64,000 nucleotides of DNA from Anaerolineaceae bacterium (GTDB taxonomy: Bacteria > Chloroflexota > Anaerolineae > Anaerolineales > Anaerolineaceae): NCBI GenBank assembly GCA_016841365.1, contig JAENZI010000009.1, forward strand, positions 62,001 to 126,000, given 5' to 3'. This document shows, piece by piece, positions 1 through 64,000 of the stretch. The position numbers were made by a program, and so were the translations under genes. The notes under the pieces were generated by a model. The model had not been told where the DNA came from. It worked only from the letters and a program-made list of their open reading frames with translations, and ran no database searches. Numbering within the stretch: position 1 is the stretch's first letter; each line of letters opens with the position of its first letter.

Positions 1-732
1 AATCCCTGCCGCTGCCAGCACACCCGCCTGACGCATCCCACCCCCCAGTTGTTTGCGGATGCGATGCGCTTCTTTGATGAATTCCTTCGATCCGCATAAA
101 ACCGAGCCAACCGGAGCACACAAGCCTTTGCTCAAGCAGAAAGTAACTGAATCAACCATATCTGTCAGTTTTTCAGCCGGCAAGCCTTGATCAACTGTTG
201 CATTAAAAATCCTGGCGCCATCCAAATGGACATTCAACCCGGCTTGATGGGCTGCATTTGCAGCTTCCAGCATATATTCTCGTGAAAGACTCACCCCACC
301 GCATTTATTTTGTGTATTCTCAAGGATCAATAATTTCGATTTCGGGAAATGCTCATTGTCTGACCGAACTGCATGTCGGATATCTTCAATTTTCAACGTG
401 CCATCAGGTTGATTTGGGATCGTGTGCGGATGGACACCGCCCAACGCGGATATTCCACCGGCTTCATACACAAATGTATGCCCGCAATCCCCCATGATGA
501 CTTCATCGCCGCGTCCGCAATGTGCTAAAACAGCCGCCAGGTTCCCCATCGTACCGGATGGGACGAACAAACCTGCCTCCATTCCTAACCGCTCAGCCGC
601 CATCGCTTGCAGCCGGTTGACCGTGGGGTCCTCACCATACACATCATCACCCAATTCCGCATGAGCCATGGCTTTGCGCATTTTTTCTGTCGGCAGTGTA
701 ACTGTATCTGAACGCAGATCAATGAATTTCAT
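1..732 (-). CDS. ltaE: Low-specificity L-threonine aldolase, 3' end outside window
   Basis: PLP-dependent fold-type I enzyme that cleaves L-threonine or L-allo-threonine to glycine and acetaldehyde. I translated it from the ATG at 730-732. The protein begins MKFIDLRSDTVTLPTEKMR, the usual family start, and continues with GDDVYGEDPTVN, PSGTMGN and an NATVDQGLP stretch. SKGLCAPVGS carries the lysine expected to bind PLP. The 244 codons visible are open to the window edge, and the family is about 340 residues, so the last quarter is missing. The start overlaps the rluD-like stop by four bases (ATGA), which implies translational coupling at the end of the ileS-lspA-rluD operon. Recognition is firm; stereospecificity cannot be read from the sequence. 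Confidence 0.93.
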   Translation of the reverse strand, partial: MKFIDLRSDTVTLPTEKMRKAMAHAELGDDVYGEDPTVNRLQAMAAERLGMEAGLFVPSGTMGNLAAVLAHCGRGDEVIMGDCGHTFVYEAGGISALGGVHPHTIPNQPDGTLKIEDIRHAVRSDNEHFPKSKLLILENTQNKCGGVSLSREYMLEAANAAHQAGLNVHLDGARIFNATVDQGLPAEKLTDMVDSVTFCLSKGLCAPVGSVLCGSKEFIKEAHRIRKQLGGGMRQAGVLAAAGI

Positions 733-1667
733 GAATTGAACCTCTCATTTTTCTCCAGTGTACTTAAAATGTGCAGCAAATCATCGGGCAATGGCGCTTC
801 AAATGTCCTCGGTGCTCGGTCACCGGGCAATCTAATGGAAAGCGTCTTGGCATGCAGGAAAAACCCATCCATATCAACACTGGGATTCCGCCTGCCATAC
901 AGCGTATCCCCCACAACCGGTGTCCCTAGGTAACTGAGATGGACGCGAATTTGATGTGTGCGCCCTGTGATGGGATGCACTTCTAGATAGGCGTGATTTG
1001 CGAATCGAGTTACTTCGAAATACTCGCTGATGGCGGGTTTCCCCTGTCCGCTTAAAGACACTGCCATCCTCGTCCGGAACTTTGGATCTCGCTCAATCGG
1101 CGCTTCGATCCTGCCAGTTGGAGTCGGAGGATGACCATCAACCAAAGCTTGATAGGTTTTATCGAGATCACGGGATTTAAATTGCTTGACCAGCCATCGG
1201 TAAGCCTTATTTGTTTTGGCAAAAATTATCACGCCGGATGTCTCTTTATCCAGGCGGTGTACCACACCAGGCCGGTCTGGCTCACCAACCTCCCTGATTG
1301 CAGGAAAGTACGCTAATAACGCATTGACCAGCGTGCCTGACTGATTGCCAGCCCCAGGATGCACGACAACCCCAGCCTGTTTATTGATAACGATCACGTT
1401 TTCGTCTTCGTATAAAATATCCAGGGGCAGTGTCTCAGGGACCAATCCATCCCCCTCGTCATCCGGCAGTAGTATTTTGATCTCGCTGCCAGCTCTGATC
1501 TTCGCACCTGCCTTCTGGACGACCTCACCATCCATGCTGACATTCCCCGACTCAATGATATTCTTAATTTGAGAGCGGGAAACCTCAGGTAGATTGTCTG
1601 AAAGGAATTTATCTATACGAATTCCATCATCATCCCCTACGATGAATTGCTGCGCGTCTGTCTTCAT
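729..1667 (-). CDS. RluA/RluD-family pseudouridine synthase
   Basis: Isomerises uridine to pseudouridine in RNA, most likely in large-subunit rRNA as for RluD. It is 312 residues, normal for the family. An S4 RNA-binding domain lies at about residues 15-70 (IRIDKFLSDNLPEVSRSQI). The catalytic domain follows, with the diagnostic HRLDKETSGV motif at 137-146, where D140 is the catalytic aspartate, and a C-terminal GRTHQIRVH motif. It starts in a four-base ATGA overlap with lspA and ends in the same kind of overlap with ltaE, so it sits inside a tightly coupled operon. The ileS-lspA-rluD order is common in bacteria. The exact target uridine is not inferable, so no numbered Rlu symbol is assigned. 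Confidence 0.93.
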   Translation of the reverse strand: MKTDAQQFIVGDDDGIRIDKFLSDNLPEVSRSQIKNIIESGNVSMDGEVVQKAGAKIRAGSEIKILLPDDEGDGLVPETLPLDILYEDENVIVINKQAGVVVHPGAGNQSGTLVNALLAYFPAIREVGEPDRPGVVHRLDKETSGVIIFAKTNKAYRWLVKQFKSRDLDKTYQALVDGHPPTPTGRIEAPIERDPKFRTRMAVSLSGQGKPAISEYFEVTRFANHAYLEVHPITGRTHQIRVHLSYLGTPVVGDTLYGRRNPSVDMDGFFLHAKTLSIRLPGDRAPRTFEAPLPDDLLHILSTLEKNERFNS

Positions 1668-2203
1668 GCCTGTGTGTCAACCGGTTCGGTCTGTTCAGAG
1701 TCAAAATCTGTCGGTTCATCTGCCCGTTGTTTTTCTTTGCGTTCACTCAACCAAAGCGCCAAAATCAACAACCCTACCCCAACCGTGATGCAGGAGTCAG
1801 CGATATTGAACACGGGGAATGTACCCACGGAAATAAAATCCGTCACCGGGCCGAACCTGATGCGATCAATCAAGTTGCCCAACGCACCACCAAGCTGCAT
1901 CGAAAGAGCAATCCGCATCAACTTTTCATCCTCTGGAATGCTTCGGTAATAAATGATGATGAATAGGGCGACAACAACAGCCAAAATACCAAAAATCAGC
2001 CCGCCACCCTGGAACAAACCAAAGGCAGCGCCCGTATTCTTCCAATGCACAAACCGAAAATAAGGTGCCAGCCACTCCAGCGGCATCCACTGCCCGCCAA
2101 ATGGGATGTTAGCGCGAACGATTACCTTAGTCCACTGGTCGAGAATCAGAATAACGCTAACGATAAGGATCAACCACTGATATTCTTTAAGGATTTTCTT
2201 CAA
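1664..2203 (-). CDS. lspA: Lipoprotein signal peptidase (signal peptidase II)
   Basis: Integral membrane aspartyl protease that removes signal peptides from diacylglyceryl-modified prolipoproteins. It is 179 residues with four hydrophobic segments (about 10-28, 65-86, 98-113 and 128-152). The signatures NTGAAFG and GNLIDRIRFGPVTDF are present, as is FNIADSCITVG. D122 and D136 are the expected catalytic pair. The C-terminus is an acidic soluble tail. It follows ileS by about 20 bases and overlaps the pseudouridine synthase start by four bases. The ileS-lspA pairing is a recurrent bacterial arrangement and supports the call. Confidence 0.96.
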   Translation of the reverse strand: MKKILKEYQWLILIVSVILILDQWTKVIVRANIPFGGQWMPLEWLAPYFRFVHWKNTGAAFGLFQGGGLIFGILAVVVALFIIIYYRSIPEDEKLMRIALSMQLGGALGNLIDRIRFGPVTDFISVGTFPVFNIADSCITVGVGLLILALWLSERKEKQRADEPTDFDSEQTEPVDTQA

Positions 2204-2223
2204 AAGGCTCTCCTGAGTATTAT

Positions 2224-5200
2224 CTATGCTTTTTTGATGCTGATTCTGACGGTTTCGTCGTCGAACTCATCTTGCAGGAAGGATAAATCTTCCGGGTTTT
2301 CACCTGCGATCACCTTCACCGCTAACGTTTCTTCTTTGATATAGTCCTCAAAGACAGTTAGGGCTTCTGCAAGACCTTTCGAAGCAGTGTAATACAGGTG
2401 GATCCGGTCTGCGATGTCGAGATCAGCATCTTTCCTCAGTGATTGTACCCGCCGCACGAATTCACGGACAAGACCTTCATTGATTAATTCAGGGCTTAGC
2501 TCAGTCACAAGCGCTGCCAGGTATGCCCCTTCAGAGCCTACCGCATAACCTTCTTTCGATTCTGCACGGACTTCGACTTCATTGGGCGTTATTTCATAAG
2601 TCTCACCTTCTACTGTGACAGAGATGTTTCCGCCATCCAACAATTTACGTGCAGATTCATCGGCAGGCAAATTCAGCAGGGCTTGACGCACTTTTGGGAA
2701 CAGCGATTGAAATCGCTGCCCCAACTGTTTGGGTAGTGGATTAAGGCTAAAGCTGACGGCTTCACTGGCGCTGCCCAATAAGCTGACTGCCTTTACATTC
2801 AGTTCATCTTTGAGCAAATCTGCGTAGTTATCCACTACACCTTGCTCATCAAGGTTGCCCACCACAAAAGCAGCTTCTGCCAGCGGTTGGCGCACTTTGA
2901 GGTTTTCAGAATTTCGTGCAGCATGTCCTAATGATGCCAGTTTCATGACCGTCGCCATTTCGCTGTTCAATTTTTCATCGATCAATGAAGGGTCAAACTT
3001 TGGCCAATCCGCCAGGTGAACGGAAGCAGGTGCCTCAGGATCAACAGTCCTCACCAAGTTTTGATACAGCTCTTCTGCCATAAAAGGCATCGTCGGCGCC
3101 AACAGGAATGACAAAGCCTTTAATGCTTCGTACAGGGTCATGTAAGCAGCGGCTTTATCAGAATCGGACTCCGTCTTCCAATACCGCCGGCGTGAACGCC
3201 TGAGATACCAATTGGAGAGCTGATCAAGGAACTTCTCAATCGGACGTGTCGCTGCGGGGACGTTGTAGTTTTCATAAGCTTCTGTCACATCGCGTATCAG
3301 CGTATGCAAGGAAGAAAGCAGCCACCGGTCAAGATCACTGTATTCAGGTTTGACATCCTGCGAGGGTGACCAATCATCCAGGTTGGCATAGGTAACGAAA
3401 AAGCTATAGGTATTCCATAACGTCAGTGTGAAATTGCGTACCACTTCACCAACAAGATCTTCCGAGAAACGCCGCTCCTGCCCCGGAGGGCCGGCTGTGT
3501 ACAGATACCAGCGCAGCGCGTCTGCCCCGTGTTTATTGATCACATCCCAGGGCTCAACCACGTTGCCTTTGGATTTAGACATTTTTTGTCCATCCTTATC
3601 CATGACCAACCCAAGGCAAATGACATTATTAAAGCTATGGCTGTCAAACACCAGTGTGCTGATCGCATGCAGCGTGTAAAACCATCCGCGTGTCTGATCA
3701 ACGGCTTCACATATAAAATCCGCTGGGAACTGATTTTTAAAGTTCTCCACATTTTCAAAGGGATAATGCCACTGGCTAACAGGCATCGAACCCGAATCAA
3801 ACCATACATCAATTAATTCCAAAACGCGGTTCATGCGTCCAGTGCCGCATTCTGGGCAACTAAAGTGAATATTATCAACATATGGGCGATGCAGATCGAG
3901 GTCCTTCAGGTCCCTGCCTGCATATCGGCTTAACTCCTCCACCGAACCCACACACACCTGGTGATGACAAGATTCACACTCCCAAACAGGCAGCGGTGTC
4001 CCCCAATAACGTTCACGACCCAGCGCCCAGTCAATATTGTTCTCCAGCCAATTCCCGAACCGCCCCTCTTTGATATATTCCGGATACCAATTGATATTTT
4101 GGTTCAATTCAACCAGGCGATCCTTCAATGCGCTGGTTCGGACGTACCAAGTTGAGCGGGCGTAGTATAACAATGCCGTGTCACAGCGCCAGCAGAAAGG
4201 ATAGGTGTGCTCGTAGGTTCCAACTTCAAACATCAAGCCGCGTTGATCAAGTTCCTTCACGATTAGCGGATCGGCATCCTTTACCCACATCCCCGACCAT
4301 GGGCTCACATCACTATTAAATCGACCGCTGTCATTAACTGTCATCAAAATTGGCAGGTCGTGCTCAATAGACATCTGCATATCATCCGCACCAAAGGCTG
4401 GTGCAATATGCACCAAACCGGTGCCATCTTCCGTCGTCACAAAGTCCGCCAAAACCACAAAATGAGCGTCTTTTTCAACCGGCATAAATGTGAATAATGG
4501 CCGGTAATGGCGGCCCTTAAGCTGTTTGCCTTTGAAGGTTTTGACAATCTCAAATTTCTGATTAGCAAGCACCTTGTCAACCAGTGACTTTGCCATGATC
4601 AGGAATTCCTGCTCAGCCCCCTCGCCTAATGCCACTTTGACATATTCAATATCAGGGTGTGCAGCCACAGCGACATTTCCCGGTAAAGTCCAAGGCGTCG
4701 TCGTCCAAATCAATAAGGATGTGTTTTCTTCATCTGCCAGCGGCATCCTGACGTAAAGAGAAGGATCCGTAACCTGCTCGTATCCCTGGGCGACTTCATG
4801 ATCGGATAATGGCGTGCCACAACGCGGGCAATAAGGGACCACTTTAAACCCCTGGTATAGCAATCCCTTATCCCAAATCGATTTTAAAAGCCACCACACC
4901 GATTCGATATATTCATTTTTATAAGTGATGTAGGCATCTTCAAGGTCAACCCAATACCCGATGCGGTCGGTCAGCTTTTCCCATTCCTGGATGTAAGTGA
5001 AGACCGAATTCCGGCAGAGCTCATTAAATTTTGCAACGCCAAAATCCTCAATCTCTTGCTTATGCGTAAAACCCAGGCGCTTTTCTACTTCAATTTCGAC
5101 TGGTAAACCATGGGTATCCCAACCGCCGCGTCGAAGCACATGATAACCGTTCATGCTCTTGTAGCGCGGGAACATATCTTTGAATACCCTTGCTAAGACA

Positions 5201-5373
5201 TGGTGCACGCCAGGCTTGCCGTTTGCCGAGGGCGGCCCCTCAAAAAAGACATACTCCGGCCCACCTTCTCGGCTTTCCATCGATTGATGAAACACATCAT
5301 GCTTTTGCCAAAATCGTAAGATTTCGCTTTCCAACAACGTAATGTTCAATCGTGACGATACAGGTTCGAACAT
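2224..5373 (-). CDS. ileS: Isoleucyl-tRNA synthetase, long form
   Basis: Charges tRNA-Ile with isoleucine. It is a class I synthetase of 1049 residues. The HIGH-type signature appears as GVHHVL at 55-60 within a GPPSANGKPG context, and KMSKSKGN lies near residue 600. A CP1 editing domain contains TTTPWTLPGN. A cysteine cluster CPRCGTPLSDHE near residue 180 and further CxxC pairs suggest bound zinc. Length and motif context resemble the eukaryote-like IleS2 type often linked to mupirocin tolerance; that subtype is inferred from length and motif style. It is the first gene of the ileS-lspA-rluD-ltaE operon and is preceded by a T-box leader, so expression should rise when tRNA-Ile is uncharged. 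Confidence 0.96.
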   Translation of the reverse strand: MFEPVSSRLNITLLESEILRFWQKHDVFHQSMESREGGPEYVFFEGPPSANGKPGVHHVLARVFKDMFPRYKSMNGYHVLRRGGWDTHGLPVEIEVEKRLGFTHKQEIEDFGVAKFNELCRNSVFTYIQEWEKLTDRIGYWVDLEDAYITYKNEYIESVWWLLKSIWDKGLLYQGFKVVPYCPRCGTPLSDHEVAQGYEQVTDPSLYVRMPLADEENTSLLIWTTTPWTLPGNVAVAAHPDIEYVKVALGEGAEQEFLIMAKSLVDKVLANQKFEIVKTFKGKQLKGRHYRPLFTFMPVEKDAHFVVLADFVTTEDGTGLVHIAPAFGADDMQMSIEHDLPILMTVNDSGRFNSDVSPWSGMWVKDADPLIVKELDQRGLMFEVGTYEHTYPFCWRCDTALLYYARSTWYVRTSALKDRLVELNQNINWYPEYIKEGRFGNWLENNIDWALGRERYWGTPLPVWECESCHHQVCVGSVEELSRYAGRDLKDLDLHRPYVDNIHFSCPECGTGRMNRVLELIDVWFDSGSMPVSQWHYPFENVENFKNQFPADFICEAVDQTRGWFYTLHAISTLVFDSHSFNNVICLGLVMDKDGQKMSKSKGNVVEPWDVINKHGADALRWYLYTAGPPGQERRFSEDLVGEVVRNFTLTLWNTYSFFVTYANLDDWSPSQDVKPEYSDLDRWLLSSLHTLIRDVTEAYENYNVPAATRPIEKFLDQLSNWYLRRSRRRYWKTESDSDKAAAYMTLYEALKALSFLLAPTMPFMAEELYQNLVRTVDPEAPASVHLADWPKFDPSLIDEKLNSEMATVMKLASLGHAARNSENLKVRQPLAEAAFVVGNLDEQGVVDNYADLLKDELNVKAVSLLGSASEAVSFSLNPLPKQLGQRFQSLFPKVRQALLNLPADESARKLLDGGNISVTVEGETYEITPNEVEVRAESKEGYAVGSEGAYLAALVTELSPELINEGLVREFVRRVQSLRKDADLDIADRIHLYYTASKGLAEALTVFEDYIKEETLAVKVIAGENPEDLSFLQDEFDDETVRISIKKA

Positions 5374-5395
5374 CGATCCTCCAATAATTAAATGA

Positions 5396-5687
5396 TTAAA
5401 AAAATAAACGTCCCTTCTCAGGGACGAGTTAATTGACCCGCGGTACCACCCTGGTTTTCACAGCTTATGTGAACACCTCATTCGATTACTGCACCTTCTC
5501 AATAACCGCATTTTGATAACAGAGGATGACTCTGGCTTCCTTACTTATCCAACAGGATGTTCAGGTCGCTGCTCCGGAAGGATTTTGGTTTATCATGACT
5601 TTCCGGCTCTCACCAAACCCGGAATCGCTGTCAGTCAGCAGACAAATTACTCGTTTCCATTACAGCATCATATTTGTAAATTTCAAC
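5396..5687 (-). promoter_or_regulatory. T-box riboswitch leader of ileS (Ile specifier)
   Basis: On the minus strand the leader contains the hallmark T-box AGGGTGGTACCGCG at 5452-5439. Just downstream is a seven-base-pair hairpin (CGTCCCT/AGGGACG, 5409-5426) followed by a T-rich run, the competing terminator. Upstream, GGTGAGAGCC matches the conserved distal stem I region, and an AGTAAGG plus CAGAG/CCTCTG segment matches the linker and next stem. The likely specifier is ATC (Ile) at 5558-5556, preceded by GAAC. An uncharged tRNA-Ile would stabilise the antiterminator. The 5' boundary is taken from the promoter position. Confidence 0.92.
5409..5426 (-). terminator. T-box attenuator terminator
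   Basis: A perfect seven-base-pair stem with a four-base loop (cgtccct / agggacg) lies between the T-box sequence and the ileS start. On the transcribed strand it is followed by a T-rich tract. Its 5' arm lies directly after the T-box antiterminator sequence, as in a T-box terminator/antiterminator switch. Confidence 0.85.
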
Positions 5688-5693
5688 ATATAA

Positions 5694-5722
5694 ATTATGC
5701 CACAAGTGGTGGATTGGGTCAA
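5694..5722 (-). promoter_or_regulatory. Sigma-70-type promoter of the ileS T-box transcript
   Basis: Minus-strand TTGACC (5722-5717) and CATAAT (5699-5694) are separated by 17 bases. This places the transcription start near 5687, just before stem I of the T-box leader. The stretch from 5723 to the end of the copper ATPase gene at 5795 shows no gene and no obvious terminator. Confidence 0.6.
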
Positions 5723-5794
5723 TGATTGCTGAAAGCGTTCTTTGAATGGGTGAAGAGCAATCTGGGTAGCCAATATTTCGCAAAAAGTTAATTT

Positions 5795-7837
5795 CTAAAA
5801 TGTCTTTCCAACCCTTCTTAATAACTGCGCATTGATCGCCACAATCACTGTGCTGAGCGACATGATCAACGCGCCAATCGCTGGCGGCAGCACAAAGCCA
5901 ATAGACGCTAAAACCCCCGCTGCAAGTGGTAATGCTATGATGTTATAACCGGTCGCCCAGGCTAAGTTTTGCATCATCTTGCGATAGGTGGCTTTACTCA
6001 ATTTGATGATCCTTAAAATATCAGACGGATCATTATCCACCAATATGATCCCTGCAGATTCAATGGCTACATCGGTTCCGCTGCCAATCGCAATCCCGAC
6101 ATCAGCCCGGGTTAACGCAGGGGCATCGTTCACGCCATCCCCAACCATGGCGACTTTCTTACCCTCGCTTTGCAGACTTTGAATTTTTTGATCTTTGTTC
6201 TCGGGCAATACTTCAGCGAAATACTGATCAATGCCCAGTTCATCCGCCACAAATTTTGCCACCGCCTCACTGTCCCCCGTCAACATAGCGACTTGATATC
6301 CCTGCTCGTGTAATGATTTAATCGTCTGATAACTGACCTCACGGATCTGATCTGCCAAAGCAAAGGCTGCTAACACCGCATTTTCGGACATCAAAAACAC
6401 GACCGTTTGTCCTGCCTGGTTTGACTTTTGGTAAAAAGCTTCAATTTCCTCTGGTATAACCATTTGTTTTCCATCCTGCAACCCCCTGCTGCCCACAAAA
6501 TAAACAGAACCTTCCACCTGTGCTTGAACACCTTTACCCTTAATTGCCTTAAAGTTTGCTGCATCAGGTGATTCCAAATTGCGCTCTTCGGCTGACTTGC
6601 GGATCGCCTTTGCAATTGAATGCTCTGAATCTCGCTCAAGGGCAGCGGCAAGCGATAAGGCTTTATCATCTAACAAACTTCCCGCAGAAACCATATCTAC
6701 CAAACCGAAAGATCCCTTTGTTAATGTCCCTGTTTTGTCAAAAACAATCATATCCAAGTTACGAGCGGTCTCAAGAGCAACCCGATCTCGAATTAATATC
6801 CCATTCGCCGCACCCAGCGAAGTCGAAATTGCCACAACTAACGGGATGGCTAACCCCAATGCATGTGGGCAGGCAATCACAAGGACGGTTACAACCCGAT
6901 TCAAGACTTGCACATCCCATCCAATGGCGATCACCCAGGCAATACCTGTGATAATAGCAACGCCGATTGCAATATAAAACAACCATCCTGCGGCTTTATC
7001 AGCGAGCAGTTGGGTGTTGGATTTTGATTTCTTTGCTTCTTCAACCAGCCGCATAATCCCAGCCAGGGTCGTTTCATCCCCAGTTGCTGTCACTTTCACC
7101 CGCAGACTTCCATCGCCATTGATCGTGCCACTGACAACTTTATCCCCTTTTTCTTTTTCCACAGGCTTTGATTCACCCGTAATCATTGACTCGTCCAGTG
7201 ATGAACTGCCCTCAACAATTTCACCATCGGCTGGCACACTCTCACCCGGCCGGATCAGGATCAAGTCACCCTGGTTTAATGCAGAAATCCCAATAACCTC
7301 AACTTCATCGTCCTCCGTGATACGATTCGCTTTATCGGGAAGCAATTTGGATAATTCCTGTAAGGCACCCGATGCCTGGCGCACACTGCGCATTTCAATC
7401 CAGTGCCCTAAGAGCATCACATCAATCAATGTGACCAGTTCCCAATAAAAAGTGCTGGATAAACTGAATATCGTTGAAGCGATGCTGTAAATAAAAGCAA
7501 CCGCCAACGCCATTGAGATTAACGTCATCATGCCAGGCTGTTTTTCTTTGATCTCACCCTTCGCCATGCGGAAGAATGGCAGTCCGCCAATGTAAAAAAC
7601 AACCAAAGAAAAAACGGGGACGATCCAATCCGACAGAGGAAAATCGGGGATTGAATATCCCAGCCAACCCTGGATCGTTTTGCTGAAAATCAGCACCGGA
7701 ATGCTTAGGATAAGGGAAATCCAAAACTTTCTTCGAAATAGCTGCTCATGTCCGGCATGCTCACCTTCATGCTGGCTTTCAGAATCAGTATGTGAATTTG
7801 GCTTATTATGATTATGTCGTTCATGATTCTTACTCAT
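5795..7837 (-). CDS. copB: CopB-type heavy-metal-translocating P-type ATPase
   Basis: P1B-type ATPase of 680 residues that exports copper or silver ions across the cytoplasmic membrane. The N-terminus (1-33) is histidine-rich, with no CxxC heavy-metal domain. The TGES actuator motif lies near residue 220. The membrane metal site is CPHALGL near residue 323, with CPH in place of the CPC of CopA, which marks the CopB / P1B-3 group. DKTGTLTKG (phosphorylated Asp, about residue 365), a SEHSIAKAI histidine-proline-type motif and GDGVNDAPAL follow. It stands alone with no copper chaperone, CsoR or CopY next to it. Metal specificity (Cu+, Cu2+ or Ag+) is inferred from the CPH class only. Confidence 0.9.
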   Translation of the reverse strand: MSKNHERHNHNKPNSHTDSESQHEGEHAGHEQLFRRKFWISLILSIPVLIFSKTIQGWLGYSIPDFPLSDWIVPVFSLVVFYIGGLPFFRMAKGEIKEKQPGMMTLISMALAVAFIYSIASTIFSLSSTFYWELVTLIDVMLLGHWIEMRSVRQASGALQELSKLLPDKANRITEDDEVEVIGISALNQGDLILIRPGESVPADGEIVEGSSSLDESMITGESKPVEKEKGDKVVSGTINGDGSLRVKVTATGDETTLAGIMRLVEEAKKSKSNTQLLADKAAGWLFYIAIGVAIITGIAWVIAIGWDVQVLNRVVTVLVIACPHALGLAIPLVVAISTSLGAANGILIRDRVALETARNLDMIVFDKTGTLTKGSFGLVDMVSAGSLLDDKALSLAAALERDSEHSIAKAIRKSAEERNLESPDAANFKAIKGKGVQAQVEGSVYFVGSRGLQDGKQMVIPEEIEAFYQKSNQAGQTVVFLMSENAVLAAFALADQIREVSYQTIKSLHEQGYQVAMLTGDSEAVAKFVADELGIDQYFAEVLPENKDQKIQSLQSEGKKVAMVGDGVNDAPALTRADVGIAIGSGTDVAIESAGIILVDNDPSDILRIIKLSKATYRKMMQNLAWATGYNIIALPLAAGVLASIGFVLPPAIGALIMSLSTVIVAINAQLLRRVGKTF

Positions 7838-7939
7838 TTGAAATCCGCCTTTCTTTGTGTTAATTGTCTTTCACTTTGATTCTGCAATAAATTTGTTGTA
7901 TCTTTATTAACATAACAACCGGATCACGAAAGGGGCAGG

Positions 7940-9061
7940 ATGGAGAAGCGATTCACAATCGGGCTGGGCATAATCCATGCAGAGGATGGGGAAATCAGGG
8001 CATTTTTGCCGGAGTTTGTCAGCCAAATCAGCCGATATTTCAATCAGGTTGTTCTTGAAACCGGTTATAGTGAGTCATTGGGCATCAGTCCAGAATTTTA
8101 CACTAAGCCAATGAACGTGCGCTTTGCCCCACCGGAAGAGATCTATGATCAGGATTATGTATTGGTATTACGCTACCCGCCTGACGCATACCTCAACATG
8201 ATGCGACCTGGGAGTTGTTTAATCTCAATGTGTCATTTTCCAACCAGGCCGAAGAGACGAGAAGTCCTCAGAGAAAAAGGGATTGAAGCGATCTCCTTGG
8301 ATTCCATTGTGGATGATAACGGGAACCGGCTTGTGGAAAACTTGCGTTCTGTTGCCTGGAATGGTTGTGAAATTGCATTCAAAGTTCTTCACCAAATCTG
8401 GCCTGATCCCGGTCTTTCTGATCCTAACCGCACTTCGCTCAATGTGACGCTGTTAGGTTCTGGCGGTGTGGGCGGGCATGCAGTCCAGGCTGCCATCCGC
8501 TATGGTGATGCCGATCTCTGGCACCAGTATGCGGCGCGTCATATCCCGGGTAACATCCTGCGCGTGATCGATTACGATCTCACCTATCATGAAGCCGTGC
8601 TGATGTCCCTGCTCAAGGATACGCATTTACTGATTGATGCAACACAACGGAAGAATAGTTCTGAATTTATCATTCCAAATCGTCTGATTGGCTTGATACC
8701 TGAACCTTCGGTGATTCTTGATCTATCCGTCGATCCTTATGATTTCCGCACGCAACCCAATGAGGTCAAAGGCATAGAAGGCATCCCCCAGGGAGACCTC
8801 AATCAATACATCTTCGCACCGGATGATCCCGCCTGGGATAAGCTCCCGAAACAAATAAACACAACTTATCGGCGCTGGGTTGTTTCCTGTTACTCATGGC
8901 CTGGGATCCATCCCCGCTCGTGTATGTTGCGCTACGGCAACCAGATCACACCTCTCTTACGCCGATTGGTCAGTGCTGGCGGCATTGATGGCATCCACCC
9001 GGGAGGACGCTACCACGACAGAGCACTTGCACGCAGCATGCTGAAATATTGGGAAGAATAG
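7940..9061 (+). CDS. Alanine dehydrogenase/PNT-fold oxidoreductase
   Basis: A 373-residue protein with the two-domain layout of alanine dehydrogenase, saccharopine dehydrogenase and transhydrogenase alpha. The N-terminal substrate domain includes EIYDQDYVLVLRYPP and GSCLISMCHF. A Rossmann dinucleotide motif LGSGGVGGHAVQAA lies at about residues 172-185, and an LLIDATQRKNSSEFIIP stretch follows. The start is supported by an AAGGGGCAGG ribosome site directly before the ATG. It lies divergent from the copper ATPase with about 100 bases between them and is not clearly co-transcribed with the next gene. Sequence similarity to true Ald appears distant, so the substrate is unknown. It could act on alanine or another amino acid, or be a catalytically diverged relative. 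Confidence 0.6.
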   Translation: MEKRFTIGLGIIHAEDGEIRAFLPEFVSQISRYFNQVVLETGYSESLGISPEFYTKPMNVRFAPPEEIYDQDYVLVLRYPPDAYLNMMRPGSCLISMCHFPTRPKRREVLREKGIEAISLDSIVDDNGNRLVENLRSVAWNGCEIAFKVLHQIWPDPGLSDPNRTSLNVTLLGSGGVGGHAVQAAIRYGDADLWHQYAARHIPGNILRVIDYDLTYHEAVLMSLLKDTHLLIDATQRKNSSEFIIPNRLIGLIPEPSVILDLSVDPYDFRTQPNEVKGIEGIPQGDLNQYIFAPDDPAWDKLPKQINTTYRRWVVSCYSWPGIHPRSCMLRYGNQITPLLRRLVSAGGIDGIHPGGRYHDRALARSMLKYWEE

Positions 9062-9240
9062 ACCGTCGACCCCCAACCCAACTCACTCAATCTAAAACCA
9101 CTAATCAAAATATCAGATGGTTATAAACAATCCAGGATTAGTCCTGCTGTATAATTAGGGCAATCAGGGCGAAGCATTTATCACGCCTCCTTCCGATGCT
9201 TCAAAACCAATTTTAAAACTGTAAAGGAAACTTCACAGCA

Positions 9241-11271
9241 GTGATAAAATATCTACAAAAAAAATTCAGCGGTGAGAATATCCCCCTGCTAATGCTGCTT
9301 ACGATCATTCTAACCATTAGTTCGTCAAACCTCATCATACAATTCTTCTTGAGGTTTCTTTTGATCGATTGGATCAGGGTCTTTGCTATCACACTACTCG
9401 TGAACCTGATCCTCTTCTTTCCGGTATTTCATTCGGTAAAAAAAGTTGCGGTTCACTCCAGAAGGCATCCAAAATGGACTCTGACCATCATTGCGATCAG
9501 TTTACTTATTTCAGCCTTATTCTATACGCTGTTCCCAGGAAAGATCACCGGCAATTTATTATTGCTCGAAAATGCTAACCTGCTTTTGTACAGGTTCAGC
9601 AGGCTGGTAAACATCATCAGCTTTATGTTCAGCATCGCCTTTCTTATTCTATTGATGATTCTGGGGCTGGTAAACAAGCTCAAAACTCACCCGCGATGGA
9701 CTTCGATCGCAATCCTATTCTTTATCACTGTCCTCATGACTGGTTTATTCATTTATGATGATTACGGCATATCATCGGATGAGCCTAACGAACGGACCAA
9801 TGGGCTGGTCTCTGCGCAGTATTTCGCCGACTTCATTGAAGAAAAATTCCCCGAAAGCGACCCTTACCTGCCAAAACTATCAACCTACCGCTATCGTTAT
9901 TATGGCGTTGCATACCAATTCCCTATGGCGGTCATCGAGCACAATATCATGTTACGCGGAGAATCGATCTGGCTATTCCGCCACCTGATGAATTTCCTTT
10001 TCTTTTACGCTGGCGTGATTGCCATGTTTCACCTGGGGGCGGATTTCTTCAATGACGGTCGGCTGGGCCTGCTTGGGGCATCGCTGTTGGTCCTCAACCC
10101 GCGGATTTTTAGCCATGCATTCTTCAATCCCAAGGACACCATCTTTTTGGCAGTATTTACTGTCGCATTATATTTTTCCGTCCGCTTTTGGAAGGAACCC
10201 ACCATAAAGAATGCCTTACCTGCGGCATTAACTATCGCTTACGCTTCCAATGTGCGTATCATCGCGCTATCTTTGGTTGCCATATCCGTTGGGTTATTCT
10301 TTGTCGATCTAACCGTGAAATCCAAAAAGATATCATGGAAACCCATCACCTTGATGGTGGTCGTGTGTGGCATCTTCTTATTCCTTTTCTGGCCGGCATC
10401 CTGGCAGGACCCGCTGGCTTACCTCGGGAATGTTATCCGACTGTTTTCAGATTACACCTATTGGGATTTTGAAGTCATGTACATGGGAGAATTTATCCGA
10501 GGGGCAGAAGTCCCCTGGCATTACCTCCTGGTTTGGATAGGCATCACGATCCCCATCATGTATTTTGTCTGTTTTCTCTCCGGAACAAGCATCACTCTCA
10601 AAGAGAGTTTTCAGCAAGGTTGGCGCACCATCACCGATCACCGGCACCGCACCCAGATCATATTCTTGCTGCTATTCCTCATCCCCCCATTGCTCGCCAT
10701 TGTGCTGAACTCCACACTCTATAACGGTTGGCGACATTTTCAATTCATCCAAGCACCCTTCGTAATGGTTATTTTGATAGGTATTAATTTCGGATTGAAC
10801 GAAACGAAAACCATAAAACCCCTCAGATTTCGGACACTACTCTTTCCGATATTATTAGCATTGCTGTTTTTCAATATGCTTTTTGCAGGATATTGGATGG
10901 TCAAGCAACACCCCCACCAATATGTTTTTTTCAATCGCATCGGTTATCTTACAGGCAGGGAAAATTTTGAACGGGACTATTGGCGGATCTCCATGAAACA
11001 AGGATTAGAATTTCTATTAGATTATGACAGCAGTGATGAGCTTGTGATATGTACAGAAGAACAATTTCAGGACCCGCAATTTATCAATATCCTGCCAGAA
11101 AACGATCGCAGCCGGATAAAGTTCCTTTCTTCAGAAAACAGTACCACGCCATACAAATATGGCATTGAAACCTACCGCTGGGGAGAAACGATCAAAAAAG
11201 GCAGGTTAATCCACGATATCGAGGTGGACGGTTTACCTATTTTATCAATATATCTATACGAATTTGAATGA
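9241..11271 (+). CDS. Polytopic membrane glycosyltransferase-like protein (PMT/ArnT type)
   Basis: A 676-residue protein with about 12 or more hydrophobic segments, starting at GTG. Its first large extracytoplasmic loop begins after residue 170 with DDYGISSDEPNERTN. This acidic DE motif is typical of GT39/GT83-like enzymes, which transfer sugars from polyprenyl-phosphate donors to proteins or lipids on the outer face of the membrane. Further loops contain HAFFNPKDTIF and NGWRHFQFIQAP, consistent with this superfamily. The soluble C-terminus (about 570-676) has no recognised domain. Neighbours give no clue to donor or acceptor. The GTG start follows an AAGGAAA sequence at an unusually long distance, so the start is provisional. 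Confidence 0.65.
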   Translation: MIKYLQKKFSGENIPLLMLLTIILTISSSNLIIQFFLRFLLIDWIRVFAITLLVNLILFFPVFHSVKKVAVHSRRHPKWTLTIIAISLLISALFYTLFPGKITGNLLLLENANLLLYRFSRLVNIISFMFSIAFLILLMILGLVNKLKTHPRWTSIAILFFITVLMTGLFIYDDYGISSDEPNERTNGLVSAQYFADFIEEKFPESDPYLPKLSTYRYRYYGVAYQFPMAVIEHNIMLRGESIWLFRHLMNFLFFYAGVIAMFHLGADFFNDGRLGLLGASLLVLNPRIFSHAFFNPKDTIFLAVFTVALYFSVRFWKEPTIKNALPAALTIAYASNVRIIALSLVAISVGLFFVDLTVKSKKISWKPITLMVVVCGIFLFLFWPASWQDPLAYLGNVIRLFSDYTYWDFEVMYMGEFIRGAEVPWHYLLVWIGITIPIMYFVCFLSGTSITLKESFQQGWRTITDHRHRTQIIFLLLFLIPPLLAIVLNSTLYNGWRHFQFIQAPFVMVILIGINFGLNETKTIKPLRFRTLLFPILLALLFFNMLFAGYWMVKQHPHQYVFFNRIGYLTGRENFERDYWRISMKQGLEFLLDYDSSDELVICTEEQFQDPQFINILPENDRSRIKFLSSENSTTPYKYGIETYRWGETIKKGRLIHDIEVDGLPILSIYLYEFE

Positions 11272-11345
11272 ATTTTAGGCAGTGATGGAGCCAAAATTGT
11301 ATTAATTGAAGTAATCCGTGTAACAATCCTTGCTTTATTGCTTAT

Positions 11346-12494
11346 TTAAGACTGGTACACGACTCTACCTCCAACCATGGTCAGGCAGACTCGATAATCC
11401 TGGTCAAGCACAACCACATCGGCATCCGCACCAGGCTTCAAACATCCTTTTTCACCCTCCCAACCCATCACTTCAGCGGGTACCGATGTCGCCATCGGTA
11501 ATACTTCCTGGATCGGCAGCCCTGTAAAATCCATTGCATTACGTACAGCGCGATCCATCGTCAGGGTACTGCCGGACAACTTACCCGATGGCGTTCGGGC
11601 AATCCCATCTCTGACAATGATTGACTGACCACCAAAATGATAATCACCATCTTCTAAACCAGTACCCCTAATAGCATCTGTGATCAATATCGTTCGGGAA
11701 GGGCTTTTAGCTCTGACGATTATTTTTACGACGCCAGGATGGATATGAATGCCATCACATATCAATTGAGCATAGATTCGATCGTCCGCCAAAACACCTC
11801 CCACAGTGCCTGGCTGACGATGGTGCAGCTCCAGCATCCCATTAAAGATGTGTGTTGCCTGTCTGACGCCAAAATCTGCTGCCTCAATGACCTGCTCATA
11901 GGATGCCCCGCTGTGACCGATTGAAAATTCAACCCCCTGCTTAAGGCCATCCTGCAATAAATCTTTCGCCCCCTCAATTTCAGGCGCAAATGTCATCAAT
12001 TTTATATCCCCTGTCCTGAACCATTCTAAATATTCCTCATTAGCAGGCTTGTGAAGCATCTCAGGGCGTTGAGCGCCGCGCTGTTTTACCGCGAGATATG
12101 GACCCTCAACATGCACACCAAGATGTTTTGCACCATCGTTCGTTTGCGGTGTTTGGGCAACATTGTTGATTGCAGCGCTCATTAATTCCGGTGATGCGCT
12201 CCAGGTTGTCGGCAAAAAGCTGGTCACGCCAAATTTTGCGACAAACCGGCTGATTTTATGCAGGGCTTCTGGCGTAGCATCCATCACACTCGCACCCATG
12301 GCACCATGAATATGAAGATCAATAAAACCAGGTACGAGATATTTACCGGTGACATCAATGATCTGATCATCATCTTCAATTGAGATTGGTTCACTGCTGA
12401 TGCCAGAGATCTTTTCCCCTTCGACGATCAGCGCAGAATTCGTCAGAACCTGATCCGGTGTGATTAATTTTCCACCTGTGAAGTACGTTTTCAC
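11346..12494 (-). CDS. nagA: N-acetylglucosamine-6-phosphate deacetylase
   Basis: Amidohydrolase that converts GlcNAc-6-phosphate to glucosamine-6-phosphate and acetate in amino-sugar and cell-wall recycling. It is 382 residues, the usual length. Metal and catalytic landmarks are visible in order: VPGFIDLHIHGAMG, GVHVEGPYL (metal-binding Glu), FSIGHSGA and ATHIFNGM (His ligands) and ILITDAIRGTG (catalytic Asp). The C-terminus returns to the small beta-sandwich with KPGADADVVVLD. No nagB or PTS gene is adjacent. The 195-base region upstream holds a multi-hairpin element and a tRNA gene rather than an evident NagR operator. Confidence 0.94.
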   Translation of the reverse strand: MKTYFTGGKLITPDQVLTNSALIVEGEKISGISSEPISIEDDDQIIDVTGKYLVPGFIDLHIHGAMGASVMDATPEALHKISRFVAKFGVTSFLPTTWSASPELMSAAINNVAQTPQTNDGAKHLGVHVEGPYLAVKQRGAQRPEMLHKPANEEYLEWFRTGDIKLMTFAPEIEGAKDLLQDGLKQGVEFSIGHSGASYEQVIEAADFGVRQATHIFNGMLELHHRQPGTVGGVLADDRIYAQLICDGIHIHPGVVKIIVRAKSPSRTILITDAIRGTGLEDGDYHFGGQSIIVRDGIARTPSGKLSGSTLTMDRAVRNAMDFTGLPIQEVLPMATSVPAEVMGWEGEKGCLKPGADADVVVLDQDYRVCLTMVGGRVVYQS

Positions 12495-12550
12495 CTATCG
12501 CTCCTGCAGAACTCAAATATCAAAAGGTTGACTAATAATTTAATCAATTT

Positions 12551-12638
12551 GACGGTACCATGATTATAATATCGAAACATTTTCGATAATTAATTGCCAC
12601 AATTAAATAATTATATACTATCAGATAAGCGTACCGTC
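12551..12638. other. Unexplained three-stem inverted-repeat element
   Basis: Outer arms GACGGTAC (12551-12558) and GTACCGTC (12631-12638) are perfectly complementary over eight bases. They enclose two perfect hairpins: TATCGAAA-cat-TTTCGATA (12570-12588) and TTAATTG-cca-CAATTAA (12590-12606). Together they could fold into a multibranched cruciform or RNA on either strand. The element lies between the tRNA-His terminator and nagA, in the 5' region of nagA. It contains no credible ORF and has no T-run, so it is not a simple terminator. Confidence 0.5.
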
Positions 12639-12663
12639 AGTATTCCCCCCCCATTTAAAACCA

Positions 12664-12684
12664 AAAACCCCTCTGCGGGGTTTT
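12664..12684 (-). terminator. Rho-independent terminator after hisS-tRNA-His
   Basis: AAAACCCC-N5-GGGGTTTT with a run of five T residues on the minus strand. It lies a few bases beyond the 3' end of the tRNA-His gene and would end the hisS-tRNA transcript. The symmetric A and T flanks make it potentially usable in both directions. Confidence 0.8.
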
Positions 12685-12690
12685 ATTCTG

Positions 12691-12764
12691 GGTGCCTGAA
12701 GGGGGTCGAACCCTCAACCTCATCATCCACAGTGACGCGCTCTAACCATTGAGCTACAGGCACC
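12691..12764 (-). tRNA. tRNA-His (GTG anticodon)
   Basis: On the minus strand a full cloverleaf can be drawn. The acceptor stem is GTGCCTG/CAGGCAC, preceded by an extra G(-1) facing C73, the identity element of bacterial tRNA-His. The D-stem is GCTC/GAGC and the anticodon stem is CGTCA/TGATG. The anticodon loop CTGTGGA carries anticodon GTG, and the T-arm contains GGTTCGACC. A 3' CCA is not encoded. It starts about 27 bases behind the stop codon of hisS in the same orientation. Confidence 0.95.
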
Positions 12765-12791
12765 ATAATTTCAGACCCTAATTTTATCACA

Positions 12792-14069
12792 TCAGGGGGT
12801 GCTTGGCAAGAATTTCTCAATTTGCTCGACCAACGCCGCCTGATCCACGCTGACCTGCTCTCTTGTCTTCAGGTTTTTAACTGCCGCTTTCCCAACAGCG
12901 ATCTCATCCGGCCCTAAGACAACCGCAACCGGGATGTCTAAACGGTCAGCATACTTGAACTGCTTGCCGAGTTTATCGGCTTCCGGGTAGACAACCACGC
13001 GCAATCCCACCTGCCTGAGCTGGTCAGCAACATTTAATGACTCCGTCAAGGTTGCCTCATCAAAAACCGTGACCAGCACCTGGGGAATATACCCCAAGCG
13101 TTCAGGAATGACACCCGCATCTCGCAGCACCAGCTCGATTACCACATCGCCCATGGCAAATCCCACGCCGGGCAATCGCAGCCCCCCCACATCGGAGACG
13201 AGGTTGTCATACCGCCCGCCACCGAGTATTGCCCGGGATTGACCGCCCAGCTCAAAGGTTTCAAAAACGGTCCCGGTGTAATAGTCCAGCCCGCGGATCA
13301 CTTTTGGATTGTATTCAACGTAATCCTCCACACCAAATACCTTGATCAGATCAAAGAATTCCACCAGTTCATCAGACTTCTTCCACAGATCAACATCTTT
13401 GAGCACATCCAAAAGCCCATCCACTTGTGTTTCCATCAAGCCAGATTCCACAGCAAATTCACGCCAGGCTTTTTCAGAAAGTTTATCCAACTTATCAACC
13501 ACCCGGAAAACCTGCGGCCTGAGTTCTTTCTCAATATTCAGCGACGAGAAGGCTTCATCCATCAAGCGGCGATTGTTCACGTAAATGCGCACCTGCTCAG
13601 GCGACAGTCCAGTTTCTTTTAAGAAGGTCGCAGCCACAGCGACAATTTCTGCATCCGCAGCAACCGACTCCGTCCCCACCAGATCTATGTTCCATTGGTA
13701 AAACTCCCGCGTGCGGCCGCGCTGTGGTTTTTCATAACGCCAGAAAGGGCCAATCGACCACCACCGCAGCGGCATCGGGATCTCATATTGCTGTTGTGCA
13801 ACCATCCGTGCTAAAGTGGGCGTCAACTCAGGCCGAAGGGTCAGCAGGTCATCACCCGGTGATGAGAAAACAAAAGCCTGCTCCTTGACCAATTCATCGC
13901 CGGATTTTGCGGCATACAGATCGATAAACTCCAAACAAGGGCCTTCATATTCCTGGTAACCAAAACGCGTTGAAACGTCCCGGATGATATCAAACATCCA
14001 GCGTCTCACAGCCATATTTTGAGGGTAAAAATCGCGTGTTCCCTTTACACTGCGTACAATATCTGCCAT
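12792..14069 (-). CDS. hisS: Histidyl-tRNA synthetase
   Basis: Class II synthetase that attaches histidine to tRNA-His. It is 425 residues from the chosen ATG; a GTG two codons earlier is possible, but GAGGTG lies at better spacing to the ATG. Family signatures are present: VKGTRDFYPQ at the N-terminus, motif 2 with RYEKPQRGRTREFYQWN, the histidine-specific RGLDYYTGTVFE, and motif 3 GGGRYDNL. A C-terminal anticodon-binding domain begins near residue 325 (PQVLVTVFDEA). It is divergent from the DRTGG gene at 14214. Its cognate tRNA gene follows in the same direction, so enzyme and substrate RNA probably share a transcript. Confidence 0.96.
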   Translation of the reverse strand: MADIVRSVKGTRDFYPQNMAVRRWMFDIIRDVSTRFGYQEYEGPCLEFIDLYAAKSGDELVKEQAFVFSSPGDDLLTLRPELTPTLARMVAQQQYEIPMPLRWWSIGPFWRYEKPQRGRTREFYQWNIDLVGTESVAADAEIVAVAATFLKETGLSPEQVRIYVNNRRLMDEAFSSLNIEKELRPQVFRVVDKLDKLSEKAWREFAVESGLMETQVDGLLDVLKDVDLWKKSDELVEFFDLIKVFGVEDYVEYNPKVIRGLDYYTGTVFETFELGGQSRAILGGGRYDNLVSDVGGLRLPGVGFAMGDVVIELVLRDAGVIPERLGYIPQVLVTVFDEATLTESLNVADQLRQVGLRVVVYPEADKLGKQFKYADRLDIPVAVVLGPDEIAVGKAAVKNLKTREQVSVDQAALVEQIEKFLPSTP

Positions 14070-14213
14070 AAACACCTCATTGTCATAGTTGTGCCATGTC
14101 TTTCAACACTTCATTTTACCCGGTCTTCAAAGAAACGATGATTTAAGGTAAAGTTATGCGTGGATTTAAGATAAAATATTGGTATTAGTGGTTATCAAAT
14201 AGAGAAGGATAAA

Positions 14214-14585
14214 ATGAAACTCAAGAAATTGATCGAATTAATCGAAGGCAATTTATTAACAGACCATTCCACAGATAATATCGAAATCAAAGGCGCCATG
14301 GGTGCGGATTTGATGAGTGATGTGCTGACCTCAATCAAACCAGAGTCGGTGCTTCTCACCGGGCTTTGCAATCCGCAGGTTGTCAGAACTGCCCAAATTG
14401 CAGATATCCGGGCGATTGTCTTCGTCAGAGGGAAAAACCCAGCACAAGAGGCGATCAATCTAGCCAATGAAGAAAATATCCCCCTGATCACAACCACACT
14501 TGGACTATTTGATACTTGCGGCATTTTATTTCAAGAAGGTCTTCCCAGCTTTGAAACTCAAACTGAGGACGACTGCGCCCCATGA
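14214..14585 (+). CDS. DRTGG-like domain protein
   Basis: A 123-residue single-domain protein resembling the DRTGG domain of unknown function, found in phosphotransacetylase-like and CBS proteins and as small proteins beside clostridial and thermotogal hydrogenase genes. Visible features are MKLKKLIELIEGNLL at the N-terminus, GADLMSDVLTSIKPESVLLTG, IRAIVFVRGK and EENIPLITTTLGLFDTCG. It opens a plus-strand run of DRTGG, CBS-ATPase, DRTGG, PHP and hydrogenase genes with short gaps. It is probably a regulatory or sensory partner of the neighbouring ATPase, judged by context only. An AGAAGGATAAA ribosome site precedes the ATG. Confidence 0.65.
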   Translation: MKLKKLIELIEGNLLTDHSTDNIEIKGAMGADLMSDVLTSIKPESVLLTGLCNPQVVRTAQIADIRAIVFVRGKNPAQEAINLANEENIPLITTTLGLFDTCGILFQEGLPSFETQTEDDCAP

Positions 14586-14598
14586 AAAGCGTTAAACC

Positions 14599-15570
14599 AT
14601 GACCCCGATCCAACCTGAAATCTCCGATAAAAGAGCAGAAACCATCACTAAAACCGAAGAACTTGCGTACGAACTGCGCATCCATGAGGTGATGACCAAG
14701 GATGTTCATTCGCTTTCACCTGACATCAAGATGGAAGAAGCTCTTGAAATCTTCCAAAAAGAACGTTTTTCTGGCGCACCTGTGGAGCAAGATGGCGAAC
14801 TGATCGGCATTCTAAGCATCGAAGACCTTATCCATGCACTCCGTGAGAATCATATCGACGCCCTCGTTCGTGAGTATATGACAACCCAAATGACCACCGT
14901 CCGGAAGCACGACCCGGTCGTTGAGGCATTGAAAACCTTCGCCCGTACCAATTACGGGCGTTTGCCCGTATTGGATGAGAATGGTAAACTCGCCGGCATT
15001 ATCACCAAAGGCGACATCACAAACGGTTTGCTGAAAGCCCTCCAGCGGAATTATCAAGAAGAAGAGTTAATCCGATATCGAGCCAGCCACCTGTTTGAAG
15101 ATATTGTCTCAGGCCGCACGAGCCTCATTTTACGCTACGACATCCGCAAAGGGGATTTCATCCATGGTGGAAACGCCTCAAGCAACATCAAACGTGCTCT
15201 GCTGCGCTTGGGGGCATCACCCCAGGTGGCGCGACGCTGCGGCATTGCCGTGTATGAGGCAGAAATGAACCTGATCATCCATACCAACCATGGCGGCACC
15301 CTGCGGATCGAAATCGAGCCGCACAAGATCACTATGGAAGCCTATGATGATGGCCCGGGTATTGAGGATGTCGAAGAAGCCATGCGTCCAGGCTTTTCAA
15401 CCGCAACAAATGAAGTCAGGGAAATGGGCTTTGGTGCGGGGATGGGGCTGGTCAATATCAAACGCTGTGTGGATGAAATGCGCCTGATCTCATCCAAAGA
15501 TCGCGGGACAAATCTTTACATGATCATGTATCTCAACGACACTGATGAGAATCCCCAAACCGTCAATTAA
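14599..15570 (+). CDS. CBS-pair protein fused to a GHKL (HATPase) domain
   Basis: A 323-residue protein. Two CBS modules span about residues 28-145 (HEVMTKDVHSLSPD, GAPVEQDGELIGILSIEDL, VREYMTTQM, GRLPVLDENGKLAGIITKGD) and would bind adenine nucleotides or related ligands. The C-terminal half (about 185-315) is an anti-sigma-factor/serine-kinase-type ATPase domain. It has an N-box-like SSNIKRALLRLG, G1 box YDDGPGIED and G2 box MGFGAGMGLVNIKRCVDEM. The fusion suggests energy-state sensing coupled to kinase or partner-switch output. It lies between two DRTGG genes and upstream of the hydrogenase operon, where such ATPases are common in other anaerobes. No sigma factor or STAS partner is in this window. 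Confidence 0.75.
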   Translation: MTPIQPEISDKRAETITKTEELAYELRIHEVMTKDVHSLSPDIKMEEALEIFQKERFSGAPVEQDGELIGILSIEDLIHALRENHIDALVREYMTTQMTTVRKHDPVVEALKTFARTNYGRLPVLDENGKLAGIITKGDITNGLLKALQRNYQEEELIRYRASHLFEDIVSGRTSLILRYDIRKGDFIHGGNASSNIKRALLRLGASPQVARRCGIAVYEAEMNLIIHTNHGGTLRIEIEPHKITMEAYDDGPGIEDVEEAMRPGFSTATNEVREMGFGAGMGLVNIKRCVDEMRLISSKDRGTNLYMIMYLNDTDENPQTVN

Positions 15571-15600
15571 CTCCGCTCACCATATAGGAATCGAGAACTT

Positions 15601-15951
15601 ATGAACCTTGAAGAGATTATCCACAACCTGAACCTGAAAGTCCTCACCGACACGCGTGATTTTTCAGCAGTTCCCGTCAAAAGCGGTTATTGCTCAGACC
15701 TGCTCAGTTGTGTAATGACAGGTGCTGCCCCAGAAGGCGTTTGGGTCACCCTGATGGCACACAGCAATATTATCGCTGTAGCGGCACTGCTGGATCTTTC
15801 CGCTGTCATCATCACAGAAGACGCCCAGCCAGACGAAGACACAATCGCCAAGGCAAATGAAAAAGGGGTCACGCTGCTCTCATCTCCCAAACCGAACTTC
15901 CAGGTTGTCGGTGAACTTTGGGATATGGGGTTAAGAGCGAAACAGGATTAA
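15601..15951 (+). CDS. Second DRTGG-like domain protein
   Basis: A 116-residue paralogue-like partner of the protein at 14214, with the same layout: MNLEEIIHNLNLKVLTD, GYCSDLLSCVMTGAAPEGVWVT, LSAVIITEDAQPDED and EKGVTLLSSPKPNFQVVGELWDMG. It lies 30 bases after the CBS-ATPase gene and just before the PHP gene, so the four are probably one operon. Function is unknown. Two DRTGG proteins bracketing an ATPase suggest they form a regulatory complex, which is an inference from order only. Confidence 0.65.
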   Translation: MNLEEIIHNLNLKVLTDTRDFSAVPVKSGYCSDLLSCVMTGAAPEGVWVTLMAHSNIIAVAALLDLSAVIITEDAQPDEDTIAKANEKGVTLLSSPKPNFQVVGELWDMGLRAKQD

Positions 15952-15969
15952 GTTTGTAGAAAGCAACCC

Positions 15970-16716
15970 TTGAAATTCTTCCGCGCGGAATTACATGTTC
16001 ATACAGTGCTTTCCCCTTGTGCCGGGATCGAGATGATCCCGCCGTTGATTGTGCAAGCAGCGGTTGAGCGCGGCATTGATTTGATTGCCATCACCGACCA
16101 CAACGCCAGCGAGAACGTCAGCGCAGTGATTGATGCCGCAAAAGGTAAACCATTGACTGTCTTACCTGGCATGGAACTGCAGACAGAAGAGGAAGTCCAC
16201 TGTCTTTGCCTGTTTGATACCCTCGATCAATTGGAGAAACTACAAAAATTGGTCGATAAAACCCTGCCAAACACACCGAATAACATCGAGTTTTTCGGCG
16301 AGCAATTTATCGTTGACCACACAGGCGACTTCATCAGGCGCAAAGAACAACTTCTCATCAACTCCACCAAACTCAGCTTCGAAGAAGCCTTCCAGGCTGT
16401 CACCAAAATCGGAGGGCTATTCATCCCCGCTCATGTCAACCGCCAGGCCTTTGGGTTGATTGACCACCTGGGTTTTGTCCCGCCCGAATTGCCTATAGAA
16501 GCCCTGGAAATATCCCGCCATATCACACCAGAGAAAGCCCTTGAGCAATATCCTCAATTAAAGGGCTACCCGTTGATTCAGAGCGGTGATGTCCACTATT
16601 TGGATGACTTTTTAGGGGCTAATCAATTTTTCATTGAAGAACCGACCATTGCCGAATTAAAAATGGCGCTAAAAAGACAAAATGGCCGGAAAGTAAAACT
16701 CGAACGACATTTTTGA
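15970..16716 (+). CDS. PHP-domain metal-dependent phosphoesterase
   Basis: A 248-residue protein of the polymerase-and-histidinol-phosphatase superfamily. The N-terminus carries AELHVHTVLSPCAG with the metal-binding HxH. ITDHNASEN, PGMELQTEEEVHCLCLF, IPAHVNRQAFG and SGDVHYLDD supply the remaining His, Asp and Glu ligands. The start is TTG at 15970, because this codon immediately precedes KFFRAELHVHT and no better codon exists. It probably hydrolyses a small phosphorylated molecule; the substrate is unknown. It is the last gene of the regulatory cassette before the hydrogenase promoter, and similar PHP genes lie in hydrogenase clusters of Firmicutes. Confidence 0.75.
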   Translation: MKFFRAELHVHTVLSPCAGIEMIPPLIVQAAVERGIDLIAITDHNASENVSAVIDAAKGKPLTVLPGMELQTEEEVHCLCLFDTLDQLEKLQKLVDKTLPNTPNNIEFFGEQFIVDHTGDFIRRKEQLLINSTKLSFEEAFQAVTKIGGLFIPAHVNRQAFGLIDHLGFVPPELPIEALEISRHITPEKALEQYPQLKGYPLIQSGDVHYLDDFLGANQFFIEEPTIAELKMALKRQNGRKVKLERHF

Positions 16717-16748
16717 CAATTCTCTAAGTTATTTGTGACATTCGTTTA

Positions 16749-16799
16749 TTGACCAGATTCGCAAGTCGGATTACACTGATTTGTGGTAAATTTCACAAA
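16749..16799 (+). promoter_or_regulatory. Hydrogenase operon promoter with downstream Rex/Crp-like palindrome
   Basis: TTGACC (16749-16754) and TACACT (16772-16777) are 17 bases apart. Directly behind the -10 lies TTTGTG-N8-CACAAA (16780-16799), a perfect six-base inverted repeat. Its core fits the Rex pattern TTGTGAA-N4-TTCACAA with two left-arm differences, and also the Crp/Fnr pattern TGTGA-N6-TCACA with one difference. The position predicts repression by whichever protein binds. Confidence 0.6.
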
Positions 16800-16851
16800 C
16801 TGCGATTTATCGCGTCTGTGAACAAGCACTAATTTTGGAGACTGATCTTTA

Positions 16852-17367
16852 ATGCAAACAACTTTAGAAAAAACTTATACTGACGAAGCACTCATTGACC
16901 CCTCAAAACGAGCGACTATTGATCGCATCCTGCAAGAGAACAAACACCTTGAAGGTGCTACGATGGTCGTCTTAAATGGTATTCAGGAATCCATCGGCTA
17001 TATCTCTTCAGAAATGCAGGTTTATATCGCTAATAATTTAGGTGAACCGGTCAGCCGTATTCATGGCGTGGTTTCATTTTACTCATTTTTTACCACCACT
17101 CCGCGGGGCAAGCACACCATAAAATTCTGTATCGGCACCGCATGTTACGTTGCCGGTATTGAACAAATTATTGAAAAAGCAAAACAAATTTTGGGCATCG
17201 AGCCGGGCGAAACAACAGAAGACGGTCTGATCACGCTTGAGTTGTGCCGCTGTGTCGGCGCTTGCAGCCAGGCACCCGTCATCGTCGTCGATGAAGATGT
17301 TCAGGGACGCGTTAAACCCAATCGCTTCCCCAAGACCATTCAAGACATCAAATCTCAGGAAGGATAA
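16852..17367 (+). CDS. NuoE/HoxE-like [2Fe-2S] hydrogenase subunit, first copy
   Basis: A 171-residue thioredoxin-fold ferredoxin subunit, equivalent to NuoE of complex I, HydC/HndA of bifurcating hydrogenases and HoxE. Cluster ligands are intact: CIGTAC (C-x4-C) and CVGAC (C-x3-C). The family segments GYISSEMQVYIA and ISRIHGVVSFYSFF-like sequence are present (VSRIHGVVSFYSFFTTTPRG). It would pass electrons to or from the flavin subunit. It is the first gene of the hydrogenase operon, directly behind the promoter and palindrome. A second, different copy lies at 20179. Confidence 0.93.
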   Translation: MQTTLEKTYTDEALIDPSKRATIDRILQENKHLEGATMVVLNGIQESIGYISSEMQVYIANNLGEPVSRIHGVVSFYSFFTTTPRGKHTIKFCIGTACYVAGIEQIIEKAKQILGIEPGETTEDGLITLELCRCVGACSQAPVIVVDEDVQGRVKPNRFPKTIQDIKSQEG

Positions 17368-17368
17368 T

Positions 17369-17932
17369 TTGCGGGAACTGGCGCTTCATATCCTTGATAT
17401 CGCAGAGAACAGCATCTCAGCAAATGCCGACCGGATCAGAATTTCTGTTGAGGAAGACCTCGAAGATGATATTCTGAAGATCAGAATTGAGGACAACGGC
17501 AAAGGAATGGATGCAGCGACACTTGCGAAGATCACAGATCCATTTGTGACCTCCCGCAAGAGCAGAAAGGTAGGCCTTGGAATACCCTTTTTCAAAGCTG
17601 CAGCCGAAGCATGTGAAGGTTCATTTTCAATTCAATCCGCGCTTGGAGAAGGCACCACCGTGGAAGCAACCTTCAAACACAGTCACATTGATCGCATGCC
17701 TTTAGGAGACATCAGCAGCACCCTTATCACATTGCTCATCGGTACGCCGGAGGTTCATTGGATATTTGATTACACATTCAACCAAAACAGATTTACTTTC
17801 GATGATGAACCGATTAAAAACATCCTTGAAGGTGTGCCCTTATCCGAGCCAGCCGTAATGACATTCATAAGAGAAACTATTGAAGAAGGCATTCAGAATG
17901 TACGCCTTGAAAGTTCAATCAAACAAATATAA
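17369..17932 (+). CDS. Small GHKL-type ATP-binding protein
   Basis: A 187-residue protein consisting almost entirely of a histidine-kinase-like ATPase domain. The N-box is HILDIAENSISANADRI, the G1 box DNGKGMDAATLAKITDPF, and the G2-like segment VGLGIPFFKAAAEA. There is no sensor, dimerisation or receiver domain. I place the start at TTG 17369, one base past the NuoE stop and just behind an AGGAAGG ribosome site; upstream in-frame sequence overlaps the NuoE gene and is not conserved in style. Small ATPases of this kind are known between NuoE-like and HndB-like genes in [FeFe] hydrogenase operons. The role is unknown and probably regulatory or assembly-related. Confidence 0.8.
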   Translation: MRELALHILDIAENSISANADRIRISVEEDLEDDILKIRIEDNGKGMDAATLAKITDPFVTSRKSRKVGLGIPFFKAAAEACEGSFSIQSALGEGTTVEATFKHSHIDRMPLGDISSTLITLLIGTPEVHWIFDYTFNQNRFTFDDEPIKNILEGVPLSEPAVMTFIRETIEEGIQNVRLESSIKQI

Positions 17933-17952
17933 GCAATAAAACAGGAGTAAAA

Positions 17953-18321
17953 ATGCCAAACGTCAAATCTTTAGAAGACCTGAAAAGAATACGTGAAGAA
18001 GCCCTCAAAAAGCAGCAATTAAAAGAAACTTCCGGCAAAACAGAAGTTATCGTTGGAATGGGAACCGTCGGTATCGCAGCAGGCGCACGGGAAACCCTCA
18101 AGGCGATCTTGGATATGATCGAAAAAGACAACCTGAGCGATATCATCGTCCGCCAGACCGGCAATATCGGGTTGGATTCCTTTGAGCCGATTGTCCAGGT
18201 TGTTCGCCCAAGTGAAACCAAAGTAACTTACGGAAAAGTAAATCCAGAGATGGCAAGCCGCATCATGAAAGAGCATGTAATTGGCGGTGAAATCGTATCC
18301 GAATATCAAATTGAAGGTTAG
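17953..18321 (+). CDS. HndB-like thioredoxin-fold protein lacking all cysteines
   Basis: A 122-residue protein that matches the HndB / thioredoxin-like [2Fe-2S] ferredoxin family over its whole length. Landmarks are LEDLKRIREEALKK, GIAAGARETLKAILD, a PIVQVVRPSETKVTYGKV stretch and a VIGGEIVSEYQIE C-terminus. In the usual family the cluster ligands lie in GxxTCGIAAGA and QTGCxGxC contexts. Here these read GTVGIAAGA and QTGNIGLDS, and the whole protein has no cysteine. It therefore cannot hold the classic cluster and must be structural or regulatory if functional. Spacing, start (AGGAG before ATG) and open frame look normal, so it is not an obvious pseudogene. Confidence 0.85.
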   Translation: MPNVKSLEDLKRIREEALKKQQLKETSGKTEVIVGMGTVGIAAGARETLKAILDMIEKDNLSDIIVRQTGNIGLDSFEPIVQVVRPSETKVTYGKVNPEMASRIMKEHVIGGEIVSEYQIEG

Positions 18322-18355
18322 ATTTACAAATCTGAACGACAATAGAAGGTAATTA

Positions 18356-20140
18356 ATGGCATATTTTCGATCACATGTATTAGTGTCTATTGATCCTGTA
18401 TGCATTGAAAAAGGTGCTTATGACCTGATTGATGCATTGCATGATGAATTGGTTAAACAAGGGTTGGTGGATGAAATCCAGGTGCTGGAAACCTCTCGTA
18501 TCGGGGACCCTGAAACCCAAGGGCCAGACCTGATGGTCTACCCCGAAACCGTCCACTATTCCAATCTATCCGTTAACGACATCCCCTTTCTGGTTGAAGA
18601 ACATTTTCTTAAAGGCCGGGTTGCCGAACAATATATCCGGGAAGCCAAAGCAATCCTCGATGAAGAGCTTTCAGCACCAAAAGCCAAAGAGGTTCGCATC
18701 GTTCTGAAGAATATCGGCGAAATTGATCCGCTCAACATCGAAGAGTACATCGCCCGCGATGGTTATATGGCACTTGGCAAGGTTCTAACCGAGATGACAC
18801 CCGAAGAAACGATCCAGGAAGTCTTGGATTCAGGTTTGCGCGGCCGGGGTGGTGCCGGTTTCCCCACCGGCCTCAAATGGCGCTTTATCCGCAATGCTGA
18901 TGGTGACCAAAAATTCATGATCTGCAATGCCGATGAAGGTGACCCGGGTGCATTTGCTAACCGGCGCGTGCTCGAAGGCGATCCACACTCTGTCATTGAG
19001 GGCATGATCATCGGCGCTTACGCGGCTGGTGCTTCCCAAGGCTACATTTACTGCCGTGCGGAATACCCCATTGCTGTCCGCACCATGAAAACCGCCATTG
19101 AGCAAGCACGCAATTTCGGTTTACTGGGTGAAGACATCCTCGGTTCGGGTTTCAGTTTCGATCTTGAGGTTCGCATGGGTGCCGGCGCGTTTGTGTGCGG
19201 CGAAGAAACCGCCCTCATGGCATCGATCGAGGGTCATCGCGGCGAACCGCGGCCTCGCCCACCATTCCCTGCTCAAAAGGGCTTATGGCAGCAACCCTCT
19301 AATATCAACAACGTAGAAACCTATTCAAACGTCCCCCAAATTATTCTCAAAGGCGCAGAATGGTTTGCAGGGTTGGGCTATAAAAAGAGTACCGGCACCA
19401 AAACATTCTCTATGGCAGGTGATGTAAAAAACACCGGTCTGATCGAAGTGCCTTTCGGGATCACATTGCGAGAGATCATCTACGATGTCGGCGGCGGGAT
19501 CAAGGATGATAAAGCCTTCAAAGCCGTGCAAACAGGCGGTCCAATGGGTGGCTGTCTCCCAGAAGCTAACCTTGATCTCCCCATGGATTACGAAGCATTA
19601 GGCGCGGCTGGCTCAATTTTAGGGTCGGGTGGTCTGGTCGTCATGGACGAAGATACCTGCATGGTAGACATTGCACGGTTCTTCATGGAATTCACGCAAG
19701 ATGAGAGCTGCGGTAAGTGTACACCCTGCCGTGTTGGCACTCGCCGCATTCTTGAAATCCTCACCCGAATTTGCGAAGGGAACGGAAAACCCGAAGACAT
19801 TGATACATTGCGCCACCTGTGCGACGAAATCAATGAAAACAGCCTATGCGGCTTGGGTAAAGGTGCGCCAAATCCCGTCAAAAGCACGCTGGAACACTTT
19901 TTGGATGAATATGAAGCGCATATTTACGAAAAGCGCTGCCCAGCCAAAGTCTGCAGAAACCTGATTCGCTTTGAAATCATTGATGGACCCTGCACAGGTT
20001 GTACGCTGTGTGCCCGTAACTGCCCGGTCGATGCGATTTCAGGCGAACGGCGCAAAACCCACGTGATCGACCCCGATATCTGCATCAAGTGCGGCATCTG
20101 TGAACAACTTTGCCCATACGATGCAATTGAAATCGTCTAA
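18356..20140 (+). CDS. NuoF/HydB-like flavin subunit with C-terminal 2x[4Fe-4S], first copy
   Basis: A 594-residue flavo-iron-sulfur subunit. Domains in order: N-terminal thioredoxin-like ferredoxin domain (about 1-95), NuoF core with FMN motif GLRGRGGAGFPTGLKW and nucleotide-site CNADEGDPGAFANRR, then SLBB. The [4Fe-4S] motif is ESCGKCTPCRVG. The C-terminal bacterial ferredoxin domain has CTGCTLCARNCPVDAI and CIKCGICEQLCPYDAI. The DEGDPGAF signature and extra clusters resemble HydB/HndC of electron-bifurcating hydrogenases. In the N-terminal domain three of four expected cysteines are replaced (VLVSIDPVCIEKG, TSRIGDPE), so its [2Fe-2S] cluster is probably absent. It likely oxidises or reduces NAD(H). 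Partner assignment relies on operon context. Confidence 0.93.
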   Translation: MAYFRSHVLVSIDPVCIEKGAYDLIDALHDELVKQGLVDEIQVLETSRIGDPETQGPDLMVYPETVHYSNLSVNDIPFLVEEHFLKGRVAEQYIREAKAILDEELSAPKAKEVRIVLKNIGEIDPLNIEEYIARDGYMALGKVLTEMTPEETIQEVLDSGLRGRGGAGFPTGLKWRFIRNADGDQKFMICNADEGDPGAFANRRVLEGDPHSVIEGMIIGAYAAGASQGYIYCRAEYPIAVRTMKTAIEQARNFGLLGEDILGSGFSFDLEVRMGAGAFVCGEETALMASIEGHRGEPRPRPPFPAQKGLWQQPSNINNVETYSNVPQIILKGAEWFAGLGYKKSTGTKTFSMAGDVKNTGLIEVPFGITLREIIYDVGGGIKDDKAFKAVQTGGPMGGCLPEANLDLPMDYEALGAAGSILGSGGLVVMDEDTCMVDIARFFMEFTQDESCGKCTPCRVGTRRILEILTRICEGNGKPEDIDTLRHLCDEINENSLCGLGKGAPNPVKSTLEHFLDEYEAHIYEKRCPAKVCRNLIRFEIIDGPCTGCTLCARNCPVDAISGERRKTHVIDPDICIKCGICEQLCPYDAIEIV

Positions 20141-20178
20141 TAACCACCTTTTTCGACCACTACTGAGGAGGAAGAAAT

Positions 20179-20658
20179 ATGTCCAAAGAAGTCAAACAGG
20201 GGCAAGACGTCCAAAAGCTGGTCAGGACGCTTGTCGAAGATCTGGGGCATGAGAAAGCCGAGCTTATCCCAATTCTTCAAGAAATTAATGATGAACTGGG
20301 GTATATCTCTGATGATGCGATCACCGAGCTGAGTCAGTTGATGAACATCCCAACAAGCCATATCTACTCAGTGGCGACATTTTACCGGATGCTATCCACA
20401 GAACCACGCGGCCGTCATGTTCTCCAGTTTTGCGAAAGTGCCCCCTGCCATGTTGCTGGGGGTCGACTGGTTTGGCAGAAACTGCAGAGAGTCTTGGGGT
20501 TAGAAAACGGTGAAACAAGCCCCGATGACAAATGGACATTGTTAACCACCAGTTGTCTTGGCGTTTGCGGCGTAGGTCCTGTAATGATTATTGATAATGA
20601 TCTCTATGGGAATGTCACACCTGAACAGGTGCCGGATATTCTCAGCAATTATAAATAG
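20179..20658 (+). CDS. NuoE/HoxE-like [2Fe-2S] hydrogenase subunit, second copy
   Basis: A 159-residue NuoE-type subunit, clearly different from the copy at 16852. Ligands are intact: CESAPC (C-x4-C) and CLGVC (C-x3-C). The segments LGYISDDAITELSQLMNIPTSHIYSVATFY and GETSPDDKWTLLTTSCLGVCGVGPVM are typical of complex I NuoE. It precedes the second NuoF-like gene by 10 bases, so the two form a conventional NuoE-NuoF pair. A TGAGGAGGAAG ribosome site precedes the ATG. Confidence 0.93.
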   Translation: MSKEVKQGQDVQKLVRTLVEDLGHEKAELIPILQEINDELGYISDDAITELSQLMNIPTSHIYSVATFYRMLSTEPRGRHVLQFCESAPCHVAGGRLVWQKLQRVLGLENGETSPDDKWTLLTTSCLGVCGVGPVMIIDNDLYGNVTPEQVPDILSNYK

Positions 20659-20668
20659 GAGACACCTT

Positions 20669-22315
20669 ATGAAAGCAACTCGTTCAATGGTTTTGGTGTC
20701 AGGTGATCCTGAGAGTCTGAATCGGGGAGCGTTAGATGTCTTCAGCACACTGCAAAGGGAACTGGCAAACTTTGGCCTTGATGAAGAAATTTCCCTTACA
20801 ATGGTCAGTGACATCCACAAAAGCGGCAGCAATCCCCTGGTTCTCGTCTATCCTGACGCAGTAATATACGGCCAGGTCTCCCCCGCAGATGTTCATCAGA
20901 TTGTTGAAGAACATCTCTATAAAGGTCGTGTGGTCGCAGAAAAACAGGTCCCTCCTTATGACCTTTCCGGAAAAATTGCCTGGCTTTCGAGCCGCAAAGG
21001 CACTCTGCCGGCTGAAAACAGAATTGTTCTGAAAAATGTCGGTCTTATCGACCCGGAAAGCATTGATGACTACATCATTAATGAAGGCTACGAAGCAATC
21101 GGCACAATTCTGAAGGAGATGACGCCTGAGGATACGATCAACACGATCAAAAATTCTGGTCTGCGGGGGCGCGGCGGTGCTGGGTTCCCAACCGGGCTTA
21201 AGTGGCAGTTCGTTAAAGGCGCAAAAGGTGATAAAAAATACGTCATCTGCAACGCTGATGAAAGCGAACCGGGCACTTTCAAAGACCGTCTGGTATTAGA
21301 AGGCGACCCGCACGCCATTATTGAAGCGATGATGATCGCAGCATTTGCAGTTGGCGCAGATGAAGGCTATGTTTATATTCGTGGCGAGTATGGCCTGGCG
21401 ATTAGCAGGATGAAAAAAGCCATACAGCAAGCGCATGATTACGGCTTGCTGGGCAAAAACATTTTTGGGACTGATTTCTCTTTTGATATTCACATCCACG
21501 CTGGCGCTGGCGCTTACATCTGCGGTGAAGAAACAGCTTTGATCGAATCGATCGAAGGCAATCGCGGAGAACCCCGCACACGGCCGCCCTATCCAACCAC
21601 TGCCGGCTTATGGCAAAAACCAACGTTGGTCAACAACGTTGAGACGCTTGCCAACATCCCGGCGATCATCCGCAACGGCGCAGAATGGTATAAATCCATC
21701 GGCACACCCTCCAGTCCCGGCACTAAAGTCTACACCATCCTTGGCAATGTCAACGTCACCGGTCTGATCGAAGTGCCCATGGGCATCACGCTGCGAGAAG
21801 TTATCTCAATCTATGCCAAGGGTATGAAGAATGGTGCCAACTTTAAGCTTGCACAAACCGGTGGTTCCAGCGGTTCAATCATCCCTGCCAGCCTCCAAGA
21901 TACCCCCATGGACTTCGATTCCTTCAATAAAGCCGGTGTTTCGCTCGGGTCAGGTGCGCTCCTGATTGCAAGTGATGAGGTCTGTGTTTTGGACCTGGCA
22001 AAGGTTCTGCTGAATTTCTTCAGAGAAGAGAGTTGCGGCAAATGCAATCCGTGCAGAATCGGGATCAAACGTGCCTTTGAAATTCTCACGAATATTTCTG
22101 AAGGTGTCGCAACCCTGCATGACCTTGAAGACCTCAACATGCTGAGTGATCAGCTCTACAATCTCTCAAATTGCGGATTAGGTCAAACTGCAGGGTCACC
22201 ACTGCACGACATTTTGGCGCATTTCAGGGCAGAAGTTGAAGCCCATGTAAAATTAAAAGTCTGTCCGGCAGGTGTTTGCCCCATGAGTGGACGCCGGGCA
22301 TATCAGACCGTTTGA
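20669..22315 (+). CDS. NuoF-like NADH-binding flavin subunit, second copy
   Basis: A 548-residue protein from the ATG at 20669, chosen because ATAGGAGACACC lies directly before it and the upstream frame overlaps the NuoE gene. It has an N-terminal thioredoxin-like domain with no cysteines (VLVSGDPESLNRG, VSDIHKSGS). The NuoF core follows with GLRGRGGAGFPTGLKW, CNADESEPGTFKDR and ESCGKCNPCRIG for one [4Fe-4S] cluster. It lacks the C-terminal ferredoxin domain of the first copy and ends with CPAGVCPMSG. The DESEPGTFKDR form is that of NADH-oxidising complex I NuoF. Two unequal flavin subunits in one hydrogenase operon are unusual. Confidence 0.92.
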   Translation: MKATRSMVLVSGDPESLNRGALDVFSTLQRELANFGLDEEISLTMVSDIHKSGSNPLVLVYPDAVIYGQVSPADVHQIVEEHLYKGRVVAEKQVPPYDLSGKIAWLSSRKGTLPAENRIVLKNVGLIDPESIDDYIINEGYEAIGTILKEMTPEDTINTIKNSGLRGRGGAGFPTGLKWQFVKGAKGDKKYVICNADESEPGTFKDRLVLEGDPHAIIEAMMIAAFAVGADEGYVYIRGEYGLAISRMKKAIQQAHDYGLLGKNIFGTDFSFDIHIHAGAGAYICGEETALIESIEGNRGEPRTRPPYPTTAGLWQKPTLVNNVETLANIPAIIRNGAEWYKSIGTPSSPGTKVYTILGNVNVTGLIEVPMGITLREVISIYAKGMKNGANFKLAQTGGSSGSIIPASLQDTPMDFDSFNKAGVSLGSGALLIASDEVCVLDLAKVLLNFFREESCGKCNPCRIGIKRAFEILTNISEGVATLHDLEDLNMLSDQLYNLSNCGLGQTAGSPLHDILAHFRAEVEAHVKLKVCPAGVCPMSGRRAYQTV

Positions 22316-22341
22316 AAATAAGAATAATGGAGTATCACAAC

Positions 22342-24237
22342 ATGATCAAACTCACAATTGACGATAAAACAATTGAGGTGCAGGAAGGGACCACTGTTCT
22401 GGAAGCTGCAGAGTCAGCTGGTTTATTCGTTCCGACACTCTGCCATCATCCGCAGCTCACACCCTATGGCGGCTGCCGGTTATGCATGGTCGAAGTAGAA
22501 GGCGCCCGCACCTTACAACCGTCTTGCACCCTGCCTGCGACTGATGGCATGGTCATAAAGACCAGCACAAAAAAGGTTCTCGATGCCCGGAAGTTCGTCC
22601 TGACGCTGCTATTCAGCGAAAGGAACCATTTCTGTATGTACTGCCAGGTCAGCGGCGGCGATTGCGAACTGCAGAACCGCGCCTATGATGAAGGCATGAC
22701 CCACTGGGACTTGCAGCCCAACTGGCAGCCCTTTGAAGTGGATGCCTCGCATCCCTTCATCGTGCTCGACAACAACCGCTGCATCCTGTGCCGTCGCTGC
22801 GTACGTGCCTGCGGCGAGCTGGTAGGCAATTATACGCTCGGTTTTGAAGAACGTGGTGCAGACAGCCTACTGGTAGCCGATTACGATGTCCCGCTCGGCG
22901 AAAGCACCTGTATCTCCTGCGGCACCTGCGTCCAGATCTGCCCCACCGGTGCGATCATTGACCGTCAAAGTGCCTATCAGGGCAAAGAAACCGAAGTTGA
23001 CCACCACGTTGGTGTTTGCGTCGAATGCTCGGTCGGCTGTCAGCGTGATGTCCTCACCCGCGATAACCGTTTGGTGCGCATCGAAGGTGAATGGGATGCC
23101 CCCCTTAATCACGGCCTCCTGTGTGACAAAGGCCGCTTCCTTCCCCTCGAAGAAGATCGCTCACGCCTTCTGACACCGTTAGTCCGGAAAGATGGAAACC
23201 TGAAAGCTGCAACCTGGGAAGAAGCCTTGCAGGCGATTTCTGAAGGGTTATCAAAGGGCAAAGAACTGGCTGCTGTCGCATCCACCCGCTTGCCGGTTGA
23301 AGATTTAGCGCTCTTCAAATCCATTTTTGCAGATGGCTTGAACGCCGGCGTCGTCACAACATTTGAAGAAGGTGCAGCAACAGCCTCAATCGCAAAACTC
23401 GCTGACAAATTAGGTAAACCCTTCGAATCAAGGATTGATACCCTCAAAGAAACCGATGCGGTTCTCACATTAGCACTGGACCTGGTGGAAGAACATCAGG
23501 TTGCAGGTTTCTTTGTCAAACGCCAGCTTTATAATGGCACAAAACTGATTACTGCTGACAGCAAACAAAGCAAACTTGCCGAAAAAGCTGATATCAAACT
23601 CACCATGAAAGCCAGTGAAGAAGGCAAGTTATTATCACAACTTCTGGCAGCTTTGGAAAACACAGCCGAAAATCCAACATTGAGTGAGGCTGCAACCATT
23701 TTGCATGAATCAGAAAATGTTTGCATAGTATACGGCAAAGAATTTACTGCTAATGCGGACGAAGATACATTAGATTTGCTATTAATATTGGCTGAGAAAT
23801 TTGACGCAAACCTAATTGGTGTCAAAGGCAATGCCAACAGTATGGCTGCCTCCCAATTCGGTCTGGATGCCCCGCTTACGCTGGATGGCGTCCAATCAGC
23901 GTTTGTTCTCTTAGCAGATGAGACCCCATCACAAAAATTAGTCAAGACGCTTGAGAACGTGCCATTCGTGGTCGCACAGGCTGCATACGGCTCTAAACTG
24001 ACCGGCAATGCAGACGTGGTCCTCCCCGTTACCATGTGGGCGGAACAATCTGGCACCTACCTCAACATGGATGGCAGGATGCAAAAGGCTGTCAAAGCCT
24101 TGGATGCACCAGAAGGTATTTTGACTTCGCATGAAGCCCTGCAAAAAATCGCTGATATGCTTAATATCGAAGTAGACTTAGACTGGAATACCAGCCTGAT
24201 GGCTCGAACACCTGTAGTTGAAATCACAGGTGTATAA
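22342..24237 (+). CDS. HoxU/NuoG-like iron-sulfur subunit
   Basis: A 631-residue electron-transfer subunit. From the chosen start MIKLTIDDKTIEV the ligands run: [2Fe-2S] C34, C45, C48 and C62; a HoxU-like N3-type site NHFCMYCQVSGGDC; two [4Fe-4S] motifs CILCRRCVRAC and CISCGTCVQICPTGAI; and a NuoG-type CVECSVGCQRD...CDKG cluster. The C-terminal half resembles the molybdopterin-oxidoreductase fold of NuoG but is short and without clear cofactor residues (DVVLPVTMWAEQSGTYLNMDGRMQ). No [FeFe] H-cluster motifs are present. It should link the flavin subunits to the [NiFe] small subunit. An earlier in-frame ATG overlaps the preceding gene and is less likely. Confidence 0.9.
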   Translation: MIKLTIDDKTIEVQEGTTVLEAAESAGLFVPTLCHHPQLTPYGGCRLCMVEVEGARTLQPSCTLPATDGMVIKTSTKKVLDARKFVLTLLFSERNHFCMYCQVSGGDCELQNRAYDEGMTHWDLQPNWQPFEVDASHPFIVLDNNRCILCRRCVRACGELVGNYTLGFEERGADSLLVADYDVPLGESTCISCGTCVQICPTGAIIDRQSAYQGKETEVDHHVGVCVECSVGCQRDVLTRDNRLVRIEGEWDAPLNHGLLCDKGRFLPLEEDRSRLLTPLVRKDGNLKAATWEEALQAISEGLSKGKELAAVASTRLPVEDLALFKSIFADGLNAGVVTTFEEGAATASIAKLADKLGKPFESRIDTLKETDAVLTLALDLVEEHQVAGFFVKRQLYNGTKLITADSKQSKLAEKADIKLTMKASEEGKLLSQLLAALENTAENPTLSEAATILHESENVCIVYGKEFTANADEDTLDLLLILAEKFDANLIGVKGNANSMAASQFGLDAPLTLDGVQSAFVLLADETPSQKLVKTLENVPFVVAQAAYGSKLTGNADVVLPVTMWAEQSGTYLNMDGRMQKAVKALDAPEGILTSHEALQKIADMLNIEVDLDWNTSLMARTPVVEITGV

Positions 24238-24273
24238 GCATCAAAGGGATCTATTGGTAAATGAATTGAAAGG

Positions 24274-24825
24274 ATGAAACAAATGTCAAAACCTAAAGTT
24301 GCATCGGATTGGTTATGTGGATGCGCAGGATGCCACATGTCCCTCCTCGACATTGATGAACGTATTTTACAGGTTGTTGAACTGGTTGATCTGCGTGCAA
24401 CCCCTATCACAGACCTTAAAGAGCCGGATGAAGACGGCGTGACGGTGGGCATTCTCGAAGGCGGCATCAATAATACCTACAACGAAGAAGTTGCCAAGCG
24501 GATGCGTGAACGCTGCAAAATATTGGTCGCCCTCGGTGATTGTGCTGTATTTGGCGGTGTCCCTGCCATGCGAAACTTCGTCGGTTGCGAGGCAGCACTC
24601 CAACGAGCCTATGTGGACGCTGAAAGCAACGACTCAGAAGGCAAAATCCCATCATCACCTGAATTGGCGCAAATGACACACGTGCGTGCAGTTCACGAAG
24701 TTGTACCCGTTGATCTGCATATCCCGGGTTGCCCGCCTGATGCAGATGTCATCTTTTATGCCCTCACAGAGCTGGCTCAAGGCCGAATCCCGGACATCAA
24801 AGATGAGAAATTGCATTGGCATTAG
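24274..24825 (+). CDS. hoxY: [NiFe] hydrogenase small subunit (HoxY-like)
   Basis: A 183-residue small subunit with no signal peptide, therefore cytoplasmic. The four ligands of the proximal [4Fe-4S] cluster are visible in WLCGCAGCHMSLLDID, GDCAVFGGVPAMRN and HIPGCPPDAD. Medial and distal cluster domains are absent, as in group 3 bidirectional enzymes. It transfers electrons between the [NiFe] active site in the large subunit and the NuoG-like protein. ATG at 24274 or 24283 are both possible. The gene lies 37 bases behind the NuoG-like gene and 12 bases before the large subunit. Confidence 0.94.
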   Translation: MKQMSKPKVASDWLCGCAGCHMSLLDIDERILQVVELVDLRATPITDLKEPDEDGVTVGILEGGINNTYNEEVAKRMRERCKILVALGDCAVFGGVPAMRNFVGCEAALQRAYVDAESNDSEGKIPSSPELAQMTHVRAVHEVVPVDLHIPGCPPDADVIFYALTELAQGRIPDIKDEKLHWH

Positions 24826-24837
24826 GAGTTAAAGAAA

Positions 24838-26265
24838 ATGACAACAGAAAAAATTACTATTGAACCCGTAACCCGGATCGAAGGTCACGCCAAAGTGACC
24901 ATTCACATGAATGATAACGGCAGTGTTGACCACGCTTATTTCCATGTCAACGAATTCCGTGGTTTCGAGAAGTTTTGTGAAGGCCGTATGGTTTTTGAAA
25001 TGCCCCAAATTACCCCTCGCATTTGCGGCATCTGCCCTGTCAGCCATCACCTGGCTGCAGCCAAAGCAGGCGACGCTGTGATGGGTGTTACGCCCCCGCG
25101 CCCTGCGTCACTGCTGCGCGAGCTAATGCACATGGGTCAGATCATCCAAAGCCATGGGATGCATTTCTTTGAATTAGCCGGCCCTGACCTCATTCTTGGT
25201 TTCGATGCCGATCCAGCCATCCGCAACGTGGTGGGCTTAATCGGTGCAGACCCGGCATTGACGGTGCGTGCTGTTGAACTGCGGAAGTTCGGTCAGGATA
25301 TCATTTATCAGGTCGGTGGACGCCGAATCCATCCCAATTTCGCTGTACCTGGCGGCGTCAATCGTGCTTTCACAGCCGAAAAACGCGAACACATCCTTGC
25401 GGGACTGGACCATGCGCAGGAGACAACCCAGATCGGCATTCAGTTGATCAAAGATTGGGCTGAAGCCAACATGGAAGATATCGAAAAATTCGCTGTCTTC
25501 CACACTGGCTATTTTGGTTTGGTTACGCCTGAAAACGGGCTTGAACTCTATGACGGCAAAATTCGCCTGGTTGACAAAGATGGCGAACAGCTTGAACTAT
25601 TCGATGCCCAAAACTATCTCGACGTCGTTTCAGAGCACGTTGAGGATTGGTCGTATCTCAAATTCCCGTATTACAAGAAGATGGGGTGGCCGGATGGTGT
25701 TTATCGTGTTGGCCCGCTTGGAAGGTTGAACGCAGTTGAAAAGATCGATACGCCGCTTGCTCAGGCTGAATTTGAAGTTTACAAACAGATCAACGACGGC
25801 AAACCCGTCTATCAGACGCTTTATTACCATTATGCACGTTTGATCGAAACCCTGTTTGCTGTTGAACGTGTTCGAGAGCTTCTGGACGATCCTGATCTGC
25901 TGAGCAACGACATCCTCAACAAACGCTATGACTTCAAAGGTGAAGGCGTGGGTGTGATCGAAGCACCTCGCGGTACTTTATTACACCATTATTGGGCGAA
26001 ACCCAATGGGCAGTTAGAGCGCGTCAACCTGATCGTTTCTACCGGTCACAACAATTGGGCGATGAGCGAAGCTGTTGATTCAGTGGCAAAAACCTACGTC
26101 AAAGGTCCAAATGTTCAAGAAGGCATGCTCAACCGGGTTGAGGCAGCCATTCGCGCTTATGACCCCTGCTTGTCCTGTTCAACACATGCGATCGGCCAAA
26201 TGCCCATCAAAATTGATGTCCTCAACAAGAGGGGCGAGATCACACAAACGCTTCAGCGTGATTAG
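24838..26265 (+). CDS. hoxH: [NiFe] hydrogenase large subunit (HoxH-like)
   Basis: Catalytic subunit of 475 residues that reversibly oxidises H2. The nickel-binding L1 motif is [11 protein letters not shown], and L2 is DPCLSCSTH near the C-terminus. After the L2 histidine comes a 25-residue tail ([16 protein letters not shown]...) of the kind removed by a specific endopeptidase after nickel insertion. Other signatures are [13 protein letters not shown] and a [14 protein letters not shown] segment. Together with the NuoE, NuoF and NuoG-like genes upstream this defines a soluble NAD-linked group 3-type enzyme. Assignment to 3d versus a bifurcating HydABCSL-like group needs phylogeny. Confidence 0.95.
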
Positions 26266-26281
26266 TAACCTTCGTTGATAA

Positions 26282-26315
26282 AAACCCCTCTTTCTGCAAC
26301 AAGGAAGAGGGGTTT
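26282..26315 (+). terminator. Rho-independent-like hairpin after hoxH
   Basis: AAACCCCTCTT (26282-26292) pairs with AAGAGGGGTTT (26305-26315) across a twelve-base loop. The T-run is short, so termination may be partial and allow read-through into the maturation protease gene. Confidence 0.65.
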
Positions 26316-26345
26316 ATAAAATTGATCAAACACCAGGAATATGTG

Positions 26346-26837
26346 ATGAATGCAAAAACCCTCATCATCGGGTATGGAAATGCCGATCGTCAGGATGACG
26401 GCGTTGGTTGGCATATCCTCAAGAACCTGGCTGAAAGGCTTGGTGAATCCGTTCCAGATGACCCGGGAGCGTCAATCGAGGTTGAAACAGACCTGGTGGA
26501 TTTGACATTCATTTTGCAGATCTTCCCTGAACTTGCAGAAACCATTTCGCATTATGAACGGGTTTGTTTCGTAGATGCTCACACCTCTGATATCCCTGCG
26601 GAAATTCAGTGGATTGCGTTAGAACCCGCTTATGAGAAATCCCCCCTCACCCATCACATGTCTCCAAAAACCGTTCTTTCGATCTGTTCAACGATCTACA
26701 ATCAGGTGCCAGAAACCATACTTGTCTCTGTGCGCGGGTACCAATTCCAATTCGAACGCGACTTAAGCGCTAAGACGCATGCCCTGGCTGAAGTCGCTGA
26801 AAAACGCATTTGGGAATGGATCAATTTATCAAATTGA
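26346..26837 (+). CDS. hoxW: Hydrogenase maturation endopeptidase
   Basis: Member of the HyaD/HybD/HoxW family that cleaves the C-terminal extension of the large subunit after nickel insertion. The N-terminus TLIIGYGNADRQDDGVGWHIL contains the family's G(I/Y)GN signature and the first metal ligand (the Glu/Asp of xDDGVG). An FVDAHTSDIP segment supplies a second, and LTHHMSPKTVL the expected histidine region. I prefer the ATG at 26346, giving 163 residues with AGGAATATGTG before it; an upstream in-frame TTG is unlikely. It follows the large subunit directly, which identifies its substrate. Confidence 0.88.
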   Translation: MNAKTLIIGYGNADRQDDGVGWHILKNLAERLGESVPDDPGASIEVETDLVDLTFILQIFPELAETISHYERVCFVDAHTSDIPAEIQWIALEPAYEKSPLTHHMSPKTVLSICSTIYNQVPETILVSVRGYQFQFERDLSAKTHALAEVAEKRIWEWINLSN

Positions 26838-26841
26838 GCGC

Positions 26842-26855
26842 GTGACTGATGTCAC
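26842..26855. promoter_or_regulatory. Crp/Fnr-like palindrome GTGAC-N4-GTCAC
   Basis: A perfect five-base inverted repeat. In its flanking context it reads CGTGA-CTGATG-TCACA, one base from the Crp-family consensus TGTGA-N6-TCACA. It lies between the maturation protease and the cNMP-domain gene, about 100 bases before the latter, and may serve the cNMP gene and the hyp genes. Confidence 0.4.
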
Positions 26856-26952
26856 ACACGCATAATGACATATAACAATTCATTTTTTAGGTGTCAACAA
26901 GTATCTTTAAACTGATCATCTACTCAATGGAAATGTTGGCAAAGGTTGACCA

Positions 26953-27435
26953 ATGCTTAATCAAGCAGACATAACCGCAACAATTAAATCCATCCCATGG
27001 TTCCTGGAGCTTTCAACCGAGAGCCGCCAGCGCTTATCAGAAATTGCACAAATCCAATCCTTTGAAAAAGGTGAGGTCATCTTTTCTGAGGGTGAACAGC
27101 ATTCTTTCATCTATGTCATCCTTGATGGACAGGTCTGTATCGAGAGCTTTGTACCTGGGAGGGGTTCGCTGCCAATTTTTACAGCTGAATCGCTTGATGT
27201 GATTGGTTGGTCAAGCCTTACGCCTGTCGTCAGGCAGAAAACGGGTACCGCCCGAGTGATTGAAAGAACCACTGTATTAAGTTTCAACGCAGATGAACTA
27301 ATGGCATTATGTGAATCCGATTGCGAATTAGGTTTCATCATCATGCGCCGCCTGGCAAACATCGTTGCCTCCCGCATGCTCAATCACCGCCTGCACCTGT
27401 TGGGGCTGATCTCCTGCCAGGACAAAAAATCCTAA
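26953..27435 (+). CDS. Cyclic-nucleotide-binding-fold protein without HTH
   Basis: A 160-residue protein comprising one cNMP-binding beta-roll. Landmarks are IPWFLELSTESRQRLSEIAQIQSFEKGEVIFSEGE-type sequence, FIYVILDGQVCIE and SLDVIGWSSL, followed by a C-helix (SDCELGFIIMRRLANIVASRML). The protein ends about 20 residues after that helix, so the DNA-binding domain of Crp/Fnr proteins is missing. The usual phosphate-binding arginine of the cassette is not evident, so the ligand is uncertain. It stands between the hydrogenase operon and hypA, which suggests a sensory or accessory role in hydrogenase function. Confidence 0.75.
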   Translation: MLNQADITATIKSIPWFLELSTESRQRLSEIAQIQSFEKGEVIFSEGEQHSFIYVILDGQVCIESFVPGRGSLPIFTAESLDVIGWSSLTPVVRQKTGTARVIERTTVLSFNADELMALCESDCELGFIIMRRLANIVASRMLNHRLHLLGLISCQDKKS

Positions 27436-27473
27436 ACCTACAATTTTTATCATAAAAGGTCTATAATCAAGCA

Positions 27474-27818
27474 ATGCATGAGCTCTCAGTGACAGAAAGT
27501 GTGCTTGAGATTGCCTGCAAGCACGCTGAAAAAGCACAGGCAAAAAAAGTGACCGATATCTACCTGGTGATCGGACGCCTGTCCAGCATTGTAGATGATT
27601 CCGTGAGCTTTTATTGGGAGATGATCAGTAAGAATACGGTTTGTGAAGATGCAAAACTGCATTTTAAACGCATCCCCGCAAAACTATTATGTCTGCAGTG
27701 CAGCCATGAATACATTCTGGATGATGAGCTGACGCCATGCCCGAATTGCGGCAGCGCCAGGGTCAAAGTCATCTCAGGAAACGAATTTAATTTAGACAGT
27801 ATCGAAATACAAAGGTAA
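27474..27818 (+). CDS. hypA: Hydrogenase nickel chaperone HypA
   Basis: A 114-residue nickel-insertion protein that works with HypB. The N-terminal MHEL motif supplies the nickel-binding His2. The zinc domain has CLQCSHEY and CPNCG. It starts the hypABFCDE run and is followed four bases later by hypB. Length and motifs are canonical. Confidence 0.96.
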   Translation: MHELSVTESVLEIACKHAEKAQAKKVTDIYLVIGRLSSIVDDSVSFYWEMISKNTVCEDAKLHFKRIPAKLLCLQCSHEYILDDELTPCPNCGSARVKVISGNEFNLDSIEIQR

Positions 27819-27821
27819 AAA

Positions 27822-28490
27822 ATGAGTGAAAACCGGATAAAAATCGTTGAAAAAGTTATGAATGCAAATGACCGCATCGCCAGCCAAAACCGGCAGCGCT
27901 TTGATGCGTCAAACACTTACTCAATTAATTTGATGGCTTCGCCTGGCGCCGGAAAGACAAGCTTTATTCTCGCCACCATCCACGCGCTGATAGATCAGGG
28001 TGTGCAAATTGGGGTAATTGAAGGCGATACCGCCCCTGTCACAATCGATTCAGATAAGATCGCCGCTGCCGGCATGCCCGCCATCCAGGTCAACACCGGC
28101 GGTCAATGTCACCTGGATGCGCCCATGATTGAAGGCGCACTGGACCAATTGCCCCTTGATGAGATTGATCTTTTAGTTGTGGAGAATGTCGGCAACCTGA
28201 TCTGCCCTGCCGCCTTCGAACTCGGCACACATAGCAAGATTGTCATCGCCAGCATCCCAGAAGGCGATGATAAGCCGTATAAATACCCGAACATTTACCG
28301 GGGATTGGACGTCTTGATTATCAACAAGATCGACTTGCTGCCATACATTGATTTTGATATGGACTATTTCCGTCAAGGCGTTGAGATCCTCAATCCTGGT
28401 TTGGTAACCTTCCCGGTCTCGTGTAAAACGGGAGAGGGAATCCAGGATTGGTTAACATGGCTGACCAAAAGGCTGCCGGTTAAAAAATAA
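27822..28490 (+). CDS. hypB: Hydrogenase nickel-incorporation GTPase HypB
   Basis: A SIMIBI-class GTPase of 222 residues that drives nickel delivery with HypA. The P-loop is MASPGAGKTSF, the switch region EGDTAPVTIDS, and the base-recognition motif NKIDLL. The GGQCHLDAPMI segment supplies the conserved metal-site Cys and His. It has neither the N-terminal CxxCGC high-affinity nickel site of E. coli nor a His-rich stretch, so nickel storage is not expected. It lies in the hyp operon between hypA and hypF. Confidence 0.96.
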   Translation: MSENRIKIVEKVMNANDRIASQNRQRFDASNTYSINLMASPGAGKTSFILATIHALIDQGVQIGVIEGDTAPVTIDSDKIAAAGMPAIQVNTGGQCHLDAPMIEGALDQLPLDEIDLLVVENVGNLICPAAFELGTHSKIVIASIPEGDDKPYKYPNIYRGLDVLIINKIDLLPYIDFDMDYFRQGVEILNPGLVTFPVSCKTGEGIQDWLTWLTKRLPVKK

Positions 28491-28497
28491 CCCATTG

Positions 28498-30792
28498 ATG
28501 TCTTTACAAACCTATCATATCCACATTAACGGCATAGTCCAGGGGGTCGGGTTCAGGCCGTTTATCTATAACCTGGCACTTGCGCATCATCTTAAGGGAT
28601 GGGTGCGCAATTCTGCCAACGGTGTGGACATTGAGATCACGACGGATCAGAACACATTAGAAAAGGTTGTTAACCAAATTCAGAACGCTGCACCGCCATT
28701 GGCGCAGATCGACTCCATCACAACTGAAAAAATTAATCACCAATCCTTTGATGCCTTTAACATCGTTGAAAGCAAAAACAAAGCTTCCGATTTCATCCCG
28801 ATTTCGCCCGATGTAGCAATCTGCAGTCAGTGCCAACAAGAACTATTTGATCCACAAGACAGACGTTTTCGGTATCCCTTCATCAATTGCACCAATTGCG
28901 GCCCCCGTTTCTCAATCATCAAAGATATTCCCTACGACCGTCCATTGACCACCATGGCAGGATTTGAGATGTGCCCGGACTGCCGTTTAGAATACGAGGA
29001 CCCGACCGACCGTCGCTTTCATGCTCAACCGGTGGCATGTCCAGTCTGCGGTCCCCAGGTTTGGCTGGAAGACAGCGCCGGGCAAAACCTAGCTGAAAAA
29101 GAGGAAGCCTTTAGAAAAGCCAGGCAAATGCTCGCTGACGGCAAAATCTTAGCCATCAAAGGCCTGGGAGGGTTCCACCTGGCGTGTGACGCGGCTAACG
29201 CTGAGGCAGTGGACACACTCCGACAGCGTAAAAATCGCCCCGCAAAACCCTTTGCTCTGATGGCTTATGACTTGGATTCTATCGCAAATTTCGTCCAAAT
29301 GACTGCCGCAGCAGAAAAACTGCTGACAAGCCCGCAAGCGCCGATTGTCCTCATGCCCAAGAAGAGCAACATTTTGCTTGCTGATTCTGTTGCACCTAGC
29401 CAGGCGAACTTGGGGTTCATGCTCCCGTACACGCCTCTTCACCTGCTATTGCTGGAACCCGAGCCCGGCTACCCATCCGCGCTGGTGATGACCAGCGGCA
29501 ATCTTTCCGAAGAGCCCGTCCTGCATGAAGACCAGGCGGCAAGAGAAAAGCTGGCGCCGATTGTCGATGGTTTCCTGATGCACGATCGGCCCATTCATCG
29601 CCGGATAGATGATTCAGTCTATGCTATCGTCATGGATGAGCCTTACCCCGTGCGGCGTGCTCGTGGTTACGCACCTAACCCAATCCGTCTGACCGAGGCA
29701 CTACCTCAGATCTTAGCTGTCGGCCCTCAAATGAAGAACACCTTTTGCCTGACACGCGACAAATACGCCTTTATCAGCCATCACATCGGAGAGATGGACA
29801 ACTGGGAAACCTTCAGTGACTACAAAAAGGCCGTGCGCGATTATGAGGATCTTTTCCGCATCCATCCACAGGCGGTCGGTTACGATTTGCACCCGGATTA
29901 TGTTTCCACCGCTTACGCACTTGAACGCGCTTCAGCAGAGGGCTTGCCGCGTTATGCCATTCAACATCATCACGCCCATCTTGCGGCTGTGATGATCGAA
30001 AATGGGCTCTCATCTGCTCAAAACGTTGCCGGTTTGATTTTTGACGGAACGGGATATGGCCCTGACGGCACAATTTGGGGCGGTGAAGTCCTCATCGGCA
30101 ATTGCTATCAGGTATCACGATTTGCGCACCTCAAAGCTGTGCCCCTGCCCGGCGGTGATGCTGCGATTCGCAAGCCCTCCCGCATGGCATTGAGCACCCT
30201 TTGGGCTTACGATTTACCCTGGGAAGATGACCTCGCCCCTGTGCAAGCACTTACAGAGACGGAATTGTTGGTGCTGAAAAACCAGCTCGAAAAGGGCATC
30301 AATGCCCCGCTTACATCCAGTATGGGCAGGCTGTTTGATTCCATCGCAGCGCTGATCGGTGTCAGACAATCCATTTCGTACGAGGCGCAGGCTGCCATCG
30401 AACTCGAAGCGCTGGCTGACAAAAACGAGTTGGGGTATTATGCATGGCAGATGGATAGTGACCGGATCAATATCAAACCCATGCTCACGGCAATTCTGGC
30501 AGATATCAAGCATCATGAGACAGCGCCGGTCATTTCTGCTCGATTTCACAACACGCTCGCACTGATGTCGCTTGAAATTGCCAAAGCAGTAAATCAGCAG
30601 CATCAGATCGATCAGATCGTTCTCTCTGGTGGTGTATGGCAAAACCAATTGCTGCTTGAGAAAACATATCAAATTATGGAAGAGCATGGATTCCATCCTC
30701 TGATCCACAGGCAGTTGCCGCCCAATGATGGCTGCGTTGCCTTTGGACAGGCGATGGTCACGGCTTATCGGTATATGAAAGACAAGGAGTAA
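28498..30792 (+). CDS. hypF: Carbamoyltransferase HypF
   Basis: A 764-residue enzyme that uses carbamoyl phosphate and ATP to carbamoylate the C-terminal cysteine of HypE, the source of the cyanide ligands of the [NiFe] site. Domains in order: acylphosphatase-like (GIVQGVGFRPFIYNLA, 1-95); two zinc fingers (CSQCQQELFDP, CTNCGPRFS, CPDC, CPVCGP); YrdC-like (about 200-385); and Kae1-like with HHHAHLAAVMIE and FDGTGYGPDG. The start is the ATG at 28498; the preceding TTG is less likely. Confidence 0.96.
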   Translation: MSLQTYHIHINGIVQGVGFRPFIYNLALAHHLKGWVRNSANGVDIEITTDQNTLEKVVNQIQNAAPPLAQIDSITTEKINHQSFDAFNIVESKNKASDFIPISPDVAICSQCQQELFDPQDRRFRYPFINCTNCGPRFSIIKDIPYDRPLTTMAGFEMCPDCRLEYEDPTDRRFHAQPVACPVCGPQVWLEDSAGQNLAEKEEAFRKARQMLADGKILAIKGLGGFHLACDAANAEAVDTLRQRKNRPAKPFALMAYDLDSIANFVQMTAAAEKLLTSPQAPIVLMPKKSNILLADSVAPSQANLGFMLPYTPLHLLLLEPEPGYPSALVMTSGNLSEEPVLHEDQAAREKLAPIVDGFLMHDRPIHRRIDDSVYAIVMDEPYPVRRARGYAPNPIRLTEALPQILAVGPQMKNTFCLTRDKYAFISHHIGEMDNWETFSDYKKAVRDYEDLFRIHPQAVGYDLHPDYVSTAYALERASAEGLPRYAIQHHHAHLAAVMIENGLSSAQNVAGLIFDGTGYGPDGTIWGGEVLIGNCYQVSRFAHLKAVPLPGGDAAIRKPSRMALSTLWAYDLPWEDDLAPVQALTETELLVLKNQLEKGINAPLTSSMGRLFDSIAALIGVRQSISYEAQAAIELEALADKNELGYYAWQMDSDRINIKPMLTAILADIKHHETAPVISARFHNTLALMSLEIAKAVNQQHQIDQIVLSGGVWQNQLLLEKTYQIMEEHGFHPLIHRQLPPNDGCVAFGQAMVTAYRYMKDKE

Positions 30793-30798
30793 CATTCT

Positions 30799-31056
30799 AT
30801 GTGTTTAGGAATCCCTGGAAAAATTTTATCCATATATGAAGACCATGGGACAAAAATGGCCAAAATCGATTTTGGCGGTGTGACCCGTGAAGCCTGTATT
30901 GAAGTGATACCCGAAGCTGAACCAGGGAAATGGACCATCGTTCATGCAGGATTTGCGTTGAATTTACTGAGTGAGGAAGAGGCGCAAGAGACGCTGCAGA
31001 TCCTGCAAGAAATGTCCGATCTGGCTGACCAGGCAGATTTACAGCAAGAGGAATAA
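30799..31056 (+). CDS. hypC: Hydrogenase assembly chaperone HypC
   Basis: An 85-residue chaperone that binds HypD and the immature large subunit while the Fe(CN)2CO group is built and delivered. The N-terminal MCLGIPGKI motif with the essential Cys2 is intact, and [27 protein letters not shown] matches the family core. It lies six bases after hypF and directly before hypD. Confidence 0.96.
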
Positions 31057-31057
31057 T

Positions 31058-32158
31058 TTGACTAATAATAATTTTCTCGATGGCTATCGCGATGCGAAGC
31101 TTGTAAAGGGGATCATCAAACAAATCCATCAACGTGTCACGCAACCGTGGGCCTTGATGGAAATTTGCGGTGGTCAAACGCATGCGATCATGCAATATGG
31201 GCTGGATCAGCTCCTCCCGCAGGAAATCGAACTTGTACACGGCCCTGGCTGCCCGGTTTGTGTCACCTCTTTAGAGTTGATCGATCAAGCGCTGTGGATC
31301 GCACGTCAACCAAATGTGATCCTCACCTCCTTTGGAGACATGCTGCGTGTGCCCGGGTCTGATGGCGATCTTTTCTCAGTTAGGGCAAGCGGCGGGAAAG
31401 TTCGAGTCGTCTACTCCCCGTTAGATGCCGTCAAGATCGCCAGCGAAAACCCGGATAAAGAAGTGGTTTTCTTTGCGATCGGCTTTGAAACCACGGCACC
31501 AGCCAATGCGATGGCTGTCCTCCAGGCCCAAAAAATGAATTTGCAGAATTTTTCGATTCTGCCAGCCAATGTGCTGGTTCCGCCAGCCATGCACACCATC
31601 CTTGCCAATCCGCACAACCGCATCCAGGGGTTCCTTGCTGCAGGGCATGTCTGCGCTGTGATGGGATATTGGGAATATCCGCCCATTACCGAAAAATATC
31701 ACACGCCAATTGTCGTGACTGGCTTTGAACCGTTGGACCTTTTAAACGGCATTCTCAAGACCGTCATCCAGCTCGAAGAAGGACGTTGTGAGGTTGAGAA
31801 TGCTTATCCTCGTGTCGTCACCTACCAGGGTAACCAAACAGCACAAAAAATGATCAACCAGGTGTTTGAACCCGTCGATCGCAACTGGCGCGGCATTGGC
31901 CGCATCGCACAGAGCGGCTACGGCTTAAGGGATGCATACCAGCAATTTGATGCCTCCCATCGGTTCCAGTCCTCCAATATTCGGACTGAGGAATCCAATA
32001 TCTGCATCGCCGGGCAAGTGCTGCAAGGGCTTAAAAAACCCTTCGAATGTCCAGCTTTCGGCGTTCAGTGTACACCTCAAACCCCGTTAGGCGCACCGAT
32101 GGTTTCATCAGAAGGCGCTTGTGCGGCTTATTACCGTTATGGCAGGAAGGGAAAATGA
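31058..32158 (+). CDS. hypD: Hydrogenase iron-cofactor scaffold HypD
   Basis: A 366-residue [4Fe-4S] protein that assembles the Fe(CN)2CO unit. Signature motifs are [45 protein letters not shown] and a C-terminal segment with [33 protein letters not shown] chose TTG at 31058, which follows the hypC stop after one base and has an AAGAGGAAT ribosome site; the upstream open frame overlaps hypC. It overlaps hypE by four bases. Confidence 0.95.
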
Positions 32159-33231
32159 CACAAGAAAACACTGATCCACTCGCCATGCAAGGGCCGGTCT
32201 GCCCCATCCCCCACCAGCACACGGATGCCATTGTCATCGGGCATGGCAGCGGCGGGCAAATGACGCGAGATTTGATCCATAATCTCTTCCAGAGCAAGAT
32301 CGGGAATGAATATTTAGCCCAGGGTAATGATGCTGCACGAATTTCACTTGAGAACCAAAATGGTGACATCGCCATCTCAACCGATTCGCACGTTGTTTCC
32401 CCCATCTTCTATCCGGGAGGCGATATCGGCCGGCTTTCAGTATGCGGTACGGTCAACGATGTGGCCATGTTAGGCGCGATCCCCCAATACTTGACAGCCG
32501 GATTTATTTTAGAAGAAGGCTTTCCGATTGAAGATCTTGATCGCATCATCGCTTCAATTGCAGAAGCCTGCCGTGAAGCGGGTGTTCTGATCGTCGCAGG
32601 AGACACGAAGGTTGTCGAAAAAGGCAGCGCAGACGGCATTTTTATCAACACTGCGGGGTTTGGCGTGATTCCTCCCAACCGTCAGATCGGCGGTCAGCAT
32701 GCACAGCCTGGCGATATTGTGATCATTTCAGGGACGCTGGGCGACCACGGGATCGCCATTTTGCAGGCTCGCGGCGACCTCGGGTTTGAATCGGACATCC
32801 AAACGGATGTTGCTCCCCTCAATCACCTGATCAACGACTTGCTCGAGGCTGTACCGGATGTGCACGTTTTGCGCGACCCAACACGCGGCGGGCTGGCCAC
32901 GACACTCAATGAAATCGCCTGCCAGAGTCAGGTCAGCATCTCGATCGATGAGGATGCCGTACCTATTAAACCAGTTGTGAGAACCGCCTGCGAAATGCTC
33001 GGTTTCGACCCCCTGTATATTGCCAATGAAGGCAAACTGATTGTGATTTTGCCAGAAGACCAAAGCGAAAAGGCTTTAAACGTAATCCGGCAATCCCCTT
33101 ACGGGTCAATGGCTACGCGAATAGGCCGTGTTTCTGGAGACGATCCGGGTCGTGTATTGCTAAAAACATCCTATGGCACCACGCGCCTGCTTGACATGCT
33201 CTCCGGTGAAATCCTGCCGCGCATCTGCTGA
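32155..33231 (+). CDS. hypE: Hydrogenase thiocyanate-forming protein HypE
   Basis: A 358-residue PurM-type ATPase that dehydrates the carbamoyl group placed by HypF to thiocyanate. It has [13 protein letters not shown], a [13 protein letters not shown] segment, GDTKVVEKG and [15 protein letters not shown]. The protein ends in LPRIC, supplying the essential C-terminal cysteine of the PRxC motif. The start is set by the ATGA overlap with hypD. It completes the hypABFCDE set, so all known CN-ligand and nickel steps are encoded locally. Confidence 0.96.
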
Positions 33232-33300
33232 CGGCTTGACCATTCAGCACACTTCCTAATATACTTATCATCGTTAATAAGCAATAGAAAAAGGACGATA

Positions 33301-34101
33301 ATGAAAATAGAATATCAAGAAACATCCAGTGATTTAATGACACGCATCAACATCCACGACGCATTTGGCGCACGTGATATCGATAAATGGATGCTGGAAG
33401 TTCTCCCGCTCGAACAAAATATGGCCATTCTCGACATTGGCTGTGGTGCTGGCAAACAATGTTTCTCATACTTAGCCCATCTGAATGGCAAAGCTGAGAT
33501 CACCGGCGCAGATGTCTCTAAAGAGCTGCTGGCAAAAGCCAAAGAGGAAAATGCGAAATTGGGTGATCGGGTCACTTTTCAAACCCTCAATTTCAATCAA
33601 GAATTTTCCTTCCCGTATGAAACTTTCGATTTGGTTTCTTGCTCATTCGCCATCTATTACGCCGAAGACATCCCCTTTACCATCTCTGAAATGCACCGCG
33701 TACTGAAACCAGGTGGATACCTGTTCACAACCGGCCCAATGCCCGAAAACAAGCAGATGTTTTATGACATCATCACAGAAGCAACCGGAAAAGAAATCCC
33801 CCCAATGCCTGGCAGTTCACGCTATGCGTCAGAAATTCTCGAAACAATCAAATCAACTTTCTCGGATGTCAACGTCCACATCTTCGAAAACCCGCTCACA
33901 TTTCCTACTGTAGAGCCATTCCTGGCATACACCCGTGCATCACTTTCCGAAGACCGTCTGCTCTGGAACACGTTCTTCAAAACCAAAGAGGATTTTGAAT
34001 CGGTGATGGATCAGATCAAACAGGTGGCTGAAACATGGTTTGAAAGGGATGGTAAATTAGTGATGATCAAAGTCGTTGGTGGTTTCCTCGCAAAGAAATA
34101 G
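33301..34101 (+). CDS. Class I SAM-dependent methyltransferase
   Basis: A 266-residue methyltransferase with motif I ILDIGCGAGKQCF, motif II region TGADVSKELLAKAKEE, and a post-motif CSFAIYYAEDIPFTISEMHRVLKPGGYLFTTG, as in UbiE/COQ5-like methyltransferases. The C-terminal third is not recognised. It lies six bases upstream of a LmbE-type deacetylase gene and 70 bases behind hypE on the same strand. An AAAAAGGACGATA ribosome site precedes the ATG. The substrate is unknown; the pairing suggests modification of a sugar-containing small molecule. Confidence 0.75.
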   Translation: MKIEYQETSSDLMTRINIHDAFGARDIDKWMLEVLPLEQNMAILDIGCGAGKQCFSYLAHLNGKAEITGADVSKELLAKAKEENAKLGDRVTFQTLNFNQEFSFPYETFDLVSCSFAIYYAEDIPFTISEMHRVLKPGGYLFTTGPMPENKQMFYDIITEATGKEIPPMPGSSRYASEILETIKSTFSDVNVHIFENPLTFPTVEPFLAYTRASLSEDRLLWNTFFKTKEDFESVMDQIKQVAETWFERDGKLVMIKVVGGFLAKK

Positions 34102-34107
34102 GTAAAC

Positions 34108-34761
34108 ATGAATCACAATATGACCTTTTTTGGTGAGTCGGTGTGTTTCATCGGCGCCCATCCTGATGACATTGAATTGGGATGCGGTGCCTTGATTGCC
34201 GATATCGTCGATCAGACCAATGTGATCTGCCTGACCTTATCCGACAACCAGAAAAATCCAGAGCTTCAAAACCTTGTGGAAGAACATCAAGCCAGCATGT
34301 CCATTTTGGGCGTCAAACCTGAAAATGTCCTCCTGCATGATTTCACCACCCGCCGTTTTCAGGCAGCCCGTCAAGAAATTCTTGAGGTATTACTCGATAT
34401 CAAAAAGAAATACCACCCTGAAGTTGTCTTTGTTCACACCTCACAGGACATCCACCAGGATCATCAAACCGCCACACAAGAAGCCCTCAGAGCCTTCCGC
34501 GGCACCACCCTGTTAGGGTTTGATGTATTACGGTCCAGCTATGGCTTCTTCCCCGATTTTCTTGTTGAAGTTTCAGAAGAGGGCGTCAGAAGAAAAGTTG
34601 AGGCACTCAAAGCCTATACAACATATGCCGACAAATATTATTTTGACGAAGATATTATCCACTCAACAGCCATTCGGCATGGGGCGCTAGCAGAAAGGCC
34701 ATTTGCAGAAGGCTTTGACATCTTGCGAATCGTCGGTCAATTTGGTGATAAAGAGTATTAA
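34108..34761 (+). CDS. LmbE/PIG-L family zinc deacetylase
   Basis: A 217-residue metal-dependent deacetylase. The AHPDD motif is seen as FIGAHPDDIELGCGA near residues 12-25, with the partner histidine in HTSQDIHQDHQTA. The family removes N-acetyl groups from GlcNAc-linked small molecules (MshB, BshB) or lipids. No bacillithiol or mycothiol synthesis genes are in view, so the substrate is unknown. It is translationally close to the preceding methyltransferase and is followed by a strong terminator. Confidence 0.8.
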   Translation: MNHNMTFFGESVCFIGAHPDDIELGCGALIADIVDQTNVICLTLSDNQKNPELQNLVEEHQASMSILGVKPENVLLHDFTTRRFQAARQEILEVLLDIKKKYHPEVVFVHTSQDIHQDHQTATQEALRAFRGTTLLGFDVLRSSYGFFPDFLVEVSEEGVRRKVEALKAYTTYADKYYFDEDIIHSTAIRHGALAERPFAEGFDILRIVGQFGDKEY

Positions 34762-34778
34762 TAAAATTGGGTTAAAAA

Positions 34779-34809
34779 GCGACGGCTGCGAAAATCGCAG
34801 CCGTTTTTT
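34779..34809 (+). terminator. Rho-independent terminator
   Basis: Nine-base-pair stem CGGCTGCGA-aaa-TCGCAGCCG followed by six T residues, directly after the LmbE-type gene. Strong and well placed; convergent with the minus-strand Rieske gene. Confidence 0.9.
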
Positions 34810-34830
34810 GTTGACATTTCCGATTGATCG

Positions 34831-35151
34831 TTATTCCTCAACCCCGATCTCAACCATGCCATTATTGACTCTAACAGGATAGGAACGAACGTCCTGCACT
34901 GCTGGCAGGGTTAAGACTTCGCCATTACGGATGTCAAAACGTGCGCCATGGCGCGGGCAAATGATCTGATGATCCTCCACATCGCCATCACCCAGTGGGC
35001 CGTCATCATGGGTGCAGACATCTGCAATCGCATAATACGATCCATCAACATTCAAAATCACCACCGGGTCGTCATCCAATTCGATGAATAAGCGCTCACC
35101 AGGCGGCAAATCTTCTATGGCACAAATCGGATAAAAAGTCACTTCTTTCAT
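34831..35151 (-). CDS. Rieske-type [2Fe-2S] ferredoxin
   Basis: A 106-residue soluble Rieske protein. Ligand motifs are C-x-H in VCTHDDGPLG and C-x2-H in CPRHGARFD, and the domain fills the protein. Such small proteins act as electron carriers for oxygenases or reductases. It lies downstream of the suf genes on the same strand, behind a terminator-bounded small gene, so it may be a Suf client rather than a Suf component. The partner enzyme is unknown. Confidence 0.88.
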   Translation of the reverse strand: MKEVTFYPICAIEDLPPGERLFIELDDDPVVILNVDGSYYAIADVCTHDDGPLGDGDVEDHQIICPRHGARFDIRNGEVLTLPAVQDVRSYPVRVNNGMVEIGVEE

Positions 35152-35164
35152 CGATCCTTTTTCA

Positions 35165-35194
35165 CAAAAAAGATGGGCACATTGTGCCCATCTT
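35165..35194 (-). terminator. Rho-independent terminator
   Basis: An eleven-base-pair stem AAGATGGGCAC/GTGCCCATCTT with a three-base loop, followed on the minus strand by a run of T. It lies between the 97-residue unknown gene and the Rieske gene, separating their transcripts. Confidence 0.88.
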
Positions 35195-35211
35195 GATCGT
35201 CATCTCAAGAA

Positions 35212-35505
35212 TTATTTCATCTGATAGCCGGTTGGGCGTTCAGAATCTCTTTTCGCAGGCCTGATCATGCTCGAATCGTACTGAAACCACAAGATATGAT
35301 CCGGCACCATCCAACCATCGGTTAAATAAACATTGGTGCGGAACTGAACCGCAATCATCTTTCCATCTACTTGAACAACAATCCCCCTGACCCAATCTCG
35401 AATTCGGTCGCCATTCTTCTCATGGTCGCAATAAACCTCGACTGGATCACCGACCTGGTATGAGCTATCTTCTACTGGTGGCCGCATAAATGGTGATCTC
35501 GCCAT
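35212..35505 (-). CDS. Small protein of unknown function (SH3/Tudor-like beta fold suspected)
   Basis: A 97-residue soluble protein I do not recognise. It has a short leader (MARSPFMRPP) and then a beta-rich core. VGDPVEVYCDHEKNGDRIRDWVRGIVVQVDGKMIAVQFRTNVYLTDGWMVPDHILWFQ looks like an SH3 or Tudor-type barrel with KOW-like spacing; I infer this from hydrophobic alternation only. It has a good ribosome site (CAGGAGGATT) and its own terminator downstream, so expression is credible. It lies between sufD and the Rieske gene. Confidence 0.6.
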   Translation of the reverse strand: MARSPFMRPPVEDSSYQVGDPVEVYCDHEKNGDRIRDWVRGIVVQVDGKMIAVQFRTNVYLTDGWMVPDHILWFQYDSSMIRPAKRDSERPTGYQMK

Positions 35506-35620
35506 TAATCCTCCTGAATCAATAAAACCTTTGATTAATCAATAAATTTTAACCTAATGCATCTATTGTAGCAGATATGAGTGTTAATTACTATAAATAT
35601 CACGTATGAAAAACAATTCT

Positions 35621-36970
35621 CTATCGCTCGGACATCTTTTCCCGAATCGCTTCTGCAAAGCGTGTCTGAACACCTTCAAAAGGAATGCGTGCCATGATGG
35701 GCGCAAAGAAACCGGATACGATCAATTCTTCAGCATCTGTTTTGGGAATGCCGCGGCTAAGCAAATAAAACATCTCATCTTCGTCAATTTTCCCGACTGT
35801 TGCGCCGTGTGTACAACGAACATCATCCGCCAATATCTCAAGCCCGGGGATGGAATCAGCACGAGCACCCTTACTCAGCACCAGGTTGCGGTTCGCCTGA
35901 TAACCATCCGTGCCAATCGCGCCAGGAGCCACATAGATCATCCCCTGCCACACGGAACGACTTTCGTCCATCAAAGCACCTTTGTAAAGCAAGTCGCTGG
36001 TGGTGTCCTTCGCCATGTGGTTCTGTTGCGTGTCATGGTCAAGATGCTGGTCGCCAGAAGTAAAATAGAAACCCGACATCCTCGCCATCGCACCGGGTTC
36101 CATCAGGTCAATATCCGAGAAGTTCTTTGTCAGATGGGTACCCATCGCACCGAAAATCCATTCGAGCGTCCCATCCCCCATTACCCTGGCGCGTTCCCGG
36201 GTAAATGACCACACATTCTTTCCCCAGGATTGCAGTTCGACAAAATTCAACCGAGCATTTCTGCCAACATAGATCTCAACAATTCCGTCATGAAAGATTT
36301 GATTGCCCTCATCTTCATTCGGAGAAGCAGACTCATGCACAAACGTCACCTGCGCACCATCTTCCACATAAATCACAAGGTGGTTGATGTAAGCCATGTT
36401 CTCCCCACCCCCCCAATATAAGCTGTGCAAAGGCTGTTCAATGATGACATTTTTAGGAACATACAATAAAACACCCTCAGTCCCTAAAGCTGCTGCTAAT
36501 GCACTGAATTTATCTTCGTCTGGCAAAACAATATCGCCCAATATTCCAGCTAACAGGTCTGGTTGTTCCATCTCAGCAGTATGGAAGTCAGTAAAGATCA
36601 CACCCTGCTCCGCTAATGAAGGGTCAAGCGATTGGGCAGGTTTCACTGCACCAGAAACGATCTGCCCCATGCGGTACTCATCTGTGACGATTGGGTTCAA
36701 AAATCGCTCAGGTGGAGAATCCAGTTGATTGTCACTGTCCAACGAAAAGGTTTCGGTCTTCAACCCACGAATATCTGTTCTGCGCCATGCCTCATCCTTT
36801 AGTGTGGGAAAAGGCAACGATTGATACGCCTCCCAGGCAGAGCGATGGTATTCTCTCAAGGCAGTGTGTTTGACTTCCGGTAGTTGGTCAATCGAAAATG
36901 AAAAGTCAGCCAATGACTCTCTTCTTCGGCTGGGAGTTTTCCGCGTGATTATTTTAGGAGCATTTGGCAT
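35621..36970 (-). CDS. sufD: Fe-S cluster assembly protein SufD
   Basis: A 449-residue SufB/SufD-family protein. The conserved C-terminal beta-helix carries GATVGKIDEDEMFYLLSRGIPKTDAEELIVSGFF, which includes the histidine preceding the GATVG segment (CTHGATVG). It forms the SufBC2D scaffold with SufB and SufC that assembles Fe-S clusters. The N-terminal helical region is divergent, as is usual. It lies 26 bases after sufB in the sufC-B-D operon. sufS and sufE/sufU are not in this window. Confidence 0.93.
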   Translation of the reverse strand: MPNAPKIITRKTPSRRRESLADFSFSIDQLPEVKHTALREYHRSAWEAYQSLPFPTLKDEAWRRTDIRGLKTETFSLDSDNQLDSPPERFLNPIVTDEYRMGQIVSGAVKPAQSLDPSLAEQGVIFTDFHTAEMEQPDLLAGILGDIVLPDEDKFSALAAALGTEGVLLYVPKNVIIEQPLHSLYWGGGENMAYINHLVIYVEDGAQVTFVHESASPNEDEGNQIFHDGIVEIYVGRNARLNFVELQSWGKNVWSFTRERARVMGDGTLEWIFGAMGTHLTKNFSDIDLMEPGAMARMSGFYFTSGDQHLDHDTQQNHMAKDTTSDLLYKGALMDESRSVWQGMIYVAPGAIGTDGYQANRNLVLSKGARADSIPGLEILADDVRCTHGATVGKIDEDEMFYLLSRGIPKTDAEELIVSGFFAPIMARIPFEGVQTRFAEAIREKMSER

Positions 36971-36995
36971 TGTAATAATTCTTCTTCTTTCCGGG

Positions 36996-38408
36996 CTATC
37001 CTACTGATCCAATCATCTGCAATTGAATCAATCGGTTCATTTCTACTGCGTATTCCATGGGTAATTCTTTGACCAGCGGCTCAATAAAGCCGGAAACAAC
37101 CATCGTGGTTGCTTCTTCTTCGCTCAGACCACGGCTCATCAGGTAAAACAATTGCTGCTCACCCACCTTCGACACCGTCGCTTCGTGGCCTAATGACACA
37201 TCCTGGGCATCTACCTCGATATAAGGGTAGGTATCCGATCGTGATTCAGGATCCAGCAACAGGGCATCACACACAACATTTGATTTTGATCCCTCAGCGT
37301 TTGCATGGACCTTCAATAACCCACGGTAGGATGAACGTCCGTTGCCGCGGCTGATGGATTTGGATGTGATCTTACTGCTGGTGTTCGGCGCAAAATGAAT
37401 CACCTTACCGCCGGCATCCTGATGCTGACCAGGACCTGCAAAGGCAACCGATAGGATCTCACCGTGAGCACCCTCTTCCATCAGGTAGCATGAGGGATAC
37501 TTCATGGTCGTTTTTGAACCTAGGTTCGAATCGACCCATTCCATCGTTCCATTTTCATAAACCTTGGCACGTTGGGTGACAAGATTGTAGACATTGTTCG
37601 ACCAGTTTTGAATGGTAGTGTACCTTACGCGTGCATTCTTCTTTACCACAATTTCAATCACGCCGCTGTGGAAGGAATTTGTGGAGTATGTTGGGGCAGT
37701 ACAGCCTTCAACATAGTGCACCTGTGCGCCCTCATCTGCGATGATCAACGACCGCTCGAACTGCCCAATGTTGGCAGAATTCAATCTAAAATAAGCCTGC
37801 AGCGGCAAATCCACCTTGGTATTGGGCGGGATGTACACAAACGATCCACCAGACCAGACAGCGCTGTTCAAGGCTGCAAATTTATTATCCTGTATTGGGA
37901 TGACGGTTGAAAAATATTGCCGAAAGATATCTGGATGCTGCCGCAACCCCTCTTCGATCGAGAGAAAGATGACACCTTGCTCTTTTAATTCTTCTTGCAC
38001 ATTGTGATAGATCATTTCTGATTCATATTGTGCGCCGACTCCAGCGAGGTATTTTTGTTCCGCTTCTGGAATGCCTAATTTATCAAATGTGTTTTTGATC
38101 GTTTCAGGGATTTCGTCCCAGGTGCGGCCTTCTTGATCGGTGGGCTTGACATAGAAAAAGATCTCATCCAGATTGAGGTCACTCAGGTCAGCGCCCCAGG
38201 TAGGAATTGGACGCTCCTGAAAGTGTTTCAATGCCTTTAATCTGAATTCCAGCATCCAGGCAGGTTCTCGTTTCATTGCCGATATCTGGCGAACAACATC
38301 TTCGTCAAGACCTTTACGGCTTTTAAACACAGATGTGTCCGGATCACTAAATCCGAACTGATATTCCCCAAAATCGTCTAATGATTCTGTCTTTGGGTTT
38401 TTACCCAT
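36996..38408 (-). CDS. sufB: Fe-S cluster assembly scaffold SufB
   Basis: A 470-residue core scaffold on which clusters are built. It has the family start [55 protein letters not shown] with the conserved Cys, and a C-terminal [29 protein letters not shown]. Length and motifs are canonical. It lies between sufC and sufD on the minus strand. Confidence 0.96.
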
Positions 38409-38431
38409 AGAAGTTACTCCGTTTAATTCTC

Positions 38432-39208
38432 TTACGCTTCCAATGGCTGACCGTATTTCTCACGCACCCAGTCATATCCCTCATTTTCGAGTAGCAATGC
38501 CAGATCATGCCCACCCGATTCCACAATACGGCCGTCATACATCACGTGCACAAAATCAGGCTGAATGTAGTTCAATATCCGCTGATAATGGGTGATAACC
38601 ATCACGCCCATATTTGGGCCTTTTAGTGTATTCACACCTTCTGAAACAATTCGGATGGCATCGATATCAAGGCCTGAATCGGTTTCATCAAGGATGGCAA
38701 AGGCTGGCTCCAGCACAGCAAGCTGCAAAACCTCTGTGCGTTTCTTTTCACCACCTGAAAATCCCTCGTTCAGGTAACGCCCACCAAACGAGTATTCCAT
38801 TTCCAGCATGTCCATCTTCGACTTGAGCAATTTTCTGAAATCCAAAACTGAAATATCCTCTTGCGGTGGGTCTGCATGGCGCCGGCGGGAATTGAGCGCT
38901 GTCCGTAAGAAATTTGCGACAGTCACACCTGGTATGGATACAGGATACTGAAATGCCAGGAAAATCCCTGCCCGAGAGCGTTCATCCGCAGCCATTTCCA
39001 GCACACTTTCACCGTCAATCAAAATGTCACCTTCGGTGACTTCATAATTGGGATGCCCCATAATGGTATTTGCCAGTGTCGATTTACCTGTCCCATTCGG
39101 ACCCATGATCGCATGTACTTCTCCTTGATGCACTTTAAGGTCAAGTCCTCTGAGGATGGGATTATCCTCGATCGAGACATGTAAGTTTTTTATGGTTAAT
39201 TCTGGCAT
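38432..39208 (-). CDS. sufC: Fe-S cluster assembly ATPase SufC
   Basis: A 258-residue ABC-type ATPase of the Suf system. Walker A is [12 protein letters not shown], the signature is [14 protein letters not shown], Walker B is [16 protein letters not shown], and the H-loop is [13 protein letters not shown]. It energises the SufBC2D scaffold in the cytoplasm. It is the first gene of the sufCBD operon, preceded by AAGGAGTATGG and by a promoter carrying the repeat shared with sufR. Confidence 0.97.
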
Positions 39209-39227
39209 CCATACTCCTTATACAATT

Positions 39228-39245
39228 TGGATATTTTTATCCAAT
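39228..39245. promoter_or_regulatory. Inverted repeat in the sufC 5' untranslated region
   Basis: TTGGATA-tttt-TATCCAA, a perfect seven-base inverted repeat lying between the predicted sufC transcription start and the ribosome site. A related TTGGATAA...TATCC repeat lies in the 5' region of the sufR gene (40768-40784). Either an operator or an RNA hairpin close to the ribosome site. Confidence 0.55.
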
Positions 39246-39282
39246 ATTATCTTAATTATCTAATTTTATTTGAGCAACCGAA

Positions 39283-39327
39283 TTATAGCATGCACAAATT
39301 TCATAGTCAATATTTAGCATAAATATC
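39283..39327 (-). promoter_or_regulatory. sufC promoter with SufR-type operator overlapping -35
   Basis: On the minus strand TTGACT (39311-39306) and TATAAT (39288-39283) are 17 bases apart, a near-perfect promoter. ATATTTA-N3-TAAATAT (39311-39327) is a perfect seven-base inverted repeat that abuts the -35. The same repeat occupies the same position in the sufR promoter. Confidence 0.75.
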
Positions 39328-39448
39328 TAATAAATTAATAACATTCCCCTGCGCATCAACTATCAAGAGCACTATACACTATCAAATCATTTGATTCATA
39401 TGGTAAACTTAAAGCGCATTCAAATATTTCTATTAGAAAGGATAACTA

Positions 39449-39994
39449 ATGGCAGACAAGAAAAGCAAGAAAAGCATTTTTGGCAAGGCAATCGATGCAA
39501 TTTCAAACCGGGACGAAAAAGAGGACATCCAGAGTTTAGAGGATGAACTCGCTGAAGCCAAGAAAGAAGCAGCAGCAGCCAAAGAAGCCATCAAGTCCAT
39601 GCTGGATCAAAATGCCGACGTTAAGAAAGATAAGTACGCAACCGAAAAAGCCGTTGAAGAAAAAGAAAAACGGATCGCTGAGCTTGAAAGAAAACTTCGA
39701 GAAAAGACCCAAGCTGAACGAAAGGATTTGATCGAAGAACGACGCAAAGCCCGCGAAGAAGCAATGGATAAACTGGAAAAACTCAAAAAACCTAAGATCA
39801 TCACCACCCATGTTGTTGACGAAGAAAATCCAACCCTGAGCCATATCGCACTCAAATATTACAAGCATGCCACCCCGCCCTACTGGAAATATCTGGTGGA
39901 GCATAACAAAGAATTGCTGGATGGAAGCGAAAAGAATCTGCGCTTAGGCATGGAAATCGTCATCCCTGAACTGCCTGAGGAACTTAAAGACTAA
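39449..39994 (+). CDS. Coiled-coil protein with LysM-like C-terminus
   Basis: A 181-residue protein with no signal peptide, so probably cytoplasmic. Residues about 25-110 are highly charged and form a predicted coiled coil rich in Glu, Lys and Ala. The C-terminal 55 residues (NPTLSHIALKYYKHATPPYWKYLVEHNKELL...LRLGMEIVIPELPEEL) resemble a LysM domain of the cytosolic YgaU/Kbp kind. The gene is followed by the next ORF after one base, implying co-translation. Function unknown. It lies between sufC and sufR but starts about 120 bases from the sufC promoter on the other strand. Confidence 0.6.
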   Translation: MADKKSKKSIFGKAIDAISNRDEKEDIQSLEDELAEAKKEAAAAKEAIKSMLDQNADVKKDKYATEKAVEEKEKRIAELERKLREKTQAERKDLIEERRKAREEAMDKLEKLKKPKIITTHVVDEENPTLSHIALKYYKHATPPYWKYLVEHNKELLDGSEKNLRLGMEIVIPELPEELKD

Positions 39995-39995
39995 C

Positions 39996-40628
39996 ATGGC
40001 AAATGAATTAAATCTAAGCAACATCTTCGGATCTGTAACGCAACAACTGGCACAGAAACAAGAAACGCTGAACGAGGCTGACGACTATAATCACAATCAT
40101 GGTGATCACATGGTACAGATATTCAACCTCATTCAGGGTGCTGTATCACAAAAACAAGATCAGCCCGTGGCAGAGCAGTTAGGTTATGCAAGCAAAGTCG
40201 TTAAAGAGCAAGCGAACAGCGGCTCGGCGGCACTCTACGCCCAAAACTTGTCGAATGCAGCACAGAAGTTTTCTGGTTCCGAATTAAAACCAGATATGCT
40301 TGGAACGCTGGTACAAAGCTTATTAGGCGTTGAAAAACCTCAACCAGCACCGCAGCCAAAACAGACAGGCGGTTTCTTAGGGTCACTGCTTTCAAGCCTG
40401 ACCGGAAAGAAACAAACCAGCCAGCAGGACCAGGGTTTGGATCTTAATGACCTATTGCAAGTTGGAATGGCGTTTTATCAATCCAAACAAGAAGGTGATA
40501 ACAACACCCAGGCGATCATGGACGCACTGATGGCAGCCAGCCCAATGGGGCAATCCGCCCATCGCGCGCAATCCGGTTCAGTCGTTGCTTCAACCATCCT
40601 GGATTTTGCCAAATCACTCAATCAGTAA
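39996..40628 (+). CDS. Hypothetical protein with Gln-rich linker
   Basis: A 210-residue protein I do not recognise. The N-terminal half is helical and polar (NLSNIFGSVTQQLAQKQETLNEADDYNHNHGDHMVQIFNLI), with an HNHGDHM stretch that could bind metal or recall Dak-type domains. A Pro/Gln linker (QPAPQPKQTGG) leads to a second helical half (LDLNDLLQVGMAFYQSKQEGDNNTQAIMDALMAASPMGQSAHRA). No signal peptide and no cysteine. It is coupled to the upstream LysM-like gene and is followed by a terminator. The pair probably functions together. Confidence 0.55.
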   Translation: MANELNLSNIFGSVTQQLAQKQETLNEADDYNHNHGDHMVQIFNLIQGAVSQKQDQPVAEQLGYASKVVKEQANSGSAALYAQNLSNAAQKFSGSELKPDMLGTLVQSLLGVEKPQPAPQPKQTGGFLGSLLSSLTGKKQTSQQDQGLDLNDLLQVGMAFYQSKQEGDNNTQAIMDALMAASPMGQSAHRAQSGSVVASTILDFAKSLNQ

Positions 40629-40647
40629 AATAAAAACATTCAAGTCA

Positions 40648-40673
40648 AAGATGCCCAAATTTGGGCATCTTTT
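40648..40673 (+). terminator. Rho-independent terminator
   Basis: AAAGATGCCCAAA/TTTGGGCATCTTT forms a continuous palindrome with a following T-rich tract, just after the 39996 gene. It isolates this pair from sufR. Confidence 0.85.
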
Positions 40674-40709
40674 TGTTTAACTGACAGAGTCACACCTCGA
40701 ATTTTTAGG

Positions 40710-40755
40710 ATATTTATCTTAAATATTGACAAACCAAATCCCAGCGTGCTAAAAT
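40710..40755 (+). promoter_or_regulatory. sufR promoter with the shared operator
   Basis: TTGACA (40726-40731) and TAAAAT (40750-40755) are 18 bases apart. ATATTTA-N3-TAAATAT (40710-40726) abuts the -35, exactly as in the sufC promoter. Over 22 bases ending in TTGAC the two promoters differ at only two positions. This predicts autoregulation. Confidence 0.75.
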
Positions 40756-40767
40756 CACTTGCACAAA

Positions 40768-40784
40768 TTGGATAATTCCTATCC
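40768..40784. promoter_or_regulatory. TTGGATAA...TATCC repeat upstream of sufR
   Basis: GGATA-N5-TATCC, preceded by TT, lies between the predicted -10 and the sufR start. It resembles the TTGGATA-N4-TATCCAA repeat in the sufC leader, with one extra spacer base. A possible second operator common to both genes. Confidence 0.45.
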
Positions 40785-40801
40785 TGTTATGAGGACATTT
40801 T

Positions 40802-41425
40802 ATGAAAAGCACGCGGGAAAAGATATTACACACCTTGCTGGTTCATCCCAGATCAACCATCAATGAATTGGCAGAAGCTGTTGGGATTAACGGCATTTCG
40901 ATTCGCCATCACCTTTCATCCTTAGAAGCAGATAACTTGATCACCTCTACTGAAGAACGGCATGGGGTCGGACGCCCTCGGTTAATCTATTCACTCACAG
41001 ATAAAGGGGTTGAAGAGTTTCCCACCAGTTACCTGCACTTCACCAGGTTGCTGCTTTCGTCACTCAAAGAACGCATGACCGAAGAAGAGTTTAGCCATGT
41101 TTTCGCCCAAATCGGTTCGGAACTCGCTGCTGATCTGCTGCCCAGGTCAAAAAATATCCCTCTGGACGAGCAAATCAAACAACTCGATAAAATGCTGAAG
41201 GAACAAGGTTACATCGTGGAATGGCACGAAAACCAGGATGTTTACAGGCTGGAAATTCTCTCCTGCCCATATAATAAATTGTCTGCAGAATTTCCAGAAA
41301 TGTGTGCCATGGATGCGAGCATTGTTTCAGAATTCCTAACCACACCTATTGAGGTTGAATCCAGCATCCATTCAGAAGCCAAAAAATGTGCTTATATTAT
41401 CCCTAAGAAACAAAAGAAGGCATAA
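40802..41425 (+). CDS. sufR: SufR-like Fe-S-sensing transcriptional regulator
   Basis: A 207-residue winged-helix regulator. The N-terminal HTH (ILHTLLVHPRSTINELAEAVGINGISIRHHLSSLEADNLI) is followed by the wing GVGRPRLIYSLT. The C-terminal region holds C-x12-C-x27-C (SCPYNKL...EMCAMD...KKCAYI), close to the C-x12-C-x13-C-x14-C of cyanobacterial SufR with the middle-right cysteine missing. SufR binds an Fe-S cluster and represses suf genes. The neighbouring sufT, the nearby sufCBD operon and the shared operator repeats support the role. Cluster binding here is inferred. Confidence 0.85.
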   Translation: MKSTREKILHTLLVHPRSTINELAEAVGINGISIRHHLSSLEADNLITSTEERHGVGRPRLIYSLTDKGVEEFPTSYLHFTRLLLSSLKERMTEEEFSHVFAQIGSELAADLLPRSKNIPLDEQIKQLDKMLKEQGYIVEWHENQDVYRLEILSCPYNKLSAEFPEMCAMDASIVSEFLTTPIEVESSIHSEAKKCAYIIPKKQKKA

Positions 41426-41770
41426 ATGAAAGAAGATTTTGAGAATATCCCTGTATGGGATGTCGAAAATACCCACGCTGACCTCGTCCCTGCATTGGAA
41501 GATGGCTTGAGTGAGATCATTGACCCTGAATTAGGCTTAAATATCATTCAATTGGGGCTGGTTCGGAATATTGAAATTAAAGAAGATCATGCGGTTATCA
41601 CCATGATCCTGACCACCCCCTTCTGCCCCTACGGACCTTCGATGTTAGAACAAACTCGCAAAAAAGCTGAGAAAATCCTTGATATGCCGACCAAAATTAA
41701 TTATGGGCGTGAAACCTGGGATCCAACCATGATGGAAGAAGGCTTAGCAGACGATTGGGGTCTCTACTAA
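41426..41770 (+). CDS. sufT: SufT-like MIP18/DUF59 protein
   Basis: A 114-residue DUF59-family protein with DPELGLNIIQLGLVRNIEI and the conserved cysteine in TTPFCPYGPSM. SufT proteins aid Fe-S cluster maturation under high demand. Its ATG follows the sufR stop with no gap, so the two are co-translated. The C-terminus GRETWDPTMMEEGLADDWGLY is typical of MIP18-like proteins in suf loci. Confidence 0.85.
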   Translation: MKEDFENIPVWDVENTHADLVPALEDGLSEIIDPELGLNIIQLGLVRNIEIKEDHAVITMILTTPFCPYGPSMLEQTRKKAEKILDMPTKINYGRETWDPTMMEEGLADDWGLY

Positions 41771-41811
41771 TCTAAATTGGGGCGATATCAACTGCCTTGA
41801 ATCACATCGAT

Positions 41812-42141
41812 TTAGGGTTTAAACAGGTTAATCAATTTCATTCCAAGCGCCATATTTCCAGATACTTTTACTTTGCCTAAAATAAAAGCCCGCATCGCAT
41901 CTGTCTTGCCAGTCAGAAGGTTCACCCCATCTTTGGCATTGGCTTTGAGTGTCAGATCAGGCTCAGATGCTATCCCCTGTTCCACCTGGCAGGTCTGATC
42001 TTCAATCGTGATAACCCAGTTGGATGCGTCCTCCCCTGTAAAAATACATTGAACATTTGCAGAAATACCTACAGCCTTCTCAGCATTAAAATATTCGGGG
42101 ATAGATAGCATCATCTCATCAATACTTGTCTCACTCATCAT
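41812..42141 (-). CDS. SCP2 sterol-carrier-like domain protein
   Basis: A 109-residue protein formed by one SCP2-like fold. Features are VQCIFTGEDASNWVITIEDQTCQVEQGIASEPDLTLKANAKDGVNLLTG and ILGKVKVSGNMALGMKLINLF, the standard C-terminal half of the domain. Such proteins bind hydrophobic ligands. It is the last gene of a feoA-feoB-methyltransferase-SCP2 run, six bases after the methyltransferase. The ligand is unknown. Confidence 0.85.
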   Translation of the reverse strand: MMSETSIDEMMLSIPEYFNAEKAVGISANVQCIFTGEDASNWVITIEDQTCQVEQGIASEPDLTLKANAKDGVNLLTGKTDAMRAFILGKVKVSGNMALGMKLINLFKP

Positions 42142-42147
42142 TCCTCC

Positions 42148-42729
42148 TCATCCTTCAGATGAATTTTCTTTGGCAATAATAATCCATGCATTACCACGCT
42201 CAAAATGGGTCTCAATCTTTGTTGATTTATCGAATTGGCACATCCGCACAATTTCCTCTGGAAAGAGAAAATGACTGCGCATCAATAGGATTTTTTCGCC
42301 TAAGGCAATCAATTTTACAATAAAATTATTCTTATCCGGTTCCTCGACCACCATCTTCCCACCCTTAGCCAGCACCCGCCACATTTCATTCAAAGTCTCT
42401 TGTTGGTCAGCGACGTGATGCAGAGCATCAACCATGATAATCCGGTCAAAGGTCTGAGCAGCAAAGGGAAGTTTCTCTGATTGCGAGTTGACTGTTCGAA
42501 GCGATTTTTCTTGTGCCTTTCTGAGCATGCTGATGGCTGAATCAGCGATCAGCAAGTCGCTGCTGACTTCAGCAAAAAGTGCTGTCACACGGCCTGTCCC
42601 GCCGCCCACATCCAGCAATTTTTGGTTGGGCTGAAAATCAGCCTTAGCGACCATGGTGTGATCGACATGACGACCGAAGACCAGGTCGTAGATTGGGCTG
42701 ATTAAGTTGAAATGGTCAAAACCAGACAT
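42148..42729 (-). CDS. Class I SAM-dependent methyltransferase (UbiE-like)
   Basis: A 193-residue methyltransferase. Motif I is LLDVGGGTGRVTALF, the motif II region is LLIADSAISMLRKA, and it contains IIMVDALHHVADQQETLNEMWRVLAKGGKMVVEEP. I chose the ATG at 42729 with AAGGATGAT before it, eight bases after feoB; a longer frame would overlap feoB by 53 bases. A link to iron transport is not obvious. It is paired with an SCP2 lipid-binding protein, suggesting a lipid or quinone substrate. Confidence 0.78.
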   Translation of the reverse strand: MSGFDHFNLISPIYDLVFGRHVDHTMVAKADFQPNQKLLDVGGGTGRVTALFAEVSSDLLIADSAISMLRKAQEKSLRTVNSQSEKLPFAAQTFDRIIMVDALHHVADQQETLNEMWRVLAKGGKMVVEEPDKNNFIVKLIALGEKILLMRSHFLFPEEIVRMCQFDKSTKIETHFERGNAWIIIAKENSSEG

Positions 42730-42736
42730 ATCATCC

Positions 42737-44650
42737 TTAGAAAATAATTTCAGCAAACCCGCGTGCAACCAAACCAGCCAGGGCAGCAATCAGCGTGGTT
42801 AATGCCACAATCTGGTACATTGCTTTCCGCCCCAGCTCCTTTTTGATTGCCACCATTGTTGCCAAACATGGAATGTAAAAAACCACAAAAACAGCGTATG
42901 TAATCATCTGGACAGGTGTCAGCACAGTCGAAAAATCCATGCTGCCCAGTGCCTGACCCAACATGACCAGGGAAAGTTCTTTTCGTAAAACGCCAAAGAT
43001 GAGAGGTACCCCAACCTCATACGGCAAACCCAAAATCCATGACAAAGGACGCAGCAAGCCATTGAGGTATACAGCCACATTGATGTAATTAAGGATAGCC
43101 AAAACAACAGAGCCCACAATCAGCAGCGGCCATGCTTCAACAATAAATTCTCGCACACGCCACCAGGCTTTATTCAAAACGGTGCGTACCGTCGGAACAC
43201 GATAGACTGGCATCTCAAGGATCAACCCTGGAGAGGTATCCGGCACCAGCCGTGAAAGGATACGCGCAGTTAGTGCAATCACAAACAAATCGAACAAGTA
43301 GATCCCTAAAGCCAAAACCGGCCCAAGATAAAAAGCCACCAAGCCAAACACAACCGCTAAACGTGCTGCGCACGGCACTAATGTAGATAGGGCGGCAGAA
43401 ATAAACCGCTCACGCTTATCTTCCAAAATCCTGGTAGACATGATCGCAGGTACGTTACAGCCAAACCCAAGGATGAAGGGCACAATCGATTTCCCATGCA
43501 ATCCGATCTTATGCATCAGTGCGTCCATCAAAAACGCCACTCTCGGCAGGTAACCAATATCCTCCAACAATCCTAATCCAATCAAGAATGGCACAAGATA
43601 AGGCAACACAATCGCAACACCGCCCGAAACACCCTGGATCAATCCCACTAAAATCTGTGTAAAAAATCCATCCCCATCGCCAACAAGAGAGATGACCCAT
43701 GTTTCAACCTGGGCAAACAAGTCCATCAGCGGCGCTTCAATCAATCCACCGAGGATATACACGGCCTGAAAGAATAAATAAAGGATCGCAATCAAGAAGA
43801 CGTAGCCCAGCCATGGGTGCAGAAGGATATCGTCCAGCCGGTCTCGAAATGTGATGTTCCGTTTCCCCTGCTTGATCACCTGGCTTGCGATTTGGTCAGC
43901 CAAATTATTCCGCTCACCAATGATGATCCAGTCAATCGACCGCCCGCGCTGATGCTGAAGCCCGTTTTTAATCGTCTTTAAGTCGTCAGCAAGCTTGGGT
44001 TTCTGAGATGTGGCATCCGCAATAATCGCCTCATCTCCCTCCAGCAACTTAATCGCCAAAGCACGCGTGTTTAAGTGGCTTTCAACATCCCCCAGGTTCT
44101 TTGCTAATACTTCCAGTGCTTGCTCAACATCATTGCTGTATCTCGGTCGGGTCGCCAGCCGGTTTTCATGCCCAATGCTGTAGGCTTTTGTAAACAAGGG
44201 TTGGATGCCTCTGCCCTTTGATGCGATCATCGGAATAACTGCTAAACCAAAAATCTCTTCTAAAGCTCTGACGTCGATTCTGATCCCAAGCCGATCTGCC
44301 TCGTCCATCATGTTCAAAGCGATCACCATCGGGATTTCGAGCTCAAGCAACTCAATCGTCATCGCTAATCCATGTGCCAGATTCGATGCATCCAGCACAT
44401 TCACAACCACATCCACCTCATTCGAAGTGAGGTATTTGATAACTTCGCGTTCTGCCGGGTTGCTACCGGCTAATGTGTAGGTCCCGGGGAGATCGACGAC
44501 ATCAACCACATCCCCGAGCACCCTGACTTGACTTTCAGTGAATGTAACGGTTGTCCCAGAAAAATTGCCGGTTTCTGCTTTATATCCGGCAATCTGATTA
44601 AAAAGTGTACTTTTCCCACAATTGGGTTGTCCAATTAAACCAATTCGCAT
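42737..44650 (-). CDS. feoB: Ferrous iron transporter FeoB
   Basis: A 637-residue inner-membrane Fe2+ importer. The N-terminal G-domain has GQPNCGKSTLFNQIAG, TGNFSGTTV and VDLPGTYTLAGSNPAE, with an NMMDEAD base motif. A helical spacer and the membrane domain follow, with GFGCNVPAIMSTRILEDKRERF and the GVLRKELSLVML Gate segment. Length is normal to slightly short because the C-terminal cysteine tail is missing. It overlaps feoA by one base. Confidence 0.96.
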   Translation of the reverse strand: MRIGLIGQPNCGKSTLFNQIAGYKAETGNFSGTTVTFTESQVRVLGDVVDVVDLPGTYTLAGSNPAEREVIKYLTSNEVDVVVNVLDASNLAHGLAMTIELLELEIPMVIALNMMDEADRLGIRIDVRALEEIFGLAVIPMIASKGRGIQPLFTKAYSIGHENRLATRPRYSNDVEQALEVLAKNLGDVESHLNTRALAIKLLEGDEAIIADATSQKPKLADDLKTIKNGLQHQRGRSIDWIIIGERNNLADQIASQVIKQGKRNITFRDRLDDILLHPWLGYVFLIAILYLFFQAVYILGGLIEAPLMDLFAQVETWVISLVGDGDGFFTQILVGLIQGVSGGVAIVLPYLVPFLIGLGLLEDIGYLPRVAFLMDALMHKIGLHGKSIVPFILGFGCNVPAIMSTRILEDKRERFISAALSTLVPCAARLAVVFGLVAFYLGPVLALGIYLFDLFVIALTARILSRLVPDTSPGLILEMPVYRVPTVRTVLNKAWWRVREFIVEAWPLLIVGSVVLAILNYINVAVYLNGLLRPLSWILGLPYEVGVPLIFGVLRKELSLVMLGQALGSMDFSTVLTPVQMITYAVFVVFYIPCLATMVAIKKELGRKAMYQIVALTTLIAALAGLVARGFAEIIF

Positions 44651-44874
44651 TAAAGATCTCCGACCTTGACATGCGCAGCGATCCCTCGCCCGATGGCAAT
44701 CGAGCGGCCTTCAACTTCAACCATAATCGGACCCTCCAATGGGGCGTGCCGCAATACTTTCACTTTTTTACCGGGTGCAAGACCCAGCTGGCGCAGTTTT
44801 AGCCCCACGCCTTTTCCCCCCAAATAGTCAATAATTTTAACTTCCACACCTTTAGGTGCATCTAATAATTTCAT
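44650..44874 (-). CDS. feoA: Ferrous iron transport protein FeoA
   Basis: A 74-residue SH3-fold partner of FeoB, with EVKIIDYLGGKGVGLKLRQLGLAPGKKVKVLRHAPLEGPIMVEVEGRSIAIGRGIAAHVKV-type core. Its stop overlaps the feoB start (TAATG). It is the first gene of the minus-strand operon. The upstream region (44875-45062) is AT-rich and holds no clear Fur box that I can defend. Confidence 0.95.
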   Translation of the reverse strand: MKLLDAPKGVEVKIIDYLGGKGVGLKLRQLGLAPGKKVKVLRHAPLEGPIMVEVEGRSIAIGRGIAAHVKVGDL

Positions 44875-45062
44875 TAAGCCTCTAATAATCGATTTTCAGT
44901 ATTCTATCTTTTAAGCACCATTCCGTCAAGAACATAAGGTGGTTAAGTTTCCAAAAACGAGCGCTGATCAGTGGTAAAGTGTCGATAGGCTATTATGGTT
45001 GGAGCAAAAACAAAGATGTTCGGTTTCGATATCAGGCTAAATCAGGATAAAATAAAACCTGT

Positions 45063-46769
45063 ATGGAAACAAAAGTTGAAAATACGCAGAAAAAACAATA
45101 CAACCGATTGTGGCCTCTATATGGTAATGGGCTTGAAAACTTCGGTGTCAACAATGCCCCAGCCGTGCAACCCCTGCCCGCACTGTCACCAGGGGAATTA
45201 CTGGTGCGCAATGATGCATGTGGTTTGTGCTTTTCAGATATCAAAGTCATTAATCAGGGTCAATCTCACCCCAGAATTATCCATGATATGCAATCGCAGC
45301 CTGTCGTATTGGGGCACGAAGTCTGTTTCACGGTTGTTGATACCGCTGACGGCATCAATCCAAAGTATAACATTGGCGACCGGCTGACCCTGCAGAGTGA
45401 CATCGTTGTAGGTGGCGTTGAAAAGGCTTTTGGCTACGTTTATCAAGGCGGGTTGTCGCAATTCAACCTGATATCGCAAGAAATCATCAATTCAGACAAT
45501 GGCGACATGCTCATCCCCTTGCCCGAAGGCATGGGCTATGCTGAAGCCGCACTGATTGAGCCCTGGGCTTGTGTTGAAGCCGCCTATCGCCTTAATTACA
45601 GGAACCACATCAAACCAAAGGGCAACTTGTGGATTATTGGCGGGAAACAATCGACTTACGTCGATTTCACAAGAGCGATCGCACAAAACACGCCAGCAAA
45701 CATCTTCTACTCCCATATTCCTGACCGCCAGCGCAATGCTTTGAGCAAACTGGCAAAACAACAAGAAATTCAACTAATCCCCATTAAAGAAATCACAGAA
45801 ATCGAAGATGATTTTATTGACGATATCATCCTGCTTGCCCCGGATAGGCGTATGATTGAAGAATCGTGCAGCAAATTGGCTTATGGAGGCATTATGGCGA
45901 TATGCGATATGCCGCTATTAGAAAGGCAGCCAAGAATCGATGTAGGGCGAATTCACTACCAACGCTGGTCATTCATCAGCGGCCAATCCCCTGATTTGGC
46001 ACAGCTCTACGCAGAGTCAGCATTTTCTTCTGAACTTAAACCGGCCGGAACTGCCTGGTTCGCCGGAGCAGGCGGACCTTTTGGTCGCATTCACGTCCAA
46101 CGTGCCATCCAACTGGAACACCCGCCTTCATTGATTGTGTGCACTGAGATCGATCATTTTCGCTTAGAAAAACTGAAACAGGATTTTTCAGACGAAACCC
46201 AGCGTAAGGGCATTGATTTTGTATGCCTCAATCCTCACGACCCCGTCCTCGATAAACCCAAACTTCAGTCTTATCAACAGCAGGGGTTTGACAATATCAT
46301 CCTGTTAGCGCTTGACCTTGACTTAGCCACGGAATGCAGCCAATCCCTCGCATCCAACGGGGTTTTGAACCTGTTTGCTGGGATAAAGATAGGCAGCAAA
46401 ACCAGTCTTGATTTACCAGGTCTGACTTCGAAACACACCCATTTCATCGGGCACTCCGGATCGAAAATCGAAGATATGCGATCGGTCATCCAGCGCTGGA
46501 GAAAAGGGCAGATCGACATCAACCGGGCTGTTGCAGCCGTTGGTTCGTTGGAGGCAGCAAAAGACGGCTACCAGGCGATGATAGACAAGACATTCCCCGG
46601 CAAAGTGGTCATCTACCCTAATATCAAACCTTTCCCGCTCACGGGATTACCCGAACTCAAGCACATACTCCCATCAGTGTATGACAAGCTTTCCCCCATG
46701 GGCAGTTGGACCAATGCAGCAGAAGCTGAATTTCTTTACATTCTACAAAACAAGGAGGAGACTGAATGA
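45063..46769 (+). CDS. MDR-superfamily zinc-type dehydrogenase-like protein
   Basis: A 568-residue protein of the medium-chain dehydrogenase/reductase type. The N-terminal GroES-like part shows GELLVRNDACGLCFSDIKVI and VLGHEVCFTVV, with candidate catalytic-zinc Cys and His. A GDRLTLQSDI and a LIEPWACVEAAYRL segment follow. The family is usually 340-400 residues; here the nucleotide domain appears extended or partly duplicated (two segments, about 190-300 and 330-470). It overlaps the DUF89 gene by four bases and is followed by inositol-phosphate synthase, so it probably acts on a sugar or inositol phosphate. Substrate not known. Confidence 0.65.
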   Translation: METKVENTQKKQYNRLWPLYGNGLENFGVNNAPAVQPLPALSPGELLVRNDACGLCFSDIKVINQGQSHPRIIHDMQSQPVVLGHEVCFTVVDTADGINPKYNIGDRLTLQSDIVVGGVEKAFGYVYQGGLSQFNLISQEIINSDNGDMLIPLPEGMGYAEAALIEPWACVEAAYRLNYRNHIKPKGNLWIIGGKQSTYVDFTRAIAQNTPANIFYSHIPDRQRNALSKLAKQQEIQLIPIKEITEIEDDFIDDIILLAPDRRMIEESCSKLAYGGIMAICDMPLLERQPRIDVGRIHYQRWSFISGQSPDLAQLYAESAFSSELKPAGTAWFAGAGGPFGRIHVQRAIQLEHPPSLIVCTEIDHFRLEKLKQDFSDETQRKGIDFVCLNPHDPVLDKPKLQSYQQQGFDNIILLALDLDLATECSQSLASNGVLNLFAGIKIGSKTSLDLPGLTSKHTHFIGHSGSKIEDMRSVIQRWRKGQIDINRAVAAVGSLEAAKDGYQAMIDKTFPGKVVIYPNIKPFPLTGLPELKHILPSVYDKLSPMGSWTNAAEAEFLYILQNKEETE

Positions 46770-47935
46770 CACTGCTCCCCCCTTTCTTGATGACATCCGA
46801 ACAGGGATCTTTTGCCCAGCATACGGTTAAAAATCGATTTCCAGAAATTATCGACCAAATCCTGCAGCACTTTGATTACACGCCGCTTATTGTGTCAGAA
46901 TTGATTGCGTTTAAAGGTGAAATTGCGCAGGAGGTCATTCAACCTCTCAAAGAACAAACCAGCGACCGGACGTTGTGGGATGAAGACCTGAAACCCTGGA
47001 GAGGGACAACATGGTTCGAAATTCCCTGGTTCTTTGCGGAAACTTATTTTTACCGCCGCCTGCTGGAAATCGTGACCTACTTTCAGCCTGGACCTTTTAT
47101 GTCCCGCGATCTATTCAAACCGCTCAAGGTGCAGGAGATCACAAAAGCCATTCCCCAATTTATAGAAACCTTCGAACCCGTTCCAAGCGACGCCTCTTTC
47201 GAGCATTTTCAGCACACATGCACCCAGTCTCTATGGGGCAACCGGGGCGACTTGAGCCATTCTACGGCTTACAGCACTGACATGGCCGCCCAACACGATA
47301 GGATCATCCTGAATCATGCCAAAGCGGTTTACGCGTTTCTCTCAGATAAACCCGCCAAAATTGCTTACATCACGGATAATGCAGGTAAAGAGCTCTTTTT
47401 TGACTTTGCTTTTATGGATTATCTACTGCGTTCAGGCATGGCCAAATCGATCACATGCTATGTTAAAAATCAGCCCTATTATGTCTCTGACCTCATGCAC
47501 GAGGATTTTCTGATGTCGCTGAAACTGCTCAGGACTTCCACAAACAAGAACGCTCAAAATTTGGGGCTTCGATTGGAAAAATATTTAAACTCAACCCTGA
47601 TGACGGTAAAATCGCCCTCCTTCTTTACGACCAGCCGCATGTATCGTGACCTTCCTGACACGTTAAAAACTGAGATTGCGCATCACGATCTTGCCATCCT
47701 GAAAGGGGATGTCAATTACAGGCGCTTGTTCGGTGACCGTCACTGGCCGCACACCACACCGATTGAAGTTGCTGCCGGATACTTCCCGACCAGTTTCCTT
47801 AGCCTGCGCACTCTCAAAGCAGAACTCGCTGTCGGACTTTCACATGAGATTCTTCAAAAAATTGAATCAGAGAACGAACCCGATTGGTTGACCAATGGCA
47901 AACGCGGTATGATTACATTTCTACACCGCCAATAA
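46766..47935 (+). CDS. DUF89/ARMT1-like metal-dependent phosphatase
   Basis: A 389-residue DUF89 protein. Family landmarks are [46 protein letters not shown] with the metal-binding Asp and Asn, and the C-terminal [19 protein letters not shown]89 enzymes hydrolyse sugar phosphates such as fructose-1-phosphate and damaged phosphometabolites. It is translationally coupled to the MDR gene and lies 74 bases upstream of inositol-phosphate synthase, which suggests a sugar- or inositol-phosphate substrate in the same pathway. Confidence 0.85.
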
Positions 47936-48008
47936 TAAGCGGCCAAATTCAAATGATGATAACAAGAATGACAAAAGTCTCTATCAACACAACGAAAGGC
48001 AACAATCA

Positions 48009-49088
48009 ATGAGCGAAAAGAAAAAAGTAAGAGTAGCCATTATCGGCGTTGGCAATTGTGCATCTTCACTTGTCCAGGGCGTCGAATTTTATAAGAACGC
48101 CAAAGATGACGAGCGGGTGCCCGGTTTGATGCACGTCAATTTAGGGGGCTATCACATCTCAGATATTGAATTTTCAGCCGCATTCGATGTGGTTGACACC
48201 AAGGTCGGCAAAGACCTCTCGGAAGCGATTTATGCCTACCCGAACAACACTTACCGGTTTGCAGATGTCCCACACAAGGACATCCCTGTTCATCGCGGGA
48301 TGACTCATGATGGACTGGGAAAATATCTCAAACAAATTGTCAATAAAGCACCGGGGCCGACGGATGATATCGTTCAAATACTAAAAGACACACACACGGA
48401 TGTGGTAGTCAGTTACCTGCCCGTGGGGTCAGAGATGGCGACCAAGTGGTATGTCGAACAGGTGCTTGAAGCGGGTTGCGGTTTTGTTAACGCTATCCCG
48501 GTTTTCATCGCCAGTTCTGACTATTGGGGTAAACGGTTCAAAGAAAAAGGCTTGCCCATCATCGGTGATGATATCAAAAGCCAGGTCGGTGCCACGATAC
48601 TACACCGCGTGCTGACCAGCCTATTTGTTGACCGCGGCGTCAGGTTAGACCATACCTACCAGCTCAACTTCGGCGGGAATACCGATTTTATGAATATGCT
48701 CGAGCGAGAGCGCTTGCAGTCAAAAAAAATCAGTAAGACCGGTGCCGTCACCAGTATGCTGCCCTATGAATTACCCAGTGATGATGTGCATGTAGGCCCC
48801 AGCGATTATGTGCCGTGGTTGTCTGACCGCAAATTCTGCCATATCAAAATGGAAGGCACAACTTTTGGCAATGTCCCGCTCAACCTTGAAGCAAAACTTG
48901 AGGTATGGGATTCACCAAACTCAGCCGGTGTGATCATTGATGCCGTGCGCTGCTGTAAGATCGCACTCGACCGGGGCATGTCCGGACCATTACTGGCGCC
49001 CTCCTCCTACTTTATGAAAACACCCCCCGAGCAGTATGAAGACCACATCGCCCGGGATAAGACAAGCGCCTTTATCGAAGGCAAATAA
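48009..49088 (+). CDS. ino1: Myo-inositol-1-phosphate synthase
   Basis: NAD-dependent isomerase that turns glucose-6-phosphate into 1L-myo-inositol-1-phosphate. It is 359 residues, of the short bacterial type seen in actinobacteria. The Rossmann start is [22 protein letters not shown]. Family segments [40 protein letters not shown] and [15 protein letters not shown] are intact, with the catalytic lysine in the latter. It is the last gene of the MDR-DUF89 cluster and is followed by a strong terminator. The product may feed phosphatidylinositol or a compatible solute; neither downstream enzyme is seen here. Confidence 0.93.
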
Positions 49089-49107
49089 CCTTTCAATAAA
49101 AGGAAGT

Positions 49108-49135
49108 AAAGGGCTGGCTCACCCAGCCCTTTTTT
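49108..49135 (+). terminator. Rho-independent terminator after ino1
   Basis: AAAGGGCTGG/CCAGCCCTTT ten-base-pair stem with a five-base loop and a T-run, 20 bases behind the ino1 stop. Confidence 0.9.
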
Positions 49136-49272
49136 GTTGGACACCTTTATTGAGGAAGTATGGCTACACGAAAAACATTCAAGTAGATTGCATTCACAAA
49201 ATCTCTTGCACTGAACCTCACTTCAATTTATAATAATTAATAGAATAATTGTTCGATAATAAATGTGAGATC

Positions 49273-52200
49273 ATGAACCAAGATCAAATCCCTTATCTGC
49301 GCACCCATTCCTTCTTCAGTCTGCTTGAGTCTTTACTTTCCCCTGCTGACATCGTCAATAAGGCTGTGGAACATGAAATTCCAGTCGTGGGCATGACGGA
49401 TCATCGTTTCCTTTCCGGGGCTGTTTACTTTTATGAAACCTGCAAATCGGCCGGTATCCAGCCGATCATCGGCCTGGAAATCGATTTCTGCTATCATGGT
49501 TACTGCGGATTGTTAACCTTGTTTGCAGCCAATCGCAGTGGTTGGGCGAATTTGTCTGCGCTCAGCAGCCATCTGTTGATTCATGACCAACCTATCCCGA
49601 TATCGGTGCTCAAGTCCCATCACGAAGGGTTGATCTGCATTTCAGGTGCGCCGAAAGGCATCCTTCGAGAGTTGATCCTCAACAGCCCACCCGCTGCAGG
49701 TTTGCCCGATCAGTTTCTCAATGAAATCCAAACCATCTTCCATATTGACTGTTATGTTGAGATTCAGCGTTTCTCAAACGGTCCATTAAAAAATGAAACC
49801 CTGCTGTTGAAATCGGCAGCGGATCACGCCATCCCGATCATTGCCACACAGGACATCCATTATCTGGATCCATCTGATGAACAAAAATACAACACACTGA
49901 CAGCCATCAAACACAACGCTTCAATTCATGCCCTCCCGCAGCAACATCTTCCTCCCGGCAAGCGCCATTTTCCTTCACCAGCCGATTTTGCGTTCCGCTT
50001 TAAGGATATCCCGCAAGCCATCGAAAACCTGCATGGGCTTGTGGCACGCTGCAACCTCGAATTACCGCTCGGTGAAACCCACTTTCCAGCTTTTCCGACG
50101 CCGGAAAACCTGACACAAACCGAATTCCTGAGAGCCAAAGCCTACGCAGGGGCAAAAAAACATTATGGGGAACTGACAGACGCCATCACAAAACGCCTGG
50201 AATATGAACTCTCCATTATTACTGAGATGGGTTACGAGCCGATATTCTTAATCGTTGAAGATGTTATCAATCACGCCCGAAAACTCGGCATACCGACCTC
50301 CTCACGCGGCTCGGCCGCATCATCCCTCGTTGCACACTGCCTGGATATCACCTCACCTGATCCCCTAGCGCTTAACCTTTATTTTGAACGGTTTCTTAAC
50401 CCCGCCCGAAGAAAGCCCCCTGATATCGACACTGATATTGCTTCTCACCGGCGCGATGAAGTTATCCAATATGTGTTCGACACCTACGGCGCAGACCGGG
50501 TTGCCATGGTGGGCACCATCAATCGCTACCGCCCAAAATCAGCCCTCAGTGATGTTGCCAAGGCTTACGGCCTCTCGCCAGAAGCCATCCGGCAATTATC
50601 AAAGAAATTACCATCATCATTTTCTTATCGCCGCAGCAACGAGGAAGATCCCTTCGAACCCTTAGAAACACAAAACACAATCCCCGTCATCAAAGAGATC
50701 CTGCGAGATGCCCGGGCATTGCTTGATCTGCCGCGCCACCTTTCTGTTCATCCCGGCGGCATCATCATCGCCCCCTTCCCGATGACCGATCTGATCCCGC
50801 TGGTGCACTCATCCTCCTTGCAAATCAATCATGCACAATTTGACCTGGACGCGATTGAGAAATTGGGCATGGTCAAAATCGACCTGTTAGGAATCCGCGG
50901 ACTAACGGTTCTCGGTGAAGTCGCCGACAAAATCCACTCCTGGCACATCAGCCAGTACCGGGATGGATTAGCCGTTCTCGATCAAATCCCCGAACATGAT
51001 CCCGACACCAGTAAAACGATTTCTGAAGCGCGTACGATTGGCTGCTTCCAGATCGAAAGTCCGGGCATGCGGAGCACGCTGCGAGAAATTCATGCAGACT
51101 CAAAGGATGACATCATCGCTGCCCTGGCACTTTACAGACCAGGCCCCCTCAGAGGCGGATTGCGCGATGCCTTCGTCAGACGGTTCAGAGGCGAAGAGAC
51201 GGTTGCTCATATTCACCCATCGCTTGAGCCGCTATTAGACGACACCTTAGGTGTCATTCTCTACCAGGAACAGGTTTTGCGTATCGCCCACGAGCTTGGC
51301 GGATTAACAATCGCACAGGCGGACATTCTCAGGCGTGCCATGAGCCATTTTAATCCCGGCGGCGTGATGGACACCTTGCGCGAAAATTTTATTACCGGTG
51401 CAGCCGACCGTCACCAGGTCCCCACTGATGTTGCAGAACGCATTTGGGAGATGATGGCTGCCTTTGCCGGTTATGGTTTCCCGAAAGCCCACGCAGCATC
51501 GTATGCGCAGCTCGCTTGGAACTCAGCCTGGTGCAAGACGCACTATCCAGCAGAGTTCATGTCGGCGGTGCTTGGTTTTGGCGGCGGATATTACTCCCAA
51601 CGTGTGTATTTGATGGAAGCCAGACGCTTAGGGTTGACCATCAATCCACCGCATATTAACCATTCCGACATCCGCTTCAGAGTCGCCTATCCAAAAGGAG
51701 AACCTGTTTTATACATGGGTCTCGACCAAGTCCGGGATCTGACACAAAATACCATTCATGCGATCATCCAAAGACGTCCCTTCCAATCTCTGGATGATTT
51801 CCTCCTACGTGTTAGCCCCCAGAAGAAGGAGGCTGAAAACCTGACCATGGTTGGTGCGCTGGAAGGTTTGGTAACCATCAGCGAAGGGCTAGAATATCTC
51901 AAACATGAAAGAAAACCGGGGCAATTAGCGCTCTTTTCACCAAAACAAAAAACTGACGATTGGGATCAGAGTCATCGCTTACAGGCTCAACGAGAAATTC
52001 TGGGACTCAGCCTTACAATGTCCCCGCTGGAGCAATTTGCCGATCAAATCACCTCCACTGGGGCGCTCACCACCCTTGAAGCACAGAGCAAAATTGGAGA
52101 AAAAGTCCGGGTTGCTGGCATGCGTCAAACCCTGCGGCGCTTCAGGAATCGCAACAATCAGACGATGTGCCTGCTCAATCTTGAAGATCTTGATGGAACA

Positions 52201-52359
52201 CTCCAGGTACTTATCCACCCGGCACTCTATCAGCAGAATCGCACCGCCCTTCAAGAAGCTGATGTGTTCATCATCGAAGGTGTGATCGAAGAAGACCGAG
52301 AACGTGCCCATGTCAGGATGAACGCACTCGGCATCTCGCCGCTCTTCTCGACCACCTGA
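49273..52359 (+). CDS. dnaE2: Error-prone DNA polymerase, DnaE2-like (C-family)
   Basis: A 1028-residue C-family DNA polymerase. The N-terminal PHP domain begins YLRTHSFFSLLESLLSPADIV with TDHRFLSGA. The catalytic core has SSRGSAASSLVAHCLDIT, PPDIDTDIASHRRDEV with active-site aspartates, and PGGIIIAPFPMTDLIPL. An OB-fold C-terminus carries VRVAGMRQTLRRFRNRNNQTM. The length and the absence of the long tail of DnaE1 indicate the translesion/mutagenic DnaE2 group. I prefer the ATG at 49273; a TTG eight codons upstream is also open. No imuA, imuB or LexA box is seen beside it. Confidence 0.88.
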   Translation: MNQDQIPYLRTHSFFSLLESLLSPADIVNKAVEHEIPVVGMTDHRFLSGAVYFYETCKSAGIQPIIGLEIDFCYHGYCGLLTLFAANRSGWANLSALSSHLLIHDQPIPISVLKSHHEGLICISGAPKGILRELILNSPPAAGLPDQFLNEIQTIFHIDCYVEIQRFSNGPLKNETLLLKSAADHAIPIIATQDIHYLDPSDEQKYNTLTAIKHNASIHALPQQHLPPGKRHFPSPADFAFRFKDIPQAIENLHGLVARCNLELPLGETHFPAFPTPENLTQTEFLRAKAYAGAKKHYGELTDAITKRLEYELSIITEMGYEPIFLIVEDVINHARKLGIPTSSRGSAASSLVAHCLDITSPDPLALNLYFERFLNPARRKPPDIDTDIASHRRDEVIQYVFDTYGADRVAMVGTINRYRPKSALSDVAKAYGLSPEAIRQLSKKLPSSFSYRRSNEEDPFEPLETQNTIPVIKEILRDARALLDLPRHLSVHPGGIIIAPFPMTDLIPLVHSSSLQINHAQFDLDAIEKLGMVKIDLLGIRGLTVLGEVADKIHSWHISQYRDGLAVLDQIPEHDPDTSKTISEARTIGCFQIESPGMRSTLREIHADSKDDIIAALALYRPGPLRGGLRDAFVRRFRGEETVAHIHPSLEPLLDDTLGVILYQEQVLRIAHELGGLTIAQADILRRAMSHFNPGGVMDTLRENFITGAADRHQVPTDVAERIWEMMAAFAGYGFPKAHAASYAQLAWNSAWCKTHYPAEFMSAVLGFGGGYYSQRVYLMEARRLGLTINPPHINHSDIRFRVAYPKGEPVLYMGLDQVRDLTQNTIHAIIQRRPFQSLDDFLLRVSPQKKEAENLTMVGALEGLVTISEGLEYLKHERKPGQLALFSPKQKTDDWDQSHRLQAQREILGLSLTMSPLEQFADQITSTGALTTLEAQSKIGEKVRVAGMRQTLRRFRNRNNQTMCLLNLEDLDGTLQVLIHPALYQQNRTALQEADVFIIEGVIEEDRERAHVRMNALGISPLFSTT

Positions 52360-52454
52360 ATCGTACACCTTTCCCTTGCCCAGCAAATAGGATAACGCTA
52401 TACTTGAGTTTGAATTGATCTTTTCATCTCAATATTTTGATTTGTGGAGGCATG

Positions 52455-54086
52455 ATGGCGGAGAAAAACCACCCCTGGTATATGAATGCTGTCTTTTACG
52501 AAGTCCATATCCGGGCTTTTTGTGATTCCGATGGTGACGGCAAAGGTGATATTCAGGGACTGATCAGCAAGCTCGATTACATCAAAGATTTGGGCGTGGA
52601 TTGCATCTGGATTCTGCCGATTTACCCCTCTCCCCTGAGAGACGATGGTTACGACATTGCGGATTATTACGGAGTGCACCCCGATTACGGCACGGTTGAT
52701 GATTTCAAACAACTCATAGAAGAAACCCATCAGCGAGGCCTGCGGATCATCGCCGACCTTGTGTTGAACCACACATCTGATCAACATCCGTGGTTTCAAG
52801 AATCACGTTCCAATCCCGAGTCAAAATACCGTGATTACTATGTGTGGTCAGAAACCGATCAAAAATACAGAGATGCCCGCATCATCTTCCTTGATACAGA
52901 GAAATCAAACTGGACCTACGACGAAAAGGCTGGAATGTACTTCTGGCACCGTTTTTATTCCTCCCAGCCGGATCTAAATTACGACAACCCTGAGGTCCGG
53001 AGAGAAATGCGTAATGTCATGGATTTCTGGTTAGAAATGGGCATCGACGGCTTCAGAGCAGATGCCGTACCCTATCTGATTGAACGTGAAGGCACAAGCT
53101 GTGAAAACTTAGCGGAAACCCATGCGATTTTAAAGGAATATCGCCAACATCTCGACATCAACTATGAAGACAAGGTACTCCTTGCTGAAGCCAATCAGTG
53201 GCCTTTGGACGTATGGCATTACTTTGGTAACGGTGAAGAGTTCCATATGGGGTTCCACTTCCCGGTGATGCCCCGTATTTATATGGCCATCGGCAAGGGC
53301 GATGCCACTCCGATTCACTGGATCATGAGCCAAACACCTGAAATCCCTGAAAACACTCAGTGGTGCATTTTCTTACGGAACCACGACGAATTGACCCTCG
53401 AAATGGTGACAGAGGATGAACGGCAATGGATGTGGAATAAATTCGCACCCGACCCGCGTATGCGCTTGAATTTGGGCATCCGGCGCAGGCTGACCCCGCT
53501 ATTGGACAACGACCCTCGCAAGATTTTACTGGCAAATGCCCTGCTCTACTCACTGCCTGGCGCACCCATCATTTATTACGGTGACGAGATTGGGATGGGA
53601 GACAACATCTGGTTGTTCGACCGCAATGGTGTCCGTACCCCCATGCAATGGGATGACAGCCTTAATGCTGGCTTTTCAGATGCCGACCCAGAAGATCTCT
53701 ACGCCCCCGTCATCAATTCGGAAGAATATTCCTACAAAAAAGTGAACGTTGCCAGCCAGATACAAGATCCGGATTCCATACTCAACAAAATGCGTCACCT
53801 GATCGCAGTCCGCAAAGCCAACCCGGTGTTCGCATTAGGCAATTATGAGTTCCGTTCTGAGGAGAAAACCGAATGCCTTGTCATTTTAAGGCACTATAAA
53901 GATGTGAATGTGTTGTGCCTGATGAACCTCACGGATCAAAAACAAACGCTGAATCTCGATCTCTCTGCCTTAATTAACAAGCGCATGGTTGATTTACTCA
54001 AGTATGAAACATATGGCATGGTACAGACCGATCCGGTAAAATTCGAGGTTGATCCCTTTGATTTTGCCTGGATAAGGTTCGATTAA
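52455..54086 (+). CDS. treS: GH13 alpha-glucan enzyme, trehalose synthase (TreS)-like
   Basis: A 543-residue GH13 enzyme. Features are AVFYEVHIRAFCDSDGDGKGD, the GGDYIAD-like DDGYDIADYY segment, DLVLNHTSD, GFRADAVPYL with the nucleophile Asp, LLAEANQWP with the acid/base Glu, and FLRNHDEL with the third Asp. The maltose-to-trehalose interconverting subfamily has this length and the LNHTSDQHPWFQESR style. The start is the ATG at 52455, five bases behind GGAGG. Trehalose synthase activity is the best guess; a related alpha-glucosidase or maltosyltransferase cannot be excluded. Confidence 0.8.
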   Translation: MAEKNHPWYMNAVFYEVHIRAFCDSDGDGKGDIQGLISKLDYIKDLGVDCIWILPIYPSPLRDDGYDIADYYGVHPDYGTVDDFKQLIEETHQRGLRIIADLVLNHTSDQHPWFQESRSNPESKYRDYYVWSETDQKYRDARIIFLDTEKSNWTYDEKAGMYFWHRFYSSQPDLNYDNPEVRREMRNVMDFWLEMGIDGFRADAVPYLIEREGTSCENLAETHAILKEYRQHLDINYEDKVLLAEANQWPLDVWHYFGNGEEFHMGFHFPVMPRIYMAIGKGDATPIHWIMSQTPEIPENTQWCIFLRNHDELTLEMVTEDERQWMWNKFAPDPRMRLNLGIRRRLTPLLDNDPRKILLANALLYSLPGAPIIYYGDEIGMGDNIWLFDRNGVRTPMQWDDSLNAGFSDADPEDLYAPVINSEEYSYKKVNVASQIQDPDSILNKMRHLIAVRKANPVFALGNYEFRSEEKTECLVILRHYKDVNVLCLMNLTDQKQTLNLDLSALINKRMVDLLKYETYGMVQTDPVKFEVDPFDFAWIRFD

Positions 54087-54139
54087 CAGAGAATAATCTA
54101 AAAATTGCCTAATAATTTAAGGGTAGAGGAAAATTAGGG

Positions 54140-55585
54140 ATGGACGAAGAAAACAGATTGCAAACTTGGCTTGCGAAATATATCAAACCGCTGACGGCAA
54201 AAAGACGCAATGAAATCATCGATAACATCCGCACCGCATCATCACCCGGTTTTGATTACTTTTTCCTGGTGGTTCTTTCTGGCGGGATTGCCACGCTTGG
54301 CTTGATCAACGATTCGCCGGCAGTGATCATCGGTGCGATGTTAGTGGCACCATTGATGTCACCCATTCTTGGTCTTGGTCTCGGGTCGATCACCGCCGAC
54401 ACCCAGCTTGCACGAAATGCAGCCACTGCACTGATCAGAGGTGCTTTACTATCAATTCTGCTTTCAGCCCTCCTCACTCTCAGCAATATCTATCTCCCAT
54501 TTGTTCCCTCACTGCACGAAATCCCTCGGGAAGTACTCAGCCGAACCCAGCCAACACCAAACGACTTGCTGATTGCACTGGCCGGCGGTCTGGCAGCCGC
54601 ATACTCCATGGCGCAGCCGCACCTTTCAGCCGCTTTGCCGGGTGTTGCGATTGCCACAGCCCTGATGCCTCCCCTCTCCACGATCGGCATTGGCATCGCG
54701 CTCGGCCGATGGGACATCGCTGGCGGCGCTGCATTATTATTTTTAACCAACACCGTCACAATTGCCTTTGCTGCAACACTGGTCTTCTTTTTAGAGGGTT
54801 TTGTTCCCCGGATCCAAACAAAAAATGGCGCGCTGCCAAAAACCCTGTTAATTGCCGGCCTTCTGACCGGATTGCTTCTAATTCCCTTGACGATCTTAGG
54901 TGCCCGGCTGGTTACACAGGCCAACGAAAACCGCCTGATAAATAACATTGTCGAAACCGAAATTGCTGAAATTCAAAATGCAGAACTGGTTGAGCTCGAT
55001 ATCATCCGGCAGGAACAAGACCTCAAACTGGAAATCACCATCCGCTCAAATAATCCGCTGAATTACAGAGAAGTCGTCGCCCTGCAGGAAGCCCTCGTTA
55101 CACGACTCGATAAACCTATCGCCTTAATCGTAAACCATGTTCAGGCAGAGACACTCGATCCTCTCATTCCTCCAACTCAAACACCGACGCCAACCCTCAC
55201 CTATACGCCCACACCTGGCCCCAGCCCGACCAGAACCCCGACCCCAACCTCCACACCTACACAAACAGCTACGGTGACGCAGACACCAACGGCGACTTTC
55301 ACGCCGACGACAATTCCACCAACACCCACGCCACGCACCGCGTTGGTCATTCGGACAGGAGTTCCACCCTACTACAATCTCTACCAGGAACCAGGCGGGC
55401 CTGTCATAGCAGTTTTAAGTGTAAATGCAGTTCTCTTAGATCTGCATGAAACAACCACCTATGACGGGTTGATCTGGGTTCGGGTGATGGATGTTGAAGG
55501 ACGAATAGGATGGTTCCCACAGCGGTATTTACAATATCCAACAATCACCCCTGTACCAACAGCCACGGCAACCCAGGCCAACTGA
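54140..55585 (+). CDS. DUF389 membrane protein with Thr/Pro linker and SH3-like C-terminus
   Basis: A 481-residue protein. Residues about 30-260 form the DUF389 membrane domain with six hydrophobic segments and the conserved DYFFLVVLSGGIATLGLINDSPAVIIGAMLVAPLMSPI. A beta-alpha soluble region follows (about 270-335). Then comes a low-complexity Thr/Pro linker (340-395, repeats of TPT and TPTP), and an SH3_3-like domain (YYNLYQEPGGPVIAVLS...WVRVMDVEGRIGWFPQRYL). The tail ends in another TPVPTATAT stretch. DUF389 function is unknown. The linker-plus-SH3 arrangement is characteristic of Chloroflexota surface proteins and suggests an extracytoplasmic C-terminus. Confidence 0.8.
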   Translation: MDEENRLQTWLAKYIKPLTAKRRNEIIDNIRTASSPGFDYFFLVVLSGGIATLGLINDSPAVIIGAMLVAPLMSPILGLGLGSITADTQLARNAATALIRGALLSILLSALLTLSNIYLPFVPSLHEIPREVLSRTQPTPNDLLIALAGGLAAAYSMAQPHLSAALPGVAIATALMPPLSTIGIGIALGRWDIAGGAALLFLTNTVTIAFAATLVFFLEGFVPRIQTKNGALPKTLLIAGLLTGLLLIPLTILGARLVTQANENRLINNIVETEIAEIQNAELVELDIIRQEQDLKLEITIRSNNPLNYREVVALQEALVTRLDKPIALIVNHVQAETLDPLIPPTQTPTPTLTYTPTPGPSPTRTPTPTSTPTQTATVTQTPTATFTPTTIPPTPTPRTALVIRTGVPPYYNLYQEPGGPVIAVLSVNAVLLDLHETTTYDGLIWVRVMDVEGRIGWFPQRYLQYPTITPVPTATATQAN

Positions 55586-55639
55586 GCAAAAATATACACG
55601 CATGTGTTAAAATTGTCATAACCGCATGATTGTGCCGAT

Positions 55640-55668
55640 TTGACAAACCATCCTTCAATATGGATAAT
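55640..55668 (+). promoter_or_regulatory. N-ATPase operon promoter
   Basis: TTGACA (55640-55645) and GATAAT (55663-55668) are 17 bases apart, about 75 bases before the atpD start. It is the only convincing promoter in the 157-base gap after the DUF389 gene. Confidence 0.65.
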
Positions 55669-55739
55669 TAAGGCTGGAAATTTCATATCTTTTAATCATA
55701 AAAACAACTGGATACCGTCATTAATCATCTGAGGATTAA

Positions 55740-57539
<1,800 letters not shown>

Positions 57540-57559
<20 letters not shown>

Positions 57560-57824
57560 AAATGAATCAAAAAATTCAAAATCATGGCTGAAGAGCATGC
57601 CATTAATATCCATTGGATGGGAACTTGCCTTGCCCATTTTTGGAGGGGTGATCTTAGGCTATTATCTTGACCGGGTAATTTCAACCAAATACATCTTCAC
57701 GATCACATTCTTACTGATTGGGATTGGAACAGGTTACTACAACCTGTATAAGTACATTGATCTCGAGATGCTTCGCACAAGAGTGGCTGAAAAGCAGGAT
57801 CAGGAGACCGGCAGGCGACCATGA
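57540..57824 (+). CDS. atpQ: AtpQ-like (AtpI-type) small membrane protein
   Basis: A 94-residue protein with two hydrophobic helices (LPIFGGVILGYYLDRVIS and YIFTITFLLIGIGTGYYNLYKYI), as in the AtpI/ATPase_gene1 family. In N-ATPase operons this position is atpQ, thought to help assemble the c-ring or to transport cations. The start is uncertain: ATG at 57540 overlaps atpC by 20 bases, and ATG at 57549 is an alternative. It overlaps atpR by four bases. Confidence 0.82.
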
Positions 57825-58105
57825 GTGTCATATCCTATTTCATCTGGATCCTCGTCGGCACAGGCTTTGCAATATTGTTCCTCCAGAGCCAATACTGGTC
57901 TGTGAAGATAATTGACCCGACCCGCGCCCGCCAAAGTAAATGGATAATCCTGGGCGGTGCTGTTCTTCGTTGGGTTGTTGTCTTTCTTGTTCTCATGGTA
58001 GCCCTTTCATATTCTTACACGGCGTTGCTGGTCGTTTTTGTCGCATTTTTGATCACAAGGATGGTCGTCGTATTCAAATGGCGGCAGTTAGCGGAAATTA
58101 ATTAA
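57821..58105 (+). CDS. atpR: AtpR-like N-ATPase membrane protein
   Basis: A 94-residue protein with three hydrophobic helices (YFIWILVGTGFAILFL, IILGGAVLRWVVVFLVLMVALSYS and ALLVVFVAFLITRMVVV). It carries conserved basic residues in the helices (LRW, TRM), as described for AtpR, which is specific to N-ATPase operons. It overlaps atpQ (ATGA) and precedes the a-subunit gene. Assignment rests on position, length and helix pattern. Confidence 0.8.
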   Translation: MSVISYFIWILVGTGFAILFLQSQYWSVKIIDPTRARQSKWIILGGAVLRWVVVFLVLMVALSYSYTALLVVFVAFLITRMVVVFKWRQLAEIN

Positions 58106-58136
58106 TGATTATCAGACGAAGTAAAAAGGATCTTTG

Positions 58137-58823
58137 ATGGAGGCTATATCACCACAAGTTGTTTTTGAGTTATTTGGGTTGCCGATCACTGATACCGTCG
58201 TCTCAACCTGGGTCATGATGATTTTGATCATCCTTCTGGTCATCGCGATTCGCAAGTTTAAACCAGAAGCTGGTGAAATGCTGATTGAGTTTATCAATAA
58301 TATCGTCAGTTCTGTTATGCCCGAAGATGTGGATCTGACGAAATTTCTCCCTATCTTGGGAACATTAGCAATTTTCCTGGTTTTTGCCAACATTTTCAGC
58401 ATCTTCCCGGTCATGGTTTCGCCCACCGCAAATATCAATACCACGGTAGCCCTGTCAATCGTCGTGTTTTTTGCTGTTCATTTCTACGGGATGAAAGAAA
58501 AAGGCCTTTGGGGTTATGTCAAAGATTTTGCCAACCCAATCTTTATCCTGCCTTTAGAAATCGTCAGCCAATTCTCGCGCACACTATCCCTCTCCATCAG
58601 GCTTTTTGGCAATATTCTGAGCACTGACCTGATCGTTGCGATCGTGTTTGCCCTGATCCCGTTTATCGTTCCCCTGCCTTTAGCCGCATTGGGGATGTTA
58701 ACAGGCGTGTTACAGGCTTATATTTTTATCGTTTTAGCTTCACTTTATATCGCTTCTGCCGTTGAGGTGCAGGAGATGGAAGAAGAACGTCGCAATCTTA
58801 AAGAAGAACTTTCGGCATCATAA
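58137..58823 (+). CDS. atpB: N-ATPase a subunit
   Basis: A 228-residue integral membrane stator subunit. The essential arginine lies in [19 protein letters not shown], and the C-terminal helix has [26 protein letters not shown]. The start is ATG at 58137 with AAAAAGGAT upstream; the preceding TTG is less likely. Together with the c-ring it forms the ion path. Confidence 0.94.
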
Positions 58824-58846
58824 TTATCAGAAAGGAAATATTCAAT

Positions 58847-59122
58847 ATGTGGCAACTTGATTCAGAAACCTTAATTACCGTCATTACGATCCTTGGAGCA
58901 ACAATCGGCATTGTTCTTGGTTGTATTGTTCCCGCCATCATGGAAGGCATCGCCGTCAAAAAGGCGCTGGATGGTATTGCACGCCAACCCGACGCTGCCA
59001 ACGACCTCAGAACGACATTATTAATATCGATGGCACTTCTGGAATCAACTGCGATCTACGTTTTATTGGTCATCCTCATTCTCTTATTTGCCAACCCAGT
59101 GCTTGATCGCTTTTTTGTTTAG
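58847..59122 (+). CDS. atpE: N-ATPase c subunit with Na+-type binding motif
   Basis: A 91-residue proteolipid with two helices. Helix 1 carries Glu33 ([13 protein letters not shown]), the second carboxylate typical of N-ATPases. Helix 2 carries Glu66-Ser67-Thr68 and Tyr71 (LLESTAIY), the signature of Na+-coordinating c subunits as in Ilyobacter. The loop ARQPDA is conserved. The ring would therefore be predicted to carry Na+ rather than H+; ion specificity has not been tested. Confidence 0.95.
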
Positions 59123-59139
59123 AAACAAGGAGATAACGC

Positions 59140-59925
59140 ATGCTGGATATTGACATCGTCACAATTCTAGCCGAGATCATAAATTTCCTTGTATTGGCAA
59201 CTGCGCTCTATTTCTTATTGTTCAAGCCAATGCTGAAGCGAATGAATGAACGTGCACATGCAAAGGAACAAATGCTTGAAGAAGCTCGGCAAAAGCAGCA
59301 AGAAGCCGAACAAAAACTCGCATTAATTGAACAACAGCTGGCAACCATTGACTCTGAGATTGATACTCGCCTTGAACAAGCTTATCAACAAGCGCAGTCT
59401 GAAAGCAAATCGCTGATTGCTGAAACTGAAAAAGAAGCTGAAAAGATACTCAAAGAAGCAGAGTTTGAAGCAGCTAAACGTCAGCAGCAAGAGATGGAAG
59501 AGCTGCTTGAAAAATTGGTTGACACAATACTAGAAATCAGCGCTCAAATCCTCGAGAAGAAAGCACCCGATGCTATTCACCAAAAATTGGTTGAGGAATT
59601 AAATGCTGAAATCTGGGAAATGGGAAAGAGTGACATGCGCCAGGTCCGCACAATCCGTGACTCACTGACAGAACGGACGCCAACAGTTCATGTTGCCTCA
59701 GCCAAAGAGCTATCGCCAGAACTGCAGCGCTCACTTGTGCGTACCTTCAGTGCTCTTGCCGACAGCAATGTCAACATGGAAATTGAAATTGAACCGTCAC
59801 TCATCTCTGGCCTTCGAGTCCGGATTGGTGACCTGATCGTCGAAAACACATTATCGATGGAACTTTCTGAATTGAAGTCTGAAGTCATTGATTCCCTGGA
59901 AGAGAGCATTAATGTCGAAGACTGA
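59140..59925 (+). CDS. atpF: N-ATPase b subunit with delta-like C-terminal part
   Basis: A 261-residue peripheral-stalk subunit, much longer than ordinary AtpF (about 160). One N-terminal membrane helix (FLVLATALYFLLFKPMLKRM) is followed by a long coiled coil (about 35-165). The C-terminal part, with SALADSNVNMEIEIEPSLISGLRVRIGDLIVENTLSMELSELK, resembles the delta/OSCP C-terminal region. No separate delta gene exists in this operon, so this fusion probably supplies that function. It overlaps atpA by 14 bases. Confidence 0.9.
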   Translation: MLDIDIVTILAEIINFLVLATALYFLLFKPMLKRMNERAHAKEQMLEEARQKQQEAEQKLALIEQQLATIDSEIDTRLEQAYQQAQSESKSLIAETEKEAEKILKEAEFEAAKRQQQEMEELLEKLVDTILEISAQILEKKAPDAIHQKLVEELNAEIWEMGKSDMRQVRTIRDSLTERTPTVHVASAKELSPELQRSLVRTFSALADSNVNMEIEIEPSLISGLRVRIGDLIVENTLSMELSELKSEVIDSLEESINVED

Positions 59926-61591
59926 ACATCATCCTTCCGCGCAATCTCAGGAAAAACTCGAGTCTCTTACCAATAATATTGGTGAGAGATTAAGCCTGGA
60001 CGTTGATCGTAAGGAATTTCTTCAACGCGTCAAAGATAAAGTCGCGCAAGACCGTGAACCTAAACCTGAAAAGAAAATTACGGAAATTGTAGAAACTTTG
60101 AAGACTCAAACCCGGCAGATCACAAGCCGAGTTCGCTTTCACGATGTTGGTACTGTTCAACACATTGGCAACGGCGTCGCAACGGTCTCTGGCTTGCCCA
60201 ATGTCAGCATTGATGAGATTGTGACATTCCCCACTGGGGTTGAAGGCATGGCGCTTAACCTTGAAAAAAAATCCGTTGACCTGATCATGTTAGGACCTGA
60301 GGAAGGCATTCGAGGCGGTGACCTTGTTGAGTCCACCGGTAAACGCCTGCGCATTCCAGTAGGGTCACAACTCCTCGGAAGGATCATCGATCCCTTAGGT
60401 AATCCGCTTGATCGTGACGAACCCATCGAGGCAAGCGAATTCAGGTTTTTTTCGAATATTGCCCCAAGTGTCATCAAACGCTCACCTGTCAACGAATCAC
60501 TGTTTACCGGCACTAAAACGATTGATGCACTCTTCCCGATTGGGCGCGGCCAGCGTGAACTGATCGTCGGTGATCGTCAAACAGGTAAAACAACCCTTGC
60601 TGTCGATGCCATCCTCAGCCAAAAGAACACCGATGTCCATTGTGTGTATGTCGCCATTGGGCAGAAGAAATCTTCGACTTTATCAGTGATTGAGACGATC
60701 CGCGACCATGGTGTACTTCACAATACAACGGTCATTCTCAGCAGTCCTGATGATCAACCAGCCCTGAGATACCTGGCGCCCTACAGCGGTATGACAATTT
60801 CAGAATATTTCCTCGATCAGGGATTGGACGTATTGATCGTATTCGATGACCTTAGCAAGCACGCCAACGCCTATCGTGAGCTGAGCCTGCTCTTGAGACG
60901 ACCGCCAGGGCGTGAAGCTTACCCGGGCGATATCTTTTATATTCATTCGCGCTTATTAGAGCGAGCCTGCAAGCTTAGCCCCGAAAATGGCGGGGGGTCC
61001 ATTACAGCCCTGCCGATTGCAGTGACCCAAAACGGCAACATCTCTTCATATATCACAACCAACCTGATTTCGATCACCGATGGGCAGCTCATGTTGGATT
61101 CAGACCTTTTTAACCAGGGGCAAAAACCAGCCATCGACATCGGGCGATCCGTATCCCGTGTGGGAGGTGCAGCACAAACGCCAGCGATGCGGGAACTGGT
61201 GGGGAACCTCAAACTGGAGTTATCACAATATGAAGAGGTAGAGCACTTTACACGGTTTGGTACAGAAGTCGACGCAGTCACCCGTCAACAGATCGAAAAA
61301 GGGAAGCGGATATTAAATGCATTAAAACAAAAGCCAAACCAGCCTTACACCTATCCAATCACTATTGTGATTCTATTTGCATTGAATAAAGGCTACATGG
61401 ATCACGTTCCGTATGCATTGATTGAAGATTACGAAGAAGATTTGCGAATTTATTTCTCAAAAACTGAAACAAAGTTGCTGAACATGATAAACAAAGAGGC
61501 TCGTTTATCCGATGAAATCACAGAGCAATTGCACCATTCGCTATTGTCATATAACGAGTCTTGGAATGAAGAGAGAGGATTAATCGGATGA
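59912..61591 (+). CDS. atpA: N-type F1 ATP synthase alpha subunit
   Basis: A 559-residue non-catalytic nucleotide-binding F1 subunit, longer at the N-terminus than typical alpha. Walker A is GDRQTGKTTLAVD near residue 222, followed by YVAIGQKKSSTLS, VLIVFDDLSKHANAYRELSLLLRRPPGREAYPGDIFYIHSRLLERA and SVSRVGGAAQ. The ATG at 59912 (MSKTEHHP) overlaps atpF; an upstream in-frame ATG lies deeper in atpF and is unlikely. It overlaps the PII-like gene by four bases. Confidence 0.95.
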   Translation: MSKTEHHPSAQSQEKLESLTNNIGERLSLDVDRKEFLQRVKDKVAQDREPKPEKKITEIVETLKTQTRQITSRVRFHDVGTVQHIGNGVATVSGLPNVSIDEIVTFPTGVEGMALNLEKKSVDLIMLGPEEGIRGGDLVESTGKRLRIPVGSQLLGRIIDPLGNPLDRDEPIEASEFRFFSNIAPSVIKRSPVNESLFTGTKTIDALFPIGRGQRELIVGDRQTGKTTLAVDAILSQKNTDVHCVYVAIGQKKSSTLSVIETIRDHGVLHNTTVILSSPDDQPALRYLAPYSGMTISEYFLDQGLDVLIVFDDLSKHANAYRELSLLLRRPPGREAYPGDIFYIHSRLLERACKLSPENGGGSITALPIAVTQNGNISSYITTNLISITDGQLMLDSDLFNQGQKPAIDIGRSVSRVGGAAQTPAMRELVGNLKLELSQYEEVEHFTRFGTEVDAVTRQQIEKGKRILNALKQKPNQPYTYPITIVILFALNKGYMDHVPYALIEDYEEDLRIYFSKTETKLLNMINKEARLSDEITEQLHHSLLSYNESWNEERGLIG

Positions 61592-61908
61592 AGATGGTTA
61601 TGGCTGTCATCCCATCAAACACTGCGGACCGTGTCCTTGACGCGCTGGTCAACGCTGGTCACACAGCGACATATGCTGAAACTCACGGCGGTATGTTACA
61701 ACAAAGCCAAAAATCTCTCTTTATTGCTGTAAAAAAAGAAGAACTTGATTTTGTCCTCAATATCATTCGGGAGAATTGCCGCACAAGCGTAGAAATGAGC
61801 ACAAGGACACCTGATGAGAATGGCGAATTTGAACACCCCCCAGTCACAGCAGATCTGGGCGGTGCAATTGCTTTTATCTGGGAAATTAATCAAATAGAGA
61901 CTTTCTGA
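61588..61908 (+). CDS. PII-like DarA/YaaQ-family protein inside the N-ATPase operon
   Basis: A 106-residue protein resembling YaaQ/DarA (DUF970), the PII-like cyclic-di-AMP receptor of Firmicutes. Matching landmarks are the start MKMVMAVIPSNTADRVLDALVNAG, ETHGGMLQQSQKSLFIAV in the ATTGGFLxxGNTTxxIGV position, a LDFVLNIIREN helix, and the end TADLGGAIAFIWEINQIETF matching VEVGGATVFVLPVDQFHQF. Its ATG overlaps the atpA stop by four bases and atpG begins six bases later, so it is translated with the ATPase. Ligand binding is inferred. Other PII-like ligands are possible. Confidence 0.78.
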   Translation: MKMVMAVIPSNTADRVLDALVNAGHTATYAETHGGMLQQSQKSLFIAVKKEELDFVLNIIRENCRTSVEMSTRTPDENGEFEHPPVTADLGGAIAFIWEINQIETF

Positions 61909-61914
61909 TCTTTT

Positions 61915-62805
61915 ATGGCTCAGACTTTTGAACGTGCCCAATCTCGACTGGATAACATTAAATCCATTGACCCATTGCTAAGTGCTCTCAGGACCCTGTC
62001 CATGGGGGCATGGCAAATGGCGTTAAACAAGCTCGCAAAAATTCAAAGTTATGAGAAAAATTACAGTCGTATCCTGAAAGAGATCTTGCCTCATATCTCA
62101 GACAAACAGTTCAGACCTTCCGAAAAAAAGAAAAGTCCACCCATCGCCTCTGCCATCATCCTGATCATCGGCTCTGAGCGTGGATTATGTGGAAAATTTA
62201 ATCAAATACTTGCATTAAACGCACTTGCTTGGATAAAAGAGCAAAAATTCCCCACATATCAGGTTTGGGCAATGGGCAATCGGTTGATCCGTGAACTGGA
62301 AAGAATGAAGGTCGATATTTCTTGGAGCCATCCATTACCAGCCAGTGATGTCCCCACCTATCAAGATGCCTACTCCCACACACAAAATTGGCTGACACAG
62401 TTTGAATCATATGACTTCAATCAGTTATTCCTTATCCACAACCAAATTAAAGCCGGAAGTAATTACCAGTTTGGAACCCTCAAGCTGCTTCCCTATGAAT
62501 TGAACACGATGGAAACAGAACCTGAGCAAAATGCGAACCTCTGGCCGCCGTCAATTATCGAATCGGAACCTGACGAAATATATTATCAGATCATCGAGCA
62601 GCGAATTGCTTTGAGCTTCTATCAGGTTTTACTTAAGTCCGCTGCGGCTGAACACTCTTCTCGTTATAGTCTGATGCAGGATGCAAAAGACAATGCAGAA
62701 GATATCGTTGAGGAACTGAATCGGATCATCAACACAGAAAGAAAACGGAAAATTACGCAAGAAATGCAAGAGCTTGCATCTGGTGCAGGCTTGTTAGATA
62801 ATTAA
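61915..62805 (+). CDS. atpG: N-type F1 ATP synthase gamma subunit
   Basis: A 296-residue central-stalk subunit. The N-terminal helix (AQSRLDNIKSIDPLLSALRTLSMGAWQMA), the IGSERGLCGKFNQIL segment and the C-terminal SSRYSLMQDAKDNAEDIVEELNRIINTERKRKITQEMQEL are diagnostic. It closes the operon, six bases after the PII-like gene. The gamma of N-ATPases is somewhat divergent, as here. Confidence 0.93.
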   Translation: MAQTFERAQSRLDNIKSIDPLLSALRTLSMGAWQMALNKLAKIQSYEKNYSRILKEILPHISDKQFRPSEKKKSPPIASAIILIIGSERGLCGKFNQILALNALAWIKEQKFPTYQVWAMGNRLIRELERMKVDISWSHPLPASDVPTYQDAYSHTQNWLTQFESYDFNQLFLIHNQIKAGSNYQFGTLKLLPYELNTMETEPEQNANLWPPSIIESEPDEIYYQIIEQRIALSFYQVLLKSAAAEHSSRYSLMQDAKDNAEDIVEELNRIINTERKRKITQEMQELASGAGLLDN

Positions 62806-62854
62806 GAAATTATTAAGGCTTTCTTTTATCGTCATTATTCAAAGGAGAGAGAAC

Positions 62855-64000
62855 TTGAGCGGAAAGAAAAAATTTACCATCGGTATTGATTTTGGTACAG
62901 AATCAGCCCGGGCTGTTCTCGTAGATGTCACAAATGGCAAAATCGCAGCATCGTCTGTTTATCAGTATCCCCACGGTGTGATCACAGAAAAATTGCCCGA
63001 TAGTGATATCCAACTCGAACCTGGATGGGCTTTACAGCATCCCACAGATTATCTCAATGCAATTAAACGTACTGTCCCCAGGTTGGTCAAAGAAAGTCAA
63101 ATCGACCCAGACCAGGTGATTGGCATCGGCATTGATTTCACTGGGTCTACAATATTGCCAACATTGGAAGATGGCACGCCGCTGGCACTGTTAGATGATT
63201 ACAAAGAAGATCCACATGCGTGGCCTAAACTCTGGAAGCATCACGCAGCTCAAGAAAAAGCTGATCAACTCACCCAATTGGCTAATGAACGCTTCGAAAC
63301 CTTTCTCGATCGCTACGGCGGAAAAATTAATGCAGAATGGTTCTTCCCTAAAGTTTGGGAAATGTATGAAGAATCATCATCGGTTTATAACGCTGCAGAC
63401 AGGATCATTGAGGCTTCAGACTGGATTGTCTGGCAATTAACCGGCACTGAAACCCGCAACCTGTGTGCGGCAGGCTACAAAGCACTCTGGTCAAAGAGCG
63501 AAGGGTTCCCGCTTGAAACGTTCTTCAACGCCATGGATTCAGGCTTAACCAATGTGGTCGAAGAAAAAATGAAACGCGAGATCATGCCTTTAGGCCAGCA
63601 AGCCGGCGAATTAACCGAAGAAGCCGCAAAGTGGATGAAACTTAAACCCGGCATTCCTGTCGCAACCGCCATTTTGGATGCTCATGCTGCTGTTCCGGCT
63701 GCCACTGTGGCTGAACCCGGAAAAATGGCGCTGATTTTAGGGACAAGTTTCGTGCACATGGTGCTTTCCACCAAGGAATACCGTGTACCGGGTATGTGCG
63801 GGATGGTGGAAGACGGCATCATCCCGGGTCTGATCGCTTACGAAGCCGGTCAATCTGGCGGTGGAGACCATTTTTCCTGGTTCATGAAAAATGCCGTGCC
63901 AGCAGAATACGAAAGAGAAGCACGTAGACGCAAGATCAGCTTGTTTGATCTTATGGAAGAGAAAGCAGCGAAACTGCAGCCCGCAGAATCAGGCTTAGTT
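62855..64000 (+). CDS. araB: FGGY-family carbohydrate kinase, ribulokinase-like, 3' end outside window
   Basis: ATP-dependent sugar kinase. I translated it from TTG 62855, eight bases after AAAGGAG, giving MSGKKKFTIGIDFGTESARAVLVDVTNGKI. The nucleotide loop is IGIDFGTESARAV, and further family segments are IGIDFTGSTILPTLEDG, DWIVWQLTGTETRNLCAAGYKALW and LDAHAAVPAA. ALILGTSFVHMVLS matches the second FGGY motif region. The style is that of AraB-type L-ribulokinases, which phosphorylate L-ribulose. The 382 codons in view run open to the window edge; the family is about 550. No other arabinose gene is seen before it. Confidence 0.85.
   Translation, partial: MSGKKKFTIGIDFGTESARAVLVDVTNGKIAASSVYQYPHGVITEKLPDSDIQLEPGWALQHPTDYLNAIKRTVPRLVKESQIDPDQVIGIGIDFTGSTILPTLEDGTPLALLDDYKEDPHAWPKLWKHHAAQEKADQLTQLANERFETFLDRYGGKINAEWFFPKVWEMYEESSSVYNAADRIIEASDWIVWQLTGTETRNLCAAGYKALWSKSEGFPLETFFNAMDSGLTNVVEEKMKREIMPLGQQAGELTEEAAKWMKLKPGIPVATAILDAHAAVPAATVAEPGKMALILGTSFVHMVLSTKEYRVPGMCGMVEDGIIPGLIAYEAGQSGGGDHFSWFMKNAVPAEYEREARRRKISLFDLMEEKAAKLQPAESGLV

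Follow-up and report, generated by a model that had tools for sequence, protein, structure and literature searches.

A predicted 28-bp operator for a SufR-like regulator at the sufCBD and sufR promoters of Anaerolineales

Introduction

Characterised SufR proteins act as repressors, as set out in the cited portions of PMC8593673 and PMC6034842. In cyanobacteria their site is given as CAAC-N6-GTTG, and SufR of Synechocystis (sll0088) is encoded divergently from sufBCDS and is described as having a winged helix, a cysteine-rich C-terminal Fe-S site and autoregulation (PMC8593673, PMC13421787, PMC4755962). CAAC-N6-GTTG is also the site described for SufR of Streptomyces avermitilis, where it lies over the -10 (PMC11995493, cited portion). 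For the actinobacterial SufR of M. tuberculosis, Rv1460, the ligands are listed as C203, C216 and C244, and sufR leads the suf operon (PMC6034842, cited portion). RisR of Myxococcus xanthus and IscR, which belong to the Rrf2 family, are Fe-S regulators too and cover promoter elements to repress suf or isc; the sites of RisR diverge from those of IscR (PMC9973013, cited portion).

No report of a SufR operator in Chloroflexi/Chloroflexota, or of a suf operon in Anaerolineae, was found in the literature searched, which lies mostly outside the subscription journals. RegPrecise 3.0 holds a Chloroflexi collection of five genomes, according to the part of its description cited (PMC3840689), and may already list a Chloroflexi SufR regulon.

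The locus described here resembles the cyanobacterial one in having a winged-helix regulator divergent from the suf operon and, as predicted from sequence, a cysteine-rich C-terminal Fe-S site and autoregulation; it differs in its operator, which is a 28-bp three-block AT-rich dyad in place of CAAC-N6-GTTG. The x12 and x27 ligand spacing is that of Rv1460, whereas the gene order is not, and the -10 placement seen in S. avermitilis is not shared either. Repression through cover of a promoter element, as by RisR and IscR, is predicted here for a protein of another family, as no Rrf2 model was among the matches of the regulator.

Results

The DNA analysed (the window) is a stretch of 64,000 nucleotides from an Anaerolineaceae genome (GCA_016841365.1, contig JAENZI010000009.1). 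The genes of its suf locus are:

35621-36970, minus strand: sufD (TIGR01981, 267.2 bits; cut-off 222)
36996-38408, minus strand: sufB (TIGR01980, 715.2 bits; cut-off 346.4)
38432-39208, minus strand: sufC (TIGR01978, 358.8 bits; cut-off 212.8)
39449-39994, plus strand: insA, one of two genes parting sufC from sufR
39996-40628, plus strand: insB, the second of these two genes
40802-41425, plus strand: sufR-like regulator, 207 aa, winged helix and C155-x12-C168-x27-C196 (TIGR02702, 82.7 bits; HTH_24 over cut-off)
41426-41770, plus strand: sufT-like gene (FeS_assembly_P), directly 3' of sufR (PF01883, 48.6 bits; cut-off 23.5)

No Pfam or NCBIfam match was obtained for insA or insB at E 0.001. The end of insA is LysM-like by eye, and relatives of insA and insB are located near suf genes in the window's own genus and in g15. 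Past sufD, and in the same direction (34831-35505, minus strand), come a 97-aa frame and a gene like that of a Rieske ferredoxin, which are perhaps part of the operon; G061, a genome of the window's genus, likewise has such a 97-aa frame after its suf genes. Also near the locus is feoB (42737-44873, minus strand), preceded by a small feoA-like frame recognised by eye; the window scan detected no operator in the feoB region.

The palindrome ATATTTA-N3-TAAATAT is present in the window at 39310-39326 on the sufC side and at 40710-40726 on the sufR side. The initial annotation had given the second position exactly and the first as 39311-39327, which is one base off. Its description of the surroundings was accurate: the palindrome abuts the -35 box in both promoters, each of which is near consensus, and the 22-mers that end in TTGAC, when recounted, differ between the sufC and sufR promoters at two positions. 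The elements between the two genes are as follows, the operators being given in the 34-bp frame derived below:

39282-39310, minus strand: sufC promoter, TTGACT-17-TATAAT (promoter scan; 11/12, TG before the -10)
39306-39339, minus strand: sufC operator, 28-bp core 39309-39336 (model match G000:C17:101306-101338, E 8.0e-6)
40647-40672, plus strand: terminator-like hairpin between insB and sufR, computed in the promoter/terminator scan
40697-40730, plus strand: sufR operator, 28-bp core 40700-40727 (model match G000:C17:102700-102730, E 7.4e-7)
40726-40755, plus strand: sufR promoter, TTGACA-18-TAAAAT (promoter scan; 11/12, TG before the -10)

In L005 the sufC and sufR operators correspond to positions 5-38 and 1396-1429. 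The sufC and sufR promoters were the two promoter-like sites detected in 39200-40810; shuffled sequence had 3.3 on average, and their number is therefore not above chance; the argument for them is one of position and quality.

When up to two mismatches were allowed, the window held three matches to the palindrome against 0.19 expected. It had been noted beforehand that a repeat common in AT-rich intergenic DNA would speak against an operator; this was not borne out, as the exact palindrome occurs only twice in the genome (2,855,454 bases in 19 contigs), both times at this locus. With one mismatch there were two further genome sites (C3 and C14) and the backwards control pattern likewise gave two, so that only the exact form of the 17-mer is specific in this genome.

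Other repeats were observed in the leaders of the two genes. The sufC leader contains the direct repeats GATAAT-TAA-GATAAT 3' of the promoter (39246-39260, minus strand), which is the single match in the window (0.37 expected with one mismatch). GATAA repeats of a similar kind are found in other sufC leaders of the genus, including that of G061 with its decayed SufR operator, and are perhaps a second, SufR-independent element. By eye, inverted repeats can also be seen in the sufC leader (TTGGATA-N4-TATCCAA, 39209-39240) and in the sufR leader (GGATA-N5-TATCC, 40767-40785).

The 17-mer had been proposed as the operator unit and is present as described, but comparison of the sites and their symmetry show a 28-bp dyad of which it is only a part, and it was ruled out as the whole operator. 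The real unit is a three-block dyad, AATATTTA-NN-ATAWWWATC-WWWW-ATATT, which ends inside TTGAC. In the 34-bp consensus, GTCAATATTTAnnATAwwwATCwwwwATATTGAC, the outer GTC and GAC are parts of two facing -35 boxes. Across the 55 divergent loci the operator carries on average 1.32 bits per position, compared with 0.45 on either flank, and C is found at operator position 22 in 67 of 75 sites. Symmetry peaks at operator positions 13.0 (0.71, 8 pairs), 22.0 (0.60, 8 pairs) and 17.5 (0.66, all 17 pairs); by this measure the operator is two 17-bp palindromes with a common middle block, within one 28-bp dyad. The two palindromes first reported from the window cover different parts of the dyad: the one at sufC spans operator positions 5-21, the one at sufR positions 14-30. 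Of the 28 core positions, 21 are identical between the two operator copies of the window. Stand-alone copies keep the three blocks, and the opposite GTC or GAC tends to go.

A SufR ortholog (E < 1e-30) was present in 86 of 101 genomes of the family, and sufR upstream regions were fetched for 85 of these. Using a first matrix, seeded on the site of one relative and refined over the 85 upstream regions, the operator was detected at sufR in 75. The ten without a matrix match were L033, L036, L065 (G005) and seven g15 genomes; in L033 and L036 the site is visible with one base missing. The motif had been said to be unlike the cyanobacterial site and this holds true, as CAAC-N6-GTTG was found in 0/85 family sufR upstream regions. 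Its two matches in the window are far off, at 24480 and 46520 (1.2 expected), and a cyanobacterial-type site was therefore ruled out here.

In 55 of the 85 family genomes sufC and sufR are transcribed divergently within 500 bp of each other, with one operator between the facing -35 boxes. The two genes are placed in this way at 8 of the 18 loci from order and class level as well, including both class-level ones; because of this distribution, a single common operator is probably the ancestral arrangement. Four loci (L027, L038, L053 and L064) have two operators within one intergenic region, and at other loci sufC and sufR are apart and each gene keeps its own copy. This is the case in the window's genus, where insA and insB part the two genes and each promoter has an operator copy. 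Both insA and insB are beside sufC in nine of the ten own-genus genomes in which sufC was located. G105 is the tenth: here 463 bp separate sufR from sufC, and the sites score 36.0 (sufR) and 15.6 (sufC). Conservation of the operator at the sufC and sufR promoters reaches past the genus to the order Anaerolineales, and a copy is retained in L123, a locus of 65% G+C.

For a held-out test a matrix was made from the 55 family common operators outside the window's genus. The threshold of 3.9 was the 99.9th percentile of the scores from 4,740 dinucleotide-shuffled sequences (largest shuffle 13.2). All of the other upstream regions (57/57) scored above this percentile, with the qualification that the training sites had been placed by the earlier matrix, which had seen the window's genus, and that the test regions were picked for known genes and not at random. 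Within the genus, 8/8 sufR regions (7.3-35.5) and 8/8 sufC regions (25.6-33.8) passed; the lowest, L009 (7.3), lies within the extreme tail of the shuffles, given their largest value. At the level of the order, where the genes are separated, the counts were 10/10 for sufR (14.8-43.4) and 10/10 for sufC (13.5-41.6), and 6/6 where they are adjacent (37.5-49.2). Separated sufC regions of the family gave 13/13 (18.2-39.7), one of which belongs to G073, a genome without a detected SufR, and class-level regions 2/2 (16.4 and 22.4).

No SufR ortholog was found in 15 of the 101 family genomes, and the sufC upstream region is readable in eight of these. The operator is absent in seven of the eight, the SufR losses representing few independent events (one clade and one genome). 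All six readable genomes of genus g17 are without it (scores -42.0 to -13.4). The seventh, G061, has sufT, insA and insB in place, and all that is left between sufT and insB is a short frame in which, by eye, a few residues resemble the tail of SufR. The -35 and -10 of its sufC promoter are kept, while the stretches homologous to the operators score -2.6 at sufC, where a decayed remnant is left, and -40.3 on the sufR side. G073, an assembly of 440 contigs, is the exception, as SufR was not found and yet the sufC site scores 18.2.

There are also genomes in which the protein is present and the usual site is missing from at least one of the two promoters. The seven g15 genomes keep a SufR-like protein and have no operator at sufR, with sufC site scores of 31.9, 21.0, 10.7, 2.0, 24.0, -8.7 and 5.2. 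G013 has a site at sufR (22.2) and none at sufC. In G005 SufR is present and the usual site absent; AT-rich dyad-like stretches are seen near the sufR and sufC starts (L065, L169), after a -10-like hexamer, and are perhaps a moved operator.

The initial annotation had suggested scanning this genome and its relatives for the motif near Fe-S genes, and in such scans it was found at sufC and sufR, almost only at suf loci. A sequence-only model from 68 hand-chosen sites was searched against the 101 family genomes. In the window's genome only the sufC and sufR operators matched at E <= 0.5, and across the family all listed matches below E 1e-3, read by eye, were at sufC or sufR coordinates. A wider regulon was considered and set aside, the best non-suf matches in the 101 genomes being single cases only: G095:C16 (E 0.0019) is inside a 974-aa frame, and G018:C4 (E 0.0038) is between convergent frames. 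The third, G056:C125 (L174, 2775-2799), is a partial match (E 0.0029) lying immediately 5' of a frame, hypA-like by eye, in a hydrogenase cluster.

An exact-pattern scan of a collection of 84,980 species genomes returned at least 120 matching stretches. Among the matches listed, 117 of 120 are upstream of sufR or sufC (81 of both, 34 of sufR and 2 of sufC). Neither gene was seen downstream in three of the 120 listed: L184 (Bacillus), L192 (Brachyspira) and L200 (Anaerolineales), the last of which has its site at the very edge of the stretch and may still precede one of them. By title, and in some cases by the placement of the genus, 118 of the 120 matches listed were judged by eye to belong to Chloroflexota.

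The regulator matches TIGR02702, the SufR_cyano equivalog, over its full length at 82.7 bits; unlike cyanobacterial SufR it is below the curated cut-off of 178.8 bits, and it is therefore named SufR-like and not placed in the equivalog. It has the traits of SufR in a wider sense, namely an N-terminal winged helix-turn-helix (Pfam HTH_24 over cut-off), cysteines spaced x12 and x27 in the C-terminal part (C155, C168 and C196) and linkage to suf, sufR being 1.6 kb from sufC. The C-x12-C-x27-C pattern is present in 109 of 111 proteins; of the exceptions, L082 runs off its contig and L052 has no third Cys in frame. Residue 188 is Ser in the window protein and Cys in 6/7 own-genus, 60/71 other family and 16/16 order-level proteins; from this distribution it is a fourth conserved cysteine, lost in the window protein.

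In the structure prediction (mean pLDDT 88.4, pTM 0.62) a winged helix leads into a mixed C-terminal domain. When this predicted fold was used in Foldseek the matches were mostly winged-helix, with PadR-operator complexes top-ranked at low TM-score, and a sequence search of solved structures gave one weak ArsR-family match. In 104 of the 109 SufR proteins adjoining pattern-matched operators the putative recognition helix has the sequence ISVRHH; Chloroflexia-like relatives carry TTAVRDHL.

Outside Anaerolineae, eight phylum-level loci score -47.1 to -2.5 for the Anaerolineales operator. The phylum-level SufR-like matches were mostly without a suf gene in the DNA read around them, and inspection by eye revealed no motif common to them. 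Where the gene is linked to suf, 6 of 12 loci outside Anaerolineae have a dyad of similar length, in other letters, that adjoins TTGAC and ranks with the two best inverted repeats of its stretch. Unrelated repeats there score as high, and the dyad of about the same length next to the -35 of some Chloroflexia promoters is therefore suggestive only.

Discussion

It is likely, on the sequence comparisons, that a SufR-like Fe-S repressor controls sufCBD and sufR through a lineage-specific operator. The proposal of such an operator with autoregulation gains from the conservation at sufC and sufR, the near-restriction to suf loci and the loss in seven of eight genomes without SufR; what has changed is its extent, from a 17-mer of one genus to a 28-bp dyad found order-wide. 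That SufR is the binder, that the cluster controls binding and that the outcome is repression are points we infer. A SufR-like dimer with an Fe-S cluster on C155, C168 and C196 would bind the 28-bp dyad, which adjoins the -35 of sufCBD and of sufR-sufT and extends a little into it. Judged by their near-consensus sequences, both promoters would be strong when no regulator is bound, and for this reason the bound protein would most likely bar RNA polymerase. When clusters are scarce or damaged the protein would lose its cluster and release the DNA, and sufCBD and sufR would be transcribed until recovery, which would amount to end-product feedback with autoregulation. The dyad centres at 13 and 22 (the two overlapping 17-mers) and at 17.5 (the whole) may stand for a pair of dimers that overlap and perhaps exclude each other, or for a single extended complex.

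Other explanations can be weighed against this. The SufR-like protein could bind and yet activate sufCBD, sufR or both from just upstream of the -35, a placement which would also suit an activator, as the core is mostly upstream of that box; we consider this unlikely, as the near-consensus promoters by their look need no activator and the characterised SufR proteins repress (PMC8593673, PMC6034842, cited portions). That the site is bound by a different regulator, such as one of the Rrf2 or Fur type, with SufR acting elsewhere, is distinctly unlikely. The sufC site of G073, without a detected SufR, would fit such a regulator, as would g15 and G005, which have SufR without the usual sufR site; however, sufR has the site at its own promoter, and seven of the eight readable SufR-less genomes are without it.

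Being AT-rich and directly upstream of the -35 boxes, the stretch could also be an UP element contacted by the alpha subunit of polymerase and not an operator. The fixed length and dyad, the C at position 22 in 67/75, the symmetry peaks and the copy kept at the 65% G+C locus make this very unlikely, and further evidence against it is that G061 has kept its sufC promoter and not the operator and that the site is almost confined to suf loci. A chance AT-rich repeat, for which the equal count of the backwards control at one mismatch in the genome might be cited, is contradicted by the held-out test, the genome scan and the model search, and its probability is close to nil.

Within the favoured reading, that of a SufR-like repressor, a more specific model is put forward tentatively, as somewhat short of an even chance: the Anaerolineales protein would read the 28-bp three-block operator as two 17-bp palindromes with a common middle block, one site between the facing -35 boxes would set both sufCBD and sufR, and genes that have been parted would have their own copies. 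If this is true, the specificity switch would be traceable residue by residue across the phylum.

The locus offers a feedback circuit that can be put to the test in a widespread order of Chloroflexota, covering, by title and suf linkage, named isolates of Anaerolinea, Longilinea, Bellilinea, Levilinea, Ornatilinea, Pelolinea and Thermanaerothrix. It would provide a second operator code for SufR-type proteins, together with genomes that are without both the regulator and the site.
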